This document shows positions 1 through 64,000 of a stretch of DNA of 64,000 bases, in pieces (positions within the stretch are counted from its first letter, which is position 1; the number at the start of each line of letters is the position of its first letter). The position numbers and the translations under genes were made by a program. Location: positions 186,001 through 250,000 of the forward strand of contig JAKTTT010000025.1 in the NCBI GenBank assembly GCA_030581615.1, in the 5' to 3' direction. The notes beneath the pieces are model-generated. The model was not told the DNA's origin. It did no database searches and saw only the letters and a list, made by a program, of their open reading frames with translations. Source of the DNA: Alloascoidea africana. Lineage: Eukaryota > Ascomycota > Alloascoideomycetes > Alloascoideales > Alloascoideaceae.

Positions 1-1470
1 GGAATCACCGCCGGACTTGGCCGCGGCCGAGGCGGATGAAAGTACATTCTTGCAACCATCAGCAGTTTTTGCGCCGGAATTGAGAGATGCACTACCTTTA
101 AACTTGCAGGAATCTTTGGAGCTATCCTGGGCAAGGTAATATTCATTCAACAGGTAAGAAAGTTTGTCCTTTGGAGAACAGAATGAAAAGGCACCATATG
201 CACCTTTGGTTCCATTTGTTTGAATTCCACTACAATCTTGCTTCAAATCACCACAGACGTAACCGAAAAGATCGCCATAATCTTCTTCATCAACGTCGTC
301 TGAAACAACACAACTCAAAGTTTGGTTCATACATTTACAAACTTCGTCATTGGGTGTAGGGGGTAAAGTAGGACTTGCTTTCCAGTATTGTGCGTTGCTT
401 GGTGGACAAGAAAAAGTTCCTGTTGCCTCAGGTTTATAACTATCCGATTTTTTAATTGATGGATCAGCCTTTGCGATTGCAGATGACAGATATTTGAAAT
501 CATCGAGGGTTGAAACCTTGTCATTTTTGATTGTAACCAAACCATAGTTATTTGCCTCTTCAAAGTACATGTAGACAATACCGCCGGACCAGACGTCGGT
601 CATTTTATCCGAGTACAAAGCGGAAACTTCGGAAAACTTTCTGGGTTGAACATCGTTACAACCGTATTCAGAAAAGAACAAGGGGACGGTCAAGTTTGAA
701 AACTGATCAGTTCTTTCTTTGAAACCGGAGGTTTCAAAATCGGAAGAACCACACCAGGAATAGACGTTATAGCCGTAAAAATCAGCAGCCTCTTCATCGG
801 AACCACAGTTGAAATAGTCAGCCATGTAAACACGGGTTTCTTCATCGTCATTTGTGGAATAACCGACGGGGATGTCTCTATAGGATTTTTCTTTGATATA
901 GGCCTTTGTATCTCTAACGGCGGCTTTAACAAAAGCGGAAGCCGGGGTATTTGATTTGTTATTTGTGACTTCGTTACCGGCAAAGAAGCCCAAGACGTTA
1001 TCGTATTGTTGAAGTTCATCAACCACGGCTTTGTAACGGGCGAAAAGTTCTAGATCCCAGGCGGGTTCATCTCTGTTGATGGATGTTGTGGGTTCGGACA
1101 GGTCTGCAATCACGTAGATACCGTTTTCAGCAAACAGGTTCATACAGTCATCATGGTTTGCTTCGGGGTCCACGGCGTAAACACGCAGGGTGTTTGTGCC
1201 CAGTTGGAGCAAGTAAGGGAGGTCTCGTTTACAGGCGTCTTTATCTGAGAGAGGGTCCACGTAATCCTTGGAAGGGGATCTTGTTGTGTCTTCCTGGTAG
1301 GCGATTCCCTTCATGTAGAACTGGGAGCCGTTATTTTTGTAGAAGAAGTATCTTCCCTTGATTTCGATGGGGGAGACATCGGCGGCTAGAGTGGCCAGAG
1401 GCGAGCACAAGAGGAGGAGCAGGAGTAAGGGCAAGAAGTGAAGGCCAACGAGGGGCTTGTTCGAGATCAT
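1..1470 (-). CDS. GAS1: GAS-family 1,3-beta-glucanosyltransferase (GH72), 3' part cut by the window edge
   Basis: A GPI-type cell-wall enzyme that splits and re-joins beta-1,3-glucan chains at the outer face of the plasma membrane. The ATG at 1468-1470 is followed by a strongly hydrophobic Leu-rich signal peptide (about residues 5-30). The GH72 catalytic core follows: the acid/base Glu lies in AGNEV (about residue 167) and the nucleophile Glu in FSEYGCN (about 268), each about six residues later than in Saccharomyces Gas1. A Cys-rich X8/CBM43-like module starts near CKCMNQ (about residue 370), which places it in the Gas1/Gas2 type that carries the Cys box. The frame is open for 490 codons with no intron and runs off position 1, so the Ser-rich tail and GPI signal are not visible. 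Family is certain; which paralogue (GAS1 or GAS2) is not. Confidence 0.93.
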   Translation of the reverse strand, partial: MISNKPLVGLHFLPLLLLLLLCSPLATLAADVSPIEIKGRYFFYKNNGSQFYMKGIAYQEDTTRSPSKDYVDPLSDKDACKRDLPYLLQLGTNTLRVYAVDPEANHDDCMNLFAENGIYVIADLSEPTTSINRDEPAWDLELFARYKAVVDELQQYDNVLGFFAGNEVTNNKSNTPASAFVKAAVRDTKAYIKEKSYRDIPVGYSTNDDEETRVYMADYFNCGSDEEAADFYGYNVYSWCGSSDFETSGFKERTDQFSNLTVPLFFSEYGCNDVQPRKFSEVSALYSDKMTDVWSGGIVYMYFEEANNYGLVTIKNDKVSTLDDFKYLSSAIAKADPSIKKSDSYKPEATGTFSCPPSNAQYWKASPTLPPTPNDEVCKCMNQTLSCVVSDDVDEEDYGDLFGYVCGDLKQDCSGIQTNGTKGAYGAFSFCSPKDKLSYLLNEYYLAQDSSKDSCKFKGSASLNSGAKTADGCKNVLSSASAAAKSGGDS

Positions 1471-2634
1471 TTCGGGGGATGGGCGCTATGCGATGTTGAG
1501 AGAGTGTGCTACGGTAGGATATCGCTTTTAGATGGAGAGTATTATGAAGGAGACGGGAAGAGAGAGAAGGGATGGAGATGGAAGAGGAGGAGGAAAAAGG
1601 AATCTGGGAGAGAAGAGAAGAGAAGAGGAAGGGGGACTGGGGGTGTTTTAATACCTTGCGTGTGAAATGTGCACAAAGTCTTGGCTCGGGTGCCCAAGAG
1701 GGTGCGCGACAGCGTGCCCGAGAGCGTCCGTCCAGCCCTTCCAGCAGGCACTCTGGGCCTGTCTGTCTCTTCACGGCCGCGGCCTTCCAGCTCTTCCAGC
1801 TCTTCCAGCTCTTCCAGTCCTTCCAGTCCTGGAAGAGTCCCCCTGGTGCGAGTGTGGGATGAGACCCCAGGGCCCGGGACCCTGCAGCCCATCCCGTTCC
1901 AGCAGTACACCCACACACCCAGCCAAGCCCGGCCCGGAATGCTGCGCCCGGACCCGGACCCGGACCCGCCCACAACGCGAACACGAACACGAAAAAGGAC
2001 CCGCCCGCACTGCCCCGTTTATAAATAGCAAGAACACACGACTGCGAAAAATTAAAAATTAAAAATTAAAGACAAAGACAAAGACAAAAATAAATATAAA
2101 GACAAAAATAAAAATAAAAATAAAACTAAAAATGAGCGTGGTCGAGATGTCCACAGCCTGTCTCTTCCTTTCCTTCTCTTCTCTTCTCTCTCTTGTTTTC
2201 CTCGTGAATGGGCCAAGCGCCCATTCTCATTCGCTTGGCAGATTACCCGGCCACACACGCCAACCTCTCTATCCGTGTGTCGATCTGTGCTCACGTTTAC
2301 CACTAGACGTAATCTCCAGCACCGGTGTTTTTGCTTTTGCCTCCCGGGGCATCACATTGCGAGTGTCGTGGGTCCTTTTTTCGCCTCCTCCTCCTTCTTC
2401 TTCTTCTTCTTCTTCTTCTTCTTCTTTCTCCGTGATCTCGCTCTTCTGGCCCATGTCTGCTTTGATCTCGGCTCTGTTTGTGTTTGTGTTTGTGCTCCCT
2501 CGTCCCGTTCTTGATCTGATCCGCTGAGCAGAACTCAGTCCCCTATTTGGGTCCTACCACTAGCACCAGAGACAACTTCCTCTTCCTCTTCCTCTTCCTC
2601 TTCTTCCTCTTTCTCATCCTCCATCCCCTTTCAC
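1471..2634. promoter_or_regulatory. divergent promoter region between GAS and UBP8, rich in simple repeats
   Basis: This 1.16 kb separates two divergent genes. It holds several short tandem repeats: a CTTCCAG-type 9-mer near 1788-1830, GGACCC copies near 1950-1967, three AAAAATTA-type copies near 2047-2067, AATAAA-type copies near 2090-2130, a TTC tract near 2396-2425 and a CTTCCT tract near 2578-2620 just before UBP8. Base composition shifts from GC-rich (1700-2000) to AT-rich. Several long ORFs cross it on both strands, but they overlap one another and have low-complexity, Arg/Ser/Pro-rich translations, so I read none as a gene. Confidence 0.6.
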
Positions 2635-4874
2635 ATGAGTGCAAATAGAGCATGGGCAACTTCTAGCTCAACCTCAACCTCAACTCCCCAACCACAACCT
2701 CGACTTGAAATCCCCGGCTCTTCCTCGCCAAACGGCCATCAACTCCACCCTAGTGCAAATACTCATCATCATGAACACAACTATCCATGCTTCGCCAGAT
2801 GTGCTCATCTGACTCAAGCCCTCAACTCAAACGCTGCGGAATCAATCCTTCACAACTATGGTCTCGCTCTGCTTGTATCCCTGATAAACCCTTCCGATTA
2901 CAGAAACTACTACAACAGAAGAATCTCTTCACAACAACAACAAACAACCAGCAGCGGCAACAACAACAACTCGCTTACTCTCCTGGAACCACACAAACTC
3001 ACTAAACTTCGAATAAAAGCTCTCAAATGTAAACACTGTCCCTTGAACTGTGGTACCTCCTTCATCTGCTTACAATGCTCCCATGTTGGATGCTGGTCCA
3101 AAAATCATGCTCTAAAGCATTCAAAATCTTCAAATCACAAATTCGGTATGCCCCCCCAACATTTATCTTTTTCGCTGGTTTGCTCCTCGGTCCTCTAACA
3201 TTGTCATCACAGGAATCGACACAAAATTAGGAATCGTCTATTGTTTCAAATGCGGCAACTACGTAAGCGACGACCGGATTGAAAAAATCAAACAGTCCAA
3301 AATCAAGCATCTCCGTGCCCGATGTATGTATGCCCCTCCTTCTCAATCTCAATTCTGTGAATATATATTTAAGGTCTAACCTGTATTAGCAGTTTCTCCA
3401 CACAATGAAAGCATCATCTTTAACAATGCAATTTCACTTCGTCACATCCCCCATAATAATACTGGCAACACTTTGGATGAAGAACTCATAAATAAACATT
3501 CCTCTATTCCTTGTTATAAAGCAACAACTGGACTTCGTGGTTTCTACAATATGGGCTCAACATGCTTTATAAGTGTCATTTTACAATGTCTTATACATAA
3601 TCCTCTAGTTCGCAATTTTTTCTTGGCTGGTGGTCATCCACGTTTAAACAACATTGTTCAACAACAGCAACAACAACAACAGTTTCAATTTTGTAATAGG
3701 GGGAAAGAACATTGTATTGCGTGTTGTTTGGACGAGATTTTCACAGAGGTAAGCCCAAATCTTTATTCTCATCATCATCATCATCATCTCTGTTTTTATT
3801 ATTATTTTGGCTGCTAATTATTCCTCAAGTTTTATTCGAGTCCTGCAACTTCAGGATATGGACCAACTTCATTTCTCACCGCAGCTTGGAATTCAAATCG
3901 ATCTTTTGCCGGTTATTCTCAACAGGACGCTCATGAATTTTGGCAATTTTTGTTGAATGAATTACATAGAACAACAGCGTCAGAAGCAAAGGCAAGAGCA
4001 AGAGCAAGAGCAACCGGTGATGGGGAAATGGAAATTGAACCGGACGATGATGATAACAATCTTGGAAATGATGCAAATTGTCCATGCTTCATTCATGAAA
4101 TATTTGGGGGATTGTTGCAGAGTAACGTAACCTGTGATACCTGTGCAAACGTGACAACTACAATTGACCCGATGCTTGATCTAAGTCTAGAAATTGGTGC
4201 AAGTCGTCAACTTGGGAATAATTCTGATGGGTCCGAAACAAAATTGACCGTTGTTGATGGCTTGAAGAGATTCACAAGTCGAGAAAAACTGGATATGCAA
4301 TTGCATTGTTCAAATTGTGGTAAACCTAGAAACGTTACAAAACAATTGTCGATTCGGAAACTTCCATTGGTTTTGTCTATCCAGTTAAAAGTATGAAGAA
4401 TTTTTCCCCCCCCTCTTTCCTTCAAGACAAGAAAATCAAAAGAGAAGAAAAATATTTTCTAACTTTTAATCTAGCGATTTGAACATTTTGGTTCAAACTC
4501 TTACAAAATCGAAACACATATTCAATTCCCCCTGACACTCAACATGAAAAATTACGTTACTCCAGGTATCTCAACAACAACCAACAACAACAACAATAAT
4601 AATGATGATGATCCGATTTATGAACTATTTGCAGTTGTTTGTCATTTAGGACAAGTAAACACTGGTCATTACGTTTGTATGGTTAAATCAAGAGAGGGTC
4701 AGGTATGTCAAAGCATTTTTGAACTGCTTAATTTTTTTTCCAAGTGGTTAACGCGGCGAACTCGGTTTTTCTTAGTGGTTTAAATTCAACGATGTAACAG
4801 TAACCCTCGTTTCCACCGCCAATGTCCTCGAATCAAATGCATATCTTTTGTTCTACATCATGCAATCCATGTGA
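2635..4874 (+). CDS. UBP8: SAGA-type ubiquitin C-terminal hydrolase Ubp8, six exons
   Basis: Deubiquitinase of the SAGA co-activator that removes ubiquitin from histone H2B in the nucleus. Exons: 2635-3145, 3213-3323, 3393-3748, 3830-4390, 4475-4702, 4776-4874; all phases agree and give 621 residues (Saccharomyces Ubp8 is about 470; the excess is a Ser/Thr/His-rich N terminus and Gln/Asn runs). The ZnF-UBP domain lies about residues 55-205, with the pair CKHCPLNC. The USP catalytic Cys is in NMGSTCF (about 265), a GYSQQDAHEFWQF block follows, the catalytic His is in TGHYV, and the FKFNDVTV block lies in the last exon. Introns have GTATGC, GTATGT, GTAAGC, GTATGA and GTATGT donors, with CTCTAAC, GTCTAAC, TGCTAAT, TTCTAAC and GTTAACG branch sites. 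Intron 3 ends in AAG. The start is the first ATG after a CTTCCT tract. The catalytic half matches Ubp8 closely over its whole length. Confidence 0.93.
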
Positions 4875-5444
4875 TGTAATTTTTTTTTTGTTGTTTTATC
4901 CTAAAGCAAAGTCCCCACCAAAAATATTCCAAAAACCTGTATCAAAACCCCGATTTTTGATTTCCCATCGAGGCTTTTAAAATCATCACCATGCATACTT
5001 TTCTTAAAAATATTTTCTTTGGACACCACCACTACTACCTTAGACTTGTCCATTTGGTTTCGTAAGAACAATACCTTTTTTGTTTTGGTCATACTCTAGA
5101 GCATACTCTATACTAGATAAAGAAAAAGAAAAAAAGTGTAGAAATGAAATGAAATAAAATGAAATGAAATAAAAGATAATTGTTATTAGTATTAATGTTC
5201 AGCATAGTTATTATTATCAAATGTGGAGAAATCGAGAAATCGAACTATAAATACTCTCTCCATTTCCACATCAGAGCATAGAAAACGATAAGATATATAT
5301 ATATATGTTTATAAGGAGGATAAAAAAAAGGCGTGCTTTCCCATTGAACTAAAATCATAAATTACAACCGTCCTAAAAATGTAGTAAAAAAAACAAACGA
5401 ACAATGTCTTCAATAAGAGAAAGCTCATAGTCATGGCAGATATA
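4875..5444. other. convergent 3' intergenic spacer
   Basis: AT-rich spacer between the converging ends of UBP8 and the Inp1-like gene. It holds GAAATGAAAT-type short repeats (about 5138-5175) and an AT run near 5295-5306, as expected for polyadenylation regions. I see no gene. Confidence 0.6.
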
Positions 5445-7573
5445 TCAACGTCGGAATCCAAACATGGATCCTAGAGCCTTAACAAAAGAACCACCACCAG
5501 TGTTGGATGACTTGGATACAATAGGCGTTTCTTCATCTCCAACTAAAATCGACAAAATCTCCTCGGAACTGTAATCTCGGTGTGGAGTCATCACAGATCC
5601 CTTGGTTCTCAACGGCTCTCGTCTCGTGCTGTAAGATTCTCCAAACCCTGGTTCTTGTTCAAATCTTGTGGAGGATTTATAATGTGGCTTACCCTTAACT
5701 GTTAATCGAAGAATCGATGCCATCTTCTTGCCATCAAAACTAGCCCTTTTGGCCAAAGATCGATGTCCAGATAAGGACAATTCTATCCGTTTGCCCTTTT
5801 CCTGCTCAAGGCTTGAATTTGCAAATTTGGGGAATCTCCTCAACTTTGACTTGAGCCCTCGTAGTTTAGATTTCGAAATGTCTTGCGACTCAATTCCAAA
5901 TCCAAACATAGATGAGCTAGAGGATGAACATGTCAAATGTGAAAAACATGCTGCAAGCGAAAGATTCGAAACTGACCCCCCAGTGTCCATCCAACATGCA
6001 CTTTCGGTCCCACCGGTCAAAATACTTGCAGTATCCTCTTTCCCACAACGCTCTTCCTCATCGGGCAATGCCATTCCAAGAATAGATTCATCATCCATTT
6101 TCAAAAAGTTAAAATAATCATCTTCCCAATCAGCTGCCTCTTCCACATCCAAATGCTCATCTGATTCTTCAGACATAATTTCAGAAGCAGCTGAATAGTA
6201 GACTTCGTCGGAACTTGCATCTGAAACTGCATCGCTAATCAGGTGGGGAAAATCACACTCAGGCTTGAGCTCATCAACAACTGGAATTGAAATTTCCATC
6301 GCCTCCTCTTCAGCTATCGTAGGTTCCTGCGGTATAGCACTCCTTTCCAATTTCATTCCATAATCACTCAAAGAATCAATAGACGTGCTTGTTTCATAGA
6401 TATTACCATTCTTTTCGTTAAAACAGGCCATTGTGCTGCTCACAGACGACAGTGAGTTCAAGGAAGGTTTACTGAGCAACATTCCAGACTTTGGAGAGCT
6501 CACTGTGGTGGAATTGGTGATTGCAAGACTCCTATCCTGCTCACCATCGTCATCAGCATTGTGGTGTTGCAAACCAGGAACTTGTAGTTGGTTAACCCAT
6601 GATTCTGTGAAAGGAGAACTTGGGGGAAATTGAGTGTGACAGGCACGCCTGTAACAGCAGCACCGTTCAAGGATGGATTCCAAGCTTTGGATCACTTCTG
6701 GACGTCGCGTATCGATCCGAATCTTCCAGTATTGACTAGGCATAGACAAGTGCATTAAAAATTCGTTGAAAGAGGTCCGCCACATCACCAGTCCCGGAAG
6801 CATTGGGATTATGATAGTGCCACTCTGGAGGTATGTCACCGAGTAGTCATAAACATGGAATATCTCCAAGTATCCGTCATTAACCAATTCACCACCAGTC
6901 TGATGAAGCTGATCCTCGTCCACCATGCTCAGTTTAGAAATGCTTGCTCTTGAACACCGAAATAGCGTCACTTTATCCTCTGCATAGTCAACCAGCACCT
7001 CCTTGTTGAGCACACCAACAAAATCACTGTGGTTTGGCTTTGTTCCATACATGGACATAGATTCGAGAGTCATTGGGGTTTGGGAATAGATGGTGTTTAA
7101 TGTGTTTCCAAATGTTGGTTTTATGTTTTCAGCTAATCAAAAATAAAAAGGAGTTAGGACTCAGCTTTAGACAAGATCAATTCAGGATGGGGATAAAAAT
7201 ATTGAAACAAGAGTTGAATCAAAACGCATGATGGTTTGAGAAGCTTTTAAATCATGAGTTGAAAAAAGAGAGTACCACCCAATTGATCATCGTCATTCAT
7301 TCATCTGGTGAGAGGGGAGGTCATACATTTTTGTCCTTTGCATTCATCTTGCTGTTGTTGTTCATCCAGTATCGTGCTATCATCTACAAATACTCTAAAC
7401 TGAGGATGCTCAGTATTTAGAATCTCACCATGTTCAATAGAACTTGTTCTACTGTTAGTAGTCCACATGTTCCTCTCGGTATGAGGCTGCACGCTACAAC
7501 TGGCGCCACCGGAAAGGTCCTGGGAAGAATCCCAAGACCCCGTTCCCGATGTCTCAATCGAGGCACAGGTCAT
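5445..7573 (-). CDS. two-exon protein resembling Inp1 (inheritance of peroxisomes)
   Basis: Exon 1 is 7327-7573 and exon 2 is 5445-7132. The intron has donor GTATGA, branch TCCTAAC and acceptor GATTAG, and the join is in phase (644 residues). The nearest long ORF alone would start at the internal Met at 7071-7073 and miss the first exon. Seen: a globular N-terminal third with a beta-rich stretch (KVTLFRCSRA, then VTYLQSGTIIIPMLPG and WRTSFNEFLMHLSMPSQYWK), a long acidic Ser-rich middle, and a basic C terminus ending in SMFGFRR. The pattern of a Trp-Arg-x-x-Phe-Asn-Glu-Phe block followed by YWKI recalls fungal Inp1, a peripheral peroxisomal protein that tethers peroxisomes to the mother-cell cortex; this is recall, not a search. 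It has no transmembrane segment. It could be another PH-like fungal protein. The gene model is firmer than the name. Confidence 0.55.
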
Positions 7574-7927
7574 AATCAAATCTCTCTTGTCTAGTTCAGT
7601 TATTGTTTTATCCGGGGTACTTTAAGAGATTTGTCGACCACGACTCTGTTACTTCATGGCGTGGAGATCTTTTGTAAAAAGTGCTCCGAAGTGTGGAATT
7701 TGTAAACAACCACATGCCTGTATTTACACTGTCGGGTCTAGATATACGCACACAGGCCGCTGAGGGGAAAAATCCATTAAAGCCTCGGCGAATTGGGATT
7801 TTTGCAACTTGAACATTTAAATAGAAGTTTTGTTTTGCGAAATGGGTCTTAGATTATAAAAGCACATGGTTGTGAAACGAGTCGCTGTTCATTGTAGTCT
7901 GTTACACTCAACATCTCCATAAATCGA
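7574..7927. other. intergenic spacer upstream of the Inp1-like gene
   Basis: About 350 bases between the Inp1-like start and the 3' end of the next minus-strand gene. It presumably holds the Inp1-like promoter. I see no coding pattern or clear motif. Confidence 0.5.
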
Positions 7928-8321
7928 TTAATCAGGAGCAGATTCCTGCTGAAGGGGATTAATGGAAGACGCCAGTTGTTTTTCATGATGGTGTCTCATA
8001 TACGAAACATGGTGATTAGTAGTCCAGATAATACCGAAAATTCGAGTCCACAATAGATAAAACTACAGTTAAAGCGAAATTATTTTAAAAAGACAAAACC
8101 AAATTTTTATCAGCAATACGAATTAAATCGAATTGGCATCAAGTGTTAAATTAGCTAAAGTTCAGAACAACTCGAGTGTAGTTCCACTAAACCAGTGATC
8201 CATTACCTCCATAAACTACTCCCAGAATCAATTCATAAACTTTGTATCGAGCCCTGTATTGGCGGAAAAATTGGTGGTTTTGATTAGGGTAGGCAACAGT
8301 TTTACCCAATATTCCTGTCAT
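7928..8321 (-). CDS. possible small two-exon membrane protein, unrecognised
   Basis: Proposed exons are 8220-8321 and 7928-8062, giving 78 residues. Exon 1 begins with ATG at 8319-8321 and reads MTGILGKTVAYPNQNHQFFR and on to YELILG. Exon 2 follows an intron ending TTTAACTGTAG and starts with FYLLWTRIFGIIW, then a His-rich stretch (SYMRHHHEKQ) and a short polar tail. The phases agree (0/0) and the join gives one hydrophobic segment, as in small inner-membrane subunits of mitochondrial complexes, but I cannot place it in a family. The weak point is the donor GTAGTT; the nearby GTAATG donor would give a frame that stops. Without splicing, exon 1 reads on to a stop at 8187. It is tandem with the LRR gene, 68 bases after that gene's stop. 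Confidence 0.35.
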
Positions 8322-8389
8322 TTTAGCAGGAAGGAAAGGAAAGCAAAGATTACAATTACATGCTGTAACTAGAACTGAAAGACAACAAA

Positions 8390-10186
8390 TTAAAAACAAA
8401 TGTTTCTGCTTTTTTTCCAAGATGAAATGCAAGCTCCACAACAAAACTCTCTTTTTATAGGCACTCTTTTAGAGCACAGTTCCCACCATTCAATGACACT
8501 GGAAACAGGCTCAACACATATTTGTTCACAAACACTACATGTATCTCCATATGAAACCCTCTCCTTGGCACGCTCAATGTGTTTTTCCAACTCCTGGCCA
8601 AGTATCTCTGCCCATCTCCTGGTTTCCAGCTCTGCAGGACCGTACCGGCCAATCATACGTAGCGTTAGCTCCATCAGTGTCGGAGCATCAAAAATGTGAT
8701 CTTTTCCATTAAGCTCAAGTTTTTCTGCATACAGGAACTTTGGAGGTTGAAATTCATCTCCCCCAATGCGTGATGGGTGCTTGGCTCTGTTCTCTGGCTC
8801 TTCCTCGACTAAAGGGTTTGGTCGCACTGACAGGACCTCCAAATTCGCCAATTTAGTGATTCCAAACGGCAAAGAGGAGAGTTGATTCCCCGAAACAGAC
8901 AGTTCAGTTAAATTCTTTAGCTTCGAAATCAACCCAGGAATACTGGTCAGTTCATTGTTTCTCAAGCTGAGAACTCGTAGCTGGCTGTTCTTGAACAGAT
9001 TAGGATGCAGTTTCGTTAGCCGGTTGTGTGCCAGAAATACCATTAGGTTATCTGGTCTTAGGGATTGGGCCCATTGGTTTGCAGGAATAACAATCATATC
9101 GTTCAAATCACCAATTTCTGATGGCAATCGTGTTAGATTTAACCCTTCTAGATTGACCTCTGTGTTACTGTCTTCAACATGCGTGGCTATTCGATTCAGC
9201 GCCAGTCTGTAGCCTTGGTTTGAAGCGTCATTTTCCATTTCCTCCTCTGATCCTTCTTCGTCTTCATCCATCGGAGTAGGAAGTCTTTTCTCGTCCTCTT
9301 TTTCCCTCTTACCAAAGTCTAAATCTTCCAAATCCGTGAATGTCGAGTCTCCTGGCGGTGAACTGGATAGAGGATAAAACATTTGCTCATCTGTCTCACT
9401 GGTAAACTGTGTACGAAAATTAAACGGTGAAGAAGGCGCGGGGGATGAACTTTTAGTTGCAGTTGTACTTTGAGGTAGTCGACAGTCGTTTGTAGCCACT
9501 TTTTTACTAGTTGTTCCGTAATTGCTGTACTGAGAAAGTGCTCTTTTATTGTTTCCCACTGAAGAATTGAAATCATGACTGTTGATTCCAGAAGATGTCG
9601 AAGGAGCAGTGGCTGACTCTGATGGAAACAACCTGTTCAGCAAATCGGCATTAAGCGGCTGATTATAAACGCTCCCCAAAGCTCGAAGATTTCGGCGCTT
9701 AGATTCTGATCCTGACAGGTCTACATCCAGACTTTGCATCATCTCATTCTCTATCAAAGAATGGTGCCTTTCATGGCTTGAGCTGGTCTTTTTTTCAGAA
9801 TCAAAGGGCGTCGTCGCGTGATTGAAACAACTAGCTGATCTTGTAAACTCTTTGCTCTGGTCATGGTTAATATAGCCATTATCGGTGCCATATCTCCAAG
9901 GCTTTGATATAGAGTCTGCTATTCCTTTCCCACTACCATCTTGATAACTGTTTAGACTGGTGGCTCTGGAGAATACAGACTTCCCGCGATCCAGAGGTGA
10001 AGAAATCGCGCTGAACTTTGAAACAGGAGATGCTGACTCCCTCCTAGACATATTTCCACCTCCATTGGAAAAAATCCCAGACTCGGAGTCGCTTCGTCCT
10101 GGAGAAGCCGAATTCTGCGAACCTGAGAAACCGATAGGACGCGATAGATTAAATGCAAATGGCAAAAGTGGGTTCTCTTTATCCAT
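8390..10186 (-). CDS. leucine-rich-repeat protein with a Cys-rich C-terminal module
   Basis: A single exon of 598 residues starting at ATG 10184-10186. The N-terminal 330 residues are Ser-rich and look disordered. An acidic stretch (KRLPTPMDEDEEGSEEEME) leads into about five leucine-rich repeats of the LxxLxLxxNxL type (for example LRVLSLRNNELTSIPG and LTELSVSGNQLSSLPFG, about residues 345-460). A helical region follows, and the tail holds CSVC, IEWWELC and FCCGAC (about 545-590), which looks like a metal-binding module. Similar LRR proteins with a CSVC...EWW...C tail occur widely in fungi and are largely uncharacterised; I know of no firm function. No signal peptide or membrane segment. The Cys-rich end suggests zinc binding, which is inference. 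Confidence 0.85.
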   Translation of the reverse strand: MDKENPLLPFAFNLSRPIGFSGSQNSASPGRSDSESGIFSNGGGNMSRRESASPVSKFSAISSPLDRGKSVFSRATSLNSYQDGSGKGIADSISKPWRYGTDNGYINHDQSKEFTRSASCFNHATTPFDSEKKTSSSHERHHSLIENEMMQSLDVDLSGSESKRRNLRALGSVYNQPLNADLLNRLFPSESATAPSTSSGINSHDFNSSVGNNKRALSQYSNYGTTSKKVATNDCRLPQSTTATKSSSPAPSSPFNFRTQFTSETDEQMFYPLSSSPPGDSTFTDLEDLDFGKREKEDEKRLPTPMDEDEEGSEEEMENDASNQGYRLALNRIATHVEDSNTEVNLEGLNLTRLPSEIGDLNDMIVIPANQWAQSLRPDNLMVFLAHNRLTKLHPNLFKNSQLRVLSLRNNELTSIPGLISKLKNLTELSVSGNQLSSLPFGITKLANLEVLSVRPNPLVEEEPENRAKHPSRIGGDEFQPPKFLYAEKLELNGKDHIFDAPTLMELTLRMIGRYGPAELETRRWAEILGQELEKHIERAKERVSYGDTCSVCEQICVEPVSSVIEWWELCSKRVPIKREFCCGACISSWKKSRNICF

Positions 10187-10651
10187 GACGCGGGTTTTGA
10201 AATAAATTTATGTCACACAAAAAAAAGAAATGCTTATGAGTGTCTTTAAATTTCTTGCCTTTTTTTTTAGCTCTTCCGTCCAGATCTTCAATATCGAATA
10301 CCAGTGACGCGAAGTGCCTCGAATCGAGTCGTATTTTGGGTTCACTAAAGAAAAGGGAAAAGACCAAATGCAAGGAGACAAAATTCTGTATTGTATTAAC
10401 CCCACTATCCAAGCTCTCGGTAAACAGCACCTTTTTTATTCCACAAAACCCTTCCTTCGGCTTTTATAGAAAGCCAGCAAATTTTACATGGAGAAAAGAG
10501 ATGGCGGGCTGGTTTCCCCACGCTTTAATTACAGGGTGGGTGTGTGGGTGTGTTGATCTGGAGCGATAATAGAGACAAAAAAAAGTCTCAACATTTGAAA
10601 AACTAAACACGCTCTTTATGCACTCGGAAATTCAATTATACTAAAGTTGAG
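10187..10651. other. intergenic spacer with the LRR gene promoter
   Basis: 465 bases between two tandem minus-strand genes. It must contain the LRR gene promoter and the phosphate transporter's 3' end. I see no coding pattern. Confidence 0.5.
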
Positions 10652-13285
10652 TTAAAACCCAAGTATCCTCAATAGTATGTATCCAAAAACAATGACAATT
10701 AGATATGCCAAAATGCTGCTGGGGACGCCCCGCGAGATAAAAGTCCCAACTGTTAGATAGGGTCTCCCCATTTCGTCCGTCATACAGATTGCAGTCACAT
10801 TGGGGAATCCAGAAGTAGGCAAGCCCATTGCCACTGAGCATAGTAAACCTGAAACCATGACCAGTAGATTTGAGTGTATCGTGCCATCGGAAGAAGGCAG
10901 ATTGTCGCCAATCTCCTTGACTAGAGGAAGCATGATAAGCGCTGCGACCGTGTGCGAAACAAACGTCGCCATCACAACAATCAAGGCTCCAAATGTAACC
11001 AGGACTCCGAACAACGAAAAGCCTTCAACCTTTAACTGGATGAATAGGGCTACCGTTTTGAGGAGACCCGAAGACGACACTGCTTTGCCCAAGGCAATGC
11101 CGCCCATGGCCAAGACAATAATAGTCCACAAAAAGTTGTTGAAATCCTCTGAAGTCAACAAGCCAGTACCAAAAAATAAAATCAAGGGTAAAAGTGCAAT
11201 GACTCCCATTTCACCAAATACCCCTTCGAGTTGGTGCGATAGACACCAGAGTGCAATAGTAAGAACCGTTACCGCACAGACGTAGAACTGAACAAATGTA
11301 AATTTCTCGTCAATAGTCCTTATGGAAACCAGAATTGTGTTCCGGTTATTGATTCGGAAGCTGAAGAGCATCAGCACTCCTATCAGAATGATAATGATGA
11401 TGCAAATGGGGAGAGCCACGAAAAACCACTGGCCCCAACTTGGCGTGGGATCCATATTCTCCAAGGCGATAATGTTTTGTGGAGACGCGATTGGAGACGC
11501 CATGCCCCCAACATCAGATGCCAAAGCTATTCCCAATATTAAAGCCTTTGCAAATGCAGACCCATTGGGCAAGGTCCGCAGCAGAGGTTGAACGATCGAG
11601 TAACATAAAACAGGCGCTGCAACATTGGATACAAGCATGCTGGCAACCATGGCTACAAACAAAACCGTCATGAGAACGACTTTGGGGTCGGTGCCTGCCT
11701 TGGACAGTATCCAGGTCGAAACAAGCTTCGCAATCTGGTATTTTGAAAGTGCTGCAGCGAGAGCAAACCCGCCGAGCAGGAGCGTTATTACTGAACTCCA
11801 CATTGTGGAAAAAATGTACTTTGAGCTTGCAGTCGCGTTCATTCGCGTTCCATCTTCGTTTTTCAACACGCTCATAACCACAATTAAAAACGGAATTAAA
11901 AGAGAAGTCACAAACAGTGGGATGGCCTCTGTGGCCCACAAGAGCGAAGCAAAGACCAGCAGTGCAAAACAGTTTTGCTGTTCAGGTTCGGCAAACAGCT
12001 CTGGAGACACAAAAATCAGAACGATGAAAAAAGTCAATACGATTACAGATAGCTTGATGGCAGTAGGACCCAGCACCCAGTAAGGCACTGGAATGGCGAA
12101 TCTGCCCAAATGCAGCGTCCCAAGGGGCTTTTCAATACTTGCAACGTCTTCTTCGCCTTGCATTATTGCATCGGCCTTGCTGGTGACCTTCATGGCCGCA
12201 GCGTGAGTTTTGCGTTCGATTCCAATCAAATCTCTCCAAACGGTGTTTCTGTCCCATACCACATGCTCCCGTAAATGGAGTCTAAGCTCGGATCTCGCAC
12301 GTTTTGTGTCCCCGTTTGTAGAAATTCTAGAGTAGGCCTCAATAGCCTCCGCAATACGGTGTTCTAGTTTGTCCTTTGTATCTGGAGCGAAAAGGTAGGT
12401 GGTACCTGCAAGTGAGAGTAAGTATTTCTCTCGGATCTGGCAATTCAATGTCTTGTCAAACTTTTTGGTTGCCTTTGAAAACCCGGTATTGTTCAACTGG
12501 ATGAAACTTTTCAGCTCGGAAAGGTTCACAAAGCAAGAAATAGTCCTCTTCTTTAGCGTTATACGGATATCGGAAAGCATGTTGAATGGATCGTCATCTA
12601 GGATCGACCCGTCATCATCCTCATCCTCATCATCGTCCTCATCATCGACTTCGGGCTCCGAGAAGCGTCTGGTAGACGAGGCCCCCAATTCCCTACTTGA
12701 CCTTCTTTGCAAATCCGAAATGCTTTCACGTCGTCTTACTTCCACGGCCTTTGAGCCAGACTCTGAAGCAATGGGAGAAAGAAGGTTCTGACCACTGGGA
12801 GCCGGATCTGGAGCGGTGGGATCAATTGAAACGCTGGATCTCTTTCTTCTCTGGGCACTAACACTGCTTCGACGACGTCTCAGTCTCGTCAAAGCAGTTG
12901 AAGCTCGTCTCTCGGGGCCACCTGTCCTGTCCTCATCGTTATATTGGGGATAGTTTCCGCCCGCCACCAGCTCTTCATCAAGATGCTCTTCAAATTCCTC
13001 AAGGTCTCTTAGCAGCTCATCCAATGTCTTGTAGGCTTCGCTTTCTTGCGACTGGTAAAACTTGTCGACTTTGGTCCGTTCCTTATCTAGCGCTTTCAGG
13101 AATACAGCATGGGGATCTGAAGGAGCGATGAGCGATGTGGCCTCCTCGTCAGCACTACTGCGATGCTGCGAGGCCAGCTGCTCACGCTGGAGATTGTAGA
13201 TTAGCTTCTTGAGGTTCGAGTAGGCAATGTACCGGGACGACCACTCCGGCACCGCGTTGAACTGGAGCGAGTGCGAGAACTTCAT
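10652..13285 (-). CDS. PHO90: SPX-domain low-affinity phosphate transporter (Pho87/Pho90/Pho91 family)
   Basis: Moves inorganic phosphate, at the plasma membrane (Pho87/Pho90) or vacuole (Pho91), through an SLC13-like permease. The ATG at 13283-13285 opens the diagnostic SPX start MKFSHSLQFNAVPEW; the frame stays open further upstream, but that extension is not like the family. 877 residues, close to Pho90 (881). The SPX domain spans about residues 1-310, split by an Arg/Ser-rich and acidic insert; the ELKSFIQLNNTGFSKATKKFDK block is its conserved C-terminal part. About a dozen membrane segments follow from residue 390, with SLLWATEAIPLFVTSL, SNVAAPVLCYSIVQPLLR and MGLPTSGFPNVTAI matching the family. 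The C terminus (GYILLRILGF) also fits. I cannot tell which paralogue it is; the symbol marks the family. Intronless, with only 179 bases to the divergent gene. Confidence 0.9.
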   Translation of the reverse strand: MKFSHSLQFNAVPEWSSRYIAYSNLKKLIYNLQREQLASQHRSSADEEATSLIAPSDPHAVFLKALDKERTKVDKFYQSQESEAYKTLDELLRDLEEFEEHLDEELVAGGNYPQYNDEDRTGGPERRASTALTRLRRRRSSVSAQRRKRSSVSIDPTAPDPAPSGQNLLSPIASESGSKAVEVRRRESISDLQRRSSRELGASSTRRFSEPEVDDEDDDEDEDDDGSILDDDPFNMLSDIRITLKKRTISCFVNLSELKSFIQLNNTGFSKATKKFDKTLNCQIREKYLLSLAGTTYLFAPDTKDKLEHRIAEAIEAYSRISTNGDTKRARSELRLHLREHVVWDRNTVWRDLIGIERKTHAAAMKVTSKADAIMQGEEDVASIEKPLGTLHLGRFAIPVPYWVLGPTAIKLSVIVLTFFIVLIFVSPELFAEPEQQNCFALLVFASLLWATEAIPLFVTSLLIPFLIVVMSVLKNEDGTRMNATASSKYIFSTMWSSVITLLLGGFALAAALSKYQIAKLVSTWILSKAGTDPKVVLMTVLFVAMVASMLVSNVAAPVLCYSIVQPLLRTLPNGSAFAKALILGIALASDVGGMASPIASPQNIIALENMDPTPSWGQWFFVALPICIIIIILIGVLMLFSFRINNRNTILVSIRTIDEKFTFVQFYVCAVTVLTIALWCLSHQLEGVFGEMGVIALLPLILFFGTGLLTSEDFNNFLWTIIVLAMGGIALGKAVSSSGLLKTVALFIQLKVEGFSLFGVLVTFGALIVVMATFVSHTVAALIMLPLVKEIGDNLPSSDGTIHSNLLVMVSGLLCSVAMGLPTSGFPNVTAICMTDEMGRPYLTVGTFISRGVPSSILAYLIVIVFGYILLRILGF

Positions 13286-13391
13286 GATGACATCAGGGCA
13301 GGAAAGAGCGTTGGTGGAAACAAAGAAGAAGACTTCGGACTCCCGCCTGAGTAGCTGAGCTGCCTGCTCGGGCCATCTCGCTGCGCTGCAG

Positions 13392-13399
13392 TATATAAA
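13392..13399 (+). promoter_or_regulatory. TATA box of the plus-strand gene at 13465
   Basis: TATATAAA, 66 bases before the ATG at 13465, followed by a pyrimidine-rich leader. This placement is usual for a short yeast 5' leader and supports the plus-strand gene over the minus-strand ORF extension that crosses this region. Confidence 0.5.
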
Positions 13400-13464
13400 G
13401 CCAACTCTATCTGCCCTTTTCCTCTCCCTCTCTTCCCAAACATTCACAACCTCCAGTTCTACAC

Positions 13465-14184
13465 ATGGATTTCCCAAACAGTAGTAGTTACAGCATGACA
13501 CAAGCCCCTTCAAGACGTTATTCCACAGCATTGGTGCTGAACACAAGCGTGGAGCCCTCCTACCCGTGGAGAGCGCTGGTCCTCAGGGTAGCAGATGGCG
13601 GAGACATTTCCTCCTTTTCCAATTCCTCAGTTCCGCGATCCAGGGCTTCTTTCCAATCGTCTTTGGAAGACCCAGAGTCCAAATCAGATGTTCTGGTGCC
13701 GATATCCCAGCTAGCAGATGAGCCTTTTGATAGCCAGAATGATAGTGCCAGTACTATCTCTACGGATAAGGACCCTGCTTCCAAGTTCCAACTTTACACT
13801 CCGGAAGCAAAGAAGCAAAACTCATACATATTTGTGTATAATAGTGATAACAGGCTAAATCGAAACGGTATCGGTCACGGCCACGAAACGATAAACCGGC
13901 CTAGGTTCAATTACAGACATCATTTCCGGCGTCCTTCTTTAGCGGTGAAATTCTCCCCACCTCTGGAAATCAAGAGTTTTAATGACTTGCCGCCTGAATA
14001 TGAGCATTCCATTCTACACTATAACTGATCACTCAGATTTTCCCTGGAGAAGGCGTTATGGCCTCCTGTGGAAGTGCCTGGTGTAAAGCGCAGGACATTT
14101 CCTCTTGATGATGAAACGAGAGTCAAAATAGCATCAGCAGCAGCACGAGCGGCAGCAGCCAGAGGCATCAGAAACCTCCACTGA
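13465..14184 (+). CDS. unrecognised gene, probably spliced; an in-frame TGA lies at 14026-14028
   Basis: The ATG at 13465 follows a TATA box. The first ORF ends at TGA 14026-14028 (187 residues, Ser-rich, with a PPEY motif near its end). The same frame continues for 51 further sense codons to TGA 14182-14184, reading FSLEKALWPPVEVPGVKRR and then an Ala/Arg helix. A 201-base intron, 13836-14036 (donor GTATAA, TATAAC branch, acceptor CTCAG), would join KKQNSYIFV to FSLEKALWPP and give 172 residues. The intron length is a multiple of three, so retention keeps the frame but meets the TGA just before its 3' end. So the locus makes either a 187-residue unspliced protein or a 172-residue spliced one. 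I do not recognise the family; PPEY could bind WW domains of an Rsp5-type ligase. Confidence 0.45.
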
Positions 14185-15026
14185 GCGGACCCTAATTCGG
14201 AGGTCGGGAATATTTTCGACATGGATTTGCAGATGAAAAGATCCTAAAATTTTTTTTTAAAAAAAAGTGTGTGATTATGAATCGCCTTCTATCCATCTAC
14301 GATGAAATATTAATGTCCCTGCTTCTTGCTTTTTTGTTACAGAGCCGTTGACCTGAGGCGCAATAGACATTGCATGAATCATCACATTTCGGACTCTGGT
14401 CTGAAGCGGTTTCAACTTTCATCAGCTTCTCTACCTGGCATAACCCCCTCTCGTTTATGTTTGTTGCATTTGGTGCACATTGTGGACTTATTTTTACGCT
14501 TTTGCTTTGTCCGGCGCATTGATACACTCATTCTAAATAGTATATACAGAAGATGCCTTTAATCCATGATGTCGACAAATCGCCGTGTTTCCGTCTTATT
14601 AAAAACAAGCTCTGTAATTAAAAGCTATCGGAATACTACAGCCACGTTGTTTTGGCCCAGTAAAGCGGCTTTCAAACCTGTCTGATGATGACGATGCCGC
14701 CGGACCATGCGTAGCAGCAGACCTTTGCTTTTCCCCCTGCTAGCTTCTGGAGATGAATGTCGAAATGAATAATATTCTGCTCAATGGTGTAAAACTCATT
14801 GTGAAATGTAAACCTAGAAGATCCTACCAGGAGCAGGCGATATTGGGCGGCAATAATCTATTTCTGCGATACAAGCTAGATTCCAAGCGCCGCAACTATT
14901 CCAAAAGCCGTTAAAAAAGATGGTTGACAATGGCTTAATGCTTACTGTGTCACAGCAAGCCTGCTTTACGAGGGAAATGCCAGTACACGAGCTCAAGCAA
15001 TCAGGAGACACACATTCATTTTATTA
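14185..15026. other. intergenic region with no clear gene
   Basis: About 840 bases. A 39-codon minus-strand ORF starting at 14529-14531 has a basic start and CTKCNKHKRE, a C-x2-C pair that could be part of a zinc motif, but it ends without a second pair and I do not count it as a gene. Otherwise I see nothing. Confidence 0.4.
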
Positions 15027-15887
15027 TCATCCAGAATAGAACAAACTTTCCGACAAGTCTGGATCAAATACAGGGGGTCCAAAAGGTGATTCGTTATCAG
15101 GTGGAGTTAAGTCCGGCGGTATAGAATTTGTGGGAAGATCAGGAATCCGTCTTAAAGCATAATGTTGTAAACTTTGATGTTGTACCTATCTAATGATCAT
15201 CACTGAGTCTTGGGGAAGATCTGATCTCTGTTCCTGAGGCCCGACGATTTCAAATCAGTTTACCGCTATCGGACCAAGCGCAAGGTTCTGGTTGCTTTTC
15301 CAGAAAGAGATTGCTTTTGTGTGTCACTCTGCTGGAAAGGGAGCGAGTGGTCAATCACCAATTCCCCAAAGCGAAAAGTGACATTCACCCAGTCAAAGAA
15401 CAATTCATCTGCGCTTCCCACATTAGCCCTTTTTGTGTCTCAGTCAGATAACAAAAATGGGGGAATTTGGCTAAAGCAGTTTCGATTTGTCCAAATACAG
15501 ATTAGATTGCCAGCAACTGGTGAGTGCTTTGGGACTCGCTGTTTAGACTTTGCTCTTTTTAGGCTGCCATTGGCCCCACTCCCACATTCTTAGATTAACA
15601 ATCTTTTCTCTAGAACCCATTCACGCTATTATAGCAATGGTTCCAACCAACCGGAGAACAAGAACGGCTTTTTGTGTTTCATCCTCTATTCAACAGAGAT
15701 GGGGAGTCGTGCTAATTAAACCAACGTGAAGGCTAAACCTTACTCCAGTCAGGACCAATTTGTTCGTATCAATTTCCGCCAGAGTAGATCTGGTCAGACC
15801 GTCCATACTCAGGCACGATATGGGCGTAGTTGAGTGCACACGCCAAAAACGGTCCTCAAATTTCGTTATTAGCAAGCACATACACAT
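15027..15887 (-). CDS. possible multi-exon gene, unrecognised, structure uncertain
   Basis: Coding-like pieces appear in order on the minus strand. 15744-15887 has an ATG and 48 codons (FEDRFWRVHSTTPISC and on), followed by donor GTAAGG. A middle piece around 15285-15570 includes VPKHSPVAGNL, a possible GTATTT intron, then ADELFFDWVNVTFRFGELVI. 15027-15185 follows an ATAG acceptor and reads a Pro-rich tail ending in DPDLSESLFYSG before TGA. Some joins keep phase; the join before the last piece has no good donor, since the middle frame meets TAG. It starts 25 bases after the kinase stop, on the same strand. I recognise no family. It could be a real intron-rich gene whose joins I have wrong, or a decayed one. 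Confidence 0.28.
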
Positions 15888-15911
15888 GTTACATTCGTTA
15901 GTGATTTGCGT

Positions 15912-17021
15912 TTACCAAGCAAACGTATCGATTGTCGATTTGGCATTCCCGTTAATGCCATGAATGCTGATCCAGTCGTGACAAAGGGCATCTTGAGCTG
16001 TGATCCGGTGGCATGGGCTAATTTCCAACTTGCGTTGAATCAAGTTCTGTGCCTCGTAGGACAAATGATCCATCTTTACCCACGAAGCAAGCCACGCTCG
16101 TATGCTCTCTAAGGTCACTCGTTCTGGAGCCAAGAACTCTTGTCCATGCTCATCAGGCATCTTCCCCACAAGGCAAAAGCAGAGCAGAACACCACAGCTC
16201 CATATATCAACTGCAGGTGTTGCTTTGAAAGCACCTTGCAGTTTGCGTTCTTCCGGCGCGATGAAGCAAACGTTACGACTATTTGCCTCCCGCTTGCTCC
16301 GGAAAGAAGACTCTCCAATAAGCCTGTCCAGACCAAAGTCTCCAAGCTTTACTGTAATCTTTTTTGAGAGCTCGGATCTGGAAAGAAGAATATTTTCAGG
16401 CTTGATGTTTCGATGAACGATTGATCTCGCATGCAGATACTTCAAAGCACTTAGAACCTGCACAAACATATCTTTTGTTTCAGATTCCCCGATTCCAGAA
16501 GTGTTTGAGATAAAACTTGAGAGATTGCCAAAATTAACAAATTCCTGAACTACTGAAATGCCATCAACCTCTCGAAATATCTGCTTTAAAAGAATGACGT
16601 TGTTATGCCGCACACTCAGCAGCTGTGATATTTCATCTTTAACCCTCTCTGTTATTTGAGCGCCATAGCTATCGGTAAAGCTCGTTCTGTTCACTTCCCG
16701 TGCAAAATACTTTACTGCGTATTTCACTTTGGTTGATCTCTTCAGCGCTTCTCGTGTTTCTCCAAAACTGCTCCTGCTGCTTCCGCTCACGTCATTTGTG
16801 ATGCAAAACTGGCTCACTTGGTAGTGGTCGTTCAGAGAGTAAAGCTGGCGACCATCTCTAAGCGAGTCCTCAATATCCTGTGACAAACTATTGACATAAA
16901 TTAGTCGCGCTCCGGATCTGGAAAAACACAAGTGAGTGAACTTACTAGCCCTGTGCCTTACTTGCTTCCGTGCAGAAGCTGTCAAATGTACACTCGCGAC
17001 CCTGCCGATACTGGAAACCAT
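15912..17021 (-). CDS. FHA-domain Ser/Thr kinase, Chk2/Mek1-like, probable pseudokinase
   Basis: From the first in-frame ATG (17019-17021) it has 369 residues. The N terminus looks like the second half of an FHA phosphopeptide-binding domain (SSIGRVASVHLT, then SKFTHLCF and RLIYVNSLSQD), so an upstream exon is likely missing; a basic ORF at 16945-17166 is one candidate, but no join fits well. The kinase domain follows: VAIK-type Lys in YAVKYF, DFG in GDFGLDRL, and APE in IAPEERK. Two features are abnormal: the HRD catalytic motif reads HRNIKPENILL, with Asn in place of the catalytic Asp, and there is no GxGxxG loop before the Lys. FHA plus kinase order recalls Mek1, Rad53, Dun1 and fission-yeast Cds1. 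Catalysis is doubtful; a scaffold or phospho-reader role is inference. Confidence 0.7.
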   Translation of the reverse strand: MVSSIGRVASVHLTASARKQVRHRASKFTHLCFSRSGARLIYVNSLSQDIEDSLRDGRQLYSLNDHYQVSQFCITNDVSGSSRSSFGETREALKRSTKVKYAVKYFAREVNRTSFTDSYGAQITERVKDEISQLLSVRHNNVILLKQIFREVDGISVVQEFVNFGNLSSFISNTSGIGESETKDMFVQVLSALKYLHARSIVHRNIKPENILLSRSELSKKITVKLGDFGLDRLIGESSFRSKREANSRNVCFIAPEERKLQGAFKATPAVDIWSCGVLLCFCLVGKMPDEHGQEFLAPERVTLESIRAWLASWVKMDHLSYEAQNLIQRKLEISPCHRITAQDALCHDWISIHGINGNAKSTIDTFAW

Positions 17022-17918
17022 CCTCGGAAATTGCGTTGTAGGTTTCACTAGAAACTAGCTTTCTTTTGCTATTGCTACCTGGTAATGGCTCCAGCTGTTC
17101 TGGCAGGTCCTCTCGCCGAGGACAGCGGTTATAAAGACATGGCTGGTTATGCCCGTGTATGGACACCAGCTAATGAGATATGTCAGTTGGTAAGATCAAC
17201 AAATACCTTGTAAACCTATGACCGTTGAGTCGCGTGTTCCTCTGTTTTTCTTGAGACACAAACAACAAAAATGGACATAGAACAAGCAAAGTCACCTATT
17301 GCGATCGATTTGTTTGGTGCAGTAATAGAAGCTTACTCCTTTCTGCCTTTTAGGCAACGGTGTCATGGACATTTTTTCTGGTTGTTAGCAGGATTCCCGT
17401 TGAACACGCTTAGGATCACTTGATGGATGATGTTTGGGTAGAAAGGAAGGCTCTCGAGATTCGGATCTAATCATATGGAAACGAAAAAACTTTATTTGCC
17501 ATGCCTACATACCTCATTATTCCAAACTGGAAAACTGGAAAACACAAGTCCAAATGCCTCTAAATTGTGGAGAGCATGGCTCCATTTGTTTCTCCTTCCC
17601 ATCCTTGGCTTTTCTCGCTTGACACCACCACCTTGGCAGCCGTTGATTCCGCCAACGTCTCCACAACACCAAACCCCCCAATTCTTTTTCATGTTTATTT
17701 TTCCATAAGCAAATGCCTTTTATAGTCAAAATTATTGCCCAATACACTGTAATTGCAATTTATGAACACTGTTTGGCTTTCCAATACCCATTATCTCCAA
17801 CTGTTCAGCTCATCGGCCCATCACGTGATTGAAACACGGTAAACTTTTTTTTTTCTTTCTCCCTCTTTTTCTTGATTCTGATTCTTGAAATGCACCTACT
17901 CATCGCTTCGTGTCGGCA
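17022..17918. promoter_or_regulatory. divergent promoter region between the FHA-kinase and RRN11
   Basis: About 900 bases. CACGTG at 17822-17827, in the context TCACGTGA, is a classic Cbf1-type site about 92 bases before RRN11. Missing 5' exon(s) of the FHA-kinase may lie between 17022 and about 17300. A pyrimidine tract precedes RRN11. Small ORFs at 17434-17747 overlap on both strands and look random. Confidence 0.5.
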
Positions 17919-17937
17919 ATGTTTGAAAGCCCGATAA
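17890..17937 (+). promoter_or_regulatory. short upstream ORF overlapping the RRN11 start
   Basis: ATG at 17890 opens a 15-codon ORF in another frame. It runs past the RRN11 ATG (17919) and ends at TAA 17935-17937. If transcription starts upstream, ribosomes using it would miss the main start, so it could lower RRN11 translation. The transcript start is unknown, so this stays tentative. Confidence 0.35.
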
Positions 17938-19352
17938 TACAAAAGAATGCGTTCGATAAGAGATCAAAGACAAACAGGTTAAAAGCCGCATTATATGTTG
18001 AAGTTGAGAAGCGGAAATCTCTACTTGCTATACAATCAGACTGGCTTTCACAGGACGCGACTGGGACTTCATCATTGCCTTCAAAACGAAAAAGAGGAGT
18101 TACAGATTTAGGAAGTCCTACACAGAGGAATGAAAAATCGTCTAGCAAGATCGCAAAAGGTGGAGAAAAGTCCAGATATGTCAAATCACAATGTGAAGTG
18201 ATCACAAAAGGGCTGGAAGCGTTTAACACGAATGACGCCAATGGTTTCAGTTTCAGACATTTGACTTTACTCTCGTCTCTTCTACGGGTTAGCGTCTTAA
18301 AGAGGGATTATAAAACTGCTTATCGCGCCTTTGGGTTACTGATACGCTCAAAGCAAATCGATATTCGGACAATATGGCCTCTAGGAGCCGAAATACTAGC
18401 CCGAATGGATGAAGAGGAAAATAAACTAGAAGAATCCAACAATCTATTTGACAACAGAAAATCTTTAGGAGTCGGGTTTCCTTCTTCTCCTTTTGAGGAC
18501 GATTATGGACAAAAGCGAAAACGAAGACAAACAATGTTCCAGGAACTTACGCGGTCAAGATCAAAAACTCCCAAAGACGAACAATTTATGGAATGGATGA
18601 TTACCAAATTTCGAAATTCAAGATACAGTAAGAAACCTGTTTGGAAGGAACGTGAACACGCCAGCGACTTTTTCCCGCATTTGATCATAATGAAGCTGCG
18701 GCACGGGAAAGTTGACGAGGCCCTTAGCCGTCTTGAAGAGGTAATGCTGGAGCCTCCTTATAGCGATGATCCAATGTGTTATGCTCTATCTGGTATTGCA
18801 ATAATTTACAAGTGCCATAAACTTGTGGGCTCCACCGATGACGACAGAGAAGTGGAAGATGACAGTTTCTTAGAATCAGAAAAGAGTGTAGACGTTAGGA
18901 ATCTGGAGAGAATGATCAAGAAAGCGCGGGGATATTTTAAAAATTGTGTCCTGCTCGGCGGAACCTATCCCAAAGCGTTCATAGATGCTGAAATTAAAGC
19001 AATAATCACCCCATTTTACGACGGATCAAACTTTGAAGAGGAGTTCAAAAATACAGTGTTGGAGGACAATAATAATGATGAAAAGGACGAAGATGGTGGT
19101 TTAAATGAAAACCTAGAAATGTCGTTCAGCGCTCGGCCAATGTTTGCTGGGACACAAAGCTCAGCAGTAGAAGAAAACTGGAGTGAAAGCGAAAGCGAAA
19201 GCGAAAGCGAGAGCGAGAGCGAAAATGAGGATGAAATCACCAGTTATCCTTCTGTCAATAGACAGCCCGACCTGGATGAATTGGATATGGGGTGGAAAGG
19301 GTCCAATTGGGATGGGCAGTATCTGGATACCGCTGAAGAAGATGACGAGTAA
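17919..19352 (+). CDS. RRN11: RNA polymerase I core-factor subunit Rrn11
   Basis: Subunit of the Pol I core factor that loads the polymerase on rDNA promoters in the nucleolus. Single exon, 477 residues from the ATG at 17919. Seen: a basic N terminus with KRKRG; a TPR-like helical repeat region (FRHLTLLSSLLRVSVLKRDY, then AYRAFGLLIRS and DIRTIWPLGAEIL, about residues 110-160); a basic KRKRRQ stretch; a second helical pair (PHLIIMKLRHGKVDEALSRL, about 250-270); and an acidic tail with a Ser-Glu dipeptide run encoded by GAAAGC repeats (19182-19220). The block of Leu-rich helices ending in IRxxWPLGxEIL is what I recall for Rrn11 in non-Saccharomyces yeasts and fission yeast. The assignment is by pattern recall. 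Confidence 0.72.
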   Translation: MFESPIIQKNAFDKRSKTNRLKAALYVEVEKRKSLLAIQSDWLSQDATGTSSLPSKRKRGVTDLGSPTQRNEKSSSKIAKGGEKSRYVKSQCEVITKGLEAFNTNDANGFSFRHLTLLSSLLRVSVLKRDYKTAYRAFGLLIRSKQIDIRTIWPLGAEILARMDEEENKLEESNNLFDNRKSLGVGFPSSPFEDDYGQKRKRRQTMFQELTRSRSKTPKDEQFMEWMITKFRNSRYSKKPVWKEREHASDFFPHLIIMKLRHGKVDEALSRLEEVMLEPPYSDDPMCYALSGIAIIYKCHKLVGSTDDDREVEDDSFLESEKSVDVRNLERMIKKARGYFKNCVLLGGTYPKAFIDAEIKAIITPFYDGSNFEEEFKNTVLEDNNNDEKDEDGGLNENLEMSFSARPMFAGTQSSAVEENWSESESESESESESENEDEITSYPSVNRQPDLDELDMGWKGSNWDGQYLDTAEEDDE

Positions 19353-19601
19353 AGCTTTCACAGACTTTTTTAATCTCATTGAAGAGCCATATTAATTTTG
19401 CTTTTCTCTTGTACTGGCATTTGTTTTTTCTTCGCATGTTTGTTTTTTATATAGTGGACATAGCATCAATGTATTTTGCACATTAAACAATCACATTTTT
19501 TTGACTTTTCAGTGAAGCAGGCATGTCGTGGTTGTCTTATCCATCTAAAACTCTCCTTGTCTGCCTGACACTCCCGACTATCTTTACATCATATCTTCGC
19601 A

Positions 19602-20320
19602 TTGCCCAAGCCAGGTCGATTCCCCAACTTTGGGCTCTTCAAGCCTCTAGGGTTGTTTTCAATCCTCAAGCCCTTCAAGTATGCAAGGGCGAGCGGAATA
19701 GCCATCAAGCTGACGACATTGATGGTCAAAAAAATCACAGCTCCAATGGTGGTAAGTGGTTTACTACTGCCCTTGTTCCCACCCACCCTTACGTTCCTAA
19801 ACATCCACCTCTCATAAAAAGCTTTGAAGACTAATCATGACTGGGCAACGTTTGGCCATAGAATATTGTGAGAGCTCAAGCACGTAGGAATCCCAAGTTT
19901 AAACGAACCTGTATCACCTGTTCTCAGCAGATTCACCGAATTGATACAAAACTACAGAACCTACTCTCTGGAGAAAAACCCGTAACGGTAATCAGACCTC
20001 TAAACGATACAGAAGCGATTGAGGTCGCTGCCAGTTCCATCGCGGAAGTTCTCATGTTGTAAGTACTCTAATGGTGCTACTCAAGGAATATATAACGACA
20101 CTAACAACCCATTACTATTAGCTCTTTTGCTGCCGCTCTAATATACTACGAAAGTTACCGGACACAAAGAAAAGAAACAATCCAAAAAAAGGCAATGAAG
20201 GATGAAGTTGCTGCCTTAGAAAAGAAGGTGGATTGGCTGCAGATTCAGCTAAAGGAGAAACACATAATCGAAGAATGTTACCAATCGCCTACTCTCCGCT
20301 CATCAAGTGAGAGCAAATGA
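19602..20320 (+). CDS. OPA3-like mitochondrial protein, three visible exons, 5' end unresolved
   Basis: OPA3 family proteins are small mitochondrial membrane proteins of unclear function. Visible exons: 19602-19751, 19862-20058, 20122-20320, in phase. Introns: GTAAGT with branch GACTAAT, and GTAAGT with branch CTAAC. Exon 1 has a basic amphipathic stretch and TLMVKKITAPMV. Exon 2 carries the family core (VRAQARRNPKFKRTC, then QQIHRIDTKLQ and VIRPLNDTEAIEVAA). Exon 3 has a membrane-like segment (FSFAAALIYYES), a coiled coil and a polar tail. The reading frame of exon 1 has no ATG before the stop at 19566-19568; it opens with TTG at 19602. An upstream exon (for example with acceptor CCCAAG at 19605-19610 or CCAG at 19611-19614), a non-AUG start or a sequence error are the options; none of the donors I tried fits. 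Confidence 0.75.
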
Positions 20321-21139
20321 TTTAAATTTGTGACAGTTGAAGCACAGACCTGTTACTGCCAGTAATCTATAATATCCAATTAGTCCGGTCCCAATCGTAA
20401 TTGTAACAGGGACAGTGTAAGCAGAATCTCATTATCGTTGGACAAACCGTCCGGTAAATAAGCTCCTATATTCCCTTTACAAAGATTAGCAGTTCAGAAA
20501 GGCCATACACTCGCTTCGATTTGCTCAAACTTCTGTCACAATCAACCTTTCATGGGTGTATGGAAGAGTCAAACCGCCACACAGTTTTCTGACCTAAGAT
20601 TACCCGGCCACGGTGAGCCCCGGACGAACGAACACTTAATGCCACGATTGTGAGATTAAAAATTCGCCATTAGGCCCACTACTAGGTTTCACACTCTCTT
20701 GTTTTCTTCCATCATTGTTATCTGCATTTGGATTCTTTTGATCCTTCTTATTATTTTCTAAAAACGCCTATTTTTCGGTTTTCTCTTCAATCTCCATCTG
20801 AAGCAGAGGTTTGTTTTTTCTGTTGATTACAGAGAGTTTTACAAATCAACAAATCAAGAGTGGCTTGTTTCAATCTATCGGCCCTTCGTATGCGACACCC
20901 TTTTGATTCAGATATACATTTCCATGTTTCTGTAATTGCTGGTGGCTTTGACAAATTTTGATGTGAGTGAGAGTGTGGATCATCTTTCAGTTTTTTTTTT
21001 CTACTGAAACATTATCTAACTTTGAATAGTTCAGACAATCACTTCAACAGATACAATATAGCGCCACAAGATCTCCGATTCAGACTGCAAACAAAAAATC
21101 CGCTATATCCCTAATTCCACATATATAGCGTTCTCATCT
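20321..21139. promoter_or_regulatory. intergenic region with the NUS1 promoter
   Basis: About 820 bases. AT-rich, with a TATATATAG stretch at 21120-21128 just before the NUS1 ATG and pyrimidine-rich tracts near 20700-20830. No gene seen. Confidence 0.5.
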
Positions 21140-21997
21140 ATGTCCGATACCATCAGTAGTAAGAGTCAAAGTAGTATTGCATATTTTGCATCGTATCCAC
21201 AGAAAGGATTTACTTTTTACATTTACCATTCGATTCTGCTACTGGTATATCTTTTTTTCTGGTGCTACAACCTGATAACATATAGCTATCATCAAGTCGT
21301 TCGCCGTTTGAACCAGGCTACCCATCACCACAACCGAACTCCTCAGCTCATTCATGATGACATTTCATCATTTGAAAAATTACCAAAACGGGTTGCAGTT
21401 ATACTCGATGTTAAAGAGAACGAAGAAGGAGGCGGATTAGAAGGGCTAATGGATCACGTTGGCGAGATCTCCGCGTGGTGCCTGGTCTGTGGGATCTCGT
21501 ACCTAACTGTTTACGAATCCACAGCAATCCTGAAAACCGCTTACAGAGAAACGTTTAAAATGGTTGGTAAAAAGTTTGCTAGCTACTATGGTCAAGATCA
21601 GATCCCCAACTACGAAATCCGAGTTCCGGGAACAGGGTCCTCAGTTACCAAAGGCGACGGCAAGGTAAATATTGCAATAAACCTAATCTCTTTGGAGGAT
21701 GGCAAAAAAGCAATTGTAGAGTTGACAAGAACACTTGCGGAAATGTCAAGCCGAGAGGAACTTAAATCGGAAGACGTCAACGCTGCGATTCTAGATCAGG
21801 AGTTAAAGACACTTGTTTCTGAAGAACCAGATCTTCTAATCATATTTGGCCCGCGGCTTGATCTGGAAGGTTTCCCTCCTTGGCATATCGGTTTCAGCGA
21901 AATATACCATGAACCTGACAACTGTGAAGTATCATACTCATCTTTTATTCATGCCTTGGGAAAGTACTCCTACTGCAAGATTAATGCTGGAAAGTAA
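21140..21997 (+). CDS. NUS1: Nus1, regulatory subunit of dehydrodolichyl diphosphate synthase
   Basis: Pairs with a cis-prenyltransferase (Rer2/Srt1 type) at the ER to make the dolichol precursor used in N-glycosylation. Single exon, 285 residues. One membrane segment near the N terminus (FYIYHSILLLVYLFFWCYNL, about residues 28-48). The cis-prenyltransferase-like fold follows, with LPKRVAVILDV, the ISAWCLVCGISYLTVYE block, PDLLIIFGPRLDLEGFPPW and FSEIYHEPDN. The protein ends in KINAGK, in the place of the RxG motif that Nus1 contributes to the active site. As expected for Nus1, the catalytic motifs of the partner subunit are absent. Confidence 0.9.
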   Translation: MSDTISSKSQSSIAYFASYPQKGFTFYIYHSILLLVYLFFWCYNLITYSYHQVVRRLNQATHHHNRTPQLIHDDISSFEKLPKRVAVILDVKENEEGGGLEGLMDHVGEISAWCLVCGISYLTVYESTAILKTAYRETFKMVGKKFASYYGQDQIPNYEIRVPGTGSSVTKGDGKVNIAINLISLEDGKKAIVELTRTLAEMSSREELKSEDVNAAILDQELKTLVSEEPDLLIIFGPRLDLEGFPPWHIGFSEIYHEPDNCEVSYSSFIHALGKYSYCKINAGK

Positions 21998-22389
21998 TCT
22001 GTTTTCCCTCCTTTTGTGTTTTCACTTGCTTCGAATCATCTGGTAATCATCAATTTACCTCAATTTATGTACATTGGAGATAGAGTAGTCATTAGATTTT
22101 GATTGTTCCTGGAAGCTGACCGTGTATATTATGTGTATCTCAATAATTACAATGGCCCAACCGCTATTATTCTGCACAATGTGGAAAAATCACAAAAAAC
22201 ACAGAATAGAGTAGTAGATAGAGTTTTGTCATGTGATAGATGTTAGGTCACAGCCCTATACTTACCGCTTGTGTATACGAAATAATATGTGCGTACATTA
22301 CAGCATGACCAATCCTCCAACACTATCATTGACAGAATCTTGAGTTTGGCACAAGTCCTGTCAACAGAACAACACCAACATTAACAACA
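21998..22389. promoter_or_regulatory. RPL35 promoter region
   Basis: 392 bases between NUS1 and RPL35, with no ORF of note. Expected to hold the ribosomal-protein promoter. I see no clear Rap1-type or T-rich element. Confidence 0.45.
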
Positions 22390-23003
22390 ATGGTATGTTT
22401 GATTGAAATATGTGCTGCTCGGTTTGAATAGATGCTGTGAAATAAGAAAACTCGAGTTTTGTTTCTTCTATGACCGATAAATCAAGACTTGAAAAAGATA
22501 TGGAGGATATCTACGACAATCCAGCTTGGCTCTTAAGAATTTCGCTCTGCCATACCCCATGAAGAATGAGTTTTCTATTTCACTGATTTCGATTCCCGCG
22601 AACTTACACTTAGGATCGTACTAACTTTTCCAACCAGGCCGGTCTCAAAGCTTACGAACTCCGCACCAAGTCCAAGCAAGAGCTTGAATCCCAGCTTGTT
22701 GAACTCAAACAGGAGTTGGCCAACCTTCGAGTCCAGAAGCTGACCCGCCCATCTCTCCCCAAGATCCACACTGTCCGCAAGAACATTGCCCGTGTCCTCA
22801 CCATCATCAACCTGCAACAGAGGGAGAATGTCCGTGAGTTTTACGCAAAGGAGAATGCCAAATATTTACCCAAGGATTTGAGAGCCAAGAAAACCAGAGC
22901 CATCAGACGTCGTTTGTCACACAAAGATGCCACAGCCGTTACTCTTAGACAGAGAAAGAAGCAGATTGCTTTCCCTCAAAGAAAGTACGCCATCAAGGCT
23001 TAA
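22390..23003 (+). CDS. RPL35: 60S ribosomal protein L35 (uL29), intron right after the start codon
   Basis: Component of the large subunit near the peptide exit tunnel. Exon 1 is only the ATG (22390-22392). The intron is 22393-22637 (donor GTATGT, branch TACTAAC near the 3' end, acceptor CCAG). Exon 2 is 22638-23003. The product has 122 residues, and its sequence, from [18 protein letters not shown] to the end [11 protein letters not shown], follows yeast Rpl35 throughout. The intron after the first codon is also found in Saccharomyces RPL35 genes. I saw no clear snoRNA box pair inside the 245-base intron. Confidence 0.97.
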
Positions 23004-23366
23004 ATGCAAAATGAAAAGAAAACAAGCAACAACAGGTGTACAGTTTTAACATAGGTTCTCTTATTGTGAAAATGATATATGACAAAGAACAATTGGACTC
23101 ATTGATGTTTTCAAAACTAATAGTCATCATAAGCTATTTTCTGTAACTGAATATGGTTTATTTCCCCTTTGACATACCGAGACCGACTTTTTTAAAAAGT
23201 TTAAATCTATATGAACTACGTTGTAGAGTAAACTGACACACACATGTTGTCAAGTCTTTGTAGATGCAATAGTCCCACTCATCTCATGCTTATTTTTCTA
23301 AATAAAGGGGAACAGGGGCAAGAAGAAGAAGCAGAAATCAAACTACATGAACATCTATGGTGCCTA
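23004..23366. other. convergent 3' spacer
   Basis: 363 bases between the 3' ends of RPL35 and UFD2. AT-rich, no gene seen. Confidence 0.55.
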
Positions 23367-26300
23367 TTAGTTATCCAGTGAATCTGTCATTGTCACATCT
23401 TCTCCTTCAATAGGCTTGTTCAACTCTGCCATTTTTTTCTGCCTTGCCTCTGCTCTTTTTGCACTTTTAAAGTTTTCAATCTTTTCCTTGAGTTCTGTAT
23501 CTTGGATTACGTCTTCCAATTTTAACGGCATACGGTTGAAAGGGTCTGTAGAATCGCTTAGTAGATGGGTCTTGATTGTGGACAAATCAATTGAAACCTT
23601 GGAGCCCGGTAGAATAACAGGATTCTCCATAAGCGTGTACATCAAGGGGTCCAAATATTCATCGGGTATTTCTCCCAGTTCAAGTTCACCCTCGTCCTCA
23701 GACATTTTTGCCTCCTCAGCATTCTTTGCAAAATCTATTAGCAGTTGGATTCTGTCTATCGGAAGCAACGCATGTCTTTTTGAAAGACCAATTGCGCGTT
23801 GGAAAATCTGCGGGTTGTAGGATCGACCATCCCGAGCAACAGCTTTCACAAAATCATCCTTAGTGGAGAGATTGATGTATACATCACAGAGTTTATGTAA
23901 CAACTGTTTTGGATCGAAATGGTACTTTTCTGGGGTTCTCACTTTTAAATCACGGCATTTTGGTCCAACCATTGCTGTCAAGTTGTAATTCAACATAGCG
24001 GCCAAACGGTCAACTATCTCAGGAATCACAAAAGCAGCAGGAACTGCGGCGGTAAATACGCCCAGTAAATTGACTGTTTTGTTTGCAAGACCCACGGAAG
24101 ATGAAGCCATACGCTCTGCACCGCTCAATCGATTGTTCAATTCTTGCCGCCATTCTTCTTGTGTCTGTTGAGTTTCTCCTTCCGCTGCAGGAGGAACAGC
24201 AGATATACCTTTTTCAGTCAACTCATCCAACTCCAGTTGTGTACTGTGTATTTCCTGAAGCTTCGTAAAGGATTCGTCCAAAAGATAGGTCGTGTCGTTA
24301 AGCATGAGTGCAACAAACCTTACAAAGAAATCCACATCTTCTTTACTCTCCTTCTCAAGCAAGTTTCGATAAACCTGATTATTCCAAACCACCTCTAAAA
24401 TCCCAGAAATGTGGTATCGAATGTTGAATTTGTCGTAAAACTGTGATGCTGCACCAGTTTGCTCCACTTTTGTGTAAAAAGCAATCAACGCATGGAGTAA
24501 ATGCTTTAGAGCTAAAGGATTTGTGTCAAATATGGGAGTCAACAGTCCAGGTCTTCCTTCTTGTGTACTAACATTTCCCAAGAATAAAAGTTCAACGATT
24601 TTTGATTTGAGATATGGGTTTTTAATCAGATTGGCACACCTCAACATCACAACGGAGTACTCAATAATAATGTCCAGTCGTTGACTTCTATAAAAAGGAC
24701 TGTTGTTGTACCTAGACATGTAATTACAGTAGTCTGTAACCGACTCCAAAAAGTACTCTGGATAGTACTGGAACGTTTCCACTCTTGGGTCTTCGGGATC
24801 TTCTAGCAGTATGGAAATTTTTGTGTGAGGGTGCTGATGAACAGGATCGACAACGCGAACAAGGAATGTTGATAAGCAAAGCACAAAATCAAATAGCAGA
24901 GACTGAAGTTGATAGTTGGTGAAGAAAGACCGCAGTGAGCTCTGAATAGCATGGAGTTGGTTTCTTTGGTTTTCGAGACGGGGTAGCATGACCGTCATCA
25001 TTGACCTCATGTGGGATCTTTCCGCATTGGATTCCAATGATTCTTTGGCCGATTTGATACGCTCCTCAAGGCTTTTGATCACTTTCTTCAATTGCTCTTC
25101 CGTTTGGTATGCGCCCCCCAAGCCAAAATGATGATAGGCAATAGCGAGGTAAAAAATGTTTGAGATAAAGTTTGTATGGGGGGAAGGCGCTGAAGAAGGA
25201 ATAGACTCATCGGCGGCAACGCCAAAGAAGGTCTCTGCTGTACTGTTATCTGAATTAAGTTTTGTTTCTTCTGTAATGTCCAACAGTTTGGATTTCTTAA
25301 AAAAATCGATATCAATTTTTTCAATTTTTTTGAAACCAATATCTAAAAATGGAGAGCATAATTGGGTTATAACCATGGTTAGGTTAACCATGAAGGCATC
25401 CGACGAAACCTGTTCTCGGTTGACTTGTAGAGCTCTCCTTTTCTTGTTCATGTTCACAATGATGGCAAAGTATCTTAACATGTCTTCTCGGGATTTTGTA
25501 GAGCTCCGTATGAGTTTATCTGTAAGCTCAAAAAGATTCTGAACAATGACGTTATGCTCAAGTTGTAAAGAGCTTGAAATGTCATAGATCATTTTGGGGG
25601 TTTTCTCAATCGACCCATCAAACTGTTCAATCGCGGAAGCTTCTTTCAGTGGCGATAATGCATAAATTGGACCGAGAATAGTATCTGTTTCGATTGAGCG
25701 TACTAAGGGTGAAGAAGGGAAGAAATTGTTAATTTGTGTAAAATGTGAGGCAATTGATTTTCTCTTGACGAGTATCAACAAGACGTTGATGAAATTCGCT
25801 GCATCTGTATAAACTGTAGTATTTCGCAATGCATGGGATATAGGTGGCACAAAAGCGTTTAAAAACGCCAAGCACTCCTCTTGCTCCACCACTCGGTTGA
25901 GTAATTGAATCAAAAAATCTACATGTGTATCCAGACCGCGGACTATTTTCATGACCATGGTTGTGGGGTTGATATCAAAACTTGGCTCTGTGAAACATAA
26001 TGCAGCGTAGCTACTGGTTAATCTGATGATTGTGTCCAGATTCTCTATCTTTTCATTTTTCAACAAGTCCTTTGACTTGATATGGTACTTGGCTTTCGAC
26101 GCTCTTTGCCAACAAGAATGCAGATATTCAAAGCAATTTCCCGTTGTGTCCCCCTCGTTCTTCATGATATGGTTCATGAACAATTCGTCAAGGCTGTCAA
26201 CACTCAACGGTACATCTAAAGATCAAAATTAGTTTCCCCACTCATGAAATCACAGTCAGTTCGACCTGGCTTACCCCCCTGTTCTTCGTAAACGTCTTCC

Positions 26301-26796
26301 AAAAAGTCCAACTTGGTGTTTTCATTGTGTGGCTTTGCGATACAGGTTAGTCACTGAAATTGTCTCAGCAAGAGTCTAGAAAAGAAAAAGCATACATCTA
26401 GAGTGATCCTAAGCACCGATTTTATAGTGTCTGAAATCCAAAGGTTGATATCCTCCTTTGGCACTGTTGGGATGGGCGCTGGTTGCCGCTGTTTCGGACT
26501 GGCCTCTGCAGGTTTATCCTTCGATGAAGACGGCGGCCCGGGAGACTTTGAGTCTGATTGAGCCTTCTTTGAGGAAAGATCTGGGGCTGTAGCATCTGGA
26601 GAAGGCCTGGGCGTCGTTTTCGCCTTCTTCTCCACGTTCGAATCATTTGATCTCGAGGCAGACTGCAACCGCGATAGCTTTTCCAAGCGCTTCTGTCTGA
26701 TCTGCACACATACACCGGCTGGGTCAGTAGGGGCCATTCCCAAACAGCACTGCTCTAGGAACTTACCTGATCTGCTTCGGAGCCTGTGCCTGACAT
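23367..26796 (-). CDS. UFD2: Ubiquitin-chain elongation factor Ufd2 (E4), four exons
   Basis: U-box ligase that lengthens ubiquitin chains and works with Cdc48 on ubiquitin-fusion substrates. Exons on the minus strand: 26767-26796, 26396-26701, 26275-26332, 23367-26215; phases agree and give 1080 residues. Exon 1 codes only MSGTGSEADQ. Exon 2 starts IRQKRLEKLSRLQ and ends at SVLRITLD. Exon 3 carries PHNENTKLDFLEDVYEEQ. The core runs through KTILGPIYALSPL-like and ARMLND-like blocks (here ALMLNDTTYLLDE). The U-box is near the end: DEYLDPLMYTLMENPVILPG, then STIKTHLLSDSTDPFNRMPL. Intron 2 ends AAAG after a GACTAAC branch, an unusual AAG acceptor supported by the protein match. The 5' exons lie outside the main ORF and are easily missed. 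Confidence 0.95.
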
Positions 26797-27478
26797 TGGA
26801 GTGTTCTGTCTGATAAGACTGCTTCCGGTGTGAGTGTGCCACTCTGCTCCTGAACAGCCGGGTGTATGGATGATGTGGATATGTTACCCTGCCCGTGCGC
26901 ACACCTTTTTGCGCGCGAGAATCGCCAAAAACGCGGCAGAAACGCGGCAAAAACGCGCGGGTCCAGCAGGGTTTGAGGCGCCTTGGGACGAGAAAGTAAA
27001 GTAAAGTTGGAGGTCACGGCCAGCGCGTGGCGAGCGAATGCTAATCGGGCTCTGTGGCAGACGGGCGGGATCATAGAGTTCAGCAGAGACTGTGGTCGGG
27101 CTCTGTGGACAATAAGCCTGGCCAGTACGAACCAAAAGGGCCTCTCCGGGACCAAACCAGAGAACAATACGGCCGCCATATATACATTTATACACCTTTA
27201 TATGATATAAGCCGTAGCCTGGCTTTTTTGCAAGAGACAAGTGCTGGAGGTGGTGCTACTGCCCGAAACTGCCTGCCTGCACTGTGATACGTTCTTCATC
27301 CAAAATTGACATTCTGCTCTTTCTCTGCTTTTCTCACAGCCCAGTCGCTCTCTCAAAACTCCTGCTCTCTCACTTGCTCTTCACCGTTAGTCCAGATTGG
27401 TTTGCTAGCCAATCGTACCCTTCTTTTTTTTTTTTTCTTCCTCCTCTTCCTCTTCTTCTTTCTTCTGCTGTTATATAC
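26797..27478. promoter_or_regulatory. divergent promoter region between UFD2 and the R3H-SUZ gene
   Basis: About 680 bases, GC-rich in the left half, with a TATATA-containing stretch near 27178-27204 and a long T/TTC tract (27423-27466) ending just before the R3H-gene ATG. ORFs on both strands cross it, including an in-frame extension of the R3H gene to 27284, but they look non-coding. Confidence 0.5.
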
Positions 27479-29644
27479 ATGTCCGTGCCCACGCTTTCCG
27501 CTTCACCGGGCGCTACCGAGAAATTCGTAGAGAATGTTTGTGCTTGCACCACAGATAGCTCCACATCCAAATCTGCTGACAATGAATCAAGCAACCGGGA
27601 CTCAACCCTGTCTTCAGACCTCTCGATCGATAGCTCTACAGATACTTCGTCGCTTCCTCCGGATCCTCCCACATCTGTCTCCTGCTTGAGCCCTCGGGGC
27701 GGTAACTCCTCCAGCCCATCGTCAAATGCTAATGCTAACTCTAATCCGCAAACGAAACCGAATCATCAGCAACAACAATTCGCTAAAGAACCTGCAAGTG
27801 AACCGGATCCTCAGCTTCAGTCTCAGTCTGAGCCTGGGCCCGAGCCTGAGCCTGAAATTGTTCTCCCAGAGAGTCTGAAAGCAGCTCTCGCAAACTCAAG
27901 AGATCGAATGTTTATTCTTCGGTTGGAACGCGATTTGATATCTTTTTCGACCTCCCCAAAACCCGACTCGATAGAGTTGAGGGCCATGAATTCCTATTAC
28001 CGCCTGCTTTCACACCAGGTGGCAGATTACTACCAACTGGGACATATCATAAGCAGCACGGGCCAAACCATTATAGTGTTTAAAACGGCCAAATCACGGC
28101 AGACCGATATCAGCCAGATTAAAGAGCTGGGAGAGGTCGTCAAGAGAGATACGGATGACTGGGGTATCTCGTTGCCAGCGAAAGCAAATGCAAATTCTAC
28201 TACATCTTCGTCGTCTTCTATAAAAGTTATCAAGCGTGAGAATGGTTCTGCTAGCTCCATACAAAAATCACAAGCTGCAGATTCCTCGAACGTGGACAGG
28301 ACAAGCGCCAATACGGAGGTTTGTGCCCAAGGGGACAAGCCAGATGATAATACTTTCAACGTGGATCTTGAAAGTCAGCGTGATTCTAAGAAAGAGAAAT
28401 ACGCTGCGGCTAGGGAGCGAATTTTTAAGAATTTTGATGACGAAAAATCGGACAATGAAGATGAGGATCATCGGTGTGCTGAACCTAATCAAGACAAGAT
28501 ACATGAGGATAAGGCCAACACTTCCAGGAGCCAGGCTCCTCCGTCATCATCCTCTAGCACGCAATATTACCAGCATAGAAACCATTCTCACAATGGCAGA
28601 GGGCGCCGATATAGCAATAGAATGCAGCAGCATCAACATCAACATCAACATCAATATCATAATCAGCATCAGCAGAATCAACAGCAGAAACAGCACAGGA
28701 ACAAGAACTTTGATGGCTTAAACACTATCGACACAAGTTTTGCCAACAACAATGGCACCGCTTATTATGGCCCTCCGGGCTCATTTAGTCCCATGAATCA
28801 CCATCCCATGATGGTGAACAATCCTCCCCCGTTTTATGGAAGCCCCAGCTATCCGAGCTCGCCAGTCACAGTACTATCTCCAGATGGCCAGATAAGAACA
28901 GTTATGCCCAACTTTAATAGTCCTTATTCTGGTGTCCAAGGCCCTTCAACACCAAATCAATCAACAGATAGCCTTCCCGGGTCACAGAGCTATGTGATGA
29001 GCCAGGGCTCTTCAGGCTCCCATACTGGCACACCAAACTCTTCTCAAGAGTCACAGCAGCCCCATTCAGCCCGTCAAGTGCCCGTGTCAATGCCTCCTCA
29101 AATGTATTATCATTTTCCTGGTTACAATGGCGAACCTGCTGGCAGTCCCAGTAGCTTCCCACAGCCTGTGGCACCTCACTACATTTATCAGTTATCAGCC
29201 ATAACACAGCGCGGAGTGCTACCTTATTCCCTCCCGCCAAATGGAGCTCACCAGTCGCCGGGAATGAACAATATTAAAATACCGGTTCAAATGCAAGTGG
29301 GGCCCATTTCGCCAATTTCGCCTGTTCCCATAGTCCAGATGGGAATGATGCCGAACAATCCTCCATATTCCAGTCCTCCTTCCGTGCCAGCAGCCATTCC
29401 CAATGACAGATATCAGCGACATGGGTCTGCCAGTTCGTACAGGGGAGGTCACAATGGCAAAAAGTATTATGGTAGAAATAGACATCAGAATTTCAATGGT
29501 AAGGCTAGAGGAGAAAGCGTTTCTTCTCAAACTGGTGCCACCACCCCAGCTGTTGCTGCGATAATATCTGGATCTGAAGAAGCCTTGTCAAGTGAAAAAC
29601 TGTCAAAACCTCCCGAGATATTGGAAAAAAGTTCCGAAAAGTGA
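27479..29644 (+). CDS. RBS1: R3H- and SUZ-domain RNA-binding protein, Rbs1-like
   Basis: Single exon, 721 residues from the ATG at 27479, just after a pyrimidine tract. The frame is open further upstream to 27284, but that part is low-complexity and spans the tract. A Ser-rich, disordered start leads to an R3H domain (SLKAALANSRDRMFILRLER through YYQLGHIISSTGQTIIVFK, about residues 130-205), which binds single-stranded RNA. A SUZ-type basic/acidic motif follows (KEKYAAARERIFKNFDDE, about 302-320). The rest is Gln/His/Asn-rich (CAN repeats at 28620-28700), then Pro/Ser/Met-rich, ending in basic RGG-like and acidic stretches. Saccharomyces Rbs1 has the same order and helps RNA polymerase III assembly by binding target mRNAs. 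Orthology is likely but the long tail is not conserved enough to check by eye. Confidence 0.75.
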   Translation: MSVPTLSASPGATEKFVENVCACTTDSSTSKSADNESSNRDSTLSSDLSIDSSTDTSSLPPDPPTSVSCLSPRGGNSSSPSSNANANSNPQTKPNHQQQQFAKEPASEPDPQLQSQSEPGPEPEPEIVLPESLKAALANSRDRMFILRLERDLISFSTSPKPDSIELRAMNSYYRLLSHQVADYYQLGHIISSTGQTIIVFKTAKSRQTDISQIKELGEVVKRDTDDWGISLPAKANANSTTSSSSSIKVIKRENGSASSIQKSQAADSSNVDRTSANTEVCAQGDKPDDNTFNVDLESQRDSKKEKYAAARERIFKNFDDEKSDNEDEDHRCAEPNQDKIHEDKANTSRSQAPPSSSSSTQYYQHRNHSHNGRGRRYSNRMQQHQHQHQHQYHNQHQQNQQQKQHRNKNFDGLNTIDTSFANNNGTAYYGPPGSFSPMNHHPMMVNNPPPFYGSPSYPSSPVTVLSPDGQIRTVMPNFNSPYSGVQGPSTPNQSTDSLPGSQSYVMSQGSSGSHTGTPNSSQESQQPHSARQVPVSMPPQMYYHFPGYNGEPAGSPSSFPQPVAPHYIYQLSAITQRGVLPYSLPPNGAHQSPGMNNIKIPVQMQVGPISPISPVPIVQMGMMPNNPPYSSPPSVPAAIPNDRYQRHGSASSYRGGHNGKKYYGRNRHQNFNGKARGESVSSQTGATTPAVAAIISGSEEALSSEKLSKPPEILEKSSEK

Positions 29645-30520
29645 AGAGAAAAAGTTACTCTCTGCCAGATCAAATCCCATTTTACGTTTTCTTTTACCTC
29701 TTCCTATTCTATTCTTTTCTTTTTTTATTATTTCTTGCCCGATTTAACGTTCTATGGAGAAAGAAAAAAAATTGTCTTCAAAAATACAACTAATCAAGAA
29801 ATTCCTAGTACTTATTAATTCCTAATTATCCTTCTGTTATATATTGTCGTGTATCAATAGTCGAATGTACTCTTATCTGTTGAAAAAAGGGAAGAGGGAA
29901 AATGCGTACAAGTAAAGTTAACCTTAGCATGTCGAGCGATGAGGAGCGTTTCCGCTCTGTGGTTCCCTTAAGTAGTAAGCTTTTGGTTGCTTTTCAAGTG
30001 GAATGCTATATATATGCGCCACACCTGATGGAATTGTGAAGACTTTTGAGACTTTTGGACATTCTGATTATACCCAAACCTGCAAAAAAGGAAAAAGAAA
30101 ATAATCAAGACAAAAAGAAAAAAGAAAGAACTCATTTGAGTCTGTTTTAAGCCCAAAATCATCGTTTATGAGTTCCTTGATTGTACAAGGTTTTTTAGTC
30201 CAATGCTAGGATTGGCCCGACCCAAGCTCTCCAAAAAGAGGAATAAGGAGAAATCAGCATGTTCCTCATCATCATGACAGCAAATACCAAACAGAAAGAA
30301 AAGGGAGCAAAAAGAAAGCAAGTGTAGCAAGTCAATTGAATTATATATATCGCAAAACTAGATCAATTTTATGTAACCTAAAACTTTTTTCTTCTTTCTC
30401 GTCTGACCTAGTATAGCTCAGATCTGGGTTTGTATGTTGGCATAAAGCTTGGTAAACTGGTAGGCAAAAAGCATTTCTTCAAAATTTCTGTTTCAGTTAG
30501 CAAGAAACAATCTGTGCAAC
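29645..30520. other. convergent intergenic region
   Basis: About 876 bases between the 3' ends of the R3H gene and RDI1. AT-rich with A/T runs. A 64-codon minus-strand ORF at 29968-30162 has a hydrophobic Phe-rich translation and no support. No gene seen. Confidence 0.5.
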
Positions 30521-31244
30521 TTAGCTCCAGTCCTTTTTGATTTCGAATACCCATGGGAATTGAAGATGGACGACCTTGTCATCGTCGACAAATCGGGTTG
30601 TCGCAGTGTATGAACCTCTAGCTAACATTCCAGAGGGCGCTTCCTCCTCAGCGACTACATGACACGACTGCGTTAGTGACAAAGAACATAGTATGATCTT
30701 GGGATGCGGCATCAAAGGAGAAATGGAAAAAAATAAAAATAAAAATAGCAAAATAGTTAAAGTCTAGATACTCACAGGTTCGTTCATAATAAGGCTTGTC
30801 TGTTGTGTTCGGGGCAAAGCTGCCACAGTTCTCTTCTGTCTTGTCCACACGAATGCCAGCCTTCTTGACAGACTGTAGATACTTCAATCCAGTGACAATC
30901 TCGTGTTGGACTCGGAATTTGATCTTCAGCCTATAGGTGCATTTCTCCTTAAATACAATAGACTTTGACTTGAGATGTTGAAGAACGTTGGGATCTTCGA
31001 GATCGAAAACAAGCGGCGCTCTTCCGTCGACCAGCACAGCCAGCTCCAGAACCACCACTTTTCTGGCATCATTTGGATCTCCAATTGTATGCCCAGTGGA
31101 CAGACCAAGAGAAGCCTTCCATTTGTTCAAAGACTCGTCCTCGGCATCCAGGTTCTGGTACTCCTCGAGTGTCTTCTTGGCCGTGGTTTTATATCCAGGG
31201 GCGTCTTCAGGGAGAAGCTCTTCGTCAATTTCGGGATTGGGCAT
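30521..31244 (-). CDS. RDI1: Rho GDP-dissociation inhibitor, two exons
   Basis: Cytosolic protein that extracts prenylated Rho/Cdc42 GTPases from membranes. Exons 30776-31244 and 30521-30654; intron donor GTGAGT, CACTAAC branch, acceptor ATGTAG. The join is in phase and gives 200 residues, normal for the family. The N-terminal regulatory arm is acidic (PEIDEELLPEDAPGYK). The immunoglobulin-like domain follows, with LKIKFRVQHEIVTGLKYLQ, and in exon 2 EEEAPSGMLARGSY, TTRFVDDD and WVFEIKKDW, as in Rdi1. It diverges from the OHCU decarboxylase gene over 276 bases. Confidence 0.95.
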
Positions 31245-31520
31245 TATTTGAAAGACAAACGCAGTTTCTCTAAAACTCGTTGCAATGGATCACGGGGTGG
31301 AAATGGAGAGGATCAAAGACGACAAAAGAGAGTTACAAAAGAAAAGACAAAAAAAGAGAGAGAGAAATCAAAAGGGAGATCAAAAGGCGGACCAAAAACA
31401 TCGATGGGTTTGTTGATTACGGAGGTGCACGGGTGTTTCGCGCTGGTGTTCGCTGCCGCTTGCCTTTTACCCTTTGATAGATAAAAGCAAAACCTTCTGA
31501 AGAAGAAGAAGAACACAGAC

Positions 31521-32280
31521 ATGTCCGGGGGTTCTGAGCTGTTGGGAGTCCTGCCGAGCTCGAGCTCCATTCCGGCTCTGCCTTTTGGAGAGAAAACGGA
31601 TGTGCTGAATCACCTGTTTGAAGAGTGTCCCACGCTGACGGATCTTATCATCAAAGACTTCTTCCCCGACTTTTTCCCAGGCTCGTTTGAATCCTACTTT
31701 GTCATGATCAACAGCGTAAGACAGTGTCTTCTGGAGTTCTTGAAAGACGCGACCAGGACTCTGGACGATAGGGAAAAGAAGCAGAAACTGGAGACTCTGA
31801 ACACGATTATCGGTGCTCATCCTCGGCTAGGAGTACCAAAGACACAGATCTCCTCACTTTCATCTCATTCTCGATCGGAACAGGCTTCGCTGAACGAAGG
31901 GAACGCTGAATTGGCCAAGAAACTGACAGATTTGAATGTTCTTTACGAGAAAACGTTCCCTGGACTTCGATATGTCGTGTTTGTGAACGGGAGAAGTAGA
32001 GACGAAATAATGGAAGACATGAACAGAAGAATTGCCCGTGGAGATGTAAATGAGGAGAGGAAAGAAGCACTGCACGTAAGTGGTCCATTATATATATCTA
32101 TTTTTCCTCTTTTTTTTGCTTTTTTATTGGGCTCACCCTTTTCTCAAAATGATTGCTTTTTGAATTTTGTGTTTAATTAACAACAACGGCATATCATTCG
32201 TCTTTGGCTTGCGTTGTTGGTCTTAGGCCATGTGTGATATTGCAATTGACAGGGCAGGCAAACTTAGTCCTAAACTTTAA
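31521..32280 (+). CDS. 2-oxo-4-hydroxy-4-carboxy-5-ureidoimidazoline (OHCU) decarboxylase, two exons
   Basis: Catalyses the third step of urate to (S)-allantoin conversion in purine breakdown. Exons 31521-32075 and 32227-32280 (donor GTAAGT, acceptor TCTTAG), 202 residues. Seen: FEECPTLTDLII, the active-site block IIGAHPRLGVPK, YEKTFPGLRYVVFVNGRSR and, after the join, AMCDIAIDRAGKLSPKL. The end PKL resembles a type-1 peroxisomal signal; it is encoded only by exon 2, so splicing would decide whether the enzyme carries it. No urate oxidase gene is in this window. Confidence 0.92.
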
Positions 32281-33613
32281 CATGAGTGCAAGAGCATCTA
32301 GGAACACACATCAATTAAAATCCACAATATGTGTTGATCAGGACTATGTTAAAAAAAGAAGCCTCAATCCAATGCTGATTTGGTATGATTGAGATTGAAG
32401 GGGTTGTAATTGCAAGCATAGGACGTGTCCTGAGTAGATAGAAGTTGGAAATCTATCTGGTGATTGATCTTGAGTAGTCATGCATTATAACTAACCCCAC
32501 AAGAATAAACGGCTTTGTTTTTCATCATGCCATGGAGAATGTGGCTAACACTGGACTTTGGCATTTTTGTTGTCTTCCGCTTATCTTATCTTGAGAATGA
32601 TTCCTTCTTAGCCCTGTAATTGTGAATTGAAAACATTTATAAATCAAATGTGTTTGTAGTTGTAGCCCGAGGCACAAACCCTAGATCTAGGTAGAGCCTT
32701 GAGTTAAATCAGGACATCACTTCTAGAAAGATTAATGCTCAACCAGATTTGAACAGAACAACAGTGTTCCGCACATTATAGTGTCAGATCTATAAATTGA
32801 GAATCGAGAAATAAGAATGGTGCCTGTGGTGGTCTATGTTTTGTATAATAGTTCTCAGTATTCTTGTTGAACAAAGAATGTCTCTACTTTTTGAAAGTTA
32901 CAATCTCAAAAGAAACAAGTTGATGAAATGCTTGTTATTTTTAAAAGTAGCTTCGACTTCCAAACTTGAAAACTTGTTAAAATTGCACAAAAAGTTAACC
33001 TGAACATAGTCGTCACAATGCATTTCCTCACTAGTATATCATCACTAAATTGCCAAAAAGTTTCACCAATCATTAATTAGACCCGGGTTCATATCATGGT
33101 GATAAAGCAATCATAGATTCCTCATAAAGCTGTTACAATTGTAAAAAAGAAAAGGAGCTAACATGGACAAGGGACATACGAGTTGTTGGTCTGAATCCAA
33201 AGACAATCTCTCATAGTCTACTAGTTACGATAGTAGGCTACCTACAGAATGAATGAACTCCTCAATTGACAACACTGATGATGAGTTATGGAAGGAACAG
33301 TTTAACGGTTCTGGCAATATAATACGAGTTTACAATTAAAGAATAGAGATCTTATATTGAGCAAAAAAAAAAAAAGCATCGTGAAAACCAATCTCAAACA
33401 AAAGTTCAATCGCAAATTCATCGTAGTCATCATAAATCTTAACACTTTCAACGTTGTAAATCCTGTTGGACGTTCTTGTTGACATTCATCCATCCCAATT
33501 CCGTTCTCTTCTTTCACAATCTTAACAAGGAATTGAGCTTCTTTTCATACATGATGCGACTCGGTTGAGATATCCAGCAGTTATTCGAGAGAGATATCAT
33601 TTAGTCGATGCGT
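32281..33613. other. long intergenic region, no gene seen
   Basis: 1.33 kb of AT-rich DNA between the 3' ends of two converging genes (OHCU decarboxylase and RPL41). A minus-strand ORF of 71 codons at 33302-33517 has no family likeness and runs through a poly-A/T tract. The stretch is long enough to hold a non-coding RNA, but I found no tRNA or clear snoRNA pattern. Confidence 0.45.
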
Positions 33614-33691
33614 TTATTTGGATCTGGCTCTGACCTTCCGTCTCTTTCTCTTAAGTCTTCTAACTCTCTTCTTTCTCCATTTGGCTCTCAT
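33614..33691 (-). CDS. RPL41: 60S ribosomal protein L41 (25 residues)
   Basis: One of the smallest proteins known, a basic helix bridging the ribosomal subunits. ATG at 33689-33691, TAA at 33614-33616. The product starts MRAKWRKKR and ends KVRARSK, and differs from Saccharomyces Rpl41 at about one position (Val for Thr at residue 10). Too short for ordinary ORF calling, but the match over all 25 residues leaves no doubt. A 5'-leader intron ends one base before the ATG. Confidence 0.96.
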   Translation of the reverse strand: MRAKWRKKRVRRLKRKRRKVRARSK

Positions 33692-33692
33692 G

Positions 33693-33793
33693 CTACAACA
33701 AAATAGATGAATTGGTTAGCAATTGCAAGATTGAGCAAAGGAAATCAACACTACAAGTGCCAAAGGAATCATCAATGTGTAATATACACATAC
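33693..33793 (-). other. 5'-leader intron of RPL41
   Basis: Reading the minus strand: donor GTATGT (33788-33793), branch TTGCTAAC (near 33714-33721) and acceptor TTGTAG (33693-33698). It is 101 bases long and ends one base before the RPL41 start codon, so the intron is wholly within the leader. Leader introns are common in ribosomal-protein genes of yeasts. Confidence 0.75.
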
Positions 33794-34431
33794 TTGAATA
33801 ATGGATCGGTGACCGCTAAAGAAAGAGAAGAGAAAGGAACAAATGGAAAATACAAATATTGCAATCTGGCTGGAGACGCTGTCCGGGTAACCACGCAACA
33901 CCCACCCAATCTGCATGACAATTATTTCCGAAAGAGGAAATGATTTGAAAGACTCTCAAAAGAGGGTGTTCTGTTGTAACAGGTTAGGGCTGTTGTCCTG
34001 GCATTTTTGTGTTTGCTTGTAAGTAAACGAAACAAACCCTTCAAAAGAATAGCTTCTAGAAGAAATAAAAAAGCACTCCTTTTGTGGATAAATTATTTGT
34101 GCGTGTTTATAGCTTCATTCGCATCGATAAGCCCTGGCTGTTTTAGTACCGGACGCTCTCTAGCTGTTTTCGTCTCCCCTGTTGATACGCGTAGTCGCAT
34201 ATTCTTCCGAAACGGTTTGCTCCCCAGCTTTCACAATCTCCATAGCCCAACATCTCTGCTTCAACATCAGCACTGACGGAGAGACAACCCATATAGGTAC
34301 CTTTGTCTGTTAATATATATATGGCCGGACGCCACCTACTATTCTCATTCATAGGCTTCGTCTTCCTCTGTTGAATAGTACCACGCTTCACTAGCTAGTT
34401 CCGCACCAGCACTGCCCATAGATATCCGGAG
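33794..34431. promoter_or_regulatory. divergent promoter region between RPL41 and SRF1
   Basis: About 640 bases. A TATATATATAT run at 34311-34321 lies about 110 bases before the SRF1 ATG and can serve as its TATA region. The RPL41 promoter must be on the left side. No gene seen. Confidence 0.5.
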
Positions 34432-36145
34432 ATGTCATCAATGGAACAAAGAGGACCATCGCCACTTTCTTTCGGTCTTGGAGTGCAACCAGAACGCGAT
34501 ATGAACTCAGCCGAGCCGCGACCGAAAGGGAAGAACAAAATGCTTGGGAATGATAAACATGTGGAGATGAATGGGAATTACAATGACAGTAATAGCCTTA
34601 GTGATGATACACACCAGCAACCACAGCCCCAACAGCCACCAACTCCAGCTTCTCTAACATCACCGGAGATGATGAATTACAACACAGAGTTCATACGGTA
34701 TCCGGACTCAAATCCATATTCTGTGAGAAAGGCATCCAATTCATCGAATGCGGATCCCAATCCAGCCATGTCTACAGATCCATGGAGTACAATAAATGGA
34801 ATTGCGAATAGCGACAGAAGGAGAGGCATTAGACCTGATACTATGCCTTCAACCTCGACAATGAGAACTAATATAGAAGGAGATCGGCTGGCCTATAGGC
34901 ATAAAGCACAACCAGTTCCAGTATTCGTACTCGATAAGCTAGCAAAGGCCGTGGTTAAGCCCGGATACTCAATAGGCAGTTCAGATATGGCGGGCAATGG
35001 TTCAAATGATACGAATTCCATGGGTATATCCTTTTTTTTTGGCACTCTTTTTATGTAATGTCATGCTCTAACCTGTTTTGTGCAACTGCCCAATTGAAGA
35101 TCCATTCAACGATCAACTGACGTCATGGAGCACGTTTATGTCCGCGATAAAGCAAAAATCATTTGCTCCAGGCACAGAGGCTCTGAATGTCAAAGAAGCG
35201 CACAATGTTTTCAGAACAGACCTATATGGCGAATGGAGGGGCACATCGACTGCTTTTGATGATCTAATGAAGGACCCACTGAGCAATGACTCAAGCTCTG
35301 ATGAAAGTTCTTTACGATACAGTCGACGAGCAGCGTTGAAAGATAAAGTACGACACGACCAGGAACAACGGAAAAACACTCTTGATGGAAATGATGAAAA
35401 GAAACACACAAACCATTTTTCGGAAAGCACAGCTGCTCGCTTTTGGGTTTCTGAAAACCGAGCAAGATGGAAGCCAAAGTTCAAAAAAACTATGCTAAAC
35501 AACCCTTACATCCCTCTAACTCTTCGAGCCATAATCTTCATCTTTTCTTTATGTGCATTGGGTATAGCATGTTCGATTTTTGTCTTTTCCAAACGTCCTT
35601 ACGAGTACGAGGAGTTTCGGTTTCGTATACCTCAACAACCATCCACGATAATGGCGATATGTGTTCAAAGTGTAGCAATAGTGTATCTCGTTTGGATCAC
35701 ATATGATGAATTTTCAGGTCAACCTCTAGGACTCCGTGATCCTGCTACTAAGGTTAGACTAATAATGCTTGATCTGCTGTTTATTATTTTTTCCTCGGCG
35801 AATCTATCCTTGACGTTTAACACACTATACGATAAGAAATGGGTCTGCGTTTCTGATGTGAGTAATGTTTCACTTTATTTTTTGCAGTATTTAATATTAA
35901 CTAACGGTTTCTCTAGATTGCTAATGATGGTAGCCCAGTCATATCTTCAATCTGCACTAGACAACGAGGTCTAGCGTCCATTCTGTTCCTGGTACTCTGC
36001 ATGTGGATCATGACTTTTACTGTTAGCATATTCAGGTACGTCACCTTTTTTTTTTTTTTTTCGCATTTTGCTGTATCATGTCATTTAAAACTAATTGATG
36101 AAATTTATATGTTTCAACAGATTGGTGGAACGCGTTGTTCAATGA
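34432..36145 (+). CDS. SRF1: Srf1-like regulator of phospholipase D, four exons
   Basis: Membrane protein that in Saccharomyces activates the phospholipase D Spo14 and so affects phosphatidic acid levels. Exons 34432-35023, 35100-35857, 35917-36035, 36121-36145; phases agree, 497 residues. Introns: GTATAT with CTCTAAC branch and an AAG acceptor; GTGAGT with ACTAAC branch; GTACGT. The N-terminal 300 residues are polar and Ser/Pro-rich. Membrane segments follow, starting after NNPYIPLTLRAIIFIFS. The conserved core reads STIMAICVQSVAIVYLVWIT, YDEFSGQPLGLRDP, LDLLFIIFSSANLSLTFNTL and YDKKWVCVSD. Exon 3 adds CTRQRGLASILFLVL and the last segment; exon 4 codes LVERVVQ. The core matches what I recall of Srf1 closely. 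Without splicing the protein would lose its last membrane segment. Confidence 0.85.
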
Positions 36146-36695
36146 CAAGCTTTATCCCAGTACTTCTTTTTGCATACATTTATATTGTCATCCTTGTTTG
36201 ATGTTGTCGATCAAACTGGTTTCACAAAAGCCGGACTGGCGTATAGACTGTTTTATGCCCTAGCGCTCTTTGTTTGTGGCTAATTTTTCGACTTGGTTTT
36301 CTTCCTCCTCAGTGATGGAAGCTGCATTTTGTTTTAAATATGGTTAATGAACTTAATTTTTTGGGTTGGCACGAATCTTCTAAAAGTTCCATTTTTTTAC
36401 TTGTTAAATGAGGCTATTTTTACGTTTATCGTTTCTTCTCTGCTTTGTCCGCGGAAATCTTATAATAACCTGCAATTTGTGTTTCTCCTGGCTTCTGTGC
36501 TTGCTTTAGTTCATCATTTTGGGATGTCAGGATTAACAAATTAGGAAATGGTGGGTGCAACTGGTATTCTTAAACCAGATCACCCAAAAGAAATAAGCAT
36601 AAATCCCGAAAGTCAATGTATTAATATTTCAATTCTATGCCATGCTATGCTTTCACTAGTTCATCCTACTTTAATTAACAGTGCTCATCTTTGGT
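36146..36695. other. convergent 3' spacer
   Basis: 550 bases between the 3' ends of SRF1 and the exo-glucanase gene. AT-rich, two short plus-strand ORFs with no family likeness. No gene seen. Confidence 0.5.
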
Positions 36696-37976
36696 TTAGT
36701 ATCCGCACTGGTTTGGATATTGTCTATCTGTAAGCGGTTGAGGGAAAAGTCCCTTTTCAATAAGGTCAACAACAGACCACTCAATTGCATTCTCGGTCTT
36801 GTAACTCCAGAAAATCCATCCATGTGCTTGTTCGTAAGAGTCCAATTGTGCCTCAATGTATCTTCTCGTTTGCTCTTTGAACTCCTTAGTCCATGAGCTC
36901 CAACCGGCGGTGTATCCACAGCTTCCAATTGCACTTGAGTCCTTGAAAGTACCGTCATATCTTGCTCCACGGCCAACACCGTTGAGCCACTTGGCACAGT
37001 CTGTAAGAGCAGCGCTCCATTCGCCAGTAACAGTCCAAAGAGACTCGGTGGCAGCGTCGGGGCCAAGACCACAGGCAAAGCTAATATGATCATCGATTGA
37101 CCTTTCCAATTCTCCACTCGAGAAAACCTGGTAGTGATGGTGGTCCAAAGCCACGTTCCAGTGGTTTGGCTCATCCACAAAGCCATCCCAATAGTGGTAT
37201 GCCATAAAGGCATCGTGAAGCACAATTGGAGTTGTATGCGAGATGCTTCTAATCGTATCGTAACCGTTCCTGTAGAAATCCTTGATTTGATCCATGTCGT
37301 AGGCCGGTCCAAGGGGTTCGTTCAACAGCTCAATGCCAGCAATGACGCCATCGTATTTAGAGTCCGTGTACTTGGAAACGATCTGTGCCCATATTCCCTC
37401 GGTTTTCTCTGTGTTGTCACCAGTTTGCCAGAAATAAGTATCTCTTTGGCCAGAGTTGTCGAAGCCATTCTGGGATCCCGGTGCTCCATGTAAGTCTAGC
37501 CAGACGTAGAGACCAGCATCACGGGCCCACTCGATTGCCTTATCGAGATATCCAATTTGGCTCGCCTTGACGTAAGGGTCGTTAAAGGTTTGGAAAGCCC
37601 AATAACCGAATGGGATGCGAATAAGATTGAATCCATAGCTTGCAATGTCTTTGATATCCTGCTCGGTGATAAACGTGCTCCAATGCTGTTCCAATCTTCT
37701 CTTGGCCTCGGCAGAGCCCAATTGCTTTGAGAACTGGTACTCGTCCACCGGAGGAGAGTCACCAAAGCTCTCGAAAAGGGACGGCGTCATGTATGGCTCG
37801 AGAAGAAGCCATCCGCCAAGATTCACACCTCTAATCAGAGTATCATTGTATTCAAACACTGCGCTGGTGTCTCTTTCGTGAATTGAGGCTGCAGAGACAA
37901 ATGTTGATAAGGAATTACACAAGAGAAGAACTGCAGAGACAACAGTCGGCTTTAGAGCCAATTTCAAACCGCGCAT
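36696..37976 (-). CDS. EXG1: secreted exo-1,3-beta-glucanase (GH5 family)
   Basis: Releases glucose from beta-1,3-glucan in the cell wall. Single exon, 426 residues from ATG 37974-37976. A signal peptide (about residues 8-29) precedes HERD, a plausible Kex2-like processing area. GH5 hallmarks: RGVNLGGWLLLEPYMTPS, LIRIPFGYWAF, WLDLHGAPGSQNGFDNSG, the acid/base Glu in ELLNEP and the nucleophile Glu in TVTGEWSAALTDCA. The C-terminal GWIFWSYKTENA and QCGY ending fit the Exg1/Xog1 type. No GPI signal, so a soluble wall or secreted enzyme. Confidence 0.95.
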   Translation of the reverse strand: MRGLKLALKPTVVSAVLLLCNSLSTFVSAASIHERDTSAVFEYNDTLIRGVNLGGWLLLEPYMTPSLFESFGDSPPVDEYQFSKQLGSAEAKRRLEQHWSTFITEQDIKDIASYGFNLIRIPFGYWAFQTFNDPYVKASQIGYLDKAIEWARDAGLYVWLDLHGAPGSQNGFDNSGQRDTYFWQTGDNTEKTEGIWAQIVSKYTDSKYDGVIAGIELLNEPLGPAYDMDQIKDFYRNGYDTIRSISHTTPIVLHDAFMAYHYWDGFVDEPNHWNVALDHHHYQVFSSGELERSIDDHISFACGLGPDAATESLWTVTGEWSAALTDCAKWLNGVGRGARYDGTFKDSSAIGSCGYTAGWSSWTKEFKEQTRRYIEAQLDSYEQAHGWIFWSYKTENAIEWSVVDLIEKGLFPQPLTDRQYPNQCGY

Positions 37977-39647
37977 GGATAATTTTCTTTAAAAAAAGAA
38001 TAGAATGAGGTCAGGTCGGATTAAAAACGATTGAAGTAGAGTGCTAGGCTCTTTGGTTGGGTTGTTTTGTTGTTTTGGGCTTCTTGGAGATTTGATGAAG
38101 AAGGAAAGAACGGAAATGAGTACCAGTTATATACTTTGGTAACGAAAGTATGAGTTTGCAAGCAAGTATCAAAACAGGGTATCAAAAATTGTAAATGCAG
38201 CAGGCAAGGAAAAACAAAAGGGCCCCAGAGTAGACATAGACAATAGAAAAAAGACAATCGGGTGGTAGGGGAATAGAAACAAGCGCAACCATCCATTCAT
38301 GTACCGCTGCATACATGTCTTTTAGACTGTGGAAAAGTGAAAGTGAAAAAGAAAAAGAAAAAGAAAACAGTACTAACAATTGCAAAGTTGATCATTGTCT
38401 TTTGACAACCCTTCCCTGCTCCCCCTGTGCCCTTATTTCTACAGAGATAGCGATGCCTGATGATGCAAATGTCATGGAGCAATTTGTCCCTAACTACGTA
38501 AGAGTAAAACAGATAAAGAAGCTCTTTAGGCACGGTACTAGCAACAAATAAACCCACATCAAAGGTTAAATAACCACCAAAACTAGCATCATTTTTTATC
38601 GCCACGTGATTTGATAAAACCAGGCTTGAGCCCCCCCATCTGAAAGAGTTCTCTCCATTGTTTCTTTGGTGGAAAACAACATGTGTACCTAGTAAAATAT
38701 GTATCTGTGTAATAAATGGAACTGAAGGGTGTGGCGAAGTTTTCCTTTATGACAGATGTGCACTTTGATTAGATAGAGGTGACAGGATTGGGCAAGTTTC
38801 CATTGAGTCCAAAACTCCAAAGTCTCAAGTCTCAAGTCTCAAGTCTTAAAAACCAGCTTCCGCCCAGTAATGCCAAGTTCTGTATTTGCCGCCATGAAAA
38901 CGAAATAATTCCATTCCACTCTCATTTCTGGTTATAATTGGCTCAGAAACCTGTTTCGCCTCGACTTGGGCAAATTGACTCGCAAGACTTGAGAAGAATT
39001 GGAGAACCTGATTTAAAACAAAAATGTTCAGGTCCTTCTGAGTGGATGTGAAAATCTCTATTACCACTTTTATCTCTTACAATTTGGCGTATTGGCCAAG
39101 ACAAAACTTGGCATTTCCCCCCTTTTTTTCTCAAGTTTTTTTTTTCTCGGCGAAACCGCATGGAACAGAACATCGATCTGATACCAACTTTTTAGATCCC
39201 ACTACTCTGTTAGGCCTCCACGAATCCCCCGGACCTGCTGGAAATAAGTTTCAAATAGCAAGTTCGCGAGCGCCGCGCCTAGGTGGGCGACGAGCAGCGC
39301 GCGGCTGAGGCCCCGAAAGGCATGCCTCTTTTCTCCCCATCTGTCTGAGTTGGGTCGTAGTCAATGCTTCGTCCAAGTGTCCAATTGCCCCAGCGGCTGC
39401 TGTCTCTTGCAAATCCCGGCCCTGGCTTGTCTCCCAAACGATCGGATCGGTGGTTGAGTAGGATGAAAAATGGGCGGTGCCCAAATGCCGGAAGGGCGCG
39501 GGCCGGTGCACATGCGTCGATCCGAGGTGCCTTATGGACAGATAAAAGATCCACCTTTCTTTCTCTTCTTGTTTCTTCTTCCTCAACTCTTTTTTTTTTC
39601 ACTTTTCTACTTGCTTTCAGCTTGGACCCAATTGACTAGACGCCAGC
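37977..39647. promoter_or_regulatory. divergent intergenic region between EXG1 and MCA1
   Basis: 1.67 kb. A 9-mer (AAGTCTCAA type) repeats about three times at 38820-38847, and CACGTG lies at 38603-38608. A 78-codon plus-strand ORF at 38315-38551 contains a perfect TACTAAC (about 38370) followed by two possible acceptors, so a small spliced gene could lie here, but I find no donor or family. The right part (39230-39560) is GC-rich with overlapping ORFs on both strands. A pyrimidine tract precedes MCA1. Confidence 0.45.
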
Positions 39648-41345
39648 ATGTCCTATCCCGGCCAAGGCTACAACACCTACGGAGGACGCAGCAGTAACAG
39701 CTCAGGCTACTATGGTCCTCCCAGCGGCCCCCCACCAGGAGCTCAGGAGTACGGTGGGGGCTATGGCGGTGGCTATGGCGGTGGCTACAACAACGGGTAT
39801 GGCCAAGATCAAGGTCAAGGAGGTGGAGGTGGAGGCTACTATTCGAACCAGGGAGGTTATGGTGGTGGGTATGGATCTGGATCTCCAGGTCGAGGGTCTA
39901 GGGATCGATATGGAGAAGAAGGTGAAGATCGTCGCCGGTACGAATCCCAAGATGATTACAGCAGGTATGGGCCTCCCCCTGGGCCTCCCCCTGGACACTA
40001 CCAGCCCCCGACAGGCCCACGCCCAGACCGATCGGAGGGATACGGGGAGGATGGCGATGAGGATAGACGTGGATATGGCTATGGATCAGAGGACAGACGC
40101 GATGAGTATAGAAGAGACGACGAAGATCGACATGGGTATGGATATGGGTCTGAAGACAGACGTCGCGATGAGTATAGAAGGGATGAGGGTGGATATGGGT
40201 ATAACCAGCCATCGTCTGAGTACAGGCGCCAGGACCAGGACGAGTATCAAAGCCAGAGCCAGAGCCAGGGCCAGAGCCAGTATCAACCACGATATGATCA
40301 ACGTGGAGACGACTCCGGTGGGAGAGTCCGATACGATGACTACGATGTCACCACCCATAACAAGTACACGGCAGAGGATCCCCATGCCCCATCCTCCGAC
40401 TCCCAAAAGTTTTCTGCTGATGCTGGGGACTATAGCTACAAGTACTCTGCTTGTACGGGTAAGCGCAAGGCCCTGTTGATCGGGATCAACTATACGGGCA
40501 CCAAGAGCGAGCTCAAGGGCTGTATCAACGATGTCAACAACGTGTCTGAGTTTTTGCAGCGCGAACATGGCTTTGCGAAAGAGGACATGGTCATCATCAC
40601 GGATGCCCCGGATAGCCGGGCGTTGCCCAACAAGGACACCATCATCCGGGGCTGCCAGTGGTTGGTCAAGAACGCGGAACCGAACGACTCGCTCTTCTTC
40701 CACTACTCGGGCCATGGCGGACAGGTCGAGGATAAAGACGGCGATGAGGACGATGGGTTTGACGAGTGCATTTACCCCTTGGACTACGAGACCAACGGAG
40801 AGATCATTGACGATGACTTGCACAGGATGCTCGTGGAGCCCTTGCAACCGGGAGTTCGTCTCACGGCCCTTTTCGACAGTTGCCATTCCGGCACAGTACT
40901 GGACTTGCCCTATGTCTACTCCACCAAGGGAATTGTCAAGGAGCCCAATCTTCTCCAAGAGGCTGGTGAAGGTCTGCTTTCCGCCGTCATGAACTACGCC
41001 TCGGGTAATTACGAAGGCATCATGAACGATGTCACAAGTCTCTTCACCAGAGTCAGCATTGGCGATTCTGCCACTGAAAAGACCAAGAAAACGAAAACCC
41101 ATCCTGCGGACGTTATTCTTATCAGCGGTTGCAAAGATGACCAAACCAGTGCAGATGCAAAGGAGAATGGGGCCTCCACTGGTGCCATGTCATTTGCCTT
41201 TTTAACCGTCATGAGAAGGGATCAAAACCAGTCCTATCTCAGTCTTTTGAAAAACATGAGAACCTTGCTGAAAGAAAAATACAAACAAAAGCCCCAGCTG
41301 AGTTGTTGTCATCCTATAGATACAAACCTCAAGTTTGTATTGTGA
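39648..41345 (+). CDS. MCA1: metacaspase Mca1 (Yca1)
   Basis: Ca-dependent Cys protease that cuts after Arg/Lys, linked to protein quality control and stress-induced death in yeast. Single exon, 565 residues. The N-terminal half is a Gly/Tyr/Pro/Gln-rich prodomain, unusually long (about 260 residues), with tandem YGSEDRRRDEYRRDE-type repeats. The peptidase domain starts at RKALLIGINYTGTKSELKGC. The catalytic His is His356 (YSGHGG) and the catalytic Cys is Cys412 (DSCHSG), with the D-rich Ca site region (VEDKDGDEDDGFDE) between them. The CTG codon in ALLIGINY falls on a conserved Leu. A long antisense ORF across the gene is a composition shadow. Confidence 0.97.
   Translation: MSYPGQGYNTYGGRSSNSSGYYGPPSGPPPGAQEYGGGYGGGYGGGYNNGYGQDQGQGGGGGGYYSNQGGYGGGYGSGSPGRGSRDRYGEEGEDRRRYESQDDYSRYGPPPGPPPGHYQPPTGPRPDRSEGYGEDGDEDRRGYGYGSEDRRDEYRRDDEDRHGYGYGSEDRRRDEYRRDEGGYGYNQPSSEYRRQDQDEYQSQSQSQGQSQYQPRYDQRGDDSGGRVRYDDYDVTTHNKYTAEDPHAPSSDSQKFSADAGDYSYKYSACTGKRKALLIGINYTGTKSELKGCINDVNNVSEFLQREHGFAKEDMVIITDAPDSRALPNKDTIIRGCQWLVKNAEPNDSLFFHYSGHGGQVEDKDGDEDDGFDECIYPLDYETNGEIIDDDLHRMLVEPLQPGVRLTALFDSCHSGTVLDLPYVYSTKGIVKEPNLLQEAGEGLLSAVMNYASGNYEGIMNDVTSLFTRVSIGDSATEKTKKTKTHPADVILISGCKDDQTSADAKENGASTGAMSFAFLTVMRRDQNQSYLSLLKNMRTLLKEKYKQKPQLSCCHPIDTNLKFVL
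40066..40200 (+). repeat. tandem repeat inside MCA1
   Basis: Two copies of about 63-66 bases coding (H)GYGYGSEDRRRDEYRRDE-like units, in the prodomain, with smaller imperfect GGYGGGYG and SQSQSQGQSQ runs around it. Such repeats often vary in copy number between strains. Confidence 0.7.
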
Positions 41346-41881
41346 TTTTGTCATGACTTTGAGTACACGTATTTGAATGCTTTCATCATATATATATATA
41401 TGTGCGGTTCATATTTCATAATATATATATGATTTTCCTTTTGTTAACAGCAAAAAAGTAAAGTAAAGTAAAGTAAAATAAATAAATATATCAGCCTTTG
41501 TTTCCGAATTTTTTGAATGCTATATAGGTATAGACAATTAGACAGGTCCCAGGACAGCAAGATAAAGGGGGGAAAAATCACAAAACAATAAACGCTAGAC
41601 GCAAGACGCAAGACGCTTGGGTCTTGAATTGGTGGACCAAAACAAGAGGTACAAAACAATAGAAATGAAGATGAAGATAACAACCCAATAGAGATAAAGA
41701 GAGGAAATAGACAAGGATATCCATTTTGCAAAACATATATATTCGGAGGGTGTAAACACAGGAATGGGAAAATGTGTACAGAACGAAGGAAAAGAAAAAC
41801 AAGAAAAAGGCAACGAGAGGAGAGCTGAATAGAGCTGGAATGACAATACCTGTCATCTTATCAGCAATATGGCGTGGACCA
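41346..41881. other. convergent 3' spacer with short repeats
   Basis: About 535 bases between MCA1 and RHB1 3' ends. Holds TATA-rich runs (41390-41430), AAAGT repeats (41455-41476) and three GACGCAA-type copies (41598-41614). No gene seen. Confidence 0.55.
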
Positions 41882-42886
41882 TTACATAATAATACACTTG
41901 TCGTTAGGTGCCGGAGGAGGATTTTGAGCTTTTTCAATCTCCTCGATCAAAAGTTCAAAAGCCTGATCTGTATATAATTAAAGAGTCAGTCAATAGACCC
42001 CAAAAAGAAAAAGCAGGAGTAAGGTACTTACCAATGTTTTGGTCTTTCTTGGCACTGGTTTCTATGAAAGCACACGAAAATTCTTTCGCCAATTGCTGTC
42101 CCTCAGCAGTAGAAACGGCTCTCTGATTCTGCATATCGATCTTGTTTCCAACAAGTACCATGAGAATGTTGTCTGTGCCTGTGCTGTTCAGAATCTTATC
42201 CCTTATAACCCTGATGGTCTCGAAAGAGGATCTCGAAGCGACAGAGTACACCATAACGTAGCCGTGCACTCCGATCAGATGCTTTTGGTTCATAATGCTG
42301 AACTCGTCTTGACCTGCAGTATCCAAGATCTCAATGGCATACTCTTGTCCTTTGTAATTTATCATTTTGGAAAACTGGTTTTCTATAGTTGGGTAATAAC
42401 TCTCCACAAAGTGGTCTTCGACATATTGAACGGTCATGGATGATTTGCCTAGATCAATCGATTCAAACACTGGTTAGTTTTGCGAGCTCAATTAGGAAAT
42501 TGGCGGGAATAGCAATGACTGGATCATGAAATCCGAGGATTACGATCCACATGTTCAGGTATCAAGGGGTTACAGTCTTTGTCCGGGCACATGTAGACTC
42601 TGCCCAAGCACATAATGCTTCTCCGGAGACTGGCCTCTCTTGATGATCCGGACATGGTCCGAACAACCTTGGTGATTTGCAAATGTGAAGCTTTCGATTT
42701 GTCATGCCAAACCAAAAGACAAACAACGCAAACGAACACAGAATACGAGAGCAATAAATTGGCAATTTCATATCCGTGGATGAAGACAAAAGGCAAGGGG
42801 AAAAAAAATAGAAAAAAGAAATTCGATGGCTTACCGACGGCACGATATCCAACGACAGCGATCTTTCTGGCTTTGGATGGCGGCAT
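41882..42886 (-). CDS. RHB1: Rheb-family GTPase Rhb1, three exons
   Basis: Small GTPase that controls amino-acid uptake and TORC1-related growth. Exons 42835-42886, 42032-42448, 41882-41967; phases agree, 184 residues. The first exon codes MPPSKARKIAVVGYRAV and supplies the P-loop up to the Gly before Lys. Exon 2 carries KSSMTVQYVEDHFVESYY, switch I (YPTIENQFSK), DTAGQDE and VGNKIDM. Exon 3 adds QAFELLIEEIEKAQ and the CaaX box CIIM, which predicts farnesylation. The Arg in the P-loop (GYRAVGKS) is the Rheb signature. Introns: GTAAGC/TCTAG and GTAAGT/ACAG. The first and last exons lie outside the central ORF. Confidence 0.96.
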
Positions 42887-43477
42887 TTTAGAGGAGGTGT
42901 TTGCGATCTAAAGTTTCGGTGCTGAGATTTGGGTCAGATAGAAGCCGTGTGGGCGCTAGAGTCGCTTGGTCTGCTTTTTCCTGAGCTTTGGCTGGAGACT
43001 GGCACTGTGATCGCAGACAGGGAGGAGGGAATGAGGGAAGCCCGGACGGAAGGACGATAAGACGGGGAGGTGTGCTTGGGTAGCAAAAAGCGCAGACCTA
43101 AAGCAGTTACGACGGGGGTTTCCTAAGAAGCGCTCGTTCGCTGGGGGGCGGTGGCAGAGGGCTTGCGGAACGGGGGTCGAGATGGTCGGGACGGGACGGG
43201 ACGAGGGCGCTCTGGGCGGTGTGCTGAGCGAAGCTCCGGTCGGTGAAGAGAGCTTGGCGATGGAGAAGAGAACAGAGGAGGTGGAAATGGAGGTGGAAAC
43301 TGGAAATTGTGCGGACAAAAACAAAAAATGAAAATAATCAAAATAAAAATAAAAATAAAATCGGGCCCGGAAGCGCTTCCTCTTCCATCCGCCAAGGTTT
43401 GCGCAAAAGTCCGCTTTTACATTAACACTAGCCTACACTTTGTCTCTGCGATAAGCACAAACTCCCATTCTCGCCGC
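42887..43477. promoter_or_regulatory. RHB1 promoter and 3' end of the biotinyl gene
   Basis: About 590 bases, GC-rich at 43080-43250 with GGGACGGGACGGGACG-type runs (about 43187-43205), then AT-rich with AAAATAAAAAT runs (43316-43360). Overlapping ORFs on both strands are low in information. No gene seen. Confidence 0.5.
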
Positions 43478-43687
43478 CTAGCTGACGACCGCCAGCACCT
43501 GCTTTTCATCCACATTCTGGCCCTCGGCCACCTTCAGCTGAACCACCCCGGCCTCCCCGGCTGAGGCCACCGTTTCCACCTTCATGTTGGCCACCGTCAC
43601 GAGTGCCGCGCCCTTGTCCACGCGGGCGCCCTGCGCGACGTGGATTCTGGCTACTTTGCCTGTGATTGCGGCGCAGACGTTGCTCAT
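43478..43687 (-). CDS. free-standing biotinyl/lipoyl-like domain protein, 69 residues
   Basis: ATG at 43685-43687, TAG at 43478-43480, no intron. The whole protein is one biotinyl domain: ITGKVARIHVAQGARVDKGA, then VTVANMKVETVASAGEAGVV and a C-terminal half AEGQNVDEKQVLAVVS. The Lys in NMKVE sits where biotin is attached in A/V/S-MKM motifs. In eukaryotes such domains are normally part of carboxylases; here nothing precedes the domain except a repeat-rich leader. Length and layout resemble bacterial single-domain biotin carriers of about 71 residues such as mycobacterial TB7.3. The codons are strikingly GC-rich at third positions, unlike the flanking genes. It may carry biotin for an unknown carboxylase, or act as a biotin store; both are inference. 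The frame extends upstream to 43846 through the repeat, which I read as leader. Confidence 0.7.
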   Translation of the reverse strand: MSNVCAAITGKVARIHVAQGARVDKGAALVTVANMKVETVASAGEAGVVQLKVAEGQNVDEKQVLAVVS

Positions 43688-44325
43688 TGTGATGCAGATA
43701 TTGAGATTGAGATTGAGATTGAGGATGAAATTGAAATTGAAATTGAAATTGAGAATGAGATCGAGATTGAGATGGGAATTGAATAGAGGGAGAAAACCAG
43801 GAAATGCCAGCCCTTTAAATCCTCCCGTAGGCTCATTTCTCCTCATGACACTAGTTCATAGATCGGCAGAATTGGAACTGATTGACTGGGAAATTTCGTC
43901 TGCCTCTGTGATGATCTAGCCCAGCAATCCGCCAATCCAGCAATCCATCTCTGAACCCCCAAGTCTCTTTTTAGCGTATATAGACCGTATGTTGATAGAG
44001 CTCCTACAAAATGACTAAGCCTTTCTTTTGCTACTTTGTCACCTGTTCACCAAAAAGATCAGGTCCAAGCACAGGCACTGAGTCATCCGAGTCATGTTCT
44101 GACTCGTTACGATCCATGACTACGAGTCGAATTGAGGGAAACTCCCATTGGCTACGAATCACTATTGCCAAGCTGTTTGCATTTTCAAATTTTCAAATTT
44201 TCAAATTTTTCGATTTGTCTAAAAAGAAACTAGTATAGCACCTAAAACCTATAGATAAAGGCCAAAAAAAAGAAAACATCTTCATAAGCATCCATGAATC
44301 ATCAAATCAACTATCGTAGAGCTCT
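43688..44325. promoter_or_regulatory. leader and promoter of the biotinyl gene, and spacer to ADH4
   Basis: About 640 bases. The left part is a hexamer-repeat leader (see the repeat at 43700-43782). The rest is AT-rich, with a TTTTCAAA repeat at 44183-44209. A 75-codon plus-strand ORF at 44011 has no family likeness. Confidence 0.5.
43700..43782. repeat. GAGATT/GAAATT hexamer repeat
   Basis: About 13 near-perfect hexamers, read on the plus strand as GAGATT then GAAATT then mixed. On the minus strand this gives a CT-rich leader (TCAATC, TCAATT) ending about 12 bases before the biotinyl-gene ATG. Confidence 0.85.
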
Positions 44326-45564
44326 TTACATAGCATTCGCAAACAATTGAATCACTTGCTCCTTGGTTGGCTGGATAGGATTGGTGATTCCACAGGCATC
44401 GGCCATGGCATTGATGGCCAAGGTCTCAAAGTCGGCCTCCTTGACTCCCAACTCTTTCAATCCGGCTGGGATGCCAACTCTCTTTGACAACTCCTGGATC
44501 TTCTCAATAGCCGCCTCAGCAGTCTGCTCTTTGCACTTGAGATGCTTGGCAACAGTGGCAAGTCTCTCAGAAGCAACCTGGGAGTTGAACTTTTGAACAT
44601 GGGGCAAGAGAATGGCATTGCAAACTCCATGGGGCAGGTTGTAGAAACCGCCCAGCTGATGGGCCATAGCATGTACATATCCCAGCGAAGCATTGTTGAA
44701 AGCCATGCCCGCCAAATATTCTGCGTAGGCCATGTTTTGACGAGCAGTGGCATCCTTGCCGTTGTCAACTGCGGTAACAAGATTCTCCTCGATCAAGTCG
44801 ATTGCTTTCAAAGCACAGGCATCGGTGATGGGGTTAGCGCCCGTTGAAACGTACGCCTCAATCGCGTGGGTCAGTGCATCCATTCCAGTAGCCGCCGTCA
44901 AGGGTTTGGGCATGCCAATCATAGTCGCTGGGTCGTTAACCGCAATTGTGGGTGTGACGTTAGAGTCAACGATTGCCATCTTCACCTTACGTGGGGTGTC
45001 TGTGATAATGGTGAATCTGGTGATTTCCGATGCTGTGCCGGCAGTGGTGTTGATTGAAATGAGAGGCAGCTGGGCCTTGGACGAAACGTCAATTCCCTCG
45101 TAGTCTTGGATCTTGCCTCCGTTTTCTGCAACGAGTGCAACGGCCTTGGCACAGTCGTGCGAGGAACCACCACCGATGGAAATCACAGAGTCGCATTTGT
45201 TGGCTTGGAGCAATGCCAAACCTGCTTCAACATTTTCAATTGAAGGGTTGGGCTCAGCGCCATCGAAAAGAGTCGACTGGATGCCTCTATCCTTCAACAG
45301 GTTGGAAACAGTGGTTGAAAGCCCAACCTTGACAATTCCCTTGTCTGTGATGATGAGCGGGTGCTTAAAACCTTTCTTCTTGATAACGTTCATAGCCTCT
45401 TCCACAGCTCCGTTTCCGAAAAGTGAAATGGGGGCAATGTAAAAACCATGTACATCCTTCTTGGGAACGGTGGTGGAAAAGTTTTTGGCTTGGGCCTTGA
45501 CAAGAGTCCTCTGGGCGGCCTTGAGAGTGGCTGAAAGAGATCTAAGTGCTGAAGTTTGAGACAT
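44326..45564 (-). CDS. ADH4: iron-type alcohol dehydrogenase, ADH4-like, probable mitochondrial form
   Basis: NAD-dependent group III alcohol dehydrogenase interconverting ethanol and acetaldehyde. Single exon, 412 residues. The first 33 residues ([20 protein letters not shown] and on to NFSTT) form a basic, Ser-rich amphipathic leader like a mitochondrial presequence; the Saccharomyces Adh4 protein lacks so long a leader. The core starts at [20 protein letters not shown]. Nucleotide binding: [17 protein letters not shown]. Metal ligands: Asp in the [12 protein letters not shown] region and His residues in [24 protein letters not shown] and [20 protein letters not shown] near 45678-45688 is a possible TATA region. 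An aldehyde dehydrogenase gene lies 3.8 kb to the right. Confidence 0.94.
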
Positions 45565-47588
45565 TTTTGGTGTTTGTTTTTAGAGCAAGTTGCAAAAGAT
45601 AATTTGGTTCAATGTTAGAAGATAAAGATGAAGATGTTTTTGTAATGATATTTTGAAAACAAGCGAAGTTCAACATCTTTTTATACAACTTTGAGTCCCT
45701 ACATCCTTTTCACCGTATGCCAATCCCCTCAAAACATTTTCCAATTGAGATGGGCCCCCCAGCCTTGGAAACAAGTGGGGGGAGGAGTAGAGGCATGTTG
45801 TAAGTATAGAAAGCCACCAACCCAAGAAATTTCCAAAACATCAAGGCGGCGCGATGGCTTACACGCATCTATACAGATGGGAGATCTGGGGACTACTTGG
45901 GTGGGGTGGAGATGTGTAATTAAACGGGTCCAATTGGCGGATCGACCTTGTATTGTCTTAACCTTGGAGGTACTTTATTTAGCTTCTACTGTGGTCAATT
46001 GACCGAGTTTATCCCCGAGATTGAGATCGAGACCCAATAAACTGGTAATTCGTGATTAAACAATGCTGGAGAAACGGTAGACAAAAAGTTTAAAAGGATT
46101 GTACGTTGGATGGACACTACACTACACAATAGGCCCAACGGTTTTCTTGTTTCTCGCCAAGTTGGAATCTCTTTTTTCTGCAATACCATGGGCTCATGTC
46201 CATTACAAATGGGTGGGATTGTTCGTTGTGGATGCCCGCCACTACGCGTACTTGCAGACGAAGAGGAAGAGGAAGTGCTCACAGCACCAGACGGAAACAA
46301 ATAGGTCCTGTATATTCCCCACACATAAACTTCTCCTCATCACTCCCTCGAAACCTCGAGCTGGATTAATTTTGATCTGATCGGGGAGAAGACATCAAAA
46401 ATAATGCATACTGCAAACTTCTCTGCGTATTGCAGCGAGACAAAACCATATATATCTCCCAAAAAGGGTAATAATAAGAGTATCCGATAACAATGTAGTA
46501 ACAATATTTGAACACGAGGGTTTGTGAGGGTTTCAAGAAACAACTCCAACCATCCGCTGGTCCGTAGAGCCAGCGATACTCCCATCTTCACATTTAAGCT
46601 TTGAACAGCAGCAGCAGCAGCAGCAGAAGCAGGAACAGGAGGGGAGGTGTTTGCATTTTTTTTGTGGCCGATTATCCCCGCTAGAATGTTGAAAATGGCC
46701 TCCAGCTTTGCTGAATTGGAACTTTGACTACATAAAATCATAAAAAATTATTATAAAATGCTGGTAAAAGCGTCTGGATAGTTTGTTGTGTGTTGTGAAA
46801 ATGGAGAATGCAAGATTCCAAGTATGGAAGTAGCTGTTTCCTATTTAAAAATGCTGCATACACCATGACAAACACATAAATCAGAATGTAAAGAATTCGG
46901 ATTTACCAAAAGTGGAGTTTTTAAAACTTGGGCATATGATTTGCTGATAGTTTACAAAAATTTTGGTCTGTTGTAAGCATTACAAGCACCCAAACCTAAG
47001 GAGTTACCTATAGTGGTACAACTTTCGTTGGTTCAGTCAAAATACTAAGGTTTAATGGCAAAAGCATCTGTAAAATATTCCGCTAATCCGTAGAATTAGT
47101 AGTGTTTAAACAGCTGTTTGTTTTTACAGTACGAAAACGAGTAGGATATAACCCCGAGATAATAAACTAGGTTCAAACATTTTGTAATAATCAGTAGCTC
47201 AGTGTACAAGTTTTAAGGGAAAAATTAAGCATGGAAATGGCGCAGTTATCAGGAGAAAGTCCACACCCAAAGTACGGAAATCAAAGCTTGTCCATGTCCC
47301 TGAATTTGGTTCCATTTGTTGAAACTTTGCGGGGTGCATCGCATGAATCTGATGCCCAAGAGTGTCCTCTTTTCTCGGGTCTCAGTTTTAGATCTAGATG
47401 ATCTTTAAATAAACAAAATAATAATAAAGAAAAAGAACCCACTTGCTAAAATAAGGTTCTTGGAATCAAGCACTCTCGAAGGTGTCTAGCCATTTGTCAC
47501 AGCACTGGCCACTCGAACGCAGCAATGTATCGATCGCTCCCACTGCCTCAAGCGCACCACCTACTCCGGGAGAGGAGAACGGCAGATA
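45565..47588. other. long intergenic region, no certain gene
   Basis: About 2 kb. The left 200 bases hold the ADH4 promoter (pyrimidine/A-rich leader, TATA-like stretch). A 133-codon minus-strand ORF (46340-46741) contains an Ala run from (CAG)n at 46607-46625 and hydrophobic stretches; I do not recognise it and give it low weight. The 46750-47500 part is AT-rich and shows nothing. Confidence 0.4.
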
Positions 47589-48278
47589 TTAAAAGGTGTC
47601 TTCGGTGTTTCGGAAAACCAGTTCAGAAGAGAAGGATCTCGTCACAACTGCAAGATTGCAGAGGTCTTGTACATATACCCCAAAACGGGAAGTCACAAAG
47701 AGGCGCACGGGTGTGAAATGGCGGGGTAATCCAGTATTGTCATCTTCCCCACGTTGCGCCCATAGCCGCTCCAGAAAGCTTTCCAAGTTCTTCTCGGCGA
47801 GTCTCCAGCACTCACTTCTCTTGATTGAGGCATTCCGGGAGAAAGGCAGAGTGTGTACAGAGGGCAGAGGGCAGAGGGCACACGGGAGAAAAGCGCTGAG
47901 ATCCTGCAACATGTTGGTCCATTTCTGTGCTTCTACTTTGGACCCTTCGGCCCCCAAACAGCTTGCAATTGGCAACTGATAAAACCGTCGAGCTCTTTTC
48001 CTAGCTTCGGCTTCTAACTGTTGGGTCCCGGCACCAGTAGTCCCAGCAAAACCAATAATCTGGTCCATCTCCGAAGTACGATTTATACCTTCCAGTTCTA
48101 GCCCGATTGACTTCCCAGACGGTAAAAAGTCGCTCCACCGTATGTCAATAGCACTGACGTTTTCCGCCGGTTGCGTGAGTGGGTTTGGGATCTGGACATA
48201 AAATAGCCAATTCAGACTCAAATTGAGAACCTCACGGGTTCTTTCGGCATGTTTACGTTCAACTCGAAGGTAATCCAT
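47589..48278 (-). CDS. unrecognised protein of about 229 residues
   Basis: An ORF from ATG 48276-48278 to TAA 47589-47591. The translation has a normal amino-acid mix: LNLSLNWLFYVQIPNPL, then IDIRWSDFLPSGKSIGLELE, a helical stretch (LEAEARKRARRFYQLPIA), KWTNMLQDLSAFLPC, a Cys-rich bit, SECWRLAEKNLESFLERLW and RHFTPVRLFVTSRFG. No membrane segment or signal peptide. Upstream, ATG ATT followed by GTAAGT and an ATAG acceptor could add a two-codon exon (intron of 43 bases, 48279-48321), and an unspliced ORF there reads SSETFTASVQDWID in another frame; the true start may therefore differ. Probably a real gene, but I cannot name the family. Confidence 0.5.
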   Translation of the reverse strand: MDYLRVERKHAERTREVLNLSLNWLFYVQIPNPLTQPAENVSAIDIRWSDFLPSGKSIGLELEGINRTSEMDQIIGFAGTTGAGTQQLEAEARKRARRFYQLPIASCLGAEGSKVEAQKWTNMLQDLSAFLPCALCPLPSVHTLPFSRNASIKRSECWRLAEKNLESFLERLWAQRGEDDNTGLPRHFTPVRLFVTSRFGVYVQDLCNLAVVTRSFSSELVFRNTEDTF

Positions 48279-49379
48279 CTATCCAGTCTTGGACTGAAGC
48301 TGTAAATGTCTCACTACTTACAATCATTATATTGATACTTGTAGACACTTGTAGTATGTGGGGGATGTGGGGGGTATCTCACACTCAGGGTTCTTAATCA
48401 AGAAGACAAAAACAACCGACCCATTAGTCAGCTTGTATTTTTCACTTCATTACAAATCTTGGGCTTTTGGAGATGCCCAAGTGGAAAACAGTGTGTTGTT
48501 TTTGTGGAGGTGAGCATCATCAATCTTGCCTTGTCGGTACTAAAGTTGAACGGTCAGGCACGTAATAAGCCCTGCCTGCACAGAAGATGCCTACAAAGTT
48601 TTTCCCTAATCTCTTCCTCATACATGATATTATAGCCGAGCCGCTTAGAATTGCTAGCTTGAAGCATGTCCGTGATACGGAGTAATGGCGCTTAGCTGCC
48701 CTGTTATCCCTCGCATCATGTAACTGTGCTCTGTTGACTTTTATCTCACAAAAGCTCTGCTGGCCCGGTATTGGATACGGCCGGACTCGATGATCCACAA
48801 GTTTTATCACGCATTAAACAAGACCGGCCTCCAATGTAAGCATGCCAAAGGGGAACTTGGCAATCGAAGAACCGTGCAGGTTGCATCACTCTACCGTAAA
48901 TTGATTGATTTTTGAATATTTTCCCAAACCCACAACTGTTTACTTCTAGGAATATGGACTCCCAAAGGCACAAGACTCATCAGGTTTTTGACAGTGGCCG
49001 AAAAGATACAAGGAAATGTGTGAAGTAGGTGGCATTGTGTAAGTTGAGTGAGAGAAAGAGGCAGGATCAAATGAAGTGACCAGCAATCAAGAGCTAAAGA
49101 CAGATCGTACACTTTTGGGGCCTGATTCACTGAGATTCCTGATCTTGATTCTGTATAGATCATAATGAATATCGAATACCCCGCATATCAAACCAAAAGG
49201 GAATTTTTGTTTTTTTAGTCATTGGGGTTAGTAAGACCTAATACTCACATTCATTCGGGACCACTTCTCCACGGACTAGATCTGAAAAAGTATAAGAAGG
49301 ATGCACATTCCCCTTCTTCTGTTTGTTTCATCATAGAGCCTTCTCTTCATTTACTCTTCAAACACTTCACTACACAAAA
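48279..49379. promoter_or_regulatory. divergent promoter region with the ALD promoter
   Basis: About 1.1 kb. AT-rich with a pyrimidine-rich leader (49300-49375) before the aldehyde dehydrogenase ATG. ORFs on the minus strand at 48520-49163 overlap and look random. No gene seen. Confidence 0.45.
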
Positions 49380-50873
49380 ATGACACTTCCACTTTCTGTC
49401 AAGATCGATCTCCCCAATGGAATCTCCTACGAGCAGCCAACAGGTCTGTTCATCAACAACGAGTTTGTTCCCTCCAAACAAGGTAAGACCTTTGCTGTTG
49501 AGAACCCTTCCACAGAAGAGACCATCACCGAGGTGTACGAAGCTCTAGAAGAAGACGTTGACATTGCTGTTGATGCTGCGGCTGAGGCTTTCAAGACCTG
49601 GAAAACCGAGGACCCCATCGTTAGAGGACGTCTCCTCTACAAATTGGCCGATCTAATCGAAAGAGATGCCAAAATCCTGGCCTCAATCGAGTCTCTCGAT
49701 AACGGTAAGGCTTTCCAGCTCGCCACAGGTGACGTTGCCCTCGTTGTCAATGTCATCAGAAACTATGCTGGCTGGACCGATAAGGTTTACGGCAAGTTGA
49801 TCGATACCAACGATGGATACTTTACATATACCAGAAAAGAGCCATTGGGCGTCTGTGGCCAAATCATCCCATGGAACTTCCCACTGCTCATGTGGTCCTG
49901 GAAAGTCGGCCCTGCTATAGCCACCGGTAACACTGTGGTTCTGAAAACAGCAGAGTCTACTCCTCTGTCTGCTCTATACGTCTCCAAGCTGGTCAAGGAG
50001 GCTGGTTTCCCACCGGGTGTCCACAACATTGTCTCTGGTTTCGGAAAGAGCGCAGGACATGCAATTGCCACACATGAGAAGATCAAGAAGGTTGCATTCA
50101 CGGGTTCAACCGCAACAGGAAGACACATCATGAGAGCTGCTGCTTCTTCCAACTTGAAGAAGGTTACCTTGGAGCTCGGCGGTAAGTCACCAAACATCAT
50201 CTTTGCAGATGCAAACATCGAAAAGGCAGTTGAATGGATCAACTTTGGTATCTACTACAACTCTGGTGAGGTTTGCTGTGCGGGATCCAGAATTTACGTT
50301 CAAGACACCATCTACGAAAAGGTTTTGGAGGCTTTCAAGAACAGAGCCGAGTCCAACGTTGTTGGTGATCCATTCCACCCAGAAACCTTCCAGGGTTCTC
50401 AGACCTCAAAGATGCAGCTCGACAAGATTTTGGGCTACATTGACGAAGGTAAGAAAGAAGGTGCAAGAGTCATTACTGGTGGTGCCCGAAAGGGAGACAA
50501 GGGATACTTTGTCCAGCCTACAATCTTTGCCGATGTCAAGGATAACATGAAGATTGTCAAGGAGGAGATCTTTGGCCCTGTTGTCACAATCTCCAAATTT
50601 AGCACTGTTGATGAGGTTATCGACGCTTCTAATGATTCTATCTATGGTCTCGCAGCTGGTATTCACACCGAAGACGTGAACAAGGCCATTGATGTTGCCA
50701 ACAGATTGAACGCAGGAACTGTCTGGGTCAACACTTACAACGCTTTCCATCACCAGGTTCCATTCGGAGGTTTCAACCAAAGTGGTATGGGAAGAGAAAT
50801 GGGTGAAGAGGCCTTGGATAACTACACCCAAGTCAAGGCTGTCAGAATGTCCATTGTTCAAAAGACTGTTTGA
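49380..50873 (+). CDS. NAD(P)-dependent aldehyde dehydrogenase, cytosolic type
   Basis: Oxidises acetaldehyde and other aldehydes to acids; in yeasts it feeds acetyl-CoA synthesis. Single exon, 497 residues from the ATG at 49380; the open frame upstream has no ATG. Seen: cofactor-binding [29 protein letters not shown], the catalytic Glu in [10 protein letters not shown] (about residue 265), the catalytic Cys in [10 protein letters not shown] (second Cys of the pair, about 298), and [13 protein letters not shown]. It lacks a presequence, so cytosolic location is likely (Ald2/3/6-like), while a mitochondrial form would be longer. High third-position C/G for a yeast suggests strong expression. 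Together with the ADH4-type gene it covers ethanol to acetate. Confidence 0.95.
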
Positions 50874-52613
50874 AAAAAGAGAGACTTTGTTTCTGTTTGA
50901 TGTTTATGACTGACAATGATCTTTTATTTTTGTCAATTGGTTTTGAATTAGTTTTGAATGCTTACTGCTTTTGTTGCTAACTACGAATAAAAAAAAGTAT
51001 GGATTAAACAATGGTGTGTTTAAATTGGTAACGTGTTGAGAAGTTTATTCCATTTCTTCTACTTGTATTTATTCCATCCCATTTTAAGGAACCAGCTTTA
51101 CTTGATTGCTTAATGGCACTAAACCTTCTCCTTGTAGATGTCCTCGAACTCGAAGCAATGACTAGTTGGGTAAAACTAAAAACTATCGAGAAGAAATCTA
51201 AACAATAGCTTTTCGGCCGTTGAGTTTGTTTTTTTCTAGAAACAATGTGTTATTCCGTGGGGTTTTGATACTACGATCATGGCACATCATCTGAGTTAAG
51301 AATTGAAAACTCTAGACCAAATGATTTGCACATAAGGAAATTGGACTGAGTATCCAGATGCCCAATTGTACCTTGTTAGTAGGCAACTCACACGATGGAA
51401 CGTTTTTTGGTTGAAATTGTCCCTATATACACTTAGCGGGGAAAGAAATATGGCCGGTTCGCGTTAGCAAATTGTGCACCACCAACCGCCGCAAGGAGTA
51501 AAACATGTACACTTGGCCAAGTATGTATGAAAATCCTTTACACAGATAGGTAGTCCAGCCCCAAAGCCAAGACCAATAATGGCCAGACCCGAATCGCACA
51601 TTTGACTCTCCACGACTGTAGGTTTGGTTGGGTTAGTGGATCACTAGAGGATGCACTAAGTCTTCACTAAGTCTTCACTAGTAATCTGGTGAAAAGTTGG
51701 TAGCAACATGCCTAGACGTGTAAGAGCTTGATTATTGCATCCCAGTTGGTGTGGCAAGTAACGGAGAGTGAAAAATACAAGCAAGAGAGCAGATGCCTAA
51801 TTACAGCTAGTAAAGCAACTATGAAACACTGGTTTCCATAGAGAACTGGACCATATCGAGGCGGGATGGAAGTTTGTTATGTAAGCCTAACTCTATATTT
51901 GAGATTTACCGATTTCGAAACCAAACCGCACAGAGCAGTGCAAAATCCATGGTTGACTCGAGGAATTGAAAAAAAAAGGGGGGAATCCAAGGAGAGCCAG
52001 GGGGAATAGAGAACGAGCGTGGATATATCTATATACCCCGAAAACCCGTTGTGATCTCCGTTTTTTCCATATAGTCGGCTCTCCCGAGCGTGTTCCTGAT
52101 TGTAGCAACTCAGATCCGTTAGCACTAGACAAGGTCGGATGCAAGACAAACGATCTCTGCAGGATGCGCGTCGTATCTGGTCGTAAAAGCTTAATCGCAA
52201 ACAGGAGAAAGTCTATTTCCGATGGCACTCCTTTTTGACTCCTGTTCTTTTCCTTTGGCCATCTTTTGACATCTGTACAATTTTTTTCTTCTTTCTTTCC
52301 TTCTTTTTTCCTCTCACCTTTCTTCTCTTTGTTTAGCGGATTTACTTTCTTAAAGCTCGTTCATTTCTATTATTTATAGTTCTACTACTAGTACTGTGTC
52401 TGGGTCTAGATCTAGGTCTGTTCGCTATAGGTGCTTCCCTTATATCAGTACGCGTGTTTCGTTTTTTTCCAACAGAAATTGAGACTGGAATCTACTGATT
52501 TTCCAAAGGGAATTTGACACATTCGTTAGAAAGAAAGGTATTAAAATAATCCGTCTATTCTTCACTTCTTACTATACCCTGCTTCAAGCAACAACTTCAA
52601 TACAAGATCGACA
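50874..52613. promoter_or_regulatory. long intergenic region upstream of the WSC sensor gene
   Basis: 1.74 kb. A 12-mer of CACTAAGTCTT type repeats about three times at 51653-51681. T-rich and pyrimidine tracts lie at 52230-52340, and the leader before the ATG is AT-rich. ORFs at 51877-52238 overlap on both strands. The length is typical of a regulated cell-surface gene. No gene seen. Confidence 0.45.
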
Positions 52614-53594
52614 ATGCCCAAAACGATAAAACGATTCCTTCGTCGACAGTCGACATTGAAACCGACACTCTTTGTTCTTTTCTCTTTTCTTCCACATTTA
52701 GCATCCGCAGATGGCCAGTCACAAGGGTGCTATTCTTCTTTGCCAGATGGATTTGAGCTGGCTGCTCCAAACATGTGGCAATCATCCAAAACATGTTTGG
52801 CATCATGCTCGGAAAAGAACCAGGCTGTGTTTGCCCTTTACAATGGCAAAGATTGCTATTGTGGAAATTCTCTTCCTTCATCAGACGACAAAAGCAATGA
52901 CTGTAACGTTGGATGCATAGGATATGATAAGGAAATGTGTGGTGGATCTAACGCTTACAACTTCTATCTTTCCGGTGAAGGCGAGGTTTCCTCTGACTCG
53001 GGCAAAAGCTCCTCATCCACATCATCCAAAACAGAAACTTCCAAGAGTGATTCATCGTCGCAAACCCCTTCCACAACAGGTAACACATCGGCATCCTCAG
53101 ATTCCTCCTCTTCACCATCTTCGACCCCGAGTTCCAGCCCTTCGGAAACCATAGTAACAGCAACGACAACAAACACAATATCCATGACATCTGCACCTAC
53201 CGCGTCTTCCACAGGCACAACAGCAAAGAGCAAAAGTTCGAGTCTTTCCCCTGGAACAATTGCAGGAATTGCTGTAGGAGTGGTAGCGGGAGTGGTCGCC
53301 GTAGGTGCTCTTTTTGCCTTCTTGCTTTGGTACCGTCGTCGTCATCGCGATATGGACATTTCAATAAATTCGACGCCCAAGTCCACACGTTCAAACCCGT
53401 TTCTCAGCTCCGATGACAAGTTTTCCAACCACATCGCTAGCCAAGGTCCCATTCTGGATCCTATAGATATGCAGGCCTATGACCAAAGACTAAATCCTAT
53501 CATTTTAGGAAGAAGTCGGCTGAGCGATGGTACGTTAAATGATGAGGTCGACTACTCAAGAAAGATTTTACAAATTGCAAACCCTGATAATTGA
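52614..53594 (+). CDS. WSC1: WSC-domain cell-wall integrity sensor
   Basis: Plasma-membrane mechanosensor that signals through Rom2-Rho1 to the cell-wall integrity pathway. Single exon, 326 residues. A signal peptide (about residues 18-33, LFVLFSFLPHLASA) precedes a WSC Cys-rich domain with eight Cys (from QGCYSS through CYCGNSL to MCGGSNAYNF, about 36-120). A Ser/Thr-rich stalk for O-mannosylation spans about 121-220. The membrane segment is IAGIAVGVVAGVVAVGALFA (about 222-245), followed by a basic stop (RRRHR). The tail carries the conserved sensor motif: DQRLNPIILGRSRLSDGTLN, then DYSRKILQIANPD. Family is certain; the paralogue (WSC1, 2 or 3) is not. Confidence 0.92.
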   Translation: MPKTIKRFLRRQSTLKPTLFVLFSFLPHLASADGQSQGCYSSLPDGFELAAPNMWQSSKTCLASCSEKNQAVFALYNGKDCYCGNSLPSSDDKSNDCNVGCIGYDKEMCGGSNAYNFYLSGEGEVSSDSGKSSSSTSSKTETSKSDSSSQTPSTTGNTSASSDSSSSPSSTPSSSPSETIVTATTTNTISMTSAPTASSTGTTAKSKSSSLSPGTIAGIAVGVVAGVVAVGALFAFLLWYRRRHRDMDISINSTPKSTRSNPFLSSDDKFSNHIASQGPILDPIDMQAYDQRLNPIILGRSRLSDGTLNDEVDYSRKILQIANPDN

Positions 53595-54118
53595 GCGAAA
53601 CTCGCCTCAATGAAAAAAAAAAAAAAAATGCATCCCGCTCACCTCTTGATTTCCCAACACTACAAAAAGTCAGCAGACGTTGTGCGTCATAGCATTGAAT
53701 CTAAAGGAAGAGGATTATTTTTGTAGTGATTCCACTGCTCTGGTCTTGTCGGCAGTTAAGTACTGTATGTTTGTACATTATTAATTTTAAGAATGATTTT
53801 ATGAAGCTTTAAAAATTGTAGAATTTTTATTTGGGAAACCTATATGAGATGATTCACCGTCATACGATAAACATGAGCAAATTAATCCATTAAAAAGAGA
53901 TTAGAGAGTAATACTGAGTGACTAGTGTCATCAAGAAAAAAAAAAAAGAAAGAGACAGATAAAAGGAAAAGTCTAATGCACTATAATACTAAAACTGACG
54001 ACAGCATAATATATAAAAATAAAAAGAGTCTGATTGTACAGAGATGATGAAACAGGAATAGTTCATATGAATTAATAGTTTATGACATTCTTGGTATGAC
54101 AACACGCTTTTTCGTTTG
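53595..54118. other. convergent 3' spacer
   Basis: About 520 bases, AT-rich with poly-A runs (53612-53627, 53936-53946). No gene seen. Confidence 0.55.
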
Positions 54119-55846
54119 TCAGTCATCTTCAATTGCCTCCTCATGTTGAAGATATCGTTCATCGTCATTGTGGAATGGGCTTTTACCATTCTCACTATAA
54201 CTTCGATAGTTTTTGGAGAATCGCCTTGGCTTTTTCACATCGAGATACTTTTGAAGAACATCATTCTTTTTATCCTGACTTCGATCACACCGTTCTCTTG
54301 AATCCGATATCCTACTGCTGAGAACACTGTCTTCATTTATCGTTCCAAAATCTGGAGACGAATAATTTATATCACGTTGGTCATGAAGGCTGAATGAGTC
54401 TGGAGAAGAGAGACAGGATGTAGAACCGTCCAATCGAGATGCTAAAAGAGGGGGCGGGGGCGGGGTTTGTGTAAGAAGGTATCGAGGATAAGGCGAAACG
54501 GAACGGCGAGCTTGTGTAGAGGTACCTCCAATCTGGGGTGATGACATTACAGAGGAAAATGGGGACGAGCAAGTGGATGCTGATGAGCCATCGTCCGAGC
54601 TATTAAAGTCATTCCCATCACTTTCATTGCTGTTGTGAAGCAGTTTGGATAACTTGATGACACGCCTTCTTCGCTTCGACCTTTTACGACTCTGTTGCTT
54701 TGAGTCGTATAGCTCTATACATGATTTGTTTGTATATTGAGAGCCACGGTGTCCGTTGTACTTCATTTCAATCCACTCAGATACAGGGAAATGCTGCATC
54801 TCTAAACTTTCCTTTGAGACTCCTTCGTGGAGTTCCTTTTGTTGGTTGTGGCATGTCATTTCCATTTGCCTTAGTTGTGCTCGGCCAACCGTGTCCGGGA
54901 AATCAAGAGATTCTTTGATACTGAGTGTATAGCGATTCACACTGGAACTTGTCTTTTTCCAGTTAAATAGCCAGTTACATAGGGATTTTATCCTTTCAAT
55001 CAGAGATACTGGTTGAGAGATGAAGCCGAGGCAGCGGTTGAGGTCCAGTTCGGGATTCGGCGTGCTTGTCACATCCTTTGGTTCTAATGGCGTCTCGTTT
55101 CCCGCTGACTTTGGGTAGTTATTCTTTACAATGGTATGCATTAACTGAGGAAGATCATCCATGATCATTTCTTTTATAACTTCATAAATTTCATTTTTAA
55201 TCTGTCGGCTTATCCATTCGCTCACATCGTCAAATGAGCTTGTAATGTCCATGGACGATATAGGGTCATTTTTAAAGAATATTGTAATCTCTTTGATGCT
55301 GGTATCAGAAAGGGGTTTATCCTCTGTTTCGTCCAACAAAAGGGGTAAATTATTGAGAACTAAAGACACTGATATAGTCCCGTCAAGCCTCAGCTTTGAC
55401 ACTCGAATCTCAAGAGGAAGTATATTGGACTCTCCTGCGAGTAAAAAGCCGGGACTGGTAAACTGTGGTTCCTGGTCAATGTAGAAACACTTGAGCAGAT
55501 TTGACTCTATTCGAGAGAAAAGAGAAACCTCAAAGTCACCCTCGTATTGTAATCGGAACAGCATTGTGATTTTTGCCTGTTTGTTACTTATAATCTTGGG
55601 CTCATCAACACTGAGAAGCTCTAGTACTGGCGGCAAGGTGCCGTACTCAACATTTTGTACAGAGAAGGACTCTGTCAGGGGCGGTGGCAGGGTCAGGTAT
55701 TTTGCCCATAATGACGAAGACGACTGAATAGCTTGGTCTAAATACCCTTCCAGCTTCTTCAGAAAAGGTTGCTCATCAGCTTGCTCACCAAGCCAAGTTG
55801 TTGTGGTTAGCCTTGCTAGTTGCGACCAATCAAAGATGAACGACAT
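54119..55846 (-). CDS. MDM34: ERMES subunit Mdm34
   Basis: Outer-membrane component of the ER-mitochondria encounter structure, needed for lipid exchange and mitochondrial shape. Single exon, 575 residues. The start MSFIFDWSQL fits the MSFxF start of the family. The SMP lipid-transfer domain spans about residues 1-245: VEYGTLPPVLELLSVDEP, LFSRIESNLLKCFYIDQEPQ, FFKNDPISSMDITSSFDDV and MIMDDLPQLMH. The IESNLL and PQFTSP blocks match Saccharomyces Mdm34. The tail is Ser-rich, with a basic KQQSRKRSKRRRR stretch, poly-Pro and an acidic end. The 5' ATG lies near a CACGTG pair at 56074-56098. Confidence 0.87.
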   Translation of the reverse strand: MSFIFDWSQLARLTTTTWLGEQADEQPFLKKLEGYLDQAIQSSSSLWAKYLTLPPPLTESFSVQNVEYGTLPPVLELLSVDEPKIISNKQAKITMLFRLQYEGDFEVSLFSRIESNLLKCFYIDQEPQFTSPGFLLAGESNILPLEIRVSKLRLDGTISVSLVLNNLPLLLDETEDKPLSDTSIKEITIFFKNDPISSMDITSSFDDVSEWISRQIKNEIYEVIKEMIMDDLPQLMHTIVKNNYPKSAGNETPLEPKDVTSTPNPELDLNRCLGFISQPVSLIERIKSLCNWLFNWKKTSSSVNRYTLSIKESLDFPDTVGRAQLRQMEMTCHNQQKELHEGVSKESLEMQHFPVSEWIEMKYNGHRGSQYTNKSCIELYDSKQQSRKRSKRRRRVIKLSKLLHNSNESDGNDFNSSDDGSSASTCSSPFSSVMSSPQIGGTSTQARRSVSPYPRYLLTQTPPPPPLLASRLDGSTSCLSSPDSFSLHDQRDINYSSPDFGTINEDSVLSSRISDSRERCDRSQDKKNDVLQKYLDVKKPRRFSKNYRSYSENGKSPFHNDDERYLQHEEAIEDD

Positions 55847-56481
55847 CGGAGATGCAACAACTAAACAGAGATGACGCGATACAGAGCCGGGAGGTTAGAA
55901 CAAATAGCGAGACAAAATCCAACAGAGTTCAGAGCAAGGGGAAGCAAATCTAGGGTGAGAAAAGACGGAGATGAGCAAGAAAGTGAGGGAAGAAGAAAAG
56001 CGAGAAGAGAAGTGGGGCTCACCCAGAAATTAAATGATGAGCTGCTGACGTAATAATTCGGTTGTTGGGCAGCACGTGCCAGACACACGTGTTGGGCCCA
56101 ATCCAGAAATAAAAATGAGGAAAAAGCCAGATAAGTACGATGATGACAGCTAATCGGAGATAAAATGGCACATTGATCTAAAAGTTGACACCTGCTGCAG
56201 CGTCTGAATTGCGTGTACTGTAAAAAAGAAGCAAAAAAAAGATGGAGATGGGCATTATTGTCTGTGTGCAGAGAGCTGTATATTTAGGCTTAGCCTGCTC
56301 CAACAGACAAACACATGGTCTCTCTTCCTCTAGAGGTCCTTACACTGTTTCTAATCTAATAGAATGCTTTGGAACAAAAAAAGATAAAGAAGAAAAAAAT
56401 AAAACAATAAAGAAGAAAAATGCACAGAAAAAATATATATCTAGTACTCGTAGAAGTCGTCAAACCCCCTTTTTTGCAAAA
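55847..56481. promoter_or_regulatory. MDM34 promoter region with two CACGTG sites
   Basis: About 635 bases. CACGTG occurs at 56074-56079 and again near 56087-56098 (ACACGTGT), about 230-250 bases upstream of MDM34: Cbf1-type E-boxes. The right part (56370-56450) is very A-rich, from the 3' end of IML2. No gene seen. Confidence 0.5.
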
Positions 56482-59332
56482 TCAACCGAGTCTTTCCAAA
56501 TGGTCAATGGCGGCTTTAATCTTCATACTAATCCTGGTGCTTAGCTCATAGTCATCGGCCCAGCTCTGGGCCTTCACCAACCACTCCTTTGTCTCCTCAA
56601 TACCCTCCATGCCATGCAAGTACCAGTTGAAAACGGCACGTTCGTAGAAAACAGTGGGATATACCCAAGGATCAGAAAAATATTGTTGCTTGTTGAAATG
56701 ATACCTTCTTTGACCTGTCTTGGTTGTTCCTTGCTCGTAGGTTATCAGTTTGGGGATGACATGTTTGTCTAGCAACTCACATCCCCGTTCATGCTCGTCC
56801 AAAGAGCGAAGTGATATGGAACTTAACAGAACCCTCGTCATTGCATCCTGTTCGCTTTCCTCAAATTTGGGTACCATTGAGGCATACACGCTGGATTTGT
56901 CACTTTCCACGAGTATCTTATCTTCCGGTTTTGCACAATAGTTGAGCTGTCTCAAAGCAGTAAGACCGTTTTTCTCATCCAGTCTTCCATAACCATTCCA
57001 AAAATACATCAGTTCGTGCATCGGGGAAACTCCAATGTAGTCAACATAATCAACACGTTTGCTACCGGATTTTTGAAACGTGTCCTTGAAACCTCGGCAT
57101 TTTCTAGCCAAGAATACATCAAAAGGCATGTTCTTGGCCACAAACTTGCGCTTTCCAATCATCCCGGGAGCCGCCTCGATATACTTCTTGGCAAGAGCTT
57201 TCCATTTGGACTCTGCTTTTGCATTTTTCTCAGCTTTGGCGGTTCTGTAAAGCTCTAGGTAACAACATCCTGCAAAATAGGTGTAAAGAGCATGCGACCA
57301 ACCGTTCACATCAATCATCTTTAACAAGCTTTTCGCAGCTTTTTCATATTGATGTGTAAAAACTTGGAGCATTGCAATTTCAAAGACCAAGAGGGCTTCA
57401 ATTTGTTGCATCTGAATAGGTCGCGTGACAGTGTTCATGAGATCGATCGCTTCGTAATTTTCACCCCTACCCGCCATCATTCTACCTTCTTCTAAAACCC
57501 AGAGCGCATTGTTGGGGAACAACTTTCGCACTGCCAGTAAAGCGTCCTCAAGTTTCTTACCAGGGTGCATCAGGGGCGAAAATGATTTTTTACCCGCGAC
57601 AATGGCTTCATCAGCCGTGCTTGAACTGGAACTATTCGATCCAACTTCCGCAGCAGCTTCAGCAGCCGCAGATTCTTCTTCCTGTTGCTTTTTACTGCGA
57701 AGTTTGGCTTGGAGTCTGTATTGTAAAGTTGCCGATGTATCAAAATTGAGATCTGTGAATTGAAACGGTCCATCGTAGTAAACCAAAAGTCCCAAAATTG
57801 CAATGCCTCCATGAATATTGCGAGACTTTGTTGTTGCATCCCACAGCATCTTTAGTCCATCTTCTCTGTTTCCTTTGAACCCTACAATTGCCAACACATT
57901 TTTTAAACCAGAAGGCAAGAGTGAGAGAACAACTTGTAGAATACCAAAACAGAGCGATACACCCGAAGAGATAAACTCATCAATAGTTGACCGATCTGAG
58001 GGTGATTGCTGGTTAGCCACATCCAGCAAGTTATCAAATGAGCGAAATTCAACATCTTTTCTAGAAACAGTAGGCTGGTTCCCCAGGATGTGGCTACCAA
58101 CAATTCTTGATTTTCTCATATCAGAGACTTTTTGGGCCATTTTTGAAATGTTCTCGGAGGATTTTTTTGAGGACTTGTCCTTGTTGAGATTGAGCTCATA
58201 GGGTAAATCAGCAAAGCTTCGGTTCGCCTTAGCGTCTACTGCCGTTGCAGTTGTTGTGGAAGAAATCGAATTCATCGAAGGCTTCCTGTTTAATTCAACC
58301 ATGGATTGTGCAATTTTTTTGTCGCCAACGATAGATTTCCGCTTTTGGGCTATCAATTCCTGGGCAGCAATTTGTTTACTAACATCGTCCAGAATATGAT
58401 AAGCCTTACGAAGTTTGTACAGAGCTTTAGCACCCTCGATCACAGACTCTGACAACAACATGATCAGAGCATGCATCAGGTTGGCCTCTGCAGCCGTAAC
58501 GGCATATTCCGTACCAGGAGGGTATATTGAAGAGGTTTTGATCTTGTAGCGTTGGTGCTTTGCACGCTCTTTGTTGGAAAGCGTTTCAGCCAGAGAAAGC
58601 GTGTCTGCAGCCTGTTTCATGACCTCGGGCTCGAATCCCAGAGTGGACTCCAAAAATTGAATTACGCCCTTAGCGAGCTATTCAGAATTGTTAATTTAGA
58701 GAAACTGGGGGGGTGCAATGCAATGGTTCAACTTACAACATGAATTGCAGTGTCATGATCCTTGAGCAGGTTCATTCCTTCCTCAACTCTGTCGTCCAGT
58801 ACATAATCCATAGCTTTGAGAGCAACCTCGACTAAAAAAAGATCAAAAAAATACATAATGCATGGAATAGTTAGAAGACCATTACGCTTCATAGTCACGA
58901 GAAAGCACTGCCCAGAGGTGAGAGTTGGTCAAGACATTGTGGTGCGCAATCCACTTTCGTCATCGTCTCACCGGGGCTCCACAGCCATGCGTACGAATAA
59001 TGTCCGATGGATGAGAACACCCCTAAAGCAGCGTAAGTGTAATAGCGTTGAAAACAAGATAGAGCTTCCCGAGCACAGATACACTGCGAATATGACTGAA
59101 TCAATGCTCTCTGTTCATCGAGATCGGCGTTTGCGAGTGATTGGAGAGGGCCACCCTAGTCCCCCACTTCAGGCTTTATCTTGGTCGAAGAACAAAAGAC
59201 GAACTCAAAAAAATAGAGAGGACACATACAATCGTGGGCCTGGTTCAGCACCCTGAGCGCAAGCTCGACGGGACTGCCTTCAAACTCGAGGTCGGAGGAT
59301 CTGCCTCTAAAGCCCAGCACCGCTCGAATCAT
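56482..59332 (-). CDS. IML2: Iml2-like protein (mitochondrial outer membrane / inclusion-body clearance), three exons
   Basis: In Saccharomyces, Iml2 acts with lipid droplets in clearing protein inclusions. Exons 59230-59332, 58737-58831, 56482-58677; phases agree, 797 residues (Saccharomyces Iml2 731). Exon 1 codes MIRAVLGFRGR to NQAHD. The join makes DFEVALKAMDYVLDDR, the counterpart of the Iml2 start. Exon 2 leads into VLAKGVIQFLESTLGFEPEV. The core shows IYPPGTEYAVTAAEANLMHA, GVSLCFGILQVVLSLLP (a hydrophobic segment), and TPR-like repeats in the C-terminal half. Introns: GTATGT/TTTTTAG and GTAAGT with AATTAAC branch and AATAG. The two 5' exons lie outside the long ORF. Confidence 0.9.
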
Positions 59333-59511
59333 GGCAACAGCAGCAGAGACTGGATGGAGCGAGAGAATGGGAGAAGAGAACAATACTGGCCTGTCTTGGT
59401 TGTTATGGGAAGCCCCGTTTGGGCGGTGCTGGCGGGTGCACGGGTGTATCTGTTCAGATAGCAGCCTTCCAAAAAGACAAAGTGCGGGTAATCCAAAAAA
59501 GAATGTTCAAT

Positions 59512-59593
59512 CGACACCAGCAGGACTCGAACCTGCGCGGGAAAATCCCAAAAGATTTCTAATCTTTCGCCTTAACCGCTCGGCCATAGTGCC
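59512..59593 (-). tRNA. tRNA-Ser (anticodon AGA)
   Basis: On the minus strand: acceptor GGCACTA pairs with TGGTGTC (two G-T pairs), discriminator G. The D arm, anticodon stem AAAGA/TCTTT with loop TTAGAAA (anticodon AGA), long class II variable arm (TGGGATTTTCCCGCG) and T arm GCAGGTTCGAGTCCTGC are all in place. 82 bases, no intron, no encoded CCA. Nearly identical in sequence to Saccharomyces tRNA-Ser(AGA). A T run (TTTTTT) follows within 25 bases of the 3' end, as for Pol III. Confidence 0.97.
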
Positions 59594-60648
59594 TGATTTT
59601 TAGTTGTAAAATTTTACTGTTTGTTACGATAATATAAATGCAGTTTAATGTGTGTTTGAATTGTTTTGTTCAGTTTGTTGTTATTATTCATTCATCGTTT
59701 CTAGTGGTTCTCAAGTCTACCTAAATGTGCTTTCTCTTTTAGGCTTGTTAAGACACTATAACTCATTTTCTTGTTCCTTCTGAGCCACTTTTGTAAGTTC
59801 CTTCTCTAGTGAATCCTGTTCATCGTTAACCCTGTAATTCCCCGTTAATGGACACTCCAGAATCAAAAAATCCTAGATTTTGGATCAAAACTAATTGAAT
59901 CCAGTGACTTTGTGGTTTTAATGCAGACACAGCCACCCAAAACTTCAATGATGACAACTCCGCAAAATCCCCGAAAGCAATCTCCTTCATGTGCTCGTTT
60001 CATCAGATTCGCTAAAGTTCTATTCTTGACTGTTTTATTTTTACCCCCCAAATTCCAACAACTGAGCCTTTCAATTCTTTTTTCCTGGTTCTAGGTGTCC
60101 TTTGTTAAGCACACCTGAGTGATTTCCCCCATGCTTTACATTGACAAGGGTAACAACGTCCATAGTGGCCTTTCAGTGGCATATCCAGTTGCACTTCTCC
60201 TTTTTCTTATTAAAACATCCCGTAGTATCATAAAAGTACAAAAACGATTCCAACATCTTTCTCAAATGTGCCTGGTCATGAACCTCTGTGTGATTACCCG
60301 GCAAAGAGAACGGTTCAACAGGAATCCGAAATGAACAAGGGACCAGAGTCTGATAAACGATAAGCTATTTAAGACAAGACCATTTTTTCTCTTTATTTGT
60401 ATTATCCCTTTTCTTAAATGTATATTTCCGATTTGGCTGTTCTGTTCTGGTTTGTGTCTAACAGCAATCTGTTCCGGACGACCCTGGCGCGATAATATTA
60501 TTCGGCCCAACTAACTGTCACTGTGCTTGTCCACCACCGGACGCTATATAAATTGGAATTGTTGGGGATGTTGACGCCATCTCTTCTGCACACTCCGTTT
60601 TTCACCAACCCCTTATTAACCAATTGACTTTTATTTAATGGTCTAGAG
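59594..60648. promoter_or_regulatory. intergenic region upstream of the prenylcysteine-lyase gene
   Basis: 1.05 kb of AT-rich DNA. Right end: GCTATATAAA (60543-60552) about 100 bases before the ATG at 60649, a likely TATA box. Small ORFs on both strands have no likeness. No gene seen. Confidence 0.5.
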
Positions 60649-62214
60649 ATGGTTTTGGTCAAATATTTATTAGTCTTGTTATCAATTGGCCTCTCCCTGG
60701 CTGAATTGAATCAACAGCAGCAGCAGGATCCTATTGTAATGCAAGATGAGGATGTTCCTGCTGTTGTTGACGAGGATAATGTTCCAGGGGGGATAACTGA
60801 TGATGCCAATTTGCAACAAGGAGAGAAAAGACACAGAATTGCGATTGTTGGTGCCGGTGCCGGTGGGTCTTCAGCTGCATATTACCTTCAAAAATTCACA
60901 AATAGTAGCTATGAAATTACAATTTTTGAGAAAGCGGATCACATTGGCGGGAGAAGCACTTCTATCCCTATCCATGATAACACTTCCTTTCCAGAAGTTG
61001 AGCTTGGTGGATCTATCTTTGTGAATGAAAACAAAATCTTGGTGAATGCAGTGGAGGAGTTCAAACTTGAGACAAAAGGCTTTTCAGACTCACAGAACAT
61101 CAGTGATCTTTTCGGGGTTTGGAACGGGACAGACTTTGTCTATAGGTCTGGTGGGTCATCATGGTGGATTGACAGGGCAAAATTGTTTCTACGATATGGA
61201 TTCTCACCTTTAAAAGCGGTTTCTTTGACAAAAGCCATCGTTCAAAAGTTTCTCAAGGCTTACTACCAGGACTACTTCCCAGGTTCAGCCGGTACAATTG
61301 CAAATGCATCTGGACTTGTAGAATATACCAATACCACAGGGTTGGAGTTTTTGGAAAAGCAAGGCATTGCGGAAAACTTTGCAAATGAGATTGTCCAACC
61401 TGCAACAAGAGTGACATATACACAGAATCTGGAACAACTCCATGGATTAGGTGTCGCGGTGACTTTGGCTTCGTCAAAGGCTAAACAGGTTACGACGGGG
61501 AATTGGAGAATCTTTGACAATTTTATCAAAAGCTCAGGTGCGAAACTAAATCTCAATACTGCTGTTACTGCAATTGAGAAAGCAGACGTGGAAGGAGCAT
61601 GGAAGATCAAATACGCAACGTCGATAGAAGAGGAAGATGTAAGCTCATCGGAAGAATTCGATGAGGTTATTTTGGCTGGTCCATTGCATCAACTCGGCAT
61701 TGAGGGTCTCAAAGACATTGCGGACCAAGTTCCAGAGGTTGAGTATGCAACGGTTCACGTTACTGTTTTCACAACAAGTGCAAACTTGTCTCCCTTGTAT
61801 TTCAATCTTGTTGGAGACGATATTGCCCCAAGCACAGTCTTCACCACCATCACCAAGGATGCAAGTGAAACTGTAGACTTGCCCTTCTTTTCAATCTCCA
61901 CGATTGATTTTGTCCCCGAGCTGGGCGAATATGTGTACAAGATTTTCTCACGCCAAGAGGCCTCAGAACTGCTTTTGTCAGAGTTGTTCCCATCGGAAAC
62001 AACCATCACCTGGATTCACAAGACTTTGTTCAAAGCCTACCCGATTCTGACGCCTCTAGATACATTCACCGAGTACAACATTTCTAAAGGATTATGGTAC
62101 CTCAATAGCATCGAGCCATTCATCAGCACAATGGAGACTTCGGCACTGGCAGGTGCCAATGTTGCTGCGCTTATTTCAACAGGAAGAAATACCACTGACC
62201 TTGTCTTGCCTTGA
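60649..62214 (+). CDS. secretory prenylcysteine oxidase/lyase-family flavoprotein
   Basis: The family oxidises free prenylcysteine, a breakdown product of farnesylated and geranylgeranylated proteins, in the lysosome or vacuole. Single exon, 521 residues. The signal peptide is residues 1-18 (YLLVLLSIGLSLAE), followed by an acidic, Gln-rich linker. FAD-binding Rossmann motif: RIAIVGAGAGGSSAAYYLQ (about residues 64-82), then EITIFEKADHIGGRSTSI and ELGGSIFVNENKIL. Family-specific blocks include the LxxYxxxYFPGSAGTI-like region (YYQDYFPGSAGTIANA), TRVTYTQNLEQLHGLGVAV, and the C-terminal YLNSIEPFISTMETSALAG. Many N-glycosylation sites (NxS/T) fit secretion. Saccharomyces lacks a clear copy; many other yeasts have one. 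Confidence 0.9.
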   Translation: MVLVKYLLVLLSIGLSLAELNQQQQQDPIVMQDEDVPAVVDEDNVPGGITDDANLQQGEKRHRIAIVGAGAGGSSAAYYLQKFTNSSYEITIFEKADHIGGRSTSIPIHDNTSFPEVELGGSIFVNENKILVNAVEEFKLETKGFSDSQNISDLFGVWNGTDFVYRSGGSSWWIDRAKLFLRYGFSPLKAVSLTKAIVQKFLKAYYQDYFPGSAGTIANASGLVEYTNTTGLEFLEKQGIAENFANEIVQPATRVTYTQNLEQLHGLGVAVTLASSKAKQVTTGNWRIFDNFIKSSGAKLNLNTAVTAIEKADVEGAWKIKYATSIEEEDVSSSEEFDEVILAGPLHQLGIEGLKDIADQVPEVEYATVHVTVFTTSANLSPLYFNLVGDDIAPSTVFTTITKDASETVDLPFFSISTIDFVPELGEYVYKIFSRQEASELLLSELFPSETTITWIHKTLFKAYPILTPLDTFTEYNISKGLWYLNSIEPFISTMETSALAGANVAALISTGRNTTDLVLP

Positions 62215-62926
62215 AGCATTTTAAATTTTACGATTTTGGATGATTTTTTGTAGTTTCATTCGTTTAACATTCCCATCTATATATTCACCTAACTGTAACT
62301 GTCATTTCTATACAAATAGTAAGTTAAAAAAAAAGTATGTTCGACTAAGCCAGATAACAATACTCCAAACAGCAAATACGTAAAAAACGTATGAGCATAT
62401 TGAAAGTCATCACACCCTGGCTTGAATCACAAAAGCGAAAACTTTTGCTGTTTTGATCAGAGAGGCAGGGAACGGAAGGTAACCTACTGAAACTTTCAAT
62501 TTCATCAGAAGAAACCAACAACTGACCCGTCTCAAGACCAGACATACGCGCATGTATATCCAAGGTTTGAGATCGGATTGAGCCTCTCTTACTTTAAAAG
62601 TTTTATTAAACAAACGTTAATAAAACCCATACTGATGATGAAGAAAAGGAAAAGAAGAAAAAAAAGAGCAGAGAGTGCAGTTTTTTATACTGCCGGGTGT
62701 ATGTTTCAGAACGGACGTGTGTATATTTCAGTACACCATATAGGTAACAGGGCTTTGATACGAAATAGAAAGAAACACTTTGTTTGCAACGTTCATTCTT
62801 AATCATAAAACTAGGATATACAATATGTGAGAGGGAAAAATCGAGACAGAGTAACTGTGGGTCAAAAAGAAGTAGCATAGACTTGGATCTAACATTAATC
62901 TGGGGAACACGGAGTGAATAAGCTGT
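62215..62926. other. convergent 3' spacer
   Basis: About 710 bases of AT-rich DNA between the converging 3' ends of two genes. ORFs of 60-90 codons on both strands look random. No gene seen. Confidence 0.5.
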
Positions 62927-64000
62927 TCAAGCTATAGAAAGCTCCTCAAACTGTTCGTGTAATGGGACATTCTCAGGCTCAAACATCTTATGGCCGGTCC
63001 TCTTCGCCATGGATCTCAGAATATCTTTGTATCGGAAGAGGTAGCCCCGATCTTGGAAAGTCAGATACCTGCTGGAGGCAACCATACTTGCAATTAAAGC
63101 GACTGCGAACTGGCTATCAGGACTGACGCGCTCAGTAATGGTTTTGGCCATTTCTCTGCTGATCTCGGTCAAGAGAGCTTTGTTTGCAGGAATGTATGAG
63201 TGTGGCAGTGTCAATACCAACTGAAGTTGTTGCTTGTAAGTCTTTGCGACTATTTCACATTGTTCTTGCTCAATGGGGTTTTGCAAAAGCAGGGTTTCTT
63301 GTGTTGGAGATATAAAGGAGGGCAGCCACATTAGATTTGGCGGGATACTGTCTATTTGATCCAGGAGAGCTAAGCGCCGAAACTCTAGGTCAATTGGGAA
63401 ATCCAGATCCAGATTACTGAAAGCATTGGTGCTATCTTTAACTTTGCCTTCTTGTGAGGTTGTGGGAATATTATAGGCTTGCAGATTTCTGACACATTCC
63501 TGGTATTCGAGGACGTTTAAAATGACCTCGACAAAAGGGTCCTTGATCAAGTTTTTGTAATCTTTAAAGCCAAAGTAAAGAGGAGTACGATTCATCATCA
63601 GACTGCCCATGAAATCGTTAAACGCAAACAGTTTGAACACAAATAGTCCCACAGGTATTTCCAAAAACCGCTTCATGTCGGAGACCTGGGTGCTGAGAAC
63701 AGAGTAGACGGCATCGAGGTGCCGGTCGAGCTCGTGCAGTCTGATTCCTTGTAACTTGTCGTGGAGCATGAGTAGTACAATGAGACACACGAGCCCGCAA
63801 ACCTCGTTCAGATCATGAGTGGTGGACTGGGACGCAATCTTGGAACTGATTCTTTTGCGTATACTTTCGATTGCAATGTTGTGCTGGTGAACGTACTCGA
63901 AATACACATCGTGATCGTACTCAATGTCCTGGAAAGTGCCAGCTAGAGTGAGTAAGCCAGGGAGAATCTCCGGCATGACTTGGGATGCTGGAACAAGAAC
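62927..64000 (-). CDS. C-terminal part of a probable fungal-specific transcription factor, cut by the window edge
   Basis: An open frame from beyond 64000 to the stop at 62927; about 357 residues are visible, and the Met at 63974-63976 is internal. The translation is almost all helical: DIEYDHDVYFEYVHQHN, then LNEVCGLVCLIVLLMLHDKL, RLHELDRHLDAVYSVLS, MKRFLEIPVGLFVFKLFAFN, and MAKTITERVSPDSQFAVALI. The hydrophobic stretches are amphipathic helices rather than clear membrane spans. This pattern recalls the middle/C-terminal regulatory domain of Zn2Cys6 factors of the Fungal_trans_2 type. The DNA-binding part would lie outside the window, so the call is tentative. Confidence 0.5.
   Translation of the reverse strand, partial: VLVPASQVMPEILPGLLTLAGTFQDIEYDHDVYFEYVHQHNIAIESIRKRISSKIASQSTTHDLNEVCGLVCLIVLLMLHDKLQGIRLHELDRHLDAVYSVLSTQVSDMKRFLEIPVGLFVFKLFAFNDFMGSLMMNRTPLYFGFKDYKNLIKDPFVEVILNVLEYQECVRNLQAYNIPTTSQEGKVKDSTNAFSNLDLDFPIDLEFRRLALLDQIDSIPPNLMWLPSFISPTQETLLLQNPIEQEQCEIVAKTYKQQLQLVLTLPHSYIPANKALLTEISREMAKTITERVSPDSQFAVALIASMVASSRYLTFQDRGYLFRYKDILRSMAKRTGHKMFEPENVPLHEQFEELSIA

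Follow-up and report, generated by a model that had tools for sequence, protein, structure and literature searches.

A 69-codon open reading frame in a yeast genome encodes a free-standing biotinyl domain resembling bacterial biotin carriers

Yeast biotinyl domains, as the earlier note on this locus stated, are parts of Pyc, Acc1 and Dur1,2, and a 69-residue open reading frame (ORF) that consists of a single biotinyl domain raises the question of where it came from and what it can do by itself. The ORF lies in the window, the 64,000-nucleotide stretch of DNA analyzed here, which is part of contig C25 of a genome of 23,180,953 bases in 138 contigs that is, by gene content, the genome of a yeast. 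In this genome Pyc, Acc1 and Dur1,2, all large enzymes, bear such domains. According to the available part of PMC3347513, the biotinylated proteins of S. cerevisiae are Acc1, Hfa1, Pyc1, Pyc2, Dur1,2 and Arc1, beside which a free-standing carrier of 7 kDa would be a new type; Arc1p is likewise reported there as biotinylated and no carboxylase, but differs in its mass of 42 kDa and in lacking a canonical biotinylation sequence. Among the papers listed in our search of the literature none dealt with a free-standing biotinyl protein in a yeast, which does not prove absence, and the accessible portion of PMC11708051, on transfers into fungi, names biotin once, in its reference list.

The earlier note had described a complete biotinyl domain with an NMKVE motif and a C-terminal LAVVS, and the translation, coordinates and minus-strand orientation agree with that description. 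Pfam Biotin_lipoyl (PF00364) matches the ORF at 36.9 bits, above the gathering cut-off of 22.1, and when all 23.18 Mb of the genome are searched in six frames the same ORF scores 36.3 bits with an E-value of 1.1e-7, far more than chance. It is very improbable that the ORF is not a gene at all, that is, a chance or dead frame without a transcript: although it is short and adjoins a GC island with other long ORFs that lack a known domain, the genome-wide match covers the whole domain, the frame is intact, the domain ends coincide with its start and stop codons, and an A stands at position -3. The genome search found no second copy, so the ORF is single-copy, and nothing related to it occurs in the 10-kb regions surrounding the paralogous GTPase/metacaspase block on C7 and the second ADH4-like gene on C5 (best E 8.6). 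A PHROGs search with the ORF gave weak matches only (best E 0.023). Assignment to the lipoyl domains of E2 enzymes was rejected, the ORF having MKV in place of a DKA-type motif, which the genome's own E2-like ORFs (L007, L008) read as TDKA and TDKI.

Table 1. Features at and around the 69-aa ORF (positions in the window)
Feature	Positions	Strand	Evidence
69-aa ORF, free-standing biotinyl domain; ATG at 43687, TAG ending at 43478, 69 codons	43478..43687	-	translation; Pfam PF00364 36.9 bits; model pLDDT 95
AAG codon of Lys36, predicted biotin attachment site, context VANMKVE	43580..43582	-	alignments
Start context ATCTGCATCACA-ATG, A at -3	43685..43699	-	sequence itself
CT-rich hexamer array (ATTGAG on +, CTCAAT on -), in frame LNLNLN	43700..43773	-	sequence
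ATTTAAAG, TATA-like, about 130 bases upstream of the ATG, candidate picked by eye	43813..43820	-	sequence
3' flank with T-rich stretch	43331..43477	-	sequence
GC-rich, apparently non-coding stretch beside the ORF; GC reaches 65% in 210-base windows	42967..43331	.	
Ras-family GTPase (RHB1 in the earlier note), downstream neighbor, two exons, intron GTAAG...CTAACCAG	41955..42886	-	Pfam, sequence
Fe-containing alcohol dehydrogenase (ADH4-like), upstream neighbor	44326..45564	-	Pfam
Metacaspase-like caspase-domain gene	39648-41345	+	Pfam

There are 638 bases between the stop codon of the ADH4-like gene upstream and the ATG of the ORF, and 591 bases between its stop codon and the ATG of the Ras-family GTPase downstream. 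No carboxylase domain was found beside it, in line with the earlier note: of six ORFs searched against Pfam, the five other than the extended biotinyl frame are without a match at E 0.1. The possibility of a last exon of a larger carboxylase was accordingly discarded, the tested flanking ORFs having no Pfam match, and the minus strand from 43350 to 44330 contains no CTAAC motif, whereas the intron of the neighboring GTPase gene ends in CTAACCAG. In that gene (42441-42900, minus strand) the branch-point-like motif sits right at the 3' splice site, an arrangement that we take to be the style of early-branching yeasts such as Yarrowia. The biotinyl frame stays open for 53 further codons upstream, giving a 122-aa ORF from 43846 (43478-43846, minus strand); this form is possible but disfavored because the extension is encoded mostly by the ATTGAG hexamer array (43700-43773) and contains the TATA-like motif. 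The array would rather be a promoter or 5'UTR tract, and the T-rich 3' flank probably holds the transcript end. A 111-aa ORF on the opposite strand overlaps the biotinyl gene (43584-43919, plus strand) and has no Pfam match at E 0.1.

AlphaFold2, given an alignment of 19 sequences including the ORF, predicts a barrel-sandwich with the attachment lysine in a turn (mean pLDDT 95.0, pTM 0.76, six strands of at least three residues), Met35-Lys36 being placed in the beta-turn that joins strands 28-34 and 37-42. Foldseek gave 869 matches of this model in the PDB, and the best 50 include biotinyl domains of yeast ACC, of human Pyc and of the methylcrotonyl- and propionyl-CoA carboxylases, as well as those of B. 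subtilis BLAP and of the BCCPs of Pyrococcus and E. coli. The same 50 include two chains of the adaptor BesA, which is not known to be a biotin carrier.

Among carriers, the ORF is most similar to free-standing bacterial ones. Of the 22 NCBIfam models listed for it, the best is NF006079/PRK08225 (70 positions), with 40.5 bits and residues 1-67 on positions 1-68, followed by a pyruvate carboxylase model (36.7 bits) and the PRK05889 carrier (36.6 bits), all under their cut-offs (95 for the PRK08225 equivalog). As in PRK08225-like carriers, the ORF product is a single biotinyl domain of about 70 residues without any other domain, and the free-standing bacterial carriers compared here (NF006079/PRK08225; B. 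subtilis BLAP, PDB 1z6h; the 73-aa WP_162571849.1 of Variovorax sp. SRS16) likewise consist of one biotinyl domain of 70-75 aa. The model NF004547/PRK05889, which we take to be that of mycobacterial TB7.3 (Rv3221c), also a free-standing carrier, matches residues 2-69 at 36.6 bits, under its cut-off of 75; TB7.3 itself was compared through this model only. TB7.3 is named a putative BCCP in the available text of PMC3048393.

For a wider comparison, a profile was built from the ORF, the free-standing carrier of Variovorax (L056) and four domains cut from large bacterial proteins; it matched 1980 proteins of 0.55-1.75 times its length, and the best 120 of these were taken. When these 120 were scored with the ORF alone, the 43 proteins of 68-76 aa averaged 36.2 bits and the other 77 averaged 26.2, a comparison in which the profile, holding the ORF and one free-standing carrier, favors the listing of free-standing proteins, and in which many of the 77 are fragments that may lower their mean. 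The top rank of PRK08225 among the NCBIfam models is independent of that profile. The free-standing bacterial carrier P0220 (72 aa) is the best of the 120 with the ORF as sole query (41.0 bits) and is 46% identical over 100% of the ORF. The best matches are free-standing bacterial proteins of 70-74 aa; the earlier note had pointed to single-domain bacterial carriers of such size. The Variovorax carrier is encoded on a plasmid (L056, 3989-4210), with two carboxyl transferase genes within 3 kb; the locus also holds four genes for tripartite tricarboxylate transporter substrate-binding proteins.

Some individual positions support the same affinity. Pro7 occurs in none of the 40 free-standing rows and in all 14 domains of longer bacterial proteins, and is absent from the ORF; Thr9 is found in 39 of the 40 free-standing rows and in none of the 14, and the ORF reads A-I-T-G, sharing xITG with the free-standing carriers where the longer proteins have APMPG. 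With P0220 the ORF has a C-terminal end VDExxVxAVV in common, and its ATG aligns with those of P0220 and P0222. Against the affinity, Met stands in the column of Met1 in only 4 of the 40 free-standing rows, most of which start slightly further upstream. The ORF differs from the free-standing carriers in its yeast host, in reading ANMKVE for ESMKME, in being one residue shorter after Val49, and in lacking Trp13 (Ala13 instead), Glu33, Ser34 and Met37, all of which are kept in 40 of 40 rows. The biotinyl domains of the genome's own Pyc, Acc1 and Dur1,2 share the Met-Lys and the family with the ORF but are parts of large enzymes, and in an alignment that left out L040 they are only 21-30% identical to it (Pyc 30%, 23.3 and 21.1 bits; Dur1,2 and Acc1 21-25%, 7.7 and 12.7 bits, respectively); Pro at position 7 is present in three of the four. 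Domains of larger bacterial proteins come close to the free-standing ones, with 40-44% identity and up to 31.8 bits, or 35.9 bits as cut domains.

The origin was further addressed by phylogenetic trees in which the fungal domains are this genome's four only. In an 86-row tree, which left out L056 (present as P0123) and, by a start-residue rule, three of the 43 short proteins, and which kept 27 of the other 80 listed proteins, the ORF falls with the 40 free-standing carriers with support of 82/67. The grouping rose to 99/98 in a 42-row tree from which many rows and four long branches (Acc1, Dur1,2 and two long bacterial rows) were removed, and remained when Acc1 (93/96), Dur1,2 (94/86), or both together with the two long bacterial rows (86/92) were put back; the 42-row and put-back trees contained 12 of the 40 free-standing rows and 15 of the 27 fragments. 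Thus, in all five trees the ORF groups with free-standing bacterial carriers and not inside its own Pyc, Acc1 or Dur1,2. The AU tests, in turn, left every alternative unrejected: grouping with both Pyc (p 0.417 in the initial set, 0.294 in the 42-row set, and 0.156, 0.208 and 0.176 in the put-back sets), with Acc1 (0.383 initially, 0.349 and 0.342 put back), with Dur1,2 (0.456 initially, 0.286 and 0.223 put back), and, in the initial set, with all four own domains (0.214) or with longer bacterial proteins and fragments (0.424). Such an outcome is what some 70 columns allow; PMC3199775, in its available part, states that the short biotinyl domain makes accurate phylogenies difficult. The tree comparison proposed in the earlier note leans toward bacterial carriers, while grouping with own domains stays unrejected at p-AU 0.156-0.456.

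Donors were also searched for. With the 69 residues as sole query, a collection of 5.8 billion proteins yielded one candidate and no hit; the matches to free-standing bacterial carriers, the best at 46%, came with the profile. Fungi appear to be few in that collection, with two Schizosaccharomyces proteins in one listing of 120. The collection of genome contigs gave one distant locus, and 398 genomes of the phylum of G001 gave matches in 209, the best with 35.1 bits and 41% identity inside a 1161-aa frame; the 64 matching plasmid records are all below 60% identity. Recent transfer from a sampled bacterium is not supported, with no close donor in protein, contig, genome or plasmid searches in which candidates were chosen by exact words and the genomes were a sample of one phylum.

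Transfer from bacteria, as put forward in the earlier note, is favored by the best matches and by the five trees, but is not shown, because the AU tests reject no alternative; nor did the searches reveal a close donor, and domains of larger enzymes reach 40-44% identity. A native origin is fairly unlikely in our estimate; the ORF would then be a strongly diverged copy of a eukaryotic biotinyl domain turned into an independent gene, whether from Acc1, Pyc or Dur1,2 or from a fungal methylcrotonyl- or acyl-CoA carboxylase since lost. Such an origin accords with the unrejected groupings and with a one-residue deletion and an AGE-x-G-x-x-QL string that the ORF shares with the genome's own Acc1, and, since acyl-CoA carboxylases occur in fungi according to the part of PMC3199775 at hand, an unsampled fungal source is possible; against it stand the identities of 30% or less to own domains compared with up to 46% for free-standing bacterial carriers, the position in all five trees, and the absence of a carboxylase remnant from the flanking ORFs given to Pfam. 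Taken as a whole, we give about an even chance to the reading that the ORF is a small real gene for a free-standing carrier of bacterial type, derived from bacteria (or an old eukaryotic offshoot of that family) and acting as a biotin acceptor. An intact frame at such divergence suggests lasting selection. If the carrier is bacterial in origin, it was transferred without its pathway.

Base composition adds little to this choice. The third positions are indeed GC-rich, as had been claimed: the GC3 of the ORF, 0.83, exceeds that of all 32 ORFs with which it was compared, 18 of them from the window (0.40-0.58) and 14 from the genome (0.37-0.60), and only 0.39% of 210-base windows, its own included, are as GC-rich. 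As an argument for transfer GC3 is weak because the GC island extends beyond the ORF into DNA that is apparently non-coding and because the metacaspase gene has a 69-codon stretch with a GC3 of 0.84; the window has six stretches of at least 60% GC, including the ORF and the neighboring 42967-43331. The composition agrees with foreign origin but equally with a local GC island, and GC3 was rejected as proof of transfer, the island being regional. It was also rejected as proof of strong expression: the codon choice is unlike that of three EF-1alpha-like genes, with a low codon index against them, 0.546 in a range of 0.532-0.805 for the 33 ORFs. The stretch 42967-43331, upstream of the GTPase gene, is strand-skewed.

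What the protein could serve was approached through the biotin machinery of the genome. Biotin_lipoyl is found at E up to 10 in nine places, eight of them over the cut-off. The eight places other than the ORF are read as Acc1, two Pyc, Dur1,2, three E2/E3BP-like lipoyl domains and one weak match; the lipoyl match on C62 holds two stop codons in the matched stretch, taken for an intron, and the weak match on C5 (17.6 bits) may be GcvH. In six-frame genome searches Biotin_carb_C occurs in four places, all in the open frames that encode Acc1, Dur1,2 and the two Pyc, and Carboxyl_trans (PF01039) in one, in Acc1. Thus, the four biotin-dependent enzymes found each have their own biotinyl domain. Ligase family PF03099 is over its cut-off in three places, of which, by reading of the translations, two appear biotin protein ligase-like (alike by eye) and one LipB-like; the C-terminal domain of biotin synthase is also present.

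An exon-by-exon six-frame search, which could miss an intron-split partner, found no BC or PF01039 CT domain outside ORFs with their own biotinyl domain, and the earlier proposal of a carrier for an unknown carboxylase thereby loses support; since no such partner was found, the ORF also differs in this from the free-standing carriers of bacteria, which serve separate BC/CT subunits. It is improbable, for the same reason, that the protein carries carboxyl groups in trans for Pyc, Acc1, Dur1,2 or an unrecognised enzyme, as bacterial carriers do for separate BC/CT subunits: the neighborhood of the Variovorax 73-aa carrier and the match of the ORF's model to enzyme-borne carriers are consistent with such a role, but all four BC domains lie in frames with a biotinyl domain and the sole PF01039 found is that of Acc1.

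The motif ANMKVE keeps Met35 and Lys36 but departs from E-A/S-M-K-M-E at positions 33, 34 and 37, and the earlier note had warned that MKV may affect biotinylation. This worry is weakened by the genome's own enzymes, as Dur1,2 reads EAMKTE, also without Met at +1, and both Pyc read SAMKME, with Ser at -3; positions 33 and 37 thus have partial precedent in Pyc and Dur1,2, and Asn34 has none there. The excerpt of PMC3048393 cites both a target lysine in ALKV for Aquifex and an AMKS domain of Sulfolobus left unbiotinylated by E. coli BirA, so that sequence alone does not decide the matter.

Plant BADC proteins have been proposed as binding or decoy modules, and the yeast protein could likewise have kept the fold and lost the carrier function, serving as such a module or drifting. 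We regard this as rather improbable. Met at +1 is present in all 40 free-standing, 14 longer bacterial and 27 fragment rows, and the predicted target lysine is the 34th residue from the C-terminus as opposed to the 35th in reported biotinyl domains (available text of PMC3048393); the retained Met35 and Lys36, the deviations tolerated in own Dur1,2 and Pyc, and the Aquifex ALKV lysine argue the other way.

We consider it probable that the ORF is transcribed, translated from the ATG at 43687 and biotinylated at Lys36 by a Bpl1. The holo-protein, having no dedicated carboxylase, would then be a small soluble biotin acceptor. Because no enzyme found needs a separate carrier, the protein may well be used in this soluble form and not within a carboxylase dedicated to it, a possibility that we rate somewhat short of even. 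Such an acceptor would most likely be a biotin reservoir or a competing substrate that tunes the supply of Bpl1 to Pyc, Acc1 and Dur1,2, and less likely a carboxyl carrier in trans for these enzymes. As a conjecture with a low chance of being right, this yeast may have taken a bacterial carrier without the carboxylase and made it a dedicated acceptor, either a protein-bound vitamin store or a competitor setting how Bpl1 divides biotin among Pyc, Acc1 and Dur1,2. If the protein is biotinylated and partnerless, the idea that a protein acceptor buffers or allocates biotin becomes directly testable in a yeast. So short an ORF may go unannotated in related yeasts.

No match to AATCA-N8-TGAYT, which we take to be a biotin-response motif of S. 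cerevisiae, lies less than 7 kb from the biotinyl gene, even when one mismatch is allowed. The window as a whole has 22 such matches where 15.5 are expected (12 of 100 shuffles gave as many), a count of near-matches not clearly above chance; two matches are perfect (19489-19506 and 22087-22104).

The neighbors of the ORF have paralogs elsewhere in the genome. The GTPase/metacaspase pair (39648-42886) has adjacent counterparts on C7 (L048), whose proteins are 75% and 70% identical to it, and C5 (L047) holds a 77% copy of the ADH4-like gene (44326-45564). Together with Pyc and Bpl1-like genes that are each present twice and EF-1alpha-like genes present three times, identified by reading, these copies suggest an old genome duplication or a hybrid origin.
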